Origin: Salinivirgaceae bacterium
GTDB lineage: Bacteria; Bacteroidota; Bacteroidia; Bacteroidales; SZUA-534
Direction of reading: 5' to 3'
Assembly (NCBI GenBank): GCA_030620515.1
Contig: JAUXEM010000005.1
Location: forward strand, 1-50,822
Length of the DNA: 50,822 nucleotides
Within the stretch, counting starts at the first letter, position 1; the number at the start of each line of letters is the position of its first letter. Shown piece after piece: positions 1 through 50,822 of this stretch. Below the pieces are notes generated by a model that made no database searches, was not told the origin of the DNA, and saw only the letters and a list, made by a program, of their open reading frames with translations. The position numbers were made by a program, and so were the translations under genes.

Positions 1-316
1 AAAACAGTCATTCACAAAAGTGAACTCATTGATTTTCAAAACTTCGAAAGCCTTGTCTTTGACGTTTTTTGCTAAAGACATTCAAAAACAAGGAGTTTTC
101 TTGCTGACACTAAATAGGTAGTATATATACAAATAGTAATGTATTTGACTATTCAAATTAACTATAATAATTTAGTTCAAATTTTCTAATTTCAATTATA
201 TACTAAAATATTTAAACATTTTTAAAAACTGGTTGTTTTGATTATTGTTAAGTCTTTAATATAAAGCCAAATGAACCAATAAAAATTGAAAAATAATTTT
301 TTAAAACAATTAATAT

Positions 317-2584
317 ATGCTTTTCGATTTATCAGTAATTCAGAAATTCTACAAAGAATACTCTTTAAAAGTTGCAAATGCTAGAAAAGTAATTGGGCAA
401 CCTCTTACTTTAAGTGAGAAAATATTATATGCGCACCTTTCGCCAGAGTTAGGAAATCGCGTGTTCCATAGAGGTAAAGATTATGTATTGTTTAATCCTG
501 ATAGAGTTGCAATGCAGGATGCTACTGCTCAAATGGCTTTATTGCAGTTTATGAATGCAGGTAAAGAGAATACAGCAGTACCATCAACAGTGCATTGCGA
601 TCACCTTATTCAAGCAGATGTAGGTGCCTCTGAAGATTTAAAAGTGGCCTTAAATGAAAATAATGAAGTTTATGATTTTTTAAAGTCTGTGTCGGCAAAA
701 TATGGAATAGGATTTTGGAAACCTGGTGCAGGTATTATTCATCAAGTAGTTCTTGAAAACTATGCTTTTCCTGGTGGAATGATGATTGGAACCGATTCGC
801 ATACTGTTAATGCAGGTGGATTAGGAATGGTTGCCATAGGTGTTGGTGGTGCAGATGCTGTTGATGTAATGGTTGGAATGTCTTGGGAACTTAAAATGCC
901 TAAATTAATTGGAATAAAACTTACTGGGCAATTAACAGGCTGGGCAAGTGCAAAAGATGTTATACTTAAAGTAGCCGGATTACTTACTGTAAAAGGAGGA
1001 ACTGGTTGTATTGTGGAGTATTTTGGCGAGGGAGCCGATTCATTATCAGCTACTGGTAAAGGCACAATATGTAACATGGGAGCAGAAATAGGAGCTACTA
1101 CTTCGCTTTTTGCTTACGACGATAAAATGGCCGATTATTTAAAAATTACAGGACGAACAGAAGTTGCCGAATTAGCGAATACAGCCAAAGCTGATTTAAT
1201 GGCAGATAAAGAAGTTCTTGAAAATCCAGAAAAGTACTACGATTCGCTAATAGAAATTAATTTATCGGAGCTTGAACCACATATTAATGGTCCTTTTACT
1301 CCTGATGCTGCTACACCATTATCACAATTTGCAAAGTATATAAAAGAAAATAATTATCCAGAAAAGCTTGAGGTTGGTTTAATAGGTTCATGTACAAATT
1401 CATCGTACGAAGATTTAACCAGAGCAGCTTCTATTGCACGACAAGCAAGTGCTAAAAACCTTAAGGTAGATAGTGAGTTTGTAGTAACTCCAGGTTCAGA
1501 ACAAATCAGATTCACAACTCAACGAGATGGTTTGTTAGCTGATTTTGAATCAATAGGTGGTATTATAATGGCTAATGCTTGTGGTCCATGTATTGGTCAA
1601 TGGAACAGGCATACTGACGATAAAGAGCGTAAAAATAGTATTATTACCTCTTTTAACCGAAATTTTTCGAAGCGTAACGATGGCAATCCAAATACTCACG
1701 GTTTTGTTGCATCACCTGAATTGGTAACTGCATTTACTGTGGCTGGTTCATTAGCATTTAACCCAATGACCGATTCGTTGAAAAACGAAAATGGAGAAAT
1801 GGTTAAATTAGATGAGCCTAATGGTGAAGAGTTACCTGCAAAAGGCTTTGATGTTGAAGATCCAGGATTTTTAGCTCCGCCAACAACAGGAGATGGAATA
1901 GAAATAAGTGTAAGTAGCAAAAGTGATAGATTACAACTATTAACTCCTTTTAAAGAATGGGATGGTAATGACTATAAAGGATTAAAGTTACTTATTAAGG
2001 CAAAAGGAAAATGTACAACCGACCATATTAGTATGGCAGGTCCGTGGTTGAAGTATCGAGGTCATTTAGACAATATTTCTGAAAATTTATTAATTGGGGC
2101 TGTAAATGCTTATAGTGGCAATACCAACACGGTTAAAGAAATAGCAACTGGTAATTTTATGAAGGTTCCAGAATTAGCAAGAGCATATAAAGCTAAAGGC
2201 ATTTCTACAATTGTTGTGGGCGATGAAAACTACGGTGAAGGCTCGTCTAGAGAACATGCAGCAATGGAGCCGCGTAATTTAGGCGTAAAAGTAGTTTTAG
2301 TTAAGTCATTTGCTCGTATTCACGAAACTAACCTTAAAAAGCAGGGAATGCTTGGTTTAACTTTCAACGATAAAAACGATTACAATATAATTAAAGAGGA
2401 CGATACATTTGAAATTATTGGTCTAACTCAATTTGCTCCAAGTAAATCATTAACAATGAAAATAATTCATAGCGATGGAAACTCGGAAAATATTCAGGTT
2501 AATCATACATATAATAATACACAGATAGAATGGTTTAAGGCCGGAAGTGCTTTGAATCTAATACGTAAACAGGCAAACATATAA
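317..2584 (+). CDS. acn: Aconitate hydratase (mitochondrial-like aconitase)
   Basis: 755 aa ORF with aconitase motifs ([44 protein letters not shown]); followed by icd and citrate synthase. Confidence 0.96.
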
Positions 2585-2589
2585 TACTT

Positions 2590-3810
2590 ATGACAGTACA
2601 AAAAATTACAATTAAAAATGGTAAGCTAAATGTTCCTAATAATCCTATCATTCCTTTTATTGAGGGGGATGGAACTGGACCAGATATTTGGGCAGCATCG
2701 GTAAAAGTTTTAAATGTCGCAGTAGAAAAAGCCTATGGTGGCGCAAAAAAAATTGAATGGAAAGAGGTTTTTGCAGGTGAAAAAGCCTTTAATAAAACAG
2801 GAGAGTGGTTACCCAATGAAACATTGGATGTAATTAAAGAATATTTGGTAGCCATTAAAGGACCATTAACAACACCTGTTGGAGGTGGTATTCGCTCACT
2901 AAATGTAGCATTGCGCCAAAAACTTGATTTATATACTTGCTTGCGACCTGTTCGTTATTACGATGGTGTTCCTTCACCAGTAAAAGATCCTACAACTACC
3001 GATATGGTAATATTTCGTGAAAATTCTGAAGATATATATGCCGGAATTGAATGGATGAATGGTACCGATGAAGTTGAAAAAGTAAAGAAATTTTTAATTG
3101 AAGAAATGGGTGTTAAAAATATTCGTTTTCCTGATTCTTCATCTTTAGGTATTAAACCAACTTCTAAACAAGGTACTGAGCGATTAGTTAGAGCAGCTAT
3201 TAAATATGCGGTTGACAATAAAAAACCTTCTGTAACAATTGTGCACAAAGGTAATATTATGAAATTTACCGAAGGTGCTTTCCGCGATTATGGTTACCAA
3301 TTAGCTAAAGATGAATTTGGAGCTGTTGATTACGAAGGTGGACCATGGCAAATTATTAAAAAAGATGGACGCGAAATTATTGTTAAAGATGTTATTGCTG
3401 ACGCATTTTTACAACAAATATTAACTCGTCCTGCTGAGTATTCTGTTATTGCTACCATGAACTTGAATGGTGATTATATTTCAGATGCACTAGCTGCAAT
3501 TGTTGGTGGTATTGGAATAGCACCTGGAGCAAATATTAATTATGTGACTGGTCATGCCATTTTTGAAGCAACCCATGGTACAGCCCCCAAATATGCAAAT
3601 CTTGACAAAGTAAATCCTGGATCAGTAATTCTTTCAGGTGTATTAATGTTGGAGTACATGGGATGGCAAGAGGCTGCCGATTTAATTGTAAAAGGTATAG
3701 AAGGTGGTATTTCAAGAAAACGTGTCACCTACGATTTTCATCGCCAAATGGAAGGTGCCACATTACTAAAATGTAGTGAATTTGGAGATGAGATAATTGA
3801 AAATATGTAG
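2590..3810 (+). CDS. icd: NADP-dependent isocitrate dehydrogenase
   Basis: 406 aa; [41 protein letters not shown] motifs; 5 nt after acn. Confidence 0.96.
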
Positions 3811-3833
3811 TTAAAAAAAACAATAGTTAAAAT

Positions 3834-5156
3834 ATGAAAGATATGTCATTGCTTAAAGAGAGATTAGCTCAAAAAATAGAAGAACATCGTCCAAGAACTG
3901 CAAAATTATTAAAAGATCATGCCGATGTAACATTAGGAGATGTTACTATAGGTCAAGCTATTGGAGGTGGTAGAGGTGTTAAAATGCTTGTTACTGACAT
4001 TTCGTATTTAGACCCAAATGAAGGAATTCGTTTTCGTGGATTCACAATTGCAGAAGTTTTAGAGAAATTACCTAAATCAGAAGGTGCTGAATATCCTTGC
4101 GTTGAATCTTTTTGGTGGTTACTACTAACTGGCGATATTCCTACCCAAGAAGAATCTATTGCTGTAAGAGATGAATTTAGTACTAAAAAAATTATTCCTC
4201 AGTATGTAATTGAATTGCTGCGTAAAATGCCAAGAGACACACATCCAATGACAATGTTCTCTGGAGCTGTATTAGCTATGCAACGTGAATCTAAATTTGT
4301 GCGATATTATGATAGAGGTATGGATAAAACCGATTATTGGAAACCAACCTATGATGATGCTATTCAGATTATTGCTAAGTTACCTTCCATTGCAGCCTAT
4401 ATTTATAGAATGAAATATAGAAATGATACTTTAATTCCACCAGATTATTCATTAGATATTGGAGCAAATTTTGCTCATATGATGGGTCAAAAGAAACCAT
4501 ACGATGACCTTGCAAGATTGTATTTCTTACTGCACTCTGACCACGAATCAGGTAATGCTTCGGCACATGCTACCCACTTAGTATCATCAACTCTTGCCGA
4601 TCCTTATTATTCTCTTTCTGCGGGTTTAAATGCCTTGGCAGGCCCCCTGCATGGTTTGGCTACACAAGAGGTTTTACGATGGTTACAAGATGTTATTAGA
4701 AAACTGGATGGTGTTGAACCAACCGAAGAATTAATGAAGAAATTTGTTTGGGAAACTTTGAATAGTGGGCAGGTTATTCCTGGCTTTGGTCATGCAGTAC
4801 TTCGTAAAACTGATCCACGTTATGAAGCTCAGCGCCAATTTTGTTTGAAGCACCTACCAGACGACAAAACATTTAAATATGTAAGCATGCTTTATAAAGT
4901 TGTTCCCGATATTTTAGTTGAACAAGGTAAAGCTAAAAATCCATGGCCTAATGTAGATGCCCAGTCAGGAGTGATACAATGGCATTATGGCATTAAAGAT
5001 TTTGATTTTTATACTGTAATGTTTGGTGTAGGAAGAGCATTAGGTGTTTTATCAAATATTATTTGGGACAGAGCTTTAATGTATCCACTTGAGCGACCAA
5101 AATCACTTACAACTGATATGTTAGAAGATATTGCAAAGAAAAAAAGTAGCAAGTAG
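3834..5156 (+). CDS. gltA: Citrate synthase (eukaryote-like, citrate (Si)-synthase type)
   Basis: 440 aa; GGGRGVKML, FRGFTIAEVL, GPLHGLATQEVLRWL, PGFGHAVLRKTDPRY motifs; third gene of operon. Confidence 0.95.
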   Translation: MKDMSLLKERLAQKIEEHRPRTAKLLKDHADVTLGDVTIGQAIGGGRGVKMLVTDISYLDPNEGIRFRGFTIAEVLEKLPKSEGAEYPCVESFWWLLLTGDIPTQEESIAVRDEFSTKKIIPQYVIELLRKMPRDTHPMTMFSGAVLAMQRESKFVRYYDRGMDKTDYWKPTYDDAIQIIAKLPSIAAYIYRMKYRNDTLIPPDYSLDIGANFAHMMGQKKPYDDLARLYFLLHSDHESGNASAHATHLVSSTLADPYYSLSAGLNALAGPLHGLATQEVLRWLQDVIRKLDGVEPTEELMKKFVWETLNSGQVIPGFGHAVLRKTDPRYEAQRQFCLKHLPDDKTFKYVSMLYKVVPDILVEQGKAKNPWPNVDAQSGVIQWHYGIKDFDFYTVMFGVGRALGVLSNIIWDRALMYPLERPKSLTTDMLEDIAKKKSSK

Positions 5157-5185
5157 CAAGTGTAGGGATCTCGCTTTTAAAAAAT

Positions 5186-5236
5186 TGAAAATATGTTGTC
5201 ATTTCAATAGAAGTTGACAATATATTTTCATTTTTT
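5186..5236 (+). terminator. Intrinsic terminator of acn-icd-gltA operon
   Basis: TGAAAATATGTTGTCA (5186-5201) / TGACAATATATTTTCA (5215-5230), 16-bp stem with one G-U, followed by TTTTTT. Confidence 0.8.
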
Positions 5237-5342
5237 CATCCTTCAATAGTTCGTTAAGTTTTTGTATCTAGTTGACAATAATAACATTATGTAAAATTAG
5301 AAATTCTTGCTAACATACATATTATCAGCATGTTATTTATTG

Positions 5343-5389
5343 TCTCACTACCTGACCGAATAAGTCAGCCTGCCTGCCGCCAAGGCAGG
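5343..5389 (+). repeat. Interspersed repeat TCTCACTACCTGACCGAATAAGTCAGCC plus CCTGCC-GCCAA-GGCAGG hairpin
   Basis: 27/30 identity to 45961-45990 and clear similarity to reverse complement of 25681-25723. Confidence 0.75.
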
Positions 5390-5649
5390 ATACGCTTGCT
5401 TTAAAATTGATTTTTTACGAAAGTAAACTCCTAATTTATCAGCTTAGCAAGCCTTAAAATTAAGCTTTCTTTTCAGAGACTGAGTTTTCTTGCAAGCACT
5501 AAATATGGTTTGAAATGGAAAAGTTTCATGTTTCGCAATAAAGGTAGCACCTTTAAATATTACAAAGCATACATTAAAACTCGCTATACTTCAAGTTACG
5601 CCCACAGGTTCAGTTGATTTGAAATTAATTAAGGAGGATATCAGTATAA

Positions 5650-5693
5650 AAAAAACAAATGTTTTTTAAAAGTAAATAATACTTTTATATTTG
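5650..5693 (+). promoter_or_regulatory. Candidate promoter with two overlapping operator-like palindromes upstream of the Nudix regulator
   Basis: TATATTTG (5686-5693) matches Bacteroidetes -7 consensus TAnnTTTG; AAAAAACA-AA-TGTTTTTT (5650-5667) and AAAAGTA-AATAA-TACTTTT (5668-5686) perfect inverted repeats. Confidence 0.5.
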
Positions 5694-5704
5694 TACTGTA
5701 AATT

Positions 5705-6409
5705 TTGAATATGCTTAATAAAGCCTATAATAAACAATCAAAGCAACTAATTTCGGTTGACTGCTCAATATTTGGTTACGAAAACGGTATTCTTAAAATA
5801 CTACTTTTCAATAGAAATATTGATCCTTATAAAGGAAATATTTCCTTAGTAGGGGGTTGGGTAAACGACAATGAATCGGTGGAAAATGCTGCTTATAGAG
5901 TTCTAAAAAAACTAACTGGTTTATCTAATGTTGAAATAGAACAAGTTAAAATATTTTCAAAACCAAAAAGAGATGAAGGCGGTAGAGTTATTACAGTAAG
6001 TTTTAATGCCTTAATTAAAATTGTAGAACATAATATTGATTTGGTTAATATGCATGGTGCTTTTTGGCAAAAAGTTGATTCAATACCAAATTTAATTTTT
6101 GACCATAATGAAATTGCGCAAAACTCACTTGAATTTTTAAGACAAAAGGCGAGCTACCACCTAGTTGGTCGTGATTTATTGCCTCAAGAATTTACAATTA
6201 CGCAGTTAAGGCAATTATATAATTCTATTTTTCAAAAGGAATTTGATCCAGGCAATTTCCGAAAAAAAATTCTTTCATTAAATGCCATAGTACGCTTAGA
6301 TAAGAAGGATACTTCTGAATCGAAAAAAGGTGCATTTTATTACAAATTCAAAAACTCAGAAGATATTACAATCAATGAGCGCATAATAAAATTTAGTCAG
6401 AATGATTAA
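5705..6409 (+). CDS. Nudix-domain transcriptional regulator (NrtR/AraR-like; Nudix + C-terminal winged helix)
   Basis: 234 aa; degenerate Nudix box [24 protein letters not shown] plus C-terminal helical domain ([30 protein letters not shown]); first gene of the gal locus, 8-nt overlap with galT. Confidence 0.82.
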
Positions 6410-7439
6410 TTACAGTGAACATCCTCACCGACGATTTAACCCATTAACAAAACAATGGGTGTTGGTATCACCACATAGAGCAAAGCGACCTTGGCAAGGA
6501 CAAACAGAAAAGGTATCTCAAAAAGAAAGACCAAGTTATGATTCAGAATGCTACCTGTGCCCAGGAAATAAACGTGCATCAGGACCAACTAACGACAATT
6601 ACAAATCAACTTTTGTTTTTAAAAACGATTTTAGTGCTCTGCTTGAAGATACACCTGAAGGAGAATTAAATGAAGGTCTTTTTCAAGCAAAAGCTGAACG
6701 TGGTATCAGCAGAGTTATTTGTTTTTCGCCCAACCATAGTTTAACTGTTCCCGAAATGGAAGTAGATGACATTAAAAAAGTAGTTGACTTGTGGCAAGAA
6801 CAATACGTTTTACTTGGAAAAAAATATTTCATTAACCATGTTCAAATATTTGAAAATAAGGGAAGTATAATGGGTTGTAGCAACCCTCATCCTCACGGTC
6901 AAATTTGGGCACAATCATCTATTCCCGATGAAGTTAATAAAGAGTGTAATTCTCAATTGGAATATTATAATAAGCATGGAAAAGCTTTATTAGTGGACTA
7001 CTTAGATTCTGAAATAATAAAACAAGAACGTATAGTAGTTGAGAACAACAGTTTTGTAGCACTAGTTCCTTTTTGGGCATTATGGCCTTTTGAAACCATG
7101 ATTTTACCCAAAAGAAATATTCAGAATATTAATCAATTAACTGAACAGGAAAAATTAGATTTTGCCGATATTTATAAGAAACTCACAATAAAATATGATA
7201 ATTTGTTTGAGGTATCTTTTCCATATTCAGCAGGTTTACATCAAGCTCCCACTGATGGATATGATCATCCTGAATGGCAATTACATATGCATTTTTATCC
7301 GCCATTATTAAGATCGGCTTCAATAAAAAAATTTATGGTTGGTTACGAAATGATGGCCAATGCTCAACGCGATATTACAGCTGAACAAAGTGCTGCTAGA
7401 TTAAAAGAATTACCTTTAAAGCATTATAAAAAGAAATAA
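6402..7439 (+). CDS. galT: Galactose-1-phosphate uridylyltransferase
   Basis: 345 aa; [48 protein letters not shown]. Confidence 0.96.
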
Positions 7440-7459
7440 GCTTGCAAAATAATTATGAT

Positions 7460-8488
7460 ATGAAAGGGAAAATATTAGTAACAGGCGGAACTGGGTACAT
7501 TGGTTCACACACTACTGTCGAATTAATTAATAAAGGATACCAAGTAGTCATAATTGATAATTTATCGAATTCTGAATCTGGTGTAATTGATAGCATAGAA
7601 GAAATTTCTGGAACTCGACCAAAATTTTATGAATTTGACTTACTCGATCAAAATAAGCTAGATAAATTTCTAGCAGAAAACAAAGATTTACAAGGTATTA
7701 TTCATTTTGCAGCAGCAAAAGCTGTTGGCGAATCGGTTAAAGTACCCTTGCACTACTACCGAAATAATTTAGTTACTATGCTAAATTTATTAGAAGGAAT
7801 GAAAAAATATGAAATTGAAAATTTTGTATTTTCTTCTTCTTGCACAGTATATGGTCAACCCGACAAATTACCGGTTACTGAAAATGCTCCTATTAAACCA
7901 GCTGAATCACCTTATGGATATACCAAACAGGTAAACGAAAGTATTCTTAAAGATACTATTGCTAGTGGTGCTAAGATTAAAGGTATAGCTTTAAGATATT
8001 TTAATCCTATTGGAGCTCACCATTCTGGTTTAATAGGTGAATTACCTATTGGTGTACCTGCCAACCTTATGCCTTTTGTAACACAAACAGCTTACGGATT
8101 ACGTGAACAATTAAGTGTATTTGGTGATGATTACGAAACACCTGACGGATCGTGTATTCGCGATTACATACACGTAGTTGATTTGGCTAAGGCTCATATT
8201 ATTGCTATTGAACGTATGATTAGTGGAAAAAATAAAGCTAGCTATGAAATGTTTAATATTGGTACAGGCAATGGCTTTTCTGTTTTTGAAGTGATTAAGT
8301 CGTTTGAAAAAACATCTGGGAACAAACTAAATTATAAAGTTGCACCACGCAGAGCTGGTGATATTGTTCAAATTTGGGCCGATACAACTATTGGAAATAA
8401 TGAACTGGGATGGAAAGCGGAGAAATCCTTAGATGAAATGACTTTATCTGCATGGAAATGGGAACAGAATTATAGAACTAATAAATAA
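7460..8488 (+). CDS. galE: UDP-glucose 4-epimerase
   Basis: MKGKILVTGGTGYIGSHT; YGYTK catalytic motif. ORF track starts at TTG 7442; ATG at 7460 fits the NAD-binding N-terminus better. Confidence 0.95.
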   Translation: MKGKILVTGGTGYIGSHTTVELINKGYQVVIIDNLSNSESGVIDSIEEISGTRPKFYEFDLLDQNKLDKFLAENKDLQGIIHFAAAKAVGESVKVPLHYYRNNLVTMLNLLEGMKKYEIENFVFSSSCTVYGQPDKLPVTENAPIKPAESPYGYTKQVNESILKDTIASGAKIKGIALRYFNPIGAHHSGLIGELPIGVPANLMPFVTQTAYGLREQLSVFGDDYETPDGSCIRDYIHVVDLAKAHIIAIERMISGKNKASYEMFNIGTGNGFSVFEVIKSFEKTSGNKLNYKVAPRRAGDIVQIWADTTIGNNELGWKAEKSLDEMTLSAWKWEQNYRTNK

Positions 8489-8520
8489 CAGATTTTAAGA
8501 TTTCATTAAATACTTTTTTT

Positions 8521-9804
8521 ATGCCAACAATAAATAAAATACTAGAAAACATAAAGGGTGGACAAAGCCCGATATTTAAAGAGTTATATGGTTCAAATGA
8601 AATTGTTATAGCCGAACAAGTCAAAAGATATACAAAATTAGTACAGCAGTTTTCGGAAATGTATAAATCGGAAAATGTTGAATTATTTAGCTCACCTGGC
8701 AGAACAGAAATAGGTGGGAATCATACCGATCACCAATTAGGCAGGGTATTAGCTGGAGCCGTAAATATTGATAATATCGCTGTAGTATCTAAAAATGATG
8801 CAAACGTTATTAGAATTAATTCAGATGGGTATTCAGAATTTCAAGTAAGTTTAAATGACTTAACTATTAATGAATCTGAATTTTATACCTCAAAATCTTT
8901 AGTAAAAGGTATTAATGCTAGAATGAAAGAACTGGGTTACGAAATTGGTGGTTTTGATGCCTGCATAAATGGTAAGGTTCCAAATGGATCAGGTTTAAGC
9001 TCATCGGCTTCGTTCGAGGTACTTATTGGTGCAATTTTAAACCACTTGTATAATAATGGTAAAATAAGTGCTGTTGAAATTGCAAAAATTGGACAATGGG
9101 CTGAAAATAACTTTTTCGGAAAGCCTTGCGGTTTAATGGATCAAACAGCTTGTTCAGTAGGTGGTTTTATTACTATCGATTTTAAAGACAAGGAAAACCC
9201 CGTAGTAAAATCACTCGATTTTAATTTTCAAAAAACTGGATATTCACTTATTATTACCAACACAGGAGGAGATCATGCTAAGCTAAATGATGAATATGCT
9301 TCGTTACCCATTGAAATGTGTTCAGTTGCAAAGGAATTAGGTAAAAATGTACTTCGCGAAATATCAACAGAGCAGGTTATTGAAAAAATACCAAAAATTA
9401 GAGCTAAAGTTGGAGATAGAGCATTGCTAAGATCTATTCACTTTCAACGAGATAATCAGCGTGTAGTACATCAAGTAAAAGCATTGGAAACAAACGACTT
9501 TAATGAATTCTTAAAATTAGTTATTGATTCAGGTTATAGTTCATACATGTATAACCAGAATATATTTACAGCGCATAATACTAAGGAACAAGGAATAGCC
9601 TTGGCTCTAGGATTAAGCGATTTAATATTGAATGGACATGGTGCATGGCGAGTACATGGTGGTGGTTTTGCAGGTACCATTCAAGCGTTTGTTCCAAATA
9701 ATAAAATAGATGAATATATTTCAACATTAGAACATGTATTTGGAAAAGGGAAATGTTATAAACTGTCTATTCGTTCAAAAGGCGCTATAAAGGTTGAGTT
9801 ATAG
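8521..9804 (+). CDS. galK: Galactokinase
   Basis: 427 aa; SPGRTEIGGNHTDHQ, NGSGLSSSASFEV, HGGGFAGTIQAFV. Confidence 0.95.
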   Translation: MPTINKILENIKGGQSPIFKELYGSNEIVIAEQVKRYTKLVQQFSEMYKSENVELFSSPGRTEIGGNHTDHQLGRVLAGAVNIDNIAVVSKNDANVIRINSDGYSEFQVSLNDLTINESEFYTSKSLVKGINARMKELGYEIGGFDACINGKVPNGSGLSSSASFEVLIGAILNHLYNNGKISAVEIAKIGQWAENNFFGKPCGLMDQTACSVGGFITIDFKDKENPVVKSLDFNFQKTGYSLIITNTGGDHAKLNDEYASLPIEMCSVAKELGKNVLREISTEQVIEKIPKIRAKVGDRALLRSIHFQRDNQRVVHQVKALETNDFNEFLKLVIDSGYSSYMYNQNIFTAHNTKEQGIALALGLSDLILNGHGAWRVHGGGFAGTIQAFVPNNKIDEYISTLEHVFGKGKCYKLSIRSKGAIKVEL

Positions 9805-10048
9805 TTATTGGAGATGGTTTTGGCTTTTTATTAAAACTACTTAATATGTGCAATAAAAATCAGTGTCTGAGTCCACTTAAAAATTCTCAAAGTATTATAC
9901 AGGTAGCTTTTTAACCAAAAGGAAATATGTTTAATACTTTTTGTAAAGTTAATTTAATAATTTAAAGCTCATTAATTAACAATAAATAACTTATTATGAA
10001 ACAAGCATGATTAAAATAATTATTACATACACACAGCTTGTTCCAAAC

Positions 10049-10063
10049 TTGTTTCGGAAACAA
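10049..10063. promoter_or_regulatory. Perfect palindrome TTGTTTC-G-GAAACAA upstream of symporter (candidate operator)
   Basis: 7-bp perfect arms; additional half-sites GAAACAAGC (9998-10006) and GCTTGTTCC (10036-10044) in the same leader region. Confidence 0.5.
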
Positions 10064-10120
10064 TTATTATTTTGCATTATGCGGTTCCATACGTAACATT
10101 AAAAATTAAAATATAAACGG

Positions 10121-11746
10121 ATGAATGAAAATTTTGGATTTTGGGATTACCTTATCTTTGCACTTTATGCAATAGTTATATTATCGGTAGGCTTATTCGT
10201 GTCACGAAATAAAAAAGGGCAAGAAAAAACAGCTGAGGATTATTTTTTAGCAGGTAAAACACTACCATGGTGGGCAATAGGTGCATCGCTGATTGCAGCC
10301 AATATTTCTGCCGAGCAATTTATTGGTATGTCAGGCTCCGGATTTAAAGTGGGTTTAGCAATTGCCTCATACGAGTGGATGGCAGCAATTACATTAATAA
10401 TTGTTGCAAAGTATTTCTTGCCAATCTTTATAAAGCAAGGCTTATATACAATTCCCGAATTTGTAGAGAAACGTTTTAATACTTCATTAAAAACCATACT
10501 TGCCGTATTTTGGATAGCTTTATTTGTTTTTGTAAACCTTACATCGGTATTATATTTAGGAGGTAAAGCTTTAGATACTATTTTAGGAATTGGCGATGGT
10601 GCAAGTATTGTACCATTCATGATTGGTTTAGCTTTATTTGCTGCTGCTTATTCTGTATGGGGAGGCTTATCAGCTGTAGCTTGGACTGACGTAATTCAAG
10701 TAGTACTTTTAGTAATTGGTGGCTTAGTAACAACTATAATTGCTTTAAACCATATTACACCTGATGGTAATGCTTTTAATGGTATGGCTCATGTTTATGA
10801 TGTTGCAGCCGAAAAATTTCATATGATTCTTAAAAAGGATAATCCTGAATTTAGCAATTTACCAGGTATAGCTGTATTAGTTGGTGGTATGTGGGTTGCT
10901 AATTTATATTACTGGGGTTTTAATCAATACATTATTCAACGTGCATTAGCAGCTAAATCACTAAAAGAGGCTCAACGTGGTATTGCATTTGCCGGATTCT
11001 TAAAAATTATTATTCCTTTAATAGTAGTAGTACCTGGAATTATTGTTTATGTAATGTATCAGGAGAATATAGCTGAAGCTGGTAGTATGTTTTCAGATGC
11101 TGTTGGTGCCAATAACGATCATGCTTACCCTTGGCTAATTGGCAAATTTGTCCCAACAGGGTTAAAAGGACTTGTAGTAGCAGCACTTTCTGCAGCTATT
11201 GTGTCGTCGTTAGCATCTATGCTAAATTCAACTTCTACTATTTTCACTATGGATATTTACAAACCTTATATTAATAAAAGTGCTGGCGATAAACAATTAG
11301 TTAAAACAGGTAGAATTACAGTGCTAGTTGCGTTGGCTATTGCTACAGCCTTAGCAAATTCAATGGGTTCTATACCTCAAATGTTTCAATATATACAAGA
11401 ATATACAGGAGTTGTAAGTCCTGGTATTTTAGCTGTATTCTTAATGGGCCTTTTTTGGAAAAAAACAAATGTAAAAGGAGCAATTATTGGCGTTCTTTCT
11501 TCAATACCAATTGCTTTAGCATTGAAATTCCTTCCTATCGAAATGCCTTTCTTAGATCAAATGTTGTATACTCTTCTAATTACTATGGTTGTTATTGTGG
11601 GTGTATCATTAAATACTGGAAAGGGCGACGATGATCCTAAAGCCATTCCTTTATTACCAGAAACTTTTGCAACAGGCAGTAAATTCAATATTAGTGCTTA
11701 TATTATGTTAATAATACTTGTAATACTTTATACAGTATTCTGGTAA
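10121..11746 (+). CDS. Sodium/sugar (galactose) cotransporter, vSGLT-like SSS family
   Basis: 541 aa; strong resemblance to Vibrio SGLT (IASYEWMAAITLIIVAKYFLPIFI, WVANLYYWGFNQYIIQR, FQYIQEYTGVVSPGILAVFLMGLFWKKT); located in the gal locus. Confidence 0.93.
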   Translation: MNENFGFWDYLIFALYAIVILSVGLFVSRNKKGQEKTAEDYFLAGKTLPWWAIGASLIAANISAEQFIGMSGSGFKVGLAIASYEWMAAITLIIVAKYFLPIFIKQGLYTIPEFVEKRFNTSLKTILAVFWIALFVFVNLTSVLYLGGKALDTILGIGDGASIVPFMIGLALFAAAYSVWGGLSAVAWTDVIQVVLLVIGGLVTTIIALNHITPDGNAFNGMAHVYDVAAEKFHMILKKDNPEFSNLPGIAVLVGGMWVANLYYWGFNQYIIQRALAAKSLKEAQRGIAFAGFLKIIIPLIVVVPGIIVYVMYQENIAEAGSMFSDAVGANNDHAYPWLIGKFVPTGLKGLVVAALSAAIVSSLASMLNSTSTIFTMDIYKPYINKSAGDKQLVKTGRITVLVALAIATALANSMGSIPQMFQYIQEYTGVVSPGILAVFLMGLFWKKTNVKGAIIGVLSSIPIALALKFLPIEMPFLDQMLYTLLITMVVIVGVSLNTGKGDDDPKAIPLLPETFATGSKFNISAYIMLIILVILYTVFW

Positions 11747-11762
11747 TTTTTTAAATTAAATT

Positions 11763-11959
11763 AAAGAGGCTCTCTAAAAAATTAGAATATTTAGTTTTTG
11801 TGAGAAATAATAGCTTGTCCCGAATTATCGGGAACGAAGCAATCTGTTGATAAACAATGCAAACAGATTGCTTCATTATACCTATATGAAGGTTAACCTG
11901 ATGCATACAGGGAGGGTTGGTAATAACCAAAACCTGATTTTGAGACGGTCTCTTTTTTT
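11763..11959 (+). repeat. ~197-nt highly structured intergenic element (nested hairpins, complementary ends, U-tract)
   Basis: AAAGAG (11763-11768) pairs with CTCTTT (11950-11955); internal stems TCCCGA/TCGGGA (11818-11833), 13-bp perfect GAAGCAATCTGTT/AACAGATTGCTTC (11836-11874), TTGGT/ACCAA (11917-11930), GAGAC-G-GTCTC (11942-11952). Confidence 0.65.
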
Positions 11960-12199
11960 ATGTTAATTCAACCGTTCGTTAGGTATTTATAATATATTAA
12001 TTATCAGGCATTTATATACATAGTTTACAAACATATAAACATCTAATGATTAATACATTAGGATTTTTGTCAACCTATCGTCAGGCAGGTTTCAATTCTA
12101 AAATCTATAATCTGCCTACAGCAGGTAGGTCTAACAATCTATTATTAATTACTACTTTTACAAATTAAGCCCCCTTTCTAATTATTATTCAATTAAACT

Positions 12200-13222
12200 A
12201 TGGAAAACACTCAAAATAAGATACATAAATTAACAAATGACAATGGGGTTATAATAGAATTTATATCGCAAGGTGGTAAAATTACAGCTGCTAAAATTCC
12301 AGATAAAGATGAGTTTGTCGATATTATTATTGGATATGATACTATTGAAGAAATATTGAATGGCGATGCTTATTTTGGAGCAATTTGTGGCAGGGTAGCT
12401 AATCGTATTTCAAATAGTACTTTTAGCATTAATGGGAATGAATACAAATTGAAGCCTAATGAAGGAAAAAACCAACTACATGGAGGGGCAAATGGCTTTA
12501 ATACAAAATTATGGGAAGTTAATCCAATAAATAAAAATGGATATACATCTGCATATAAATTATCTCTTTTAAGCCCCGATGGCGATGAAAACTATCCTGG
12601 CAACTTACAGGTTGATATTATTTATGCTTTAAATAACAAAAATGAGTTTTTAATTGATATTGAAGCTACTACAGATAAAGCTACTGTAGTAAATTTAACT
12701 AGTCACCCGTATTTTAATTTAAAAGGAGCTGGAAATGGTAATATACTTGAGCATATACTCGAAGTGAATGCTAATCAATTTACACCAACTGATAATAATT
12801 CAATTACAACAGGTGAAATTTGGGAAGTGAAAAATACTGATATGGACTTTACCGTTCCTAAACAAATTGAAAATGTGACACAAAGCAATTATTTACCAAT
12901 AAAGGCTCTAAAGGGCCTAGATCATAATTTTGTTATAAATAAAAAGGAAAATGAATTAGCCTTTGCCTGTCGATTAATTGAACCGGAGTCTAATCGTAGT
13001 ATTGAAGTGTTTACCACTCAACCTGGACTTCAAGTGTATACAGGAATGCATTTTGATGGTGTAGAGAAAGGAAAAGGAGGAACTCCATTCGTACCATATT
13101 GCGCCATAGCTATTGAAGCACAAAACTTTCCCGATGCACTAAATAAGGCTAATTTCCCAAATTGTGTATTAAATACTAATGAAACATATATAGAAAAAAT
13201 AATTTACAAGTTTAATTTTTAG
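12200..13222 (+). CDS. galM: Aldose 1-epimerase (galactose mutarotase)
   Basis: 340 aa; GRVANRISNSTF, KNQLHGGANGFNTKLWEV, LTSHPYFNL, GLDHNFVI. Confidence 0.95.
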   Translation: MENTQNKIHKLTNDNGVIIEFISQGGKITAAKIPDKDEFVDIIIGYDTIEEILNGDAYFGAICGRVANRISNSTFSINGNEYKLKPNEGKNQLHGGANGFNTKLWEVNPINKNGYTSAYKLSLLSPDGDENYPGNLQVDIIYALNNKNEFLIDIEATTDKATVVNLTSHPYFNLKGAGNGNILEHILEVNANQFTPTDNNSITTGEIWEVKNTDMDFTVPKQIENVTQSNYLPIKALKGLDHNFVINKKENELAFACRLIEPESNRSIEVFTTQPGLQVYTGMHFDGVEKGKGGTPFVPYCAIAIEAQNFPDALNKANFPNCVLNTNETYIEKIIYKFNF

Positions 13223-13238
13223 CAGCTCTTGCTTGGCA

Positions 13239-13444
13239 GGTCACGAGGCATCTTGTCTCGTTTTGTTATTTTATTCGGCTTGAAGCCGAATGACCCATAT
13301 TTAGAAGAGTTCCTTAACTGGAGATATTGCTTTGTTTTTGTTTGGCGGGTCACGCCGCTTCTAGCTATGTGAATGAAAACATTCGGCTAGAAGCCGAATG
13401 ACCCAAGCAATGCCGGAAGCATTCGGCTGAAAGCCAAATGAACC
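13239..13444 (+). repeat. Cluster of GGGTCR...ATTCGGCTnnnAGCCGAATGACCC hairpin repeats
   Basis: Hairpins at 13244-13260 (CGAGGCA/TGTCTCG), 13273-13291, 13381-13399, 13421-13439; same family recurs at 16723-16860. Confidence 0.8.
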
Positions 13445-13620
13445 TTGTTTAAAAGTATTTCTAGCCTCATAGATATGCCTCCGTTCATTGAGCGGAGCCG
13501 AAATGAACATCAATAAAAAAGCTAACTAAACTCGTAATAACAAACTTTCTATTTTTAAGAGTCTGTCAATAAACTAGTCATTATTTTTATTAAATTGCAT
13601 ATAGCTTACAACTGTAATTT

Positions 13621-15270
13621 ATGAATATAGAAAATATCTATAAGGGAATAATTAATGGAATTGGAGAAGCAATCTTTATTCACCACCCTCAAACTGGTAT
13701 AGTTAAAGATGTTAACGACCCAATGCTTAAAATGTATGGCTATAAAAAGCATGAAGTTATTGGTAAATCGGTTGAAATGTTGAGTAGTGCAAAGGAGGGT
13801 TTTACCGGAGAAAAAGCACTGGCACATATACAGAATGCACTAAATGGTAATATTGAATTGTTTGAATGGAAAGCTTTAAAAAAGGATGGGTCCTCCTTTT
13901 GGGCTGAGGTTTCATTGAAATATACAGAGATTGAAGAAGAAAAATGGTTAGTAGCTGTAGTTAGAGATATAAGCGATAAAAAGAAAAATGAAAAAATAAT
14001 TAGCCGTTTTACTGAATTTCAATTCCTCCTGTCTGAGCTAAGCACAAAGTTTATTTCAATTTCGATATCTAAAATTGATTCTGAAATTGATTACGCACTA
14101 AGTATTATAGGGCAAAGGCTTTTAGTTGCTAGGTCGTATATATTTATGTATTCTAATCGTCACACAACAATGTCGAACACACATGAGTGGTGTAACATTG
14201 GCATAGAACCATATAAAGATGAATTACAAAATTTATTGATAAAGGATTATAGTTGGAACTATAATACTTTAACACAACTTGGAATAATTGATATTCCAGA
14301 CGTTAGTAAGTTAGGTAAGGATCAAATTGTTGAAAAAACAGAATTTGAGCGTGAAGGGATAAAATCAATATTAATCGTGCCATTTTTAAATAATGGTAAA
14401 GTTATTGGTTTTATTGGAGTAGATTCATGCAAAACAAGGCGTAAATGGAAAAAAGTAGAAAAAGATGAATTACGTGCCATTGGTAATATTATTGGGCAAT
14501 CAATTGTAAGACGCAATTACGAACAAATGCTAAAAAAATCTAAAATTAAAGCGGAAGAAAGCGATAGATTAAAAACAGCATTTTTATCGAATATGAGCCA
14601 TGAAATAAGAACTCCGATGAATGGTATACTTGGTTTTTCTGAATTGCTTGAAGATAATGAGATAAGCGTTAATGAAAGAAAGCAATTTATTAAAATAATA
14701 CAGGATAGTAGCAAACAACTGTTATCTATTATTAACGATATAATTGACATATCAAAAATTGAAGCCGGTCAAATAAATATTAATATTGAAACTGTTAATA
14801 TTAATGACCTATTGCATGAGATATTTGATTTTTTTAAACCCATTGCAGAAAAAAAACAAATTCAACTTCAGCTAAAAAATAAAATTCCAAAAGCAAACTT
14901 AAATACTAAAACAGATGCTGTAAAAGTTAAACAGATATTTACTAATTTAATAAGCAATGCTATTAAATTCACTCCCAACGGATACGTAAGTATTTTAGCC
15001 AATTTTGAGCAAAATAATTTTATTTTTAATATCGAAGATTCTGGAATAGGTATGGATATAGATACTCAAAGTATTATATTTAAACGTTTTAGAAGAGCAG
15101 ATGATGAGTTTTCAATAAATATTAGTGGAACTGGACTAGGGCTTAGTATTTCAAAAGCTTATGCCATAAAATTAGGTGGAAACATTAGTGTTAAATCTAA
15201 AAAAGGTAGCGGTTCTGTTTTTATTTTCAGCTTACCCCAAACTTTTAGTAGTTCAAGTGGCCGTATATAA
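13621..15270 (+). CDS. Cytosolic PAS-GAF sensor histidine kinase
   Basis: 549 aa; N-terminal PAS, central GAF-like, HisKA (FLSNMSHEIRTPMNGILGFSELL), HATPase_c (NLISNAIKFTPNG, DSGIGMD, GTGLGLSISKAYA); no TM segments evident; no adjacent response regulator. Confidence 0.93.
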   Translation: MNIENIYKGIINGIGEAIFIHHPQTGIVKDVNDPMLKMYGYKKHEVIGKSVEMLSSAKEGFTGEKALAHIQNALNGNIELFEWKALKKDGSSFWAEVSLKYTEIEEEKWLVAVVRDISDKKKNEKIISRFTEFQFLLSELSTKFISISISKIDSEIDYALSIIGQRLLVARSYIFMYSNRHTTMSNTHEWCNIGIEPYKDELQNLLIKDYSWNYNTLTQLGIIDIPDVSKLGKDQIVEKTEFEREGIKSILIVPFLNNGKVIGFIGVDSCKTRRKWKKVEKDELRAIGNIIGQSIVRRNYEQMLKKSKIKAEESDRLKTAFLSNMSHEIRTPMNGILGFSELLEDNEISVNERKQFIKIIQDSSKQLLSIINDIIDISKIEAGQININIETVNINDLLHEIFDFFKPIAEKKQIQLQLKNKIPKANLNTKTDAVKVKQIFTNLISNAIKFTPNGYVSILANFEQNNFIFNIEDSGIGMDIDTQSIIFKRFRRADDEFSINISGTGLGLSISKAYAIKLGGNISVKSKKGSGSVFIFSLPQTFSSSSGRI

Positions 15271-15743
15271 ATAGCATATGCCAATAGGTGTTACTCTATT
15301 TATGAGCAAATATGTCTTACAAAAGCTATCTTTAAACAAAAATAAAGGAAGCGTTGTATTATTATCGTAAATGCAAAAAATGGCAATTAAGAGTGTACTC
15401 TGAAAATTCAAAAAAACTCAAAGCAAATATATTAGGGGCTAACAAAAACTTAGTTGAGTGACAAATGCAAGGTTCTTAGATAGTAGTTGCAATAAAGCTT
15501 GAATTTGCCATTTAATGACAAGTATTAAGTACCAGAATATTAGCTTATTTTGCGTTTCTCAGTACCCTATTTAGAGTGGCGTAAATTAACTGATTGTGAG
15601 ACATAAAGCTCTAATGTGCTTTAGGAAAGTATTCACGTTAACATTTTTGGTAGTGAACTCAATAAATTAATATTTTGAATTGCATTTCAAAAATGAAATT
15701 TAGTGCGAAATTAATCATATCAAAAAATATAATATTATAAGTT

Positions 15744-16670
15744 ATGAAAAATAGGAAATTAAAAAGAGGTTTATTAATAACCATATTAATATTTTGTGTT
15801 TTATGGGCAATACCTGTCGTTTTAAGTAAAGAGGTTTTAGAGCTTGATGATAAAGCAAGACTAAATGCATCAGGAAGTTTCATAGCGTTACCGCAAGGTA
15901 TAACACACTACCGAATTGCAAATCCTGATTCGGCAAAAACGGTATTGTTGGTTCATGGTTTTTCTGTACCCATGTATATTTGGAATCCTACATATAATAA
16001 ATTAAAAGAAAAAGGTTACCGTGTAATTTCATTTGATTTGTTTGGGCGTGGTTTCTCAGACCGACCTGATGGTAAATATGATAAAGTGTTTTATATTCAG
16101 CAAATTCACGATTTGTTAAGTGCCTTAAAGATAGAAAACAAGGTTAATATTGTTGGTCTATCATTAGGCGGAATAATAGTTACCCACTTTACCAATGCTT
16201 ATCCAGAAAGGATTGATAAGGTTGTTTTAATAGATCCAGCACATGAGGGAGAGAAAATGACAGTTTTAACAATACCTTTTGTTGGACGACTTCTGGTAAA
16301 TGCAATGCTTGGTCTAGCGTTAGAACGATCACAGCTGAGTGGATTTTATGAGCCCGATAATTTTCCTGGTTGGATAAGTAAATACAAAGTACAGATGCAA
16401 TATATTGGATTTAAAAAAGCTTTAGTTGCTACTATGAATAATTATATGGAAGATATTAATTTGCAGTCCTATGAACAATTAAATAAACTAGATAAACCCG
16501 TACTTTTAATATGGGGGAAGCATGATGTTACTTTGCCTTACGAAGGAAATAAAGAAATTAGAGAAGTGCTTAATTGTGAATTTCTGACAGTTGAAAAAGC
16601 TGCTCATGTTCCACATTATGAACGTCCTGAGATTGTTAATCCTGCACTTATTCACTTTTTAAATAATTAA
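15744..16670 (+). CDS. Alpha/beta-fold hydrolase with N-terminal membrane anchor/signal
   Basis: 308 aa; VLLVHGFSVPMYIW, GLSLGG nucleophile elbow, WGKHDVTLP, AAHVPHYE; hydrophobic N-terminus LLITILIFCVLWAIPVVL. Confidence 0.9.
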   Translation: MKNRKLKRGLLITILIFCVLWAIPVVLSKEVLELDDKARLNASGSFIALPQGITHYRIANPDSAKTVLLVHGFSVPMYIWNPTYNKLKEKGYRVISFDLFGRGFSDRPDGKYDKVFYIQQIHDLLSALKIENKVNIVGLSLGGIIVTHFTNAYPERIDKVVLIDPAHEGEKMTVLTIPFVGRLLVNAMLGLALERSQLSGFYEPDNFPGWISKYKVQMQYIGFKKALVATMNNYMEDINLQSYEQLNKLDKPVLLIWGKHDVTLPYEGNKEIREVLNCEFLTVEKAAHVPHYERPEIVNPALIHFLNN

Positions 16671-16722
16671 TTTATAGATTTAGTGCATGAAAGAGTCACT
16701 GCGAATGAGCCCAATGTTTATT

Positions 16723-16860
16723 GGGTCGCGAGGCATTTTGCCTCGTTTTTTCATTCAAATGGAAGCTGAATACCCTTTAATTATATGAAAGGATTTGGCT
16801 AGAAGCCGAATGACCCCATGCCAGATGATATGATTATTTGGCTATAAGCCGAATGACCCT
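16723..16860 (+). repeat. Second cluster of GGGTCR/ATTCGGCT...AGCCGAATGACCC hairpin repeats; first hairpin resembles an intrinsic terminator
   Basis: GGGTCGCGAGGCATTTTGCCTCGTTTTTT (16723-16751); GATTTGGCTAGAAGCCGAATGACCCC (16792-16816); ATTTGGCTATAAGCCGAATGACCC (16836-16859). Confidence 0.78.
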
Positions 16861-17185
16861 AGAGTTAGCTGTGTGATAAAATTATTTAATGGGTGAGTGT
16901 GGCAGTCTGTTGATGGGCACACGCCTGTGAGTTGTAATAGTAATGCTATGGTAGGGGTTTGCTAAACTGAAAGGGATTGCTTCGCTGCACTACAATTGAC
17001 ATAAATTGGCTAAGGTTAGGTTGCGATATGAAATATATAATACTGAATATGTATTAAATAGTATCATATTACTGCTGCATAATGTTATATTTTAAGAATT
17101 GCTGAAATTTTAGTGTGTTTTATTTTTTTTTGTAAAATATATCAATCATATTTGTATTGAATTAAACAAAACATATTTTAGACAG

Positions 17186-17269
17186 ATGACAACATTTTTT
17201 GGACATACCTCTTTTTATTATTGCTATTTTTATTTCTGGAGAGATAAGGCGAGGTTTATATGTGCATGA
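17186..17269 (+). CDS. Aromatic-residue-rich leader peptide (27 aa: MTTFFGHTSFYYCYFYFWRDKARFICA)
   Basis: ATG..TGA ORF; 11/27 residues Phe/Tyr/Trp, including FYYCYFYFW; directly upstream of antiterminator/terminator and pheA. Not in supplied ORF track because of length. Confidence 0.82.
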   Translation: MTTFFGHTSFYYCYFYFWRDKARFICA

Positions 17270-17319
17270 AAAATGTATTTAAAAATATAAAACCTCGCTA
17301 TTAAGCGGGGTTTTTTTTT
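17249..17319 (+). promoter_or_regulatory. Transcription attenuator: antiterminator 17249-17260:17286-17298 vs terminator 17291-17299:17304-17312 + T-tract
   Basis: GCGAGGTTTATA pairs with TATAAAACCTCGC (12 bp, one bulged A); AACCTCGCT-ATTA-AGCGGGGTT + TTTTTTT intrinsic terminator shares 17291-17298 with the antiterminator. Confidence 0.85.
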
Positions 17320-17332
17320 ACCCTAATGTGAA

Positions 17333-18205
17333 ATGACAGAAACTAAAACAATACTTAAAAAAGCCGCTATACAAGGTAGTTACGGAGCATTCCATGAAAT
17401 AGCTACTCGCAATTACTTTGCAAACAATATAGATGTTGTGCCTTGTGAAACCTTCGATAATATTATTGAAATACTTGAAAATAAGGACGTTGATTATGGT
17501 ATGATGGCTATTGAGAATACCGTAGCTGGTAGTATCATACCTAATTATCTACTTTTGCGAGAGTCGGCTGTGAAAATAGTTGGGGAAGTGTATCTTAGAA
17601 TTAAACAGAACTTGGTGGCATTGCCTGGTCAAAAAATTGATGATTTAGTTGAGGTACATTCACATTACATGGCAATTGAGCAAACACGTAAATTCTTTAA
17701 ACAGTACCCAAACATTAAGCTTGTAGAATCGAGTGATACCGCTTTAAGTGCTCGCAAAATTCAAGATAAGAAACTAGTCGGGAAAGGAGCAATATCCTCA
17801 GATTTAGCTGCTGAAATGTATAATTTAGAGATACTAGCTCCGGGTATAGAAACAAACAAACGAAACTATACCCGTTTTTTAATTCTCACACACAAAGATT
17901 CAAAAGACAATTGCAAAGAGAATTGTACCAAAGCATCACTTTGTTTTAGCTTGCCTCACCACAAAGGAAGCCTTTCCCAAGTATTAAGCGTTTTGGCTTT
18001 TTACGATTTAAATCTTACTAAAATACAGTCGATGCCTATTATTGGTAAAGAGTTTAAATATTTCTTTTATGTTGACCTTTCCTTTACCGATTATGAGAGA
18101 TATCAGCAAAGTATTACAGCTATAAAACCTTTACTGGTCGATTTTCAGATACTAGGAGAATACAACAAAGCAAAAGAATCATTAGACACCATACATAATC
18201 AATAA
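17333..18205 (+). CDS. pheA: Prephenate dehydratase with C-terminal ACT domain
   Basis: 290 aa; AIQGSYGAFHEIA, MAIENTVAGSI, NYTRFLIL; ACT domain ASLCFSLPHHKGSLSQVLSVLAFYDLNLTKIQSMP. Confidence 0.93.
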   Translation: MTETKTILKKAAIQGSYGAFHEIATRNYFANNIDVVPCETFDNIIEILENKDVDYGMMAIENTVAGSIIPNYLLLRESAVKIVGEVYLRIKQNLVALPGQKIDDLVEVHSHYMAIEQTRKFFKQYPNIKLVESSDTALSARKIQDKKLVGKGAISSDLAAEMYNLEILAPGIETNKRNYTRFLILTHKDSKDNCKENCTKASLCFSLPHHKGSLSQVLSVLAFYDLNLTKIQSMPIIGKEFKYFFYVDLSFTDYERYQQSITAIKPLLVDFQILGEYNKAKESLDTIHNQ

Positions 18206-18207
18206 TT

Positions 18208-19374
18208 ATGATTAAACCAGCATTAAGAACCACTTTGGTTAACGAATACTATTTTTCGCAAAAGCTTAAACAAATTGAGCAAATGAATAATAGTGGCAGC
18301 AGGGTTATAAATTTAGGGATTGGTAATCCAGATCAGCAACCACCTGCTAATGCAATTTCAGAGTTACAGAAGCAAGTAAAAGAACCCAATACAAATGGTT
18401 ATCAGAGTTATAAAGGCATTAGTGAATTACGAAATGCCTATGCAGATTGGTATAAAAACTTTTATAATGTTGAGCTTAATGCTGAATCTGATATATTGCC
18501 ACTTATAGGTTCTAAAGAAGGTATAATGCACATTAGTATGGCTTACTTAAATCCTGGTGATAGGGTGTTAGTGCCAAATCCTGGTTACCCCACATACTCT
18601 TCAGTATCTAAAATTGTAGGAGCCGAAATAGTTGAATATAATTTAAAAGAAGAAAACAACTGGTTGCCCAATTTTAACGAATTAGAGAAACTTGCAGCAG
18701 ATAATATAAAACTTATGTGGGTAAATTACCCTAATATGCCAACTGGAAAGGCTGCTACATTAGAGCTATATAAACAATTGGTTGATTTTGGTAGAAAGCA
18801 CAATATTCTAATCTGCAACGATAATCCTTATAGTTTTATTCTTAACGATAATCCTATTAGCATGTTGGCTGTAGATGGAGCTAATGAGGTTTGTTTAGAG
18901 TTAAACTCTTTAAGTAAATCGCATAATATGGCTGGCTTTAGAGTAGGTATGGTTGCAGGTAATCAAGAGTTTATCCAGAATATTCTGAAAATAAAAAGCA
19001 ATATGGATTCTGGCATGTATAAGCCTGTTCAAATGGCTGCTGTTAAGGCTCTTGAAAATTCAATGGAATGGTATAATTCAATTAATCGCATTTACAAAAA
19101 ACGTCGCGAGTTGGTTTGGAATTTATTCGATTTACTTGGAGCTGAATACGATAAAAGTCAAGTAGGCATGTTTGTTTGGGCAAAAATCCCCAAAGAATAT
19201 GAAAATGCTATTGAGTTTTCCGATTTTTTCCTAGAAAAAACAAGGGTATTTCTAACCCCAGGAACAATTTTCGGTTCCAATGGAAATAAATTTGCTAGAA
19301 TTTCTCTCTGTAGTTCAGAGGAAACTATAAATCAAGCCATTGAAAGAATAAAAATTGTTTTAAAAACAGCATAA
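18208..19374 (+). CDS. PLP-dependent aminotransferase class I/II (likely aromatic aminotransferase)
   Basis: 388 aa; INLGIGNPDQQPP, PNPGYPTYSS, NYPNMPTGKAA, SLSKSHNMAGFRVG; 2 nt after pheA. Confidence 0.9.
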   Translation: MIKPALRTTLVNEYYFSQKLKQIEQMNNSGSRVINLGIGNPDQQPPANAISELQKQVKEPNTNGYQSYKGISELRNAYADWYKNFYNVELNAESDILPLIGSKEGIMHISMAYLNPGDRVLVPNPGYPTYSSVSKIVGAEIVEYNLKEENNWLPNFNELEKLAADNIKLMWVNYPNMPTGKAATLELYKQLVDFGRKHNILICNDNPYSFILNDNPISMLAVDGANEVCLELNSLSKSHNMAGFRVGMVAGNQEFIQNILKIKSNMDSGMYKPVQMAAVKALENSMEWYNSINRIYKKRRELVWNLFDLLGAEYDKSQVGMFVWAKIPKEYENAIEFSDFFLEKTRVFLTPGTIFGSNGNKFARISLCSSEETINQAIERIKIVLKTA

Positions 19375-19386
19375 TAAAAGAATAAA

Positions 19387-20226
19387 ATGAATTTAACAAT
19401 TATAGGACTAGGTTTAATAGGTGGTTCAATGGCTATTGATCTTAGAAAAAGAGAGTTTGTTGACCATATTATTGGCGTAGATAATAATAAAATTAATGCC
19501 AATGCAGCTTTAAGTATTGGTTTGGTCGATGAGCTTTGTAAATTGGAAGAAGCAGTTAAAAAAGCCGATGTAATAATTATTGCTACACCTGTTGATGGAG
19601 CAAAAAAAACCTTACCAAAGGTATTAGATATGATTGATAATCAGATTGTAACTGATACTTGCTCTACAAAAGCTGGCATACATGAGTTAGTAAAATATCA
19701 TCCTAAACGAAAGCAATATGTAGCTGGTCACCCAATGGCTGGTACAGAACATTCTGGACCTTGGGCAGCAATATCTGGACTTTTCGATGGAAAAGCTACA
19801 ATATTATGCGATACCGAAGAAAGTGATATTAGAGCCGTTGCTCAAGTTCGTAGAATTTACGACACCTTGAATATGCGAGTAGTATTTATGAACAGTAGTA
19901 GTCACGATGTACATGCTGCCTATGTTTCACATATCTCACACCTAAGTTCTTTTGCTTTGGCTTTAACAGTATTAGAGAAAGAAAAAAACGAAAAGCATAT
20001 ATTTGACTTAGCTAGTGGTGGATTCGATTCATCGGTTCGTTTAGCTAAAAGTTCAGCAGATATGTGGACACCTATTTTTGAACAAAACAAAGAGAATATA
20101 CTTACTGTTTTAGATACTTATATTGATAAACTAAACTGTTTCAGAAAGCATATTGAATCCGATGAATCGGAAAAAGTATCTGATTTAATTAAAAAATCGA
20201 ATAAAATTAAAAGAGTTTTACAATAA
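19387..20226 (+). CDS. tyrA: Prephenate dehydrogenase
   Basis: 279 aa; LTIIGLGLIGGSMAIDLRK, GHPMAGTEHSGP, SHISHLSSFALA. Confidence 0.92.
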   Translation: MNLTIIGLGLIGGSMAIDLRKREFVDHIIGVDNNKINANAALSIGLVDELCKLEEAVKKADVIIIATPVDGAKKTLPKVLDMIDNQIVTDTCSTKAGIHELVKYHPKRKQYVAGHPMAGTEHSGPWAAISGLFDGKATILCDTEESDIRAVAQVRRIYDTLNMRVVFMNSSSHDVHAAYVSHISHLSSFALALTVLEKEKNEKHIFDLASGGFDSSVRLAKSSADMWTPIFEQNKENILTVLDTYIDKLNCFRKHIESDESEKVSDLIKKSNKIKRVLQ

Positions 20227-20242
20227 ATAAGCTATTACTACT

Positions 20243-21331
20243 ATGAATTCAATCTTAAAAAAACCATTCGAGGGCTGGAATCTGGAAAAAGCAGAACGTC
20301 CTTTAATTATCGCTGGCCCTTGTAGTGCCGAATCTGAAGAGCAAATAATGACAACTGCACGACAGTTGAAAAACATGAACGTAAGTCTTTTTAGGGCAGG
20401 TATATGGAAACCTCGTACTCGTCCTAATTCTTTTGAAGGAGTAGGTTCTATTGGTTTAGAGTGGCTAAAAACTGTTCAGAAAGAACTGAACATGAAAGTT
20501 GCGACCGAAGTTGCCAATGTAAAACACGTTTATGAAGCATTGCGTTATGGTGTAGATGTAATTTGGATAGGAGCCCGTACTTCGGCAAATCCTTTTGCCA
20601 TGCAAGAAATTGCCGATGCCTTAAAAGGAGTTGACCTACCAGTATTTATTAAAAACCCGGTAAATCCTGATGTGGAGCTTTGGATAGGAGCAATTGAACG
20701 AATTATGGGAGCAGGTATATCTAAAGTGGGAGCAATACACCGTGGATTCTCTACTTTTGATAAAACCAGATATCGTAACACGCCGCAATGGCAATTGCCA
20801 ATTGAGCTACGTCAGAAAATGCCTCATATACCAATGATATGCGACCCTAGTCATATTGCAGGACGTAGAGATATACTTCAAGAAATATCGCAAAAAGCAC
20901 TCGACCTTAATTTCGATGGCTTAATTATTGAAACGCATTGCAACCCCGATAAAGCCTGGAGCGATGCTAAACAGCAAATTACGCCAGTTGAATTGGATAA
21001 ATTAATAGCTAAGCTGGTACTTCGTCATCGAGTATCGGATAATAACTCTTTTATTGAGACTTTAGAAGATTTAAGGGTACAGATTGATAAGTATGACGAT
21101 GAACTTCTAAATATAATAGAAGAACGAATGAAAATTGCCGAGACCATTGGTAAATTCAAGAAAGAGAATAATATTACTATTCTGCAACCTGACAGATGGC
21201 AAGAGATTCTGAATAAAACCCTTCAAAAAGGAGAAAATAGAGAACTTAGTATTGACTTTATTAATACGCTATTTAAGGCAATTCACCAGGAATCAATTAA
21301 TAAGCAAACTAAAATTATGAACGACGATTAA
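20243..21331 (+). CDS. Bifunctional DAHP synthase / chorismate mutase (AroG-like + type II CM)
   Basis: 362 aa; IAGPCSAESEEQ, RAGIWKPRTRPNSFEG, CDPSHIAGRRD; C-terminal CM (LEDLRVQIDKYDDELLNIIEERMKIAETIGKFKKENNI). Confidence 0.93.
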   Translation: MNSILKKPFEGWNLEKAERPLIIAGPCSAESEEQIMTTARQLKNMNVSLFRAGIWKPRTRPNSFEGVGSIGLEWLKTVQKELNMKVATEVANVKHVYEALRYGVDVIWIGARTSANPFAMQEIADALKGVDLPVFIKNPVNPDVELWIGAIERIMGAGISKVGAIHRGFSTFDKTRYRNTPQWQLPIELRQKMPHIPMICDPSHIAGRRDILQEISQKALDLNFDGLIIETHCNPDKAWSDAKQQITPVELDKLIAKLVLRHRVSDNNSFIETLEDLRVQIDKYDDELLNIIEERMKIAETIGKFKKENNITILQPDRWQEILNKTLQKGENRELSIDFINTLFKAIHQESINKQTKIMNDD

Positions 21332-21340
21332 TTAGTAGGC

Positions 21341-21406
21341 AGTATTCAGTCTGCAGTTCTATTTATACAATTTTCACTGTGGACTGAGAACTGAAGACTG
21401 AGTACT
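21341..21406. repeat. Imperfect inverted repeat in the aroG/CM-aroB gap
   Basis: AGTATTCAGTCTGCAGTTCT (21341-21360) vs AGAACTGAAGACTGAGTACT (21387-21406): 18/20 complementary, 26-nt loop. Confidence 0.7.
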
Positions 21407-21458
21407 ATCATATTATCTTTTTTCATACTTTAGCAATATATCCACACAATTAACAATT

Positions 21459-22478
21459 ATGCAGCAATTAGGCATTAAGGGTTCTGTTTCCGATTCCCTA
21501 CTATTGGTTGGCGAAGATTTTAAACAATATAAGAAATACCTTCCCAATAAACAGATTATTGTTATTATCGACAATAAGGTAAATAAACTATATGGAGAGT
21601 ATTTTTCCGATTACCAGATAATTGAAATTGGACAAACAGAAAATATAAAAAATATAGACAGCGTTTCATCAATTTTGGAACAATTACTAAGCTACAAAGC
21701 TGACCGCAGCACCTTTGTTTTAGCCGTTGGTGGTGGTATTGTTTGCGATATTGCTGGTTTTGTTGCTTCAATATATTTACGAGGAATTGATTTTGCTTTT
21801 ATTTCTACCACCTTACTATCGCAGGTTGATGCCAGTGTTGGTGGTAAGAATGGGGTTAATTTTCTGGGTTTCAAAAATATGCTTGGTGTTTTTAATCAAC
21901 CAAAATTTGTAATATGCGACCCTAAAATGCTAGAAACACTTGACGTAGAGGATTTAAACTGTGGTTTTGCCGAAATAGTAAAGCATACTTTAGTTGCCGA
22001 TGCTAATATGTTTTCTTATTTGGAGAACAATTCAAGCAAAGCATTAAGCTTAGATAGCCAAGTAATTGAAAAACTTGTATTTAACTCTGTTAATATTAAA
22101 GCTGATATTGTTAATAGAGATGAAAAAGAAAAAGGAGAACGCCGGAAATTAAATCTTGGACATACCTTTGGACATGCAGTTGAAAAAACACTAAAACTTG
22201 CCCATGGTAATGCTGTTAGTATTGGCTTGGTAGTAGCTGCTAAGCTCTCCTTAAATAGGGGATTGTTATCTGAAAAGGATTATAATAGGATTATTACCTT
22301 ATTAAAAGCTTTGGATTTACCCGTTAGTATTGATTCGGATAAAGAAGCTATTATATCTGCCTTAGATATGGACAAAAAGCGTGAAGGAAATGCTATTCAC
22401 TTTGTTCTTATGGAAGGAATTGGCAAGGTTCGCATTGAAGAAATATCTTTAGACGAATTGAAAGCTGTAGAACTTTAA
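21459..22478 (+). CDS. aroB: 3-dehydroquinate synthase
   Basis: 339 aa; VLAVGGGIVCDIAGFVASIYLRGIDF, STTLLSQVDASVGGKNGVN, LNLGHTFGHAVE. Confidence 0.95.
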   Translation: MQQLGIKGSVSDSLLLVGEDFKQYKKYLPNKQIIVIIDNKVNKLYGEYFSDYQIIEIGQTENIKNIDSVSSILEQLLSYKADRSTFVLAVGGGIVCDIAGFVASIYLRGIDFAFISTTLLSQVDASVGGKNGVNFLGFKNMLGVFNQPKFVICDPKMLETLDVEDLNCGFAEIVKHTLVADANMFSYLENNSSKALSLDSQVIEKLVFNSVNIKADIVNRDEKEKGERRKLNLGHTFGHAVEKTLKLAHGNAVSIGLVVAAKLSLNRGLLSEKDYNRIITLLKALDLPVSIDSDKEAIISALDMDKKREGNAIHFVLMEGIGKVRIEEISLDELKAVEL

Positions 22479-22622
22479 TAATAAGTAATGAGATATTAGT
22501 ATTGAGTATTTAGAAAAAAAACATTTCACTACCAATAGATTGATTTCAAAGATAATAGGCTTATAGTCGATAAAAATTAAAAATACGAATAGAATAAAAC
22601 AATTTGACAAAAATATTTATAT

Positions 22623-23252
22623 ATGCTATGTAGAGCTATTGCTGAAAAAGGTCTTGAGAATATACTAAAGAGTATTGAAGGAGCTGAAATGGCTGAGATT
22701 CGTATCGAAGAAACTGGATTAACTGCAAATGAGGTTTCTAAACTATTCTCTAGTCACCATAATTTATTAGCTACTTGTCGTCCCGTTGGTAAGAGTGATT
22801 CAGATCGTTTAGTTTTATTAAAAGCTGCCATTGACGCTGGCGCAAAATGGGTTGACATTGAAATAGAATCGGAGCAATCATATACCAATGAACTGGTACC
22901 TTATGCCAAATTAAAAAACTGTAAAGTAATAATATCTTATCATAATTACGACTTAACACCTGACACTGACAAGTTGAACGGCATTGTGGAAGATGCATTA
23001 AAACAAGGAGCTGATATAGTTAAGCTTGCTTGCAAAGTTAATAACCCAACAGATAATGCTAGGTTGGTAGCCTTATATACCAATAAGATACCTATAGTGT
23101 CTTTAGGTATGGGAGAATTAGGAATGATTACTCGCATAGCAGCATTAAAAATGGGAGCACCCTTTACTTTTGTTAGGGGAAATAATATTAGAGAAACAGC
23201 TCCTGGTCAATTAAGTGAGAATGAAATTAATGATATTTTAAAGTATTTATAA
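22623..23252 (+). CDS. aroD: Type I 3-dehydroquinate dehydratase
   Basis: 209 aa; MAEIRIEE, WVDIEIES, VIISYHNYD, DIVKLACKVNN, GAPFTFVRG. Confidence 0.9.
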   Translation: MLCRAIAEKGLENILKSIEGAEMAEIRIEETGLTANEVSKLFSSHHNLLATCRPVGKSDSDRLVLLKAAIDAGAKWVDIEIESEQSYTNELVPYAKLKNCKVIISYHNYDLTPDTDKLNGIVEDALKQGADIVKLACKVNNPTDNARLVALYTNKIPIVSLGMGELGMITRIAALKMGAPFTFVRGNNIRETAPGQLSENEINDILKYL

Positions 23253-23281
23253 CCAGTACAATAAAGCTATTACTTAAATAT

Positions 23282-24535
23282 ATGATTAAAGAAATATTTC
23301 CATCATCAATAAACGGAGAAGTACTTGCTCCGGCATCAAAAAGTTTTATGCAACGTGCTATCGCCTTGGCAGTAATGACCAATAGTAGCACAAAAATACT
23401 TAATCCTAGTTATTGCGACGATGCAAAGGCAGGCCTCAATATAGCTCGCAATTTTGGTTATACAGTAACTGAAAATAAAGACTCAGTGCTTATTGAAAAG
23501 GGCAACTTTACTTTTCCCAATGAGATATTTTGTGGTGAATCAGGTTTAGCCATAAGGCTTTTTGCGCCTATTGCAGCTTTGGCAAACAAACCAGTAAGGT
23601 TAGTTGCCGAGGGCTCCTTATTGAATAGACCTGCAGAATTCATGGAAAGTACCTTTAAGCAACTTGGTATTGAATTTGAAACAAGCAATGGTTTTCCGCC
23701 AATAATGGTGCAAGGACCATTTTCTAGCCAATTTGCCGAAGTAAATGGCTCTATTAGCTCACAGTTTCTTTCAGGCTTATTAATTGCTCTGCCAAAAAGC
23801 AATTTATCTACTACGCTAAAAGTGAATCAGTTAATGAGTGTACCTTATGTTGAAATGACTTTAGCTGCTATTAAATCATTTGGAGGTAAGATTGAGCACA
23901 ACAGCGATTATTCGGAATTTACAATTGAAGGAAATCAGGAATACAAGGCTGGTGAATATTTTATTGAGGGCGATTGGAGTGGAGCTGCTGGATTACTTGT
24001 GGCAGGAGCAATAGGTGGTGAAATTACAGTAAATAGATTAAGTACTAATTCAACACAAGCTGATATGGCTATTTTAAAGGCTATTGAGCAAACGGGTGCT
24101 TTAATTGAGAAAACTGCTAATTCTGTGAAAATCACTAAACCCAAAGTATTGAAACCTTTTGTTTTCGATGCACTTCATTGTCCCGATTTATTTCCGGTTT
24201 TAACCGCATTGGCTGCAAATTGCGATGGTATATCTCAGATTAATGGAGTACACAGACTTACTCATAAAGAGAGTGATAGGGGGCTTGTGTTAAAGCAAGA
24301 GTTTAATAAAATTGGAATACATATTGAGTTTGAACAAGATGAAATGATTATACATGGTGGAAGCATTCAAGGAGCAGAAGTATTTGCTCACAACGACCAT
24401 CGTATTGCTATGGCATTAACTTTGGCAGCTTTAAATTCTGAAAATAAAATAACAATAACAGGAGCAGAGAGCGTAAACAAAACTTACACAGAGTTTTATA
24501 ACGATATACAATCATTAGGCGTGAAAGTTAATTAA
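23282..24535 (+). CDS. aroA: 3-phosphoshikimate 1-carboxyvinyltransferase (EPSP synthase)
   Basis: 417 aa; APASKSFMQRAIALA, GESGLAIRLFAPIAAL, SSQFLSGLLIALP, DHRIAMALTLAAL. Confidence 0.94.
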   Translation: MIKEIFPSSINGEVLAPASKSFMQRAIALAVMTNSSTKILNPSYCDDAKAGLNIARNFGYTVTENKDSVLIEKGNFTFPNEIFCGESGLAIRLFAPIAALANKPVRLVAEGSLLNRPAEFMESTFKQLGIEFETSNGFPPIMVQGPFSSQFAEVNGSISSQFLSGLLIALPKSNLSTTLKVNQLMSVPYVEMTLAAIKSFGGKIEHNSDYSEFTIEGNQEYKAGEYFIEGDWSGAAGLLVAGAIGGEITVNRLSTNSTQADMAILKAIEQTGALIEKTANSVKITKPKVLKPFVFDALHCPDLFPVLTALAANCDGISQINGVHRLTHKESDRGLVLKQEFNKIGIHIEFEQDEMIIHGGSIQGAEVFAHNDHRIAMALTLAALNSENKITITGAESVNKTYTEFYNDIQSLGVKVN

Positions 24536-24608
24536 TTACAATTTTCATTGTAAATTACCAGTCCGAAATAATCAGGTGAGGACATTACTAATTAATAATT
24601 AAAAAAAC

Positions 24609-25601
24609 ATGAATTCTTTCGGTAGATTATTTAAAACACAAATATTTGGTGAATCACACGGAATGGGTGCCGGTATTGTTATAGATGGCTGTCCGGCAGG
24701 AATACCAATAACAGAAGAAACGTTTGAAGCAGACCTCTCAAGACGGCGTGCTGGTGCAAAAGGAACAACTCCCAGAAAAGAAGCCGACCTACCAGAAATA
24801 ATGAGCGGAGTATTCGAAGGAAAAACAACAGGAGCTCCAATAACAATATTTTTTCGTAACATGAATACTCGCTCAGGCGATTATGCAAATTTAGTGGCAT
24901 CGCCACGCCCTGGGCATGCTGACTATACCGGAAGAGTTAAGTATGGAGGTTTTAATGACTATCGTGGTGGTGGACACTTTTCTGCTCGATTAACTGTTGG
25001 TGTGGTTGCTGCAGGAGTTGTAGCTAAACAAATACTTAAAAATGTTGAAATTACTGCTAAGCTTACCGAGGCTGGTGGATCAACTAATATTGAACATGCT
25101 GTAGAAAAAGCTATGGAAAATCTTAATTCCATTGGTGGTATAGTTGAATGTACGGTGAAAGGCATTCCGGTTGGATTAGGTGAACCTTTTTGGGATTCTG
25201 TAGAATCAGTATTAAGTCATGCTGTATTTGCCATACCTGCAATTAAAGGCATTGAATTTGGTAGCGGTTTTCAAGGCTCCAGAATGACCGGATTAGAAAA
25301 TAATGACAATATTATTGATGCGAATGGTAAAACAGAAACCAACCACGCTGGTGGTATTAATGGTGGTATTACAAATGGTAACGATATTGTATTTAGAATA
25401 GCAGTGAAACCTACATCAAGCATATCTATCGCGCAACAAACAATGAACTTTGAAAAAGGGAAAGTAGATGAACTTGTTATTCAAGGACGACACGATGCTT
25501 GTGTTGCTTTACGTGTTCCTCCAATTTTAGAGGCTATTACTGCCATAACCTTAACCGATTTAATGTTATTGGAGCAGAAAGCTTCACGGGTGTATGAGTA
25601 A
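24609..25601 (+). CDS. aroC: Chorismate synthase
   Basis: 330 aa; FGESHGMGAGIVIDGCPAGI, RRRAGAKGTTPRKE, RPGHADYTGRVKYGGFNDYRGGGHFSARLT, RHDACVALRVPP. Confidence 0.97.
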   Translation: MNSFGRLFKTQIFGESHGMGAGIVIDGCPAGIPITEETFEADLSRRRAGAKGTTPRKEADLPEIMSGVFEGKTTGAPITIFFRNMNTRSGDYANLVASPRPGHADYTGRVKYGGFNDYRGGGHFSARLTVGVVAAGVVAKQILKNVEITAKLTEAGGSTNIEHAVEKAMENLNSIGGIVECTVKGIPVGLGEPFWDSVESVLSHAVFAIPAIKGIEFGSGFQGSRMTGLENNDNIIDANGKTETNHAGGINGGITNGNDIVFRIAVKPTSSISIAQQTMNFEKGKVDELVIQGRHDACVALRVPPILEAITAITLTDLMLLEQKASRVYE

Positions 25602-25617
25602 ACAATAGATAGTTATA

Positions 25618-25640
25618 CCTGCCTGCAGTAGGCAGGTTTT
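25618..25640 (+). terminator. CCTGCCT-GCAGT-AGGCAGG hairpin + TTTT after aroC
   Basis: 7-bp perfect stem followed by TTTT; also a member of the CCTGCC hairpin repeat family. Confidence 0.5.
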
Positions 25641-25680
25641 GAGATTACGAGAAAAACGGGACAAGTAATGAGCTCGCACT

Positions 25681-25723
25681 GTCTGCCGCCAGGCAGGCGG
25701 TCTTATTCGGGCAGGTAGTGAGA
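25681..25723 (-). repeat. Interspersed repeat (copy of 5343-5389 family, inverted)
   Basis: Reverse complement TCTCACTACCTGCCCGAATAAGACCGCCTGCCTGGCGGCAGAC aligns to 5343-5389. Confidence 0.75.
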
Positions 25724-25852
25724 TAAAATATAATACCTTAACATACAGAATGTTGTACTGAATATCATTTCATTTACAATGCGCACATTATCAACCATAT
25801 ACAAACTATTAGCGAACCATTGAAATTCTATATTCTAACTTCTGTATCCCAT

Positions 25853-27280
25853 TTACACTAAAGAGAGCTTAACCATATTGGTCTGTCCCTTTTTATTTAA
25901 AGGGATGCTACCCACGTGCACAACGAGTTCATCGTCATTAATATAGTTTTGTTCCCTTAAAGCTTTTATAGTATGCTCAATTGCATCGTTTGTAAAAACA
26001 AACTCTTTACTATGAAATACTGTAACTCCCCACATTAATGACATTTGTCGTAAAAGCCCCTTGTTTGGAGTAAAGGCATAAATATTTGCTGCAGGACGAT
26101 GACTCGAAATTTTTGATGCCGTAGCTCCTGAGTATGTAAGAACAATAATAGATTTAGCACTGGCTTGTCTGGCCATGGTACAGCTACTTGCACAAGTGGA
26201 GTCAGGTATAAAAGTTTGATTCATTACTGATGGTTCGTGAACGCGATAGTACTTATAGCCATTCTCTTCTGTATATAAAATAATATCGTTCATTGCCTTA
26301 ATAACCTCAATAGGATATTTTCCGACACTTGTTTCACCACTTAGCATTAATGCGCTTGCACCATCAATAACAGCATTAGCTACATCATTTGCCTCAGCTC
26401 GTGTAGGAGAAAAGTTTGTAATCATGCTCTCCATCATTTGAGTAGCAATAATAACTGGTTTAGCATATTTAATGCATTTCTCTACAATCATTTTTTGCAT
26501 TAAAGGAACCTGCTTAAAAGGCAGCTCTACGCCTAAATCACCCCGCGCTACCATAATACCATCGGCAACATCAATAATATTATCAATTTCATTTAAAGCC
26601 TCAGGTTTTTCAATTTTTGCAATTACCCTTGTATGCTTTTTATGCTTCTTTACAATGTCTTTTAAATCAGCTATATCTATAACCGATCGAACAAAAGATA
26701 AGGCTAACCAATCCACATTGTGTTCTAAAGCAAAATGGGCATCTTTTAAATCTTTTTCAGTTAAACTTGGTAAGGATATTTTAGTACTTGGCAGATTCAC
26801 ACCTTTTTTAGATGATAAAACTCCGCCATGAATTACTTTTGCTTTTACAGTACTCTTCTTATCAGTATAAGTAGCTTCTAATTTTATTTTACCATCATCA
26901 ATAAGTATTAAATCGCCAATATTCACATCTTCAGGAAACTTCTGATAGCTCATATATACCTGTTCAGTAGTACCAATGCATTCTTTATTTACAAAAGCTA
27001 TTTCATGATCTGGTTCAAGTATAATTCCATCATTCTCAATTTCACCAACTCTAAGCTTGGGACCTTGTAAGTCGGCAAGTATTGCAATATGCGTATTAAG
27101 TTCTTCGTTTAGGGCTAAAATATTAGCTATTACTTCTAAATGGTCGCTATGTTTACCGTGTGAAAAGTTCAATCTACATACATTAACTCCTGCTAAAATT
27201 AGCTCACGTAATTTTTCTTTCGATGCCGTTGCAGGTCCTATGGTAGCAACAATTTTAGTTCGTGCGTTTTTAATATCCAT
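25853..27280 (-). CDS. pyk: Pyruvate kinase
   Basis: 475 aa; TKIVATIGPATASKEKLRELI, CRLNFSHG, LADLQGPKLRVG, MVARGDLGVELP, TQMMESMI, TRAEANDVANAVIDG. Confidence 0.97.
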   Translation of the reverse strand: MDIKNARTKIVATIGPATASKEKLRELILAGVNVCRLNFSHGKHSDHLEVIANILALNEELNTHIAILADLQGPKLRVGEIENDGIILEPDHEIAFVNKECIGTTEQVYMSYQKFPEDVNIGDLILIDDGKIKLEATYTDKKSTVKAKVIHGGVLSSKKGVNLPSTKISLPSLTEKDLKDAHFALEHNVDWLALSFVRSVIDIADLKDIVKKHKKHTRVIAKIEKPEALNEIDNIIDVADGIMVARGDLGVELPFKQVPLMQKMIVEKCIKYAKPVIIATQMMESMITNFSPTRAEANDVANAVIDGASALMLSGETSVGKYPIEVIKAMNDIILYTEENGYKYYRVHEPSVMNQTFIPDSTCASSCTMARQASAKSIIVLTYSGATASKISSHRPAANIYAFTPNKGLLRQMSLMWGVTVFHSKEFVFTNDAIEHTIKALREQNYINDDELVVHVGSIPLNKKGQTNMVKLSLV

Positions 27281-27786
27281 AATTGAAGTATTGAGTTTAA
27301 TTCCTAAATTTCGTAATTAATGACGAGACATTAGCGATAGTTGCTTGAAAAGTTAGTGTGCAGAATCTATTTTATATTATCTTTAATTTGCTAGACACCT
27401 TGATTCCGCAACTATTAAAGTTAACTGTTTGATAGTCACGGCACTCGTTTTATTATCACAAACTCCTATTAATAAGCGGCTTACATTGCGACTTGCGAAT
27501 TTTAGGAGACAAAAAATATGCATAAGAAAGATTTGTATAATAAATGACACCATTGATTAATGTCTATTTACTAATTTAGAATCAAAATACAGAGAAAATA
27601 ATTTCAGTTGAAAACTAAATGCAAAACTCAGAAAATACTATTTATTCGGAATTAGTGGTTAAAGGAACAGCTGAAACTGTTATAATGAATACAGACGTAG
27701 TTTATTCTATAAATGATGGCTTTAGTAACACAAAAGGTAAGTTTATTCATAGAAAAACACTTTAGTAGTAAACAATATATTTTATA

Positions 27787-27990
27787 ATGCGTACTGTAAT
27801 AAACTGTTTAAGTTTTGTTTTAAGAGAATATTATGATGTATTTTTAAGAAAGACCAAGGCATTTTTGAGACACATAGCATCGTTACGTGGAGAAAAAATA
27901 ACGATGATATTTCAAAAAAGACGCATAATAGAACTAAAGCCTGCCGGCGAGGCAGGGATAAAATTTAAACAGTTTCTAAATAAAAATTAG
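27787..27990 (+). pseudogene. Short ORF resembling the C-terminal tail of a GT2 glycosyltransferase; possible gene remnant
   Basis: 67 aa; YYDVFLRKTKAFLRHIASLRGEKITMIFQKRRII pattern; PAGEAG encoded by a CCTGCC-GGCGA-GGCAGG repeat hairpin. Confidence 0.25.
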
Positions 27991-27993
27991 ATT

Positions 27994-29574
27994 TTGAAAA
28001 AATTACTATTCATACTAATCGCTCTAACATTTACTTTAACAAGTATTGGGCAAGGAGCTGATAAAATTATTGCTTACGGAAAATTTAAAGTAGAATGGGG
28101 CAATACCGAAAATGCCTTAATAACTCTGTATGAAGATGGAAAAGAATTAGATAAACTACGTGTAAGTAGTAATGGAAAATTCGATTTTGTATTAGAACTT
28201 AATCACGAATATCAATTTTATTTCTCGAAACGAAACCACGTAACTAAAATAGTAAATTTCAATACTAAAGTTCCAGATGAAGTTGTTTCTCATCCTGATT
28301 TTGAGCCATTCCCAGATTTTGAATTTTTTGTTACTTTATTCGAATCTTTTCCCGATGTAGATACCATGTTTTTTAAAAAACCTGTGGCGAAAATACAATA
28401 TAGTACTAAAGCCAATGATTTTGATTGGGATAAGGATTATACCTTGGAAATTCAGAGAAGCATAGAGAAGATTGAGGAAGAGATTAGAGAAAAACATGAG
28501 CAGAAAATAAAAGAATCGGAAAATAATGCGATAGCTGAAGAAAATGCAAGAATAGAGGCTGAAGAGCAAGCTAGATTAGAAGAACAAAGATTGAAAGAAG
28601 AGCAAAAACAAAAATCTATTGCAGAAGAACAAGCAAAAAAAGAGGTTGAGAACAAGGCTCAATTAGAGAAGGCGAGAGCTGAAAAGGAAGCTAGACAAAA
28701 AGCTGAAGCAGAAGAAAAATCTAAAAATGAAACGGAGCGCTTGGCTAAAATAGAAAAGGAACGTGCAGTAGAAAAAGCAAGACAGATAAAATTAGCTAAA
28801 GAAGAGGCTCGCATACTTGAAGAGAAGAAAGCAAGAGAAGAGCAAGCCATATTTGAAAAAGAGAAGCGGTATAAGGAAAGAGCTGAGGAAGAAGCAATAA
28901 TACTTGCTGAAGAACAAGCTCAAATAGCTAAAGAAAAAGCAGAGGAGGAGGAAAGATTAATAAAACTTGCAGAAGATAATGCTTTAAATGAAGCAGAAAA
29001 GAAAGCTAAAGAAGAACAATATAGACTTGAGAAAGAGCAACGTGAAAAAGAACGTGCCGAAGCAAAAGCAAATAGAGAAGTCGAAAAGAAAGCTTTATTT
29101 GAAAAAGAGCTGGCTGATGAACAAGCTCGCCTAAATATGGAGCAAGCAAATGAAGAAGCAAGATTAAAAACTTTAGCTGACCAAGAAGCTAAACGTAAAG
29201 CTGAAAAGAAAGCATTAGTAGATAAAGAACAAGCCGAGGAACAAGCTAGAACAAAGGCAGAAAAGCAAGCTGAAATCCAACAGAGTAAAGAGGAGAATAT
29301 TATAGTTAAAGATCCTGTTATAAGTACTCCAAAAGCAAATAATGTAGTAAAAACAATACCCGCTACAAAACCTAAGGTAAACCGAACCGATATTACAAAA
29401 CAAAATGTCGCTGGTAAGAATGTAACTCGTACAGAGGTTACTTCTGGTAACAGAACACTTACCTATATTAAAATTGAATATACTTGGGGTGGTCGGTTTT
29501 TCTTTATTCAAGATGAAACCAATGTTTTTAGGAATATAAGTGAGTCGTATTACAATATTATGATATCGAAATAA
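27994..29574 (+). CDS. Secreted/envelope TolA-like protein with long E/K/A/R-rich coiled coil
   Basis: 526 aa; TTG start, signal peptide KKLLFILIALTFTLTSIGQG, N-terminal beta-rich domain, ~280-aa charged coiled coil, small C-terminal domain. Confidence 0.75.
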   Translation: MKKLLFILIALTFTLTSIGQGADKIIAYGKFKVEWGNTENALITLYEDGKELDKLRVSSNGKFDFVLELNHEYQFYFSKRNHVTKIVNFNTKVPDEVVSHPDFEPFPDFEFFVTLFESFPDVDTMFFKKPVAKIQYSTKANDFDWDKDYTLEIQRSIEKIEEEIREKHEQKIKESENNAIAEENARIEAEEQARLEEQRLKEEQKQKSIAEEQAKKEVENKAQLEKARAEKEARQKAEAEEKSKNETERLAKIEKERAVEKARQIKLAKEEARILEEKKAREEQAIFEKEKRYKERAEEEAIILAEEQAQIAKEKAEEEERLIKLAEDNALNEAEKKAKEEQYRLEKEQREKERAEAKANREVEKKALFEKELADEQARLNMEQANEEARLKTLADQEAKRKAEKKALVDKEQAEEQARTKAEKQAEIQQSKEENIIVKDPVISTPKANNVVKTIPATKPKVNRTDITKQNVAGKNVTRTEVTSGNRTLTYIKIEYTWGGRFFFIQDETNVFRNISESYYNIMISK

Positions 29575-29765
29575 GCAGTATCCTAAAAAGTGTGTTAAGT
29601 CGTTTTTTTCTAATCGTCTTTTTTTACATTTTAATTCTGTCCTCAAATATAATCATAAATTGGCTTAGTATAATGCCCCAATTTCTAATTTGTTATTCTA
29701 CAAGGTCTAACAAAAATTATATGACAATAAGTGGCATTTTTTTTATTCTTGAATTATAAGCAGTT

Positions 29766-30518
29766 CTATTTATGAATAACATTGTATTGTACTTTTATAA
29801 AACCATCGTTTGGGAAAATATCTTTTGCTAATCCAATTACTTTCTTAGCATCTTCTAATTTATTATTATTTATTAATTGTTCGGTGTACTTCATAAAGCC
29901 ATCTACTATAGCCGATTTAATAGTTTTATCAATTTTAAGCTTACTGGCTCTTAAGTCGGCTTTTATTTTAAATCGAGAATCTGTCATGTTTTTTTTGCCT
30001 ATACTAATATTATTTGACATTACTTGGTTCATACCAGTATAATATAATACCATATAATCCGTTTCTTGATTTAACTGGTTGTATACTTTAGCAGCTGAAG
30101 CAGCTTTCTTATAGTTTTCTGCATTAAAAGCTTCTTTAATCTTTGCTTTCTGAAACTTCTTAATTGTATTAATATACTCTAAATTAAGAGGATAATATTC
30201 ATTGTGTCTGTCTTTTTTAGCAAATTTACCAACAAATTTTATAGCTTGTTTAATTGCATCTTTATAGTCATCTTGTATTTCAGGATCATCTGATTTTGAT
30301 AATTCATATAAACACATAGAAATGTATAAATAAGGTTCCGGATCACTAGAATAATCTTCTTTATACGTATAGCTATCGGCTTTATATAGGCAACTTTCAT
30401 ATTTGCCAGTATTGTATAGTTTTGCTAATTTTTCGTTTGAACCACCAACAACTTGTGCAGATAATTGTATACTAAATAAAATAACCACACAAAGAAATAG
30501 AGTGTTTTTGATGTACAT
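29766..30518 (-). CDS. Secreted hypothetical protein, helical-repeat (TPR-like)
   Basis: 250 aa; signal peptide MYIKNTLFLCVVILFSIQLSAQ; helical repeats. Confidence 0.6.
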   Translation of the reverse strand: MYIKNTLFLCVVILFSIQLSAQVVGGSNEKLAKLYNTGKYESCLYKADSYTYKEDYSSDPEPYLYISMCLYELSKSDDPEIQDDYKDAIKQAIKFVGKFAKKDRHNEYYPLNLEYINTIKKFQKAKIKEAFNAENYKKAASAAKVYNQLNQETDYMVLYYTGMNQVMSNNISIGKKNMTDSRFKIKADLRASKLKIDKTIKSAIVDGFMKYTEQLINNNKLEDAKKVIGLAKDIFPNDGFIKVQYNVIHK

Positions 30519-30673
30519 ATATTAATAATTTAGGTTTAAATCATACTAATTTGCAAATAATATAATGCAAATAAAGGTTGATTTAACAAAAGAATCAAAT
30601 GTTTTTTTTTAAACGTATATTTAAGGTAGTAAAATGCCTATGTAATATGTATTCTTAATACTAAAATAACGTA

Positions 30674-33199
30674 CTATTCGTTTATCTCTTTTTTCTTTGC
30701 TTCTAGTTTTATCTTGATTTTTTCACCTTTTGCATCAAAATTAACCACAATACTATCGCCTTCAATAATTTCAGCCTTAAGTATTACTTCGGCCATTTCG
30801 TCTTCCAAGTACTTTTGTATTGCACGTTTTAATGGTCTTGCACCATACTGCACATCGTAACCTTTACTAGCAATATGATCTTTTGCTTTTGGTGTAATTC
30901 GCAATTTATAGCCAAGTTGTTCAACTCTTTTATAAAGGCCTTTCAACTCAATGTCAATTATTTTGTGAATATTCTCTTTAGTAAGCTGATTAAACAATAC
31001 CACATCATCAATACGATTTAAAAACTCGGGAGCAAATGCATTTTTTAAAGCTTTTTGTATTACTCCTTTGGCTATTTCATTCGACGATGATTGTGTTGAT
31101 GAAGTATTGAATCCAACACCTGAGCCAAATTCTTTAAGTTGACGTGTACCAATATTAGATGTCATAATAATAATAGTATTCCTAAAATCAATACGCCTAC
31201 CTAAGCTATCGGTCAACCTACCTTCATCCAATACTTGTAGTAATAAGTGAAACACATCAGGATGTGCTTTTTCTATTTCGTCTAATAATATTACAGAATA
31301 TGGTTTACGTCTAACTTTTTCAGTTAACTGCCCACCTTCTTCATATCCAACATATCCCGGAGGTGCACCAACTAATCTGGATACAGAAAATTTCTCCATG
31401 TACTCACTCATATCTACACGAATCAAATTTTCTTTACTATCGAATAGGTATTGAGCTAAAATTTTCGCCAACTGTGTTTTACCAACACCAGTAGGTCCTA
31501 AAAATATAAAAGTACCAATTGGTTTGTTCGGATCCTTAAGACCAGCTCTATTTCGTTGTATTGCCTTAACAATTTTATCTATTGCATCATCCTGCCCAAT
31601 AACTTCAGTTTTAAGCTGTTCGCCCATCTTAAGTAGTCTATTTCCCTCAGTTTGAGCTATTCTTTGCACAGGTACACCTGTCATCATAGCAACAACTTCA
31701 GCAACATTATCAGCATCTACTATTTCGCGGTGCTTAACAAGGTCACTTTCCCATTTGTTTTTTTCCTCGTCAAGTGATTCTATAATCTTTTTCTCTCTAT
31801 CGCGAAAACTTGCTGCCATTTCAAAGTTTTGACCCTTAACAGCGGTAATTTTCTTTTCTCTTATCTCTTCAATTTCCTTTTCAAGCTCCTCAATTTTTTT
31901 AGGCACTTTAATATTAGATATATGTACCCTGGAACCAGATTCATCCAAAGCATCAATAGCTTTATCGGGCAGATGCCTATCAGAAATATACCTAGTAGTT
32001 AAGCTTACACAAGCATCAATGGCATCGTCAGTATAGTTAACATTATGATGATCCTCATATCTTCCCTTAATATTATTTAGTATTTCAACCGTTTCTTCGC
32101 TTGAAGTAGGTTCCACCATAACTTTTTGAAAACGACGCTCAAGTGCCCCATCTTTTTCAATAAACTGACGATACTCATCTAGAGTAGTTGCTCCAATACA
32201 TTGAATTTCGCCACGAGCCAAGGCTGGCTTAAGCATGTTAGCTGCATCAAGTGAACCAGTTGCGCCACCTGCACCAACTATAGTGTGAATTTCATCAATA
32301 AAAAGAATTATATTTTCATTTTTTGATAACTCATTTAATATAGCTTTCATTCGCTCTTCAAATTGACCTCTATACTTTGTGCCAGCTACAATCGAAGCTA
32401 AGTCAAGTGCAATAATTCGCTTTCCGAAAAGAATTCGTGATACTTTTTTCTGTATTATTCTAATGGCCATACCCTCAGCAATAGCTGATTTACCAACACC
32501 AGGTTCACCTATTAATACAGGATTATTCTTTTTTCTACGACTAAGTATTTGCGCCAAACGTTCAATTTCTAATTCACGCCCAACAATTGGATCTAATTTG
32601 TTTTCCTCGGCAGATTTAGTTAAATCTATGCCAAAATTATCAAGTACAGGGGTATCTGATCCCGACTTAGGAATATTAGGTTTCGGATTGCCTGAATTTC
32701 CTTGTCGACCACCAAACTCATCATTCTCATCGTCATTAAAATTATGATCAGCCATACCAGTTATTTGATTTTTTTGAAATGAGTTTTTAATTATATCATA
32801 ATTAACACCTTGTTCACCAAGTGTATTTGTTACAATACTAGTTTCGTCGCGTAAAATGGCTAATAGCAAATGACCAGTATTAACCGACTCATTTTGCAAG
32901 GCTCTAGCTTCAAGATAAACAACTTTTAATGCGTTTTCAGCTGGTTTTAATAAAGGAATATTATCAATATCAGGAATATTACTTTCTCCTTTAAGCTTAA
33001 TTTTTGCCTCAATAGTTCGCTTTAATTCTGTAACATTAATATCAAGCTCCTCTAAAATATCAATTGCTAAACCAGAACCATCTCTTAAAATTCCAAGAAA
33101 AATATGCTCTGTACCTATAAAATTATTATTTAATCGTATAGCTTCTTCTTTACTATATGCTAATATATCTTTCATTTTCTGTGTAAACTTTGAATCCAT
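30674..33199 (-). CDS. clpC: ATP-dependent Clp protease ATP-binding subunit ClpC
   Basis: 841 aa; N-terminal Clp_N repeats, two AAA+ domains (GEPGVGKSAIAEG; GPTGVGKTQLAK), UVR domain region. Confidence 0.95.
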   Translation of the reverse strand: MDSKFTQKMKDILAYSKEEAIRLNNNFIGTEHIFLGILRDGSGLAIDILEELDINVTELKRTIEAKIKLKGESNIPDIDNIPLLKPAENALKVVYLEARALQNESVNTGHLLLAILRDETSIVTNTLGEQGVNYDIIKNSFQKNQITGMADHNFNDDENDEFGGRQGNSGNPKPNIPKSGSDTPVLDNFGIDLTKSAEENKLDPIVGRELEIERLAQILSRRKKNNPVLIGEPGVGKSAIAEGMAIRIIQKKVSRILFGKRIIALDLASIVAGTKYRGQFEERMKAILNELSKNENIILFIDEIHTIVGAGGATGSLDAANMLKPALARGEIQCIGATTLDEYRQFIEKDGALERRFQKVMVEPTSSEETVEILNNIKGRYEDHHNVNYTDDAIDACVSLTTRYISDRHLPDKAIDALDESGSRVHISNIKVPKKIEELEKEIEEIREKKITAVKGQNFEMAASFRDREKKIIESLDEEKNKWESDLVKHREIVDADNVAEVVAMMTGVPVQRIAQTEGNRLLKMGEQLKTEVIGQDDAIDKIVKAIQRNRAGLKDPNKPIGTFIFLGPTGVGKTQLAKILAQYLFDSKENLIRVDMSEYMEKFSVSRLVGAPPGYVGYEEGGQLTEKVRRKPYSVILLDEIEKAHPDVFHLLLQVLDEGRLTDSLGRRIDFRNTIIIMTSNIGTRQLKEFGSGVGFNTSSTQSSSNEIAKGVIQKALKNAFAPEFLNRIDDVVLFNQLTKENIHKIIDIELKGLYKRVEQLGYKLRITPKAKDHIASKGYDVQYGARPLKRAIQKYLEDEMAEVILKAEIIEGDSIVVNFDAKGEKIKIKLEAKKKEINE

Positions 33200-33405
33200 A
33201 AACTGTAATATAAGGGTTATTTAGCACTTCTCTTCAATATACATACCAAAAATAACGAATAATTATTATTTCTATTACAATTATAAACAATATTATGTTG
33301 ATAATTTCCTGTAAATCGTTTGCATAAAGGTTTACACCATAACCAAATTTTAGTACCTTTAACCGCTTAAAAAAAATAGAAACTATAATTTAAAAATATA
33401 ATTAA

Positions 33406-35904
33406 ATGGCTGACGGCGAAAGAATTATAAAGATTAACATTGAAGAAGAAATGAAATCTGCCTATATCGACTATTCCATGTCGGTAATTGTTGCCAGAGC
33501 ACTGCCTGATGTACGCGACGGGCTAAAACCAGTACATCGTAGGGTATTGTTTGGTATGTCAGAACTTGGCATGTATTCAAATAAGCCGTATAAAAAATCA
33601 GCTAGAATAGTAGGAGAGGTACTTGGTAAGTATCATCCACATGGTGATTCATCGGTTTATTTTGCAATGGTTCGTATGGCTCAACATTGGTCTTTAAGAT
33701 ATCCTTTAATTGACGGGCAGGGTAACTTTGGTTCAGTAGATGGTGATAGCCCTGCTGCCATGCGTTATACTGAGGCACGATTAAAGAAAATTGCAGAAGA
33801 AACATTGGCTGATCTAGATAAAGAGACAGTTGATATGCAATTGAATTTTGATGACACAATAGAAGAACCTACAGTATTACCAACTAGAATACCTACATTA
33901 TTAGTAAACGGAGCATCAGGAATTGCAGTTGGTATGGCTACTAATATGCCACCTCATAATTTAAGCGAAGTTATTGATGCTTGTTGTGCTTATGTTGATA
34001 ACAGTGACATTACTACCGAAGACATGTTGCAATATGTCAAAGCACCTGACTTTCCGACAGGTGGAATTATTTATGGTTACCAAGGTGTGAAAGATGCTTT
34101 TGAAACAGGTCGTGGTAGAATAGTAATGCGCGGTAAAGCTGAAATTGAAACAAATGATAGTGGAAAATCTAAAATTGTTATTACGGAAATTCCTTATTTA
34201 GTTAATAAGGCAGAAATGATTATTAAAACTGCCGAATTGGTTAACGATAAAAAAATTGAAGGTATTTCGAATGTAAACGATGAATCAGACCGTACAGGTA
34301 TGCGCATTGTTTACGATTTAAAAAGAGATGCCATTGCACATGTAGTTCTTAATAAACTATATAAATACACACAACTTCAAACATCCTTTAGTGTAAATAA
34401 TATAGCATTAGTTGCAGGTCGTCCTCAAATGCTAAACTTACATGGTTTAGTTTCAAAATTTGTTGAGCATAGGCACGATGTTGTTATACGCAGAACAAAA
34501 TATGAATTACGTAAAGCAGAAGAACGTGCTCATATTTTAGAAGGACTAATTATTGCCAGCGATAATATCGATGAAGTTATTCGCATTATTAGAGCATCTA
34601 AAACACCCGATGAAGCTCGAGAATCATTAATAAAAACATTTAAGTTATCTGATATACAAGCTCGTGCTATTGTTGACATGAGGTTGCGTTCACTTACAGG
34701 ACTTGAACAGGATAAATTACGTGGTGAATATGCAGAGATTCAGAAATTAATAGAGCATTTAAATAGCATTCTTAATAATGTTGAGTTAAGAATGGAGATT
34801 ATTAAAAATGAACTGCTTGAGATAAAAGCAAAATACGGCGACGAAAGAAGAACTGAAATTGTTCCTGATGCAGGTGAGTTTAATCCAGAAGATTTTTATG
34901 CCGATGAAGAAGTTGTAATAACTATTTCGCATTTAGGATATATTAAGCGTACATCTTTATCGGAATTTAGAACACAAAGTAGAGGAGGAGTTGGTGCAAA
35001 AGGTAGTACAACTCGCGATGCCGATTTTATTGAACATATGTATGTTGCAAATATGCATAGTACAATGCTTTTCTTTACAGAAATGGGAAAATGTTTTTGG
35101 CAAAAGGTTTATGAAATACCTGAAGGAACTAGAACATCGAAAGGTAGAGCAATACAAAATCTTCTTCATATTGACCCAAAGGATAAAGTGAAAGCATATA
35201 TTAATGTTAAATCGCTAACCGATAAAGAATACGTGGATAGCAATTACATAATTATGGCTACAAAACAAGGGGTGGTTAAAAAAACTAGGCTTGAAGCTTA
35301 TTCACGTCCACGCCAAAATGGAGTAAATGCAATTACTATTCGTGAGAATGATCAATTACTTGAAGCAAAGTTAACTTCAGGTAGTCATGAAGTAATTCTT
35401 GCTGTACGCAGTGGTAAAGCTATTCGTTTTAACGAAGCTAAGGTTAGATCAGTAGGAAGAACAGCATCTGGTGTTAGAGGTGTTTCACTTAAGGAAAAAG
35501 ATGTAGTTATTGGAATGGTTTGTATTGCTAATGAAAGTGAGGATATTCTTGTAGTATCGGAAAATGGTTTTGGTAAACGTTCAGCAATTGCTGATTACAG
35601 AATCACAAATCGCGGAGGCAAGGGTGTAAAAACTTTAAATGTTACTGATAAAACAGGAAGTTTAATTGCACTTAAAGGAGTAACCGACGAACATGATTTA
35701 ATGATTATTACTCAAAAAGGTCTCACCATTCGTTTAGCTGTAGCTGAATTGAGGGTTATGGGGCGTGCTACACAAGGAGTTAAGCTTATAAATTTGAAGG
35801 GCGGAGATAGAATAGCAGCAGTTGAATTTGTGGCAAGAAATGAGAAAGACGAACTAGAAGATAATGAGAATGGCACTGATATTGAAGAAAGTGCTGAAGA
35901 ATAG
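33406..35904 (+). CDS. gyrA: DNA gyrase subunit A
   Basis: 832 aa; [28 protein letters not shown]-like start, [21 protein letters not shown]-like [13 protein letters not shown] catalytic Tyr, C-terminal beta-pinwheel. Confidence 0.97.
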
Positions 35905-35965
35905 TATTGTAAAAATATTAAAAAAATATATCTTTGAATCGAATAAATAAACTTTAAATTAAAAT

Positions 35966-37147
35966 ATGATGAAAAAATTAGCATTTTTATTTGCTCTTTT
36001 AATTTGTACTTCGGTACTCTTTGCGCAGAATTCAAAAGTTCAAAGTGCAATTAACTACTCTAAGCCTGAATATAACCAGCTTGATAAAGCTAAAGAGGCA
36101 ATTGATTTAGCTGTAGTTCATGAAAAAACAATGGGAACTGCTAAAGCATGGAAAGTTCGTGGTGATGTATACCAAGCAATTGGTCAAAGCAGAGACGAAA
36201 AATTTCAAACTTTATGTGAAAACCCTTTAGGAGTATCTTTGGAATCTTATATTAAAGCATTTAAACTGGATGTAAAAAACAGATACAAGGATGATGTGAC
36301 TGTAAAGTTGCAACTTTTAGGTATTGCTTTAATTAACAAGGGAGTAGATTATTTTGGTACGGAAGAATTTGACAAAGCATTGGTTTCTTTTGAAAATTCG
36401 CTAAAGATTGATAGTGTTGTGGAGCCTGCAAAAGTTGATTCAGCTGTAATATTTAATTCAGCAATTGCTGCTGATAGAGCTGGAAACTACGAAAAAGCAA
36501 TTTTGTACTATACATTAACTACAGAATCAGGATATGAAGGTGCTAAGGTATTTGGTTTTATAGCTAATATTCAAAAAGTAAACGGTGATACAGTTGCCTA
36601 TGTTGAAACACTTCAAAAAGGAATAACTAGATATCCAGGTGATATAAGTATAATTTTTGAGCTTATTAATTACTATTTAGATGCCCAAAAGTCAGACCAA
36701 GCATTAGAATATATTGCTAAAGCAATTGATAAAGATCCTTCGAACCAAACATTATATTTTGCTAGAGGCGCAATTTATGATAAAAAAGGAGATTTAGAAC
36801 TAGCTATTACTGCATATGAAAAAGCTGTAGAAATTGATTCTGTATATTTTGATGCATACTACAATTTAGGAGCTGTATATTTTAATAAAGGTGCAGACAT
36901 GATTAAAGTTGCTAATGAAATACCAGCTAATGAACAAGCAAAATATGATACTGCTGTGAAAGATGCTTTTAACGAATTAGAAAAGGCTTTACCAAGTCTA
37001 GAAAAAGCGCACCAAATTCAGCCAACTGAAAAATCAACATTACTAACTTTAAAAGAGATTTATTTTAAAATTAGAAATAATAGTGACGATTATATGGCTA
37101 AATACAAAGAGTATAATGAATTAATTAAAACACTACCAGAAGAGTAG
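35966..37147 (+). CDS. Secreted TPR-repeat protein
   Basis: 393 aa; signal peptide MMKKLAFLFALLICTSVLFAQ; TPR units (ALEYIAKAIDKDPSNQTLYFARGAIYDKKGDLELAITAYEKAVEIDSVYFDAYYNLGAVYFNKG). Confidence 0.88.
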   Translation: MMKKLAFLFALLICTSVLFAQNSKVQSAINYSKPEYNQLDKAKEAIDLAVVHEKTMGTAKAWKVRGDVYQAIGQSRDEKFQTLCENPLGVSLESYIKAFKLDVKNRYKDDVTVKLQLLGIALINKGVDYFGTEEFDKALVSFENSLKIDSVVEPAKVDSAVIFNSAIAADRAGNYEKAILYYTLTTESGYEGAKVFGFIANIQKVNGDTVAYVETLQKGITRYPGDISIIFELINYYLDAQKSDQALEYIAKAIDKDPSNQTLYFARGAIYDKKGDLELAITAYEKAVEIDSVYFDAYYNLGAVYFNKGADMIKVANEIPANEQAKYDTAVKDAFNELEKALPSLEKAHQIQPTEKSTLLTLKEIYFKIRNNSDDYMAKYKEYNELIKTLPEE

Positions 37148-37158
37148 GATATTTTAGA

Positions 37159-37184
37159 AGCTGGGCAATTGAGCCTGGCTTTTT
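37159..37184 (+). terminator. Intrinsic terminator after TPR gene
   Basis: AGCTGGGC-AATTGA-GCCTGGCT + TTTT (8-bp stem with two G-U). Confidence 0.7.
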
Positions 37185-37657
37185 AAAACCCATTCTATTT
37201 AACATAATATATATTATCAGTCATGCAGAATTAGCTTTTTCTACATGAATTGCAAACAAACACTTAAACCTAATTAATGTTAATACTCTATAGTTAAAGT
37301 TATAGTAAGCTGTATGCCGAATAGAAGTATCCGAAGTATCAGAATGGTGCATTCGTACAATTTGGTACGAATATTTGATATAAACAATTCTCAGCTATTG
37401 CAAATATTAAGTATTTAGTATAATAATGTATATTTAACATAAGTATCTGGAGTGATTATTTGTTTGGTACTACTGTGAATTTTGTGGAAAAGTTTATAAA
37501 TGATACAATTTTATATATACATACTTTCAGTCAACAGTTGATAATGTTGTAGGCTAAGGGTTTTTTACTTAGATAGTTTGCTAAAAACTAATTATTAAAA
37601 CCACCCACTAAATTGGTAGTAGAAAACCAATTGTTTTAGTAGTTGATAAATTGTCTC

Positions 37658-38809
37658 TTATGTTATAATGCTTCTTTTAATATTTTCGGGTAATCTGGCT
37701 AGTATTTCATAATTCATTGAATTATTCATTTCAGAAAATGATGAAAAAGTAATTTCATTTACCCCTTGTTTTCCAATGAGAATAACAGGATCACCTACTT
37801 TTACTTTTAGAATATTTGTTATATCACAAATAATCATATTCATATTTACACTGCCAATTACTTGGGCTTTTTGTTCATTAATTAGTATATGTCCACTATT
37901 ACTTAATGAACGACTATAACCATTGCAATAGCCAACTGGAATAATTGCAATTCGCATTTTATGTTGTGCTTGGTAACTCATTCCATACCCAATAAATTCA
38001 CCTTCCGGAACTATTTTTATAGCTATTATTTCCGAGCTCCAGCACAATGCTCTTTTTATTGGGTCTGTTCTGTCTTTTTTTCTATGAATATATTGAATAA
38101 AGGTTTCTTTTGTTGGCCAATATCCGTACAACAACATTCCCACTCTGACCATATCTAGGCGCATATCAGGGTAATTTATTGTAGCCGCTGAACTTGCTAC
38201 ATGTTTTATTGACGAAGATATTCCATGATTTTCAAGTAGCTTAAGTCGTCTTTTATATACAGAGAATTGTTTGCGTATTCGCACATGATTTGCAATACTT
38301 TCAGCTCCTGCCATATGAGTTGTAATACCAACTATTTCAAAATATTTTTTATTTTCAACAATTAATGGAATAGCTCTACGAAGATTCGATGCTGTTAGTC
38401 CAGTCCGATTCATTCCTGTTTCGACATCGATATGTATTTTTGCTTTTTTCTTTATTTTTTTGGCTGTTGTAATAGCTAATTTTAAATCTTCTAAAGTCGA
38501 AATATAAAATTCCACGTCGTTGCGAACAACCCAATCGTAATCATTTATGTTAATATAACCCATAATCATGATACTTGAATTGCCTGTTCTTGCGTAATAA
38601 GCAATTTTCGCTTCAGCTGATGAGTATACGGAAAAATGATTTACTCCCAAGTTTTCAAGAATTGGCACAACCGCCTGAGTACCATGTCCATAAGAATTTC
38701 CTTTAATTACAATAGATGTTATTGTTTTTGGGCTAAGCAATGATTTTATGAACTTTAGATTATTTTCTAAAGCAGATATCTTAATTTCAATTTTTGAGGT
38801 ACTGCCCAT
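37658..38809 (-). CDS. alr: Stand-alone alanine racemase
   Basis: 383 aa; IVIKGNSYGHG PLP-Lys motif, HIDVETGMNRTGL, GYGMSYQA, VNMNMIICDIT. Confidence 0.9.
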   Translation of the reverse strand: MGSTSKIEIKISALENNLKFIKSLLSPKTITSIVIKGNSYGHGTQAVVPILENLGVNHFSVYSSAEAKIAYYARTGNSSIMIMGYININDYDWVVRNDVEFYISTLEDLKLAITTAKKIKKKAKIHIDVETGMNRTGLTASNLRRAIPLIVENKKYFEIVGITTHMAGAESIANHVRIRKQFSVYKRRLKLLENHGISSSIKHVASSAATINYPDMRLDMVRVGMLLYGYWPTKETFIQYIHRKKDRTDPIKRALCWSSEIIAIKIVPEGEFIGYGMSYQAQHKMRIAIIPVGYCNGYSRSLSNSGHILINEQKAQVIGSVNMNMIICDITNILKVKVGDPVILIGKQGVNEITFSSFSEMNNSMNYEILARLPENIKRSIIT

Positions 38810-38971
38810 TTTAATAGATTATTAGATTTTAGACTTGGCTGCTGCAGGCAGGCAAAAAATGTATTTTGTTGATATTTAAGCAATTAAGTTAATATTCGGA
38901 ATTTTGTACTAGTTTATATATCAATGAATTACAAAAATATAACAAACCATTACAATTAATAATATTTTTGG

Positions 38972-40072
38972 TTATTTGATAAATACTTTTTCAATAAATT
39001 TTGAGTTTAATAATCGAGCCACCGATATATAGTTTGGATCCATGCAAATACTATCTCCAATTTTATATTTTTTCTTCCCATTTTTATCCACATTATCTCC
39101 AATGTCAATTACAGTCATGTCCGATGTTATACCAACAAACTTAATATCCTCATCATCAGGTGTTAGCCCTTCCTGATCAACATCGAGTAAGCCAAAATCT
39201 AATATGGCTTTGTAGGTTGTTTTGCCTATATCAGCATCATCAAAATCAACTGAATGTCCTGTACTCGCATCATTAATAACACCATCAGGAACAATATTTT
39301 TTTCTTCTAACTCAATTATTTGCGAATGAAAATTAAAAGTATCTGTACATAAATCTAAAAACTGTTCAGAATCTAACGGACTTATTCCAAAAAAAGCTGT
39401 TTCTCCAATTCTAAAATGATTAATCTCTTGCGGTACAACCTTGTTTTCAATTAACGGTAAGGTTATAGAACTGCCTCCTGAGGTAAGTGCTAGTGTTGTT
39501 CCATATCGGGATTCAATTAATTCTTTATAAAGATGTAATTGAAGCAATTTATCAAAAGTGGGCTCTATTCCATACATACATCCAAGATTACTACCTAAAC
39601 CTTCTACCTCAATATTTGAAAGTTCATAAACCTTTTCATAAAAGTCAAATAAGTCTTCCCTATTAACGCCCTCACGCAACTCTCCCAATTCAACCATAAT
39701 AATTATTTTATGAATTTTATTCTGGCTAATTGCTGCATTATTAAGTGCTCTTATCGTTTTATAAGATGAGTTTAACGAAATATCGGCATACCTAACCACA
39801 TCGTCAACATAGGCTTGTGGTGGTGGTTTTATATAAATAGTGATAAGATTTGGGTTTAGTTCTTTCAGCCGTTTCAGGCTTGAGAGTCTTGAGTCACCTA
39901 CCGATTGAATATCTTTGATGATATCTGGAGTTAGAATTTGTTCCATAAATTCCAGATCGCCTGAGAAAACCTTTGTTATCAGGCTCCATTGTTTGTTATG
40001 CTTTTTTAAATAGGCACTTAGTTTTTTAATGTTACTTTTTATTTCTGCTATATTTATTTGCAATTCTGCCAT
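38972..40072 (-). CDS. Ornithine/alanine racemase-family PLP enzyme (Orr-like)
   Basis: 366 aa; N-terminal alanine-racemase fold with PLP Lys in LITKVFSGD; IIIMVELGELREGVNREDL, LTSGGSSITLPLI, HFRIGETAFFG typical of ornithine racemase family. Confidence 0.82.
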   Translation of the reverse strand: MAELQINIAEIKSNIKKLSAYLKKHNKQWSLITKVFSGDLEFMEQILTPDIIKDIQSVGDSRLSSLKRLKELNPNLITIYIKPPPQAYVDDVVRYADISLNSSYKTIRALNNAAISQNKIHKIIIMVELGELREGVNREDLFDFYEKVYELSNIEVEGLGSNLGCMYGIEPTFDKLLQLHLYKELIESRYGTTLALTSGGSSITLPLIENKVVPQEINHFRIGETAFFGISPLDSEQFLDLCTDTFNFHSQIIELEEKNIVPDGVINDASTGHSVDFDDADIGKTTYKAILDFGLLDVDQEGLTPDDEDIKFVGITSDMTVIDIGDNVDKNGKKKYKIGDSICMDPNYISVARLLNSKFIEKVFIK

Positions 40073-40159
40073 TATAATTTTTTTGGTTTAACACTAAAGA
40101 TAAAACAATTAAGTATTGCGTATGTTTGAGTTATCTCCTATCCTACTTATTGAAATTTC

Positions 40160-40603
40160 TTACTTTGCTTTATAACGCATGTCGGCATATTTATTTACAA
40201 AGCCCATGCGTTCGTATAAACGTTTTGCCGGATTATCATATTCCACATGTAATTTTACATCACCTTTACAGTTTTTATATACTTCTTCAATAATTTGCTT
40301 TCCAATTCCCTTTCCACGTTGCGAAGAGTCTACTGCTATATAAACTAGAATCCAATCAGGAATATAGCCACTCATACCAGTTTTATTCATAATTACAGCT
40401 CCAACTAATTTATTTTCATCATAGGCAGCCAAAGCAAATCCCCCACTCGATTTTTCACCTGAAAAAGCATAATCTAAACACTTGTTAATGTCTTCTTTTG
40501 GGTCGCCAAATTGCTCTAGGTGTACAAACAAAAAATCTACAAATTCATCCCTTGTAATTCCTCCAAACTCTTTGTCGTTATTTATTTTCTTAATTGTCAA
40601 CAT
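40160..40603 (-). CDS. GNAT-family N-acetyltransferase
   Basis: 147 aa; VDSSQRGKGIGKQIIEEVYK acetyl-CoA loop, NPAKRLYERMGF. Confidence 0.9.
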   Translation of the reverse strand: MLTIKKINNDKEFGGITRDEFVDFLFVHLEQFGDPKEDINKCLDYAFSGEKSSGGFALAAYDENKLVGAVIMNKTGMSGYIPDWILVYIAVDSSQRGKGIGKQIIEEVYKNCKGDVKLHVEYDNPAKRLYERMGFVNKYADMRYKAK

Positions 40604-40615
40604 AATTATAATGTT

Positions 40616-41743
40616 TTAATAATGTATTTGCTTAATAATTTCATTAAAAACCTTTATGCCTTTCTCTATAAGCTCATCGGGAAAATCGAAATTAGGATTG
40701 TGCAGAGCAGGTTGATTTTCTCCTGAACCGAATCCGAAAAAACCTCCTTTTATTTTTTGTGTAAAGTAACCAAAATCTTCCGACCAATTAAATGGTTCTT
40801 TTAGTTCTTCAACTTTTAGTCCTGCAGCTACAGCTGAATTTTTAATTATATCGTTACATATACTTGAATTGGTAGTAGCAGGAAATACCTCAGAATAAAT
40901 GATTTCAGCATTTAATTGTTCCGTTTTTGCTATTTTATAAATATGAGTTTCAAGCATCTCAGTTAATGAATCCAAATCAGGGTCGTTAAATGCTCGCAAG
41001 GTAATTCTAATCTCGGCATATCCGGGCGATGTTCCAAAGGCAATTTCTCCCAGTTGAATATTTACTATGGTAAGTAAAATTTTATCTGAAAAAATGTGCA
41101 ATAATTCACTTTTAATTTTATTCACTTCACCTATTATATCTGCAATAGCATTCGTAGGACTAATTCCTTTATCTGGTTCGGCAGCATGAGAAGTTTTACC
41201 AAGTAATTTTATAGTCATTCCTTTTGATGCTGCAGCAAAAGTATCTTCTTTTACAAGTACATTTCCTAAAGCAGCTCCAGGTATATTATGTAAGGCAAAA
41301 ATGTAATCGGGTTCAATTTTATTGAACTTTTTATCTTGAATTACCGCATGAGCACCCTCACCAGTTTCTTCAGCGGGTTGAAATAATAATACAATTTTAC
41401 CTTTTTTTGGAGGATTATTTGCTAATTCTTTCGCTAATCCGGCAACAATAGTCATGTGACCATCATGGCCACATAAATGAGCTATGCCTTTGTGGGTTGA
41501 TTCATATTCTATATTGTTTTGTTCGGTTATGGGTAAGGCATCTAACTCTGCTCTAAACATAGTCGTTTCACCTGGTGTTTCACTATCAAATACAAATGCC
41601 AACCCAGTATCGCCCAAGTTTAACATGTAAGATGGAGCATGCTTATTCACAAATTTACGAATCGTATCTGATGTATTATTTTCATTGCCCGATAACTCAG
41701 GATTCTTATGTAAATGATGTCGTAAGCTTATTAGTTCGTTCAT
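40616..41743 (-). CDS. M20 family amidohydrolase (hippurate/N-acyl-amino-acid hydrolase type)
   Basis: 375 aa; LRHHLHKNPELSGNE, FRAELDALPI, HLCGHDGHMTIVAGLA, LLFQPAEETGEGA, ALHNIPG. Confidence 0.93.
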   Translation of the reverse strand: MNELISLRHHLHKNPELSGNENNTSDTIRKFVNKHAPSYMLNLGDTGLAFVFDSETPGETTMFRAELDALPITEQNNIEYESTHKGIAHLCGHDGHMTIVAGLAKELANNPPKKGKIVLLFQPAEETGEGAHAVIQDKKFNKIEPDYIFALHNIPGAALGNVLVKEDTFAAASKGMTIKLLGKTSHAAEPDKGISPTNAIADIIGEVNKIKSELLHIFSDKILLTIVNIQLGEIAFGTSPGYAEIRITLRAFNDPDLDSLTEMLETHIYKIAKTEQLNAEIIYSEVFPATTNSSICNDIIKNSAVAAGLKVEELKEPFNWSEDFGYFTQKIKGGFFGFGSGENQPALHNPNFDFPDELIEKGIKVFNEIIKQIHY

Positions 41744-43173
41744 TTTTTATTTTTTAAAAGGAATGCAATAAAAATATAAGTACATGCAGAAGCTGATATT
41801 CCAAATATGTTAGCATCTAAATTTAAAGGTAATTTTAAACCAATTGTTGTTAATACAATGGTTGTGGAACCTCCAATTAGCATTGAAAAAATTGCAGCTG
41901 TTGAGTTTGGTTTTTTACCATATAATGCAGCAATAACTGGAACAAATAATCCGGAAACCATAAAGGCATAGGAATAGAGCATTAAATCCAATACATTGGT
42001 CATATATGATGCTAATATCAAGGCGAATAATCCTATGACTAGCGTTACTATTTGCGAAAGTTTTAATTGGGATTTTGTATCCGATTTAAACTTAAATATT
42101 TTACTTAAAATATCTGTTTGCACATTTCCCGATGCTGCCATTAAACAACTATCAGCAGTAGATAGTATGGCTGAAAAGTAAGCCGAAAGCATTAAGCCCA
42201 TAAGTCCAACAGGTAATATTGTATTTAATAAAATGGGTAATCCCATTTCTGCATCCATGTCAGATTGTGGTTCAAATCCAAGTTCACTAAACATTCCATT
42301 TTCCAAGGCAACTCTGGAAAGCAAACCTAAAAACACTCCCATAAATGCCATTAGAGGCCATTCAAAAAGTCCGGCAATAAACCAGGCCTTTTTAGCTTGT
42401 TTTTCATTTTTAGAAGCATAAATTCGTTGGTATAGAGTCATGCCCACAAACCAAATTGGAATAATGGTTATTGCCCAATTCACCAATTGTTGCCAGGTTA
42501 CATTTCCTAAAGAAAGAAATTCTGATCCTAGTGTTGCTTTTATTGTATCTATGCCACCAACAGCAAAATATGACATAGGTATTCCAATAAAAATTAATCC
42601 ACTCATTAATATAATCCACTGAATAGTATCTGTATAAATAACAGCTTTTAAACCACCAATGCCAGTATAAACCACAGCAATTACGCCCATAATAATTAAT
42701 GCGGTTAGTAAATTTATTTCGGTAAAGGTGGCAGAAGCAAGTTTGGCACCTGCTAATAGTTGTGAACTGGTGAATCCAATGTATCCAATTGCCGAGATGA
42801 TACCAGCAATAAAGGCAACCTTGTTATTATAGAAATGCTCAAATACTTGAGGAAAAGTAAAGAATTTATGTTTAGACGATAGCTTGCTAATAACTGGGAT
42901 TAACACAACCGCACTTAACCATGCGCCAATTAGCCCGGTAAAAAGCATCCATGAACCAGCTATCCCTATTGTAAATCCTAGTCCACCCAATCCAATTGAA
43001 AAACCTCCGCCAACATCAGTAGCAACAACTGATAATCCGATGTGCCAACTTTTTAGAGAACGTCCACCTACATAATAGTCCTCGGTATTTTTATTTTTTT
43101 TGAAAAAATATATTCCAACACCTAGCATTGCTGAGAAATACAGTACAAAAATTAAAATATCAATCCAATGCAT
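41740..43173 (-). CDS. Sodium:solute symporter (SSS family)
   Basis: 477 aa; polytopic; EDYYVGGRSLKSWHIGLSVVATDVGGG, YTGIGGLKAVIYTDTIQW; 4-nt overlap with amidohydrolase. Confidence 0.92.
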   Translation of the reverse strand: MHWIDILIFVLYFSAMLGVGIYFFKKNKNTEDYYVGGRSLKSWHIGLSVVATDVGGGFSIGLGGLGFTIGIAGSWMLFTGLIGAWLSAVVLIPVISKLSSKHKFFTFPQVFEHFYNNKVAFIAGIISAIGYIGFTSSQLLAGAKLASATFTEINLLTALIIMGVIAVVYTGIGGLKAVIYTDTIQWIILMSGLIFIGIPMSYFAVGGIDTIKATLGSEFLSLGNVTWQQLVNWAITIIPIWFVGMTLYQRIYASKNEKQAKKAWFIAGLFEWPLMAFMGVFLGLLSRVALENGMFSELGFEPQSDMDAEMGLPILLNTILPVGLMGLMLSAYFSAILSTADSCLMAASGNVQTDILSKIFKFKSDTKSQLKLSQIVTLVIGLFALILASYMTNVLDLMLYSYAFMVSGLFVPVIAALYGKKPNSTAAIFSMLIGGSTTIVLTTIGLKLPLNLDANIFGISASACTYIFIAFLLKNKK

Positions 43174-43431
43174 TTTATATATTCTACAAGTAATTAATTA
43201 AAAATAAGTCTTATTATAAAAATATTTATTGTGTAAGTTAATTTATTTCAATACAATTTATAATTAGCTGAATTTAAGTTGCAATAACTACTATAAATAC
43301 ATAAAATGCATTAAAAATATTGATGGTGCAGAAAGTTACTTATTATTTTAATAAGTATTGTTAGGGTTTACTATATATTGGCTCAATTATTTACATTTAT
43401 AGAACAACATTGAAGAAAATATTAATTGTCT

Positions 43432-44715
43432 TTAAAATTTAATTTCCGTTTTTGGAAATATTTTTTTCACTTGTTTTTTCTGGAAATCATTTAAGGTTGG
43501 GTTATTCTGAATATTTAATTCAGTTAACGATTTCATTCCTGCTAACTGTTTGTTCAAATACAATATTCTATTAGAGCTAATATCAAGCTTTTTTAAGTTT
43601 ATTAGTGCACCTAAGCTTTTATCAATTTTTTCAATTGAATTATCAGCTAAATCAAGCTCTTCAAGCTTGTTTAATCTAGAAATAGTCCCTTCTACCCTAA
43701 CTATCTTATTACGGTTTAAATACACTGTTTTAAGGTTTTTAGCATATCCAATATTTGTAGGAACAGCTGTAAGTTTATTTATTGAAACATCAATAGATTC
43801 AAGCTTAGCTAGTTTAGCCATATTGGCAGTAAATGAATGGATTGAATTTATACTTAAATCTATATTTTTAACCGATGGCAATGCAATACTATTCCCACTT
43901 ACGCTTTTAATTTTATTATTGGAAAGGTTTAAATCTTCAAGATTAATCAATAAACCAAGTTCGTTTGGTATACTTGTTAATTTATTTTGTGAAATGTTTA
44001 AAACCTTCAAATTAATCAAATTACCTATAGAAACTGGCAATGATGTTAACTTGTTTTTTTCAATATTTAGTTCATATATTAATGTTAGTTTCCCAATACT
44101 ATCAGGTAATTCTGTAAGTTTATTGTCAGATATTTTTAATTCCGCTAACTGAGTAAGATTACATATTGACTGAGGCAAAATAACCATACTGTTTTTCTCA
44201 ATATATAATGCTTCCAAGTTTTTTAAATTTCCAATTTCCTCAGGTAAATCGCGTAGTTGATTCCAATTTAAATCAATTTTTTTAAGATTCTGTAATTGAC
44301 CTATTTCTGCAGGTATATCTGATAAGTAATTACTAAATAAATCAAGTTCTTCTAAATTATGTAACTGTGCAATTTCTTTAGGTAGATCAGGCATTTTGTT
44401 TTCCCCTAAAGCTAAAACCTGTAAATTTTGTAAGGTAAATAATTCAGAAGATAGTTCTGAAATATTATTATTTCGCAAGTATAGTACCTGCAGGTTTTTT
44501 AATTTAGAAATTTTTTTAGGAATTGAATTTAAGTTTTTTCCATCTAGGTTAAGTATATACACTCGTTTCTTATTGCCCATTGCCTCAGATACAGAACGAT
44601 AGGTTTTTTGTTTTTTAAGTTCCTCAGCTGTTTTAAGTTTTGCAATTTTTTGAGCTGTTATATTTTGCATTGAAATTGTTAGTGCAAATACTATTAATCC
44701 CTTTACTATTCTCAT
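43432..44715 (-). CDS. Secreted leucine-rich-repeat protein
   Basis: 427 aa; signal peptide, ~14 consecutive ~23-aa LRRs of type LPxxIGxLxNLxxLxLxxNxLxx. Confidence 0.93.
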   Translation of the reverse strand: MRIVKGLIVFALTISMQNITAQKIAKLKTAEELKKQKTYRSVSEAMGNKKRVYILNLDGKNLNSIPKKISKLKNLQVLYLRNNNISELSSELFTLQNLQVLALGENKMPDLPKEIAQLHNLEELDLFSNYLSDIPAEIGQLQNLKKIDLNWNQLRDLPEEIGNLKNLEALYIEKNSMVILPQSICNLTQLAELKISDNKLTELPDSIGKLTLIYELNIEKNKLTSLPVSIGNLINLKVLNISQNKLTSIPNELGLLINLEDLNLSNNKIKSVSGNSIALPSVKNIDLSINSIHSFTANMAKLAKLESIDVSINKLTAVPTNIGYAKNLKTVYLNRNKIVRVEGTISRLNKLEELDLADNSIEKIDKSLGALINLKKLDISSNRILYLNKQLAGMKSLTELNIQNNPTLNDFQKKQVKKIFPKTEIKF

Positions 44716-44816
44716 GATTCAAAATTTAAAGAACCAAAAATAATAAAATAGGCTTAATATATACTAGCATTTTAAAGATATTGCAAAATTCATAAATTTT
44801 TAGAATAAAAGAGATA

Positions 44817-45863
44817 TTAAAAGCGATAACCAAAAATAAAACCCAATTTACCATAACCAATATTAGCTTTAAGCTTTTTATCTAATCGTACAGAAAAAGC
44901 ATTTCCAATAAACTGAATACCAGTATAAATTTTATCGCCATTATAACCTAATGAATTCATTAATTTTACACGGAATGATAAGTTTGGATCCATTGTTAAT
45001 CTTGAATTTACAAAATAATCGCCAGTATTTAAATCGAGACCTGGTATTATACCAATAGTATAGAAAAATTGTTTTTTAGCAACAAAACTATACATATAAC
45101 CTAAATTTACAGATATACCAACACTGTTAAAGTCACGAAGCTGTAATTTGGAGTCAAAACTATCAGAAATACTATTAGGTACAATTGAACTATCTGCATC
45201 AAAAACGTACATTGTGAAAGCTGCTCCAGTCACTACGCTACCAGCACTTTTTTGCTGTGTTTCGTTAAAAATAAATGGAGCTTTTAGTGAAAATTTTGAG
45301 TAATTAAAGGCAAACAAATATTGTAGGTTTAAGTGTATAGAGCGCATATCCTCTCGCGCCTTAAATTCGTCTGAAATATTGCTGTAATGGCTTGATACAG
45401 CAGATAGTTTGTATCCGTAATAGTATTGCAAGGTAGCTTCAATGTACTGTTTACTTGAATGCATTCTAATTTGAAAATCGAAAAGATCACTACTTGTAAT
45501 TTCTGATTTTTCTTCAGTCCACGAACTAAAAGTAAGATTGAAAGCAAACCATTTATAAGCTAGTCCCCCTCCTAACGAAATGCCAAGTTCAGGTCGATAA
45601 TAAAGATTTGTGCCTAAATTTTTATCGTTCACCTGAAAAAAGCTAAACTTATTATCAGCTAATAAATGTATATTTAGTTTATGTGAGTAGCTTTTAATGT
45701 ATGTGGTATCAAAATTTTTGTAAAATAATTGTTTCCTTATAGTTTCGAATTTATGCATTAAAGAATCGGTACTTGAATTTTGGGCTTCAATAGTATTAAA
45801 TACAAATAATAAGATGATGCTAAGGAATAATTGATAAATTATTTTCTTTGAAGGTTCTATCAT
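44817..45863 (-). CDS. Outer-membrane beta-barrel protein (DUF4421-like)
   Basis: 348 aa; signal peptide; alternating aromatic barrel strands; LYYRPELGISLGGGLAYKWFAFNLTFSSW; terminal FIFGYRF. Confidence 0.65.
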   Translation of the reverse strand: MIEPSKKIIYQLFLSIILLFVFNTIEAQNSSTDSLMHKFETIRKQLFYKNFDTTYIKSYSHKLNIHLLADNKFSFFQVNDKNLGTNLYYRPELGISLGGGLAYKWFAFNLTFSSWTEEKSEITSSDLFDFQIRMHSSKQYIEATLQYYYGYKLSAVSSHYSNISDEFKAREDMRSIHLNLQYLFAFNYSKFSLKAPFIFNETQQKSAGSVVTGAAFTMYVFDADSSIVPNSISDSFDSKLQLRDFNSVGISVNLGYMYSFVAKKQFFYTIGIIPGLDLNTGDYFVNSRLTMDPNLSFRVKLMNSLGYNGDKIYTGIQFIGNAFSVRLDKKLKANIGYGKLGFIFGYRF

Positions 45864-45960
45864 AACAATAGTTTGTTACGCCTTTGTAAGCACTTGATAA
45901 TAAAGACTTTGTGTTAGTTGGTAATTTTTTTATATGCTTGATTATTAAATTTTTATATTT

Positions 45961-45990
45961 TGTTTCACTACCTGTCCGAATAAGTCAGCA
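45961..45990 (+). repeat. Interspersed repeat TGTTTCACTACCTGTCCGAATAAGTCAGCA
   Basis: 27/30 identity to 5341-5370. Confidence 0.75.
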
Positions 45991-46074
45991 AACAGCCAAG
46001 GGCAATAACCTTGGTAAAATCATTGTGTATAAACACAAGCACTGTAAGGGTAAAACTATAATATTTATTTCTTA

Positions 46075-46097
46075 CCTCGACGGTTATGCCGTCGAGG
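46075..46097. repeat. CCTCGACGG-TTATG-CCGTCGAGG perfect hairpin
   Basis: 9-bp perfect GC-rich inverted repeat in an AT-rich intergenic gap downstream of argS. Confidence 0.7.
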
Positions 46098-46152
46098 CAG
46101 GTATCATAATCTAACGTACTATAACGAAATATTTAACTATCAACATGTGTAA

Positions 46153-47946
46153 TTACATTCTATCTGGAACATTCATTCCCAATAGCAGTGCTCCTGCTTT
46201 AATCACATTGGCTACTTTTTGCGAAACTGCCAGTCTAAACATTTTCAATTCCACATTTTCCTCTTTTAGTATAGAGAAATCGTGGTAAAAAGTATTGAAT
46301 TCTTTTGCAAGCTCGTATATAAAATTTGCTATTACCGCAGGGCTATAGAGCTTTCCAGCCTCTTCAATTGCATTGCCAAAATCGGCTAATAGCTTAATTA
46401 ATTCCTGCTCTTTTGGTTTAATGGCAGAATCCATTGAAACTGATTCAGGAACTACAATACCAATATCTTTTGCTTTACGAATTATTGAACAAATACGAGC
46501 ATGTGTGTATTGTAGAAAAGGACCTGTATTGCCATTAAAATCAATAGATTCCTGTGGATTAAACAACATGGTCTTTTTAGGGTCAACCTTTAAAATAAAG
46601 TACTTTAAAGCTCCTAAACCAATCATATTAAATGTTTCCGCTGCTTCTTGTTCTCCTAAATTGTTTAGTTTTCCTAATTCTAACGAAGTTTCTTTGGCTG
46701 TATTAACCATTTCATCAATTAAATCGTCGGCATCAACAACAGTGCCTTCGCGCGACTTCATTTTACCTTCTGGTAATTCAACCATGCCGTATGAAAGGTG
46801 CGAAATATTATCTGACCAATCGTAGCCCAACTTCTTTAGCACAAGTTTTAATACTTGAAAATGATAGTTTTGCTCATTTCCAACCACATATAAATGATTA
46901 TCGAGAGCAAATTCAGAAAAACGTTGGTGTGCTGTTCCAATGTCTTGTGTCATATATACCGAAGTACCATCAGAACGTAATAGTATTTTTTGGTCAAGTC
47001 CATCTGCTGTTAAATCGGCCCAAATTGAACCATCTTCTTTTTTAATTAATATACCTTTATTTAAGCCTTCTAAAACAATTTCTTTACCAAGCTTATAGGT
47101 TTCTGATTCGTAATATACCTTGTCGAAATCGACTCCTAATTTTTTATACGAAACATCAAAACCGGCATAAACCCAATTATTCATGGTTTTCCAAAGCTCA
47201 GTAACTTCCTTATCACCAGCTTCCCATTTTCTAAGCATTTCGCGGGCTTCTTCCAATAATGGCGCTTTGTTCTTTGCTTCGTCTTCTGTAAAACCATCAG
47301 AAATAAGCTTAGCAATTTCCTTTTTATATTCTTGGTCGAATTTTACGTAATAGTTGCCTACTAGCTTATCTCCTTTAATATTTGTTTTTTCAGGTGTAGC
47401 ACCATTACCCCATTTTTGCCAGGCTAACATCGACTTGCAAATATGAATACCCCTGTCATTTACCAAATTAACTTTCAATACCTTATGACCATTTGCTTTA
47501 AGTATCTCTGCAACTGAATATCCAAGCAAATTATTACGTATATGTCCTAAGTGTAAGGGCTTATTTGTATTTGGTGATGAATACTCTACCATTAAGGTTT
47601 TACCAGAAGAATCAGGTTTCTTAATTCCAAAAGAAGCGTCTATTAATATAGTGTTGAGATGATTCAACCAAAAGGAATTAGTTAATTTCAAATTTAGAAA
47701 GCCTTTTACCACATTAAAGTTTTCTATCACCGATATACTTGAAGTTAAAAATTCCCCTATATCAGCAGCAGTTTGTTCGGGTCCTTTTTTAGATATGCGT
47801 AAAAATGGAAATACTACCAAAGTAAAATCACCCTCAAACTCTTTTCGTGTTTTTTGAAATTGAATTTGTTTCTCATCTGGTTTTGTACCGTAAAGCCTAT
47901 CAATTCCTTCAACAACTTCCTTCTTAATAACTTCAAGTATGTGCAT
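46153..47946 (-). CDS. argS: Arginyl-tRNA synthetase
   Basis: 597 aa; VEYSSPNTNKPLHLGHIRNNLLG (HIGH), GMVELPEGKMKSREGTVV (KMSK region), C-terminal DALR domain ending in PDRM. Confidence 0.96.
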   Translation of the reverse strand: MHILEVIKKEVVEGIDRLYGTKPDEKQIQFQKTRKEFEGDFTLVVFPFLRISKKGPEQTAADIGEFLTSSISVIENFNVVKGFLNLKLTNSFWLNHLNTILIDASFGIKKPDSSGKTLMVEYSSPNTNKPLHLGHIRNNLLGYSVAEILKANGHKVLKVNLVNDRGIHICKSMLAWQKWGNGATPEKTNIKGDKLVGNYYVKFDQEYKKEIAKLISDGFTEDEAKNKAPLLEEAREMLRKWEAGDKEVTELWKTMNNWVYAGFDVSYKKLGVDFDKVYYESETYKLGKEIVLEGLNKGILIKKEDGSIWADLTADGLDQKILLRSDGTSVYMTQDIGTAHQRFSEFALDNHLYVVGNEQNYHFQVLKLVLKKLGYDWSDNISHLSYGMVELPEGKMKSREGTVVDADDLIDEMVNTAKETSLELGKLNNLGEQEAAETFNMIGLGALKYFILKVDPKKTMLFNPQESIDFNGNTGPFLQYTHARICSIIRKAKDIGIVVPESVSMDSAIKPKEQELIKLLADFGNAIEEAGKLYSPAVIANFIYELAKEFNTFYHDFSILKEENVELKMFRLAVSQKVANVIKAGALLLGMNVPDRM

Positions 47947-48204
47947 TGTTCATTATTTTATTAAAACGGTTACAAAGATAATATTTACCTTGTATTTTAT
48001 GTAATAGATTGTTAGAATATAGACTTTAGATGCTAGATTGGGAGACGGGATAGCGGAAACAGGAAAAAATCCTTTTCGACTTAGCAAGAGAAAGCATTAC
48101 GGCTTTTCGTTCGGGCTATTGGTATTGTAGTAGTAAATAATAAATTATATAGCATATCTAAATTTATACTAACTTGTTTTTTATATATTTGCTTTTAAAC
48201 AATA

Positions 48205-49326
48205 TTGCATATCGAGAAACACCTTCATATAGTAAGTCTAAATATACCATTTCCAGCTAATTATGGTGGAATAATTGACATATTTTATAAGCTGAAGTCT
48301 ATTTCGGAACTTGGAGTAAAAATACACTTACATTGTTTTGACTATGGACGTGGTAAGCAATATGAGCTTAATAAATACTGCCAAACAGTAAATTATTATA
48401 AACGTAAAACTGGATTAAAAAGTTGGTTATCGAAATACCCTTACATTGTTAATTCACGAAAGTGTAATGCTTTGCTAAGTAATTTAAATAAAGATAATTA
48501 CCCCATTATGTTTGAAGGCTTACATACTACCTATTTTATAAGCCATAGTACTTTACAAAAAAAGTTTAAAATAGTACGCACACATAATATTGAACATGAG
48601 TATTATAGCTATTTAGCTGAGCAAGAAGAAAATATACTTAGGCGCTTGTTTTTTAAGAGTGAAGCAAAGCGTTTAATCACCTACGAAAGGGTTTTAAAAA
48701 ATAGTCAGATAATTGCTGCTATTTCGCCAAACGATGCTAAATATTTTAATAATATTTATAAAAGCACAATTTTATTACCTCCTTTTCATTCTAGTAAAGA
48801 AATAAGTTGCGAAATTGGAGCAAGTGAATTTGCTTTATATCATGGTAATTTATCTGTTCGTGAGAATATTCAAGCTGTATTATTTTTAATTGAAACATTT
48901 AAGGAGAGCGCTATAAAAATTGTAATAGCTGGTAAAAATCCGACTAAATCGCTTGAGGATACCATAAAACAGCATGGTCAATTTTCTCTTATATCGAACC
49001 CCAATGAGAAAGCCATGGCAAGTTTAAAAGCAAATGCTCATATACACTTACTACCAACTTTTCAACCTACAGGCATTAAGCTTAAACTAATAGCATCGTT
49101 ATTTGAGGGTAGGCATTGTGTGGTAAACCCTCCCATGGTTATTGGTACTGGACTTGAATCGTTATGTCATATAGCAAATTCAAGTGAAGAGTTTAGAGAA
49201 AAAGTAACACTACTAATGAGTAAACCCTTTGAAAACAAAGATTTAATAATACGAAAAGAAATTATGAATAAGCATTTTTCTAATAGAAGGAATGCTGAAA
49301 ACTTAATAAGTCAGATTAGTTTTTAA
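48205..49326 (+). CDS. Glycosyltransferase (GT4-like)
   Basis: 373 aa, TTG start; VSLNIPFPANYGGIIDIFYKL N-terminus, RTHNIEHEYYSYL, IVIAGKNPT, HIHLLPTFQPTGIKLKLIASLFEGRHCVVN. Confidence 0.82.
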   Translation: MHIEKHLHIVSLNIPFPANYGGIIDIFYKLKSISELGVKIHLHCFDYGRGKQYELNKYCQTVNYYKRKTGLKSWLSKYPYIVNSRKCNALLSNLNKDNYPIMFEGLHTTYFISHSTLQKKFKIVRTHNIEHEYYSYLAEQEENILRRLFFKSEAKRLITYERVLKNSQIIAAISPNDAKYFNNIYKSTILLPPFHSSKEISCEIGASEFALYHGNLSVRENIQAVLFLIETFKESAIKIVIAGKNPTKSLEDTIKQHGQFSLISNPNEKAMASLKANAHIHLLPTFQPTGIKLKLIASLFEGRHCVVNPPMVIGTGLESLCHIANSSEEFREKVTLLMSKPFENKDLIIRKEIMNKHFSNRRNAENLISQISF

Positions 49327-49353
49327 TAAAATCAATTTTGTTAAAGTAATAAA

Positions 49354-49998
49354 CTACTTAGCTTGACTTTTTACAAAATACTTGCATAATTCTGTTAATC
49401 CACATTTTTCGCATTTAGGTTTTCGTGCCAAACACACATACCTACCATGTAATATTAACCAATGGTGGGCAATTGGTAATAATTCTTCAGGAATATGTTT
49501 TACCAGTTGTTTTTCGGTTTCTAAAGGAGTTTTACTGTTTGTTGTTAGCCCTATCCTATTGGCAACTCTAAAAACATGTGTGTCAACTGCCATTGCAGGT
49601 TTATCGAAAACCACAGAAATAATTACATTTGCTGTTTTACGACCAACGCCAGGTAGTTTTTGTAAATCAGTAATATTGTCGGGAACAATGCCTTTAAAAT
49701 CGTTAGTAAGCATATTTGCCATACCTACTAAATGCTTGGCTTTATTATTGGGGTACGAGCATGAACGAATAAAACCAAATATGTCGTCTTGTATTGCTTG
49801 CGACATACTAAAGGTATTGGGATATTTATTAAAAAGCGGTGGTGTTATTTTATTTACACGTTTATCGGTACATTGTGCCGATAGAATAACTGCCACAAGC
49901 AGTTCGTAGGGATTAGAATAATGTAGCTCTGTTTCAGCTACAGGCATATTTACTTTAAACCACTCTATTACTTGTTCAAACCTCTCTTTTTTCTGCAT
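49354..49998 (-). CDS. nth: Endonuclease III
   Basis: 214 aa; ILSAQCTDKRVN, LPGVGRKTANVIISVVFDKPAMAVDTHVFRVANRIG, 4Fe-4S Cys motif CLARKPKCEKCGLTELC. Confidence 0.96.
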   Translation of the reverse strand: MQKKERFEQVIEWFKVNMPVAETELHYSNPYELLVAVILSAQCTDKRVNKITPPLFNKYPNTFSMSQAIQDDIFGFIRSCSYPNNKAKHLVGMANMLTNDFKGIVPDNITDLQKLPGVGRKTANVIISVVFDKPAMAVDTHVFRVANRIGLTTNSKTPLETEKQLVKHIPEELLPIAHHWLILHGRYVCLARKPKCEKCGLTELCKYFVKSQAK

Positions 49999-50016
49999 TA
50001 TTTAGTTGCCATTAAT

Positions 50017-50822
50017 TTATTTGTTAGTATAATATTTACTAACCAACTGATTGTATTCAACTATTATAGAACGTAAAAGTTTAGAATTCACATCGAAATT
50101 TTGTTTATCGATACTTTTTATTGGTAAGATGCCAGGCGAAGTGCCACAAATAAATGCGGCATCAAATAAATTTATATCAGAAACTTGTATTGCTTTATAA
50201 ACAAGCTCTATATCCATTTGCTTAAGTAACTCAATAGTATGCAAACGTGTTATTCCACAAAGTACAACATCATTTGGAGCTGTAAATACCTTATTTCCTT
50301 TTATAAGAAATAAATTGGAACGACTCCCTTCAGTTAAGACGCCGTGGTGGTTTATTAATAATACTTCGTAATCACCGGTTTCAGCAAGAATATTATTTGC
50401 AATTTTTCTTGTATTAGTATATTTTGACTTTACAGATGGATTTTCTCTAACTGACTCAAGAGTAATGGTATTAATACCTTGAATGTAATCAGTAATTTCA
50501 GGATAATTATGTGTAACAAATCCTAATAGTTGGGTTATTTTAGCGGTATTCGATATTTCTAATCGTAATTCAATATTTCCAAATAGTTTATTGTTTGCAA
50601 TACAAAGTTGATTAATTTTTTCATTAAGCTCTAACTCAGAGGGTATGGCATATTCAATATTTAATTTATTTAAGGATTGTTCTAGCCTTTTTAAATGATC
50701 ATTAATAAAAAGAGGCTTCGCTCCTATTATTCTAAAAACCTCATATACAGCTTTTTGAATTAAGCTATCTTTACAAAAAATATCGGTAATTTTATTTTGC
50801 TTATTGTTATAAAAAACAAAAG
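50017..50822 (-). CDS. Class-IV PLP aminotransferase (4-amino-4-deoxychorismate lyase / branched-chain or D-amino acid aminotransferase fold), 5' end beyond window
   Basis: Frame stays open from 50820 to 50017; upstream of the tracked 75-aa ORF it reads ...VYEVFRIIGAKPLFINDHLKRLEQSL...TNTRKIANNILAE...LTEGSRSNLFLIKGNKVFTAPNDVVLCGITRLHTIELLK..., typical of class-IV aminotransferases. Confidence 0.88.
   Translation of the reverse strand, partial: FVFYNNKQNKITDIFCKDSLIQKAVYEVFRIIGAKPLFINDHLKRLEQSLNKLNIEYAIPSELELNEKINQLCIANNKLFGNIELRLEISNTAKITQLLGFVTHNYPEITDYIQGINTITLESVRENPSVKSKYTNTRKIANNILAETGDYEVLLINHHGVLTEGSRSNLFLIKGNKVFTAPNDVVLCGITRLHTIELLKQMDIELVYKAIQVSDINLFDAAFICGTSPGILPIKSIDKQNFDVNSKLLRSIIVEYNQLVSKYYTNK

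Follow-up and report, generated by a model that had tools for sequence, protein, structure and literature searches.

What controls transcription of the eight-gene operon that begins with pheA in this Salinivirgaceae genome, and to which amino acids does that control respond? We analysed a window of 50,822 nucleotides (the whole stretch of DNA under study), in which a short ORF rich in aromatic codons and an intrinsic terminator precede pheA. An initial annotation had read this arrangement as ribosome-mediated attenuation. Its coordinates for the ORF, the antiterminator arms and the terminator proved right to the base, and it had correctly placed the sequence in a Bacteroidetes-type genome (the organism belongs to the Bacteroidales). 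Our results indicate that the locus is very probably a transcription attenuator of the trp/phe type that acts in cis through the translating ribosome, placed before the pheA operon. It comprises the following features.

17129-17132: possible -33 element TTTG, at a short spacing (14 nt) from the -7 box.
17147..17154, + strand: possible -7 promoter box CATATTTG, consensus TAnnTTTG with one mismatch.
17186..17269, + strand: leader peptide ORF, encoding MTTFFGHTSFYYCYFYFWRDKARFICA and a stop codon; identified from the sequence and from homologous leader ORFs in relatives.
17192..17211, + strand: segment 1 (core ACATACCTC, 17203-17211), pairing with segment 2 in the whole-leader MFE structure and in the swap test.
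17213..17239, + strand: aromatic codon run FYYCYFYFW, the regulatory codons; 8 of 9 residues are aromatic in the translation.
17249..17260, + strand: segment 2 GCGAGGTTTATA, the 5' arm of the antiterminator, overlapping the 3' end of the leader ORF.
17286..17298, + strand: segment 3 TATAAAACCTCGC, the 3' arm of the antiterminator, which also serves as the 5' arm of the terminator.
17289..17319, + strand: intrinsic terminator hairpin (segments 3:4) plus U-run, from folding and covariation.

The translated leader peptide contains six Phe, four Tyr and one Trp, and its stop codon lies at 17267. The terminator, AACCTCGCT/ATTA/AGCGGGGTT, spans 17291-17312; its U-run reaches 17319, and 13 nt separate the end of the U-run from the pheA ATG at 17333. 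The promoter box of this leader is an inexact copy of TAnnTTTG, a motif found in exact form within 90 nt upstream of 99 of the 142 leader ATGs of the survey described below (9 expected; median distance 22 nt). Further upstream, at 16800-16870, a short direct repeat (AAGCCGAATGACCC) lies between an alpha/beta hydrolase-like gene and the leader. On the 3' side of the leader, eight genes follow in this order.

17333..18205, + strand: pheA, prephenate dehydratase (best match and context; below the curated NCBIfam cut-off).
18208..19374, + strand: class I aminotransferase (best matches in the LL-DAP aminotransferase group; below the NCBIfam cut-off).
19387..20226, + strand: tyrA, prephenate dehydrogenase.
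20243..21331, + strand: DAHP synthase-chorismate mutase fusion (DAHP synthase below the NCBIfam cut-off).
21459..22478, + strand: aroB, 3-dehydroquinate synthase.
22623..23252, + strand: aroD, type I 3-dehydroquinate dehydratase (below the curated NCBIfam cut-off).
23282..24535, + strand: aroA, EPSP synthase.
24609..25601, + strand: aroC, chorismate synthase.

Since pheA, the aminotransferase, DAHP synthase and aroD fall under the NCBIfam cut-offs, their names come from best matches plus context. By these gene assignments the products of the operon are Phe, Tyr and chorismate, and the short ORF in front of it carries a run of codons for the operon's own amino acids.

How would such a leader work? 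In the scheme that we propose, we infer the start site, the sensing of tRNA and the actual termination. RNA polymerase would start about 20-30 nt ahead of the leader ORF. When charged tRNA-Phe or tRNA-Tyr (possibly also tRNA-Trp) is scarce, the translating ribosome would stall in FYYCYFYFW, leaving segment 2 free to pair with segment 3; the terminator would then be blocked and the eight-gene operon transcribed. When charged tRNA is ample, the ribosome would reach the stop codon and cover segment 2, segment 3 would pair with segment 4, and transcription would end at the U-run before pheA. With no ribosome in the way, segment 1 could pair with segment 2, and this too should favour termination.

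Computationally, we observed the leader ORF, three alternative helices, their covariation, their conservation and a matching codon and footprint geometry. Relative to dinucleotide shuffles, both the antiterminator hairpin (17240-17300, -19.7 kcal/mol, z = -5.85) and the terminator (17275-17320, -15.0 kcal/mol, z = -4.75) are unusually stable, and the folding of the entire leader has z = -4.83. We then swapped arms between the 142 leaders. Between segment 2 and the segment 3 of the same leader, the pairing energy averages -16.7 kcal/mol, versus -11.1 kcal/mol with the segment 3 of other leaders (permutation z = -21.5; 0 of 5000 permutations did as well). The same test on segments 1 and 2 gave z = -17.0, again with none of the 5000 permutations doing as well. 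This 1:2 helix, absent from the initial annotation, is a third alternative helix and completes the trp-type layout.

The alternative helices also covary. In an alignment of 45 sequences (A2), the antiterminator shows 84.6% standard pairs, with changes on both sides in six of eight pairs, and a covariation of 0.302 versus 0.177 when shuffled and 0.140 in the best slid register. For the terminator, 93.3% of cells are paired, seven of eight pairs have changed on both sides, and covariation is 0.468 versus 0.236 when shuffled (45 sequences). Both scores lie above every shuffle and every slid register; the shuffles ignore relatedness, and the arm-swap test and slid registers agree with them. Support for covariation takes the form of the swap test and pair counts, in place of a covariance model. 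As segment 3 is common to both helices, three arms change together, and the mutually exclusive antiterminator and intrinsic terminator are both conserved.

The position of the codon run fits the same picture. Across the family, the end of the aromatic run lies a median of 9 nt from segment 2 (middle half 8-11), and leader stop codons fall within or beside this segment. We represented the ribosome by a 30-nt mask and computed equilibrium pairing before the 3' arm of the terminator exists. In this footprint model, antiterminator pairing in the window stays at 0.92 for all ribosome positions up to F17, falls to 0.80 at W18 and 0.42 at R19, and is close to 0 between D20 and the stop. In 115 of 141 leaders the last codon that still permits the antiterminator is 0-2 codons beyond the last aromatic one, and in 122 of the 141 antiterminator pairing drops below 0.25 when the ribosome stands at the stop. 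As far as the model goes, stalling in the run frees the antiterminator arm and reaching the stop blocks it; a switch based on ribosome stalling would require just such an on/off boundary where the run ends. The ribosome-free equilibrium also favours the antiterminator (0.92 in the window), and termination in the absence of translation would hence need the 1:2 helix to form first during transcription.

Is an aromatic run of this kind more than a chance feature? Taken alone it is not: the DNA pattern of F/Y codons has 55 matches in this genome versus 43 for the reversed control, i.e. it occurs at chance level, and we rejected the run as evidence on its own. What raises the leader above chance is conservation together with covariation. 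The survey covered 193 Bacteroidales pheA loci for which 150 nt or more of upstream sequence was available; in 177 of them (142 non-redundant) an aromatic-run ORF and, after it, an intrinsic terminator lie ahead of pheA. Closely related runs differ mostly by T/C at codon position 3 and A/T at codon position 2, differences that are either silent or exchange F for Y. When loci were sampled across the whole phylum, leader and terminator were present in 28 of 30 loci of the class Bacteroidia, mostly by automated calls (L207, L212, L214 and L232 were called by eye). In the two others (L231 and L234) a coding sequence extends right up to pheA and there is no leader. Outside the class, three loci (L202, L227 and L228) have the leader too, and it was not found in the remaining more distant loci that we read. 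Two automated calls outside the class (L239 and L248) were discarded as spurious, being short F/Y stretches with no plausible terminator nearby, the former inside a coding sequence.

Five loci (L073, L078, L093, L181 and L197) have a pheA without detected aromatic operon neighbours and without a recognisable leader, which suggests that the element accompanies the operon and not pheA as such. The initial annotation had named conservation as a check of its reading, and the leader ORF and both alternative stems are indeed kept in orthologous loci. Conservation, covariation of both helices, the 1:2 helix and the footprint geometry together give strong support to ribosome-mediated attenuation.

Which amino acids does the leader sense? 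We are confident that Phe and Tyr form the core of the signal; how much each of them and Trp contributes is something that we infer from here on. One reading, for which the chances seem evenly balanced, is that the attenuator responds to Phe and Tyr only and that its Trp codon is neutral or a leftover. Phe (23.6%) and Tyr (16.4%) make up 40% of leader residues versus 1.1% for Trp, which is present in about a fifth of leaders, most of them carrying F and Y only. Moreover, Trp is missing in two close relatives, with Cys in its place in one (G009/L116) and Asn after the run in the other (G002/L118). Yet Trp is also more concentrated in the run than any other residue (24 inside versus 11 outside, 5.9-fold, Fisher p = 1.7e-7), a figure to be read with the knowledge that leaders were chosen by an aromatic-run criterion, which makes statistics of run composition partly circular. 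Trp also reappears elsewhere in the class Bacteroidia (nine leaders, automated call), which counts against a neutral codon as well.

The other reading is that the leader senses all three aromatics, such that a shortage of Trp alone would derepress the whole shikimate/Phe/Tyr operon. We regard it as plausible, if a little short of even. It draws on the same concentration of Trp in the run, on the retention of Trp, within the family of the window leader, in G000, G001, G003, G005 and G007, and on the position of W18, which in the footprint model is the last codon where a stalled ribosome leaves the antiterminator largely intact (0.80). However, the majority of leaders have no Trp, including those of the close relatives just mentioned, and the leader in the window has a single Trp codon, behind which a stalled ribosome would leave segment 1 exposed. 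Trp also has separate leaders of its own, before trpE. The raw counts associate Trp in the run with operons that include aroB/D/A/C (18 of 54, versus 8 of 61 operons without these genes; Fisher p = 0.014), but independent pairs on the tree, on which the comparison involves about 18 changes, show no trend and are too few for significance. We therefore did not retain the link between Trp codons and common-pathway operons, its nominal significance being unsupported by the tree-based test.

The tri-aromatic leader of the initial annotation thus stands in part: Trp is recurrent and non-random in the run, but it is labile, and most leaders have F and Y only. Where present, Trp appears from its placement in the sequence to be part of the aromatic signal. 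A broader proposal is that of a class-wide family whose leaders each combine signals for Phe and Tyr and, in certain lineages (this one among them), also for Trp; Trp codons would have been recruited wherever the common chorismate-pathway genes joined the operon. We put it forward tentatively and consider it rather doubtful; if true, a shortage of any aromatic amino acid would open the whole pathway. A translation-independent device, be it an attenuator controlled by a protein or metabolite or a constitutive terminator of the upstream unit with the U-rich tract incidental, is very improbable, for although the terminator is strong in its own right and the U-rich pattern is frequent in a genome as A+T-rich as this one, such a device would not account for the conserved ORF, the tight 9-nt spacing from run end to segment 2, the covarying and mutually exclusive helices, or a footprint boundary that falls where the run ends.

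How does ribosome-mediated attenuation at this locus relate to known systems? Leader-peptide attenuation of such logic is classical. In trpL (Trp_leader) it has a four-segment layout of 1:2, 2:3 and 3:4 helices, which the leader studied here shares; unlike in trpL, the codons are mainly F/Y and the operon is another. The enterobacterial pheL (Phe_leader) likewise combines a leader peptide with aromatic codons, alternative antiterminator and terminator, and pheA downstream, whereas here the leader has F and Y (and W) and stands before an operon of Phe, Tyr and shikimate genes. Leaders with codons for several amino acids made downstream are found in the ilvGMEDA and thr operons of E. coli. These concern other amino acids in another phylum, and given this precedent, joint control by several amino acids is unsurprising.

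The Rfam scan of the window returned no family above threshold. Leader families were sub-threshold only, with Phe_leader (RF01859) at 28.5 bits (gathering score 55) and Trp_leader (RF00513) at 22.2 bits (gathering score 41). Bacteroid-trp (RF01692) had no match at the gathering threshold in the window and none in this genome. The Phe, Trp and Bacteroidetes leader families that the initial annotation had singled out for comparison are hence all below threshold or unmatched. Bacteroid-trp is also a cis-regulatory RNA motif of Bacteroidetes (PMC2864571), and its name points to trp genes. Closer to our case, the passages on regulatory elements in a 2021 transcriptome of Flavobacterium psychrophilum report a structured 5' element before pheA, conserved in Flavobacteriaceae and with no Rfam hit, as well as strong signs that leader peptides attenuate amino-acid operons (PMC9723704). 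Compared by description, this element probably belongs to the same family as the leader analysed here; those passages describe it without peptide, mechanism or extent beyond Flavobacteriaceae, whereas elements with the layout of the window leader occur widely in the class Bacteroidia. The initial annotation therefore overrated how unusual the locus is. In the open-licence literature, these two papers were all that we found on attenuation or aromatic leaders in Bacteroidetes; we met no description of a class-wide family or of the codon content of the element, and earlier ones may exist.

The mechanism is textbook; this version of it extends over a large class of Bacteroidota without belonging to any named RNA family, which leaves a defined and testable element outside Rfam. 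On this evidence, a major bacterial class whose amino-acid regulation has been little studied would control its central aromatic operon by classical ribosome-mediated attenuation. The leaders form a natural series in which F/Y/W codons and operon content vary and the layout is single or tandem, and which is suited to testing joint sensing of several amino acids.

Tandem pheA leaders, with two aromatic ORFs and a terminator for each, were seen in L007/L120, L203 and L232 (MKRNFEYNYFYFN then MNAGLFAYFYFFFFWVHTGPRSL in L007; MLQTRFFFGYYYFYAAA followed by another F/Y-rich ORF in L232). At L119 (G003:C320, ~10560-10780), leader (FYYFFYLW) and terminator are intact, and the match to pheA is limited to about 50 residues, followed by an aminotransferase fragment, the result of a deletion or an assembly error. 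Lastly, two tandem Trp-rich leader ORFs, MINNCKNIWRWHFNSQTKK and MILNLNITTTKNTAWQWRWQVLYLQW, each with an intrinsic terminator, precede trpE in the genome of the window (G000:C180; L111 and L121). Tandem trpE leaders also occur in G003, G005, G007 and G009 and a single one in G001 and G002 (further trpE loci include L266, L268, L269 and L271); the tandem arrangement could make the response to Trp steeper.
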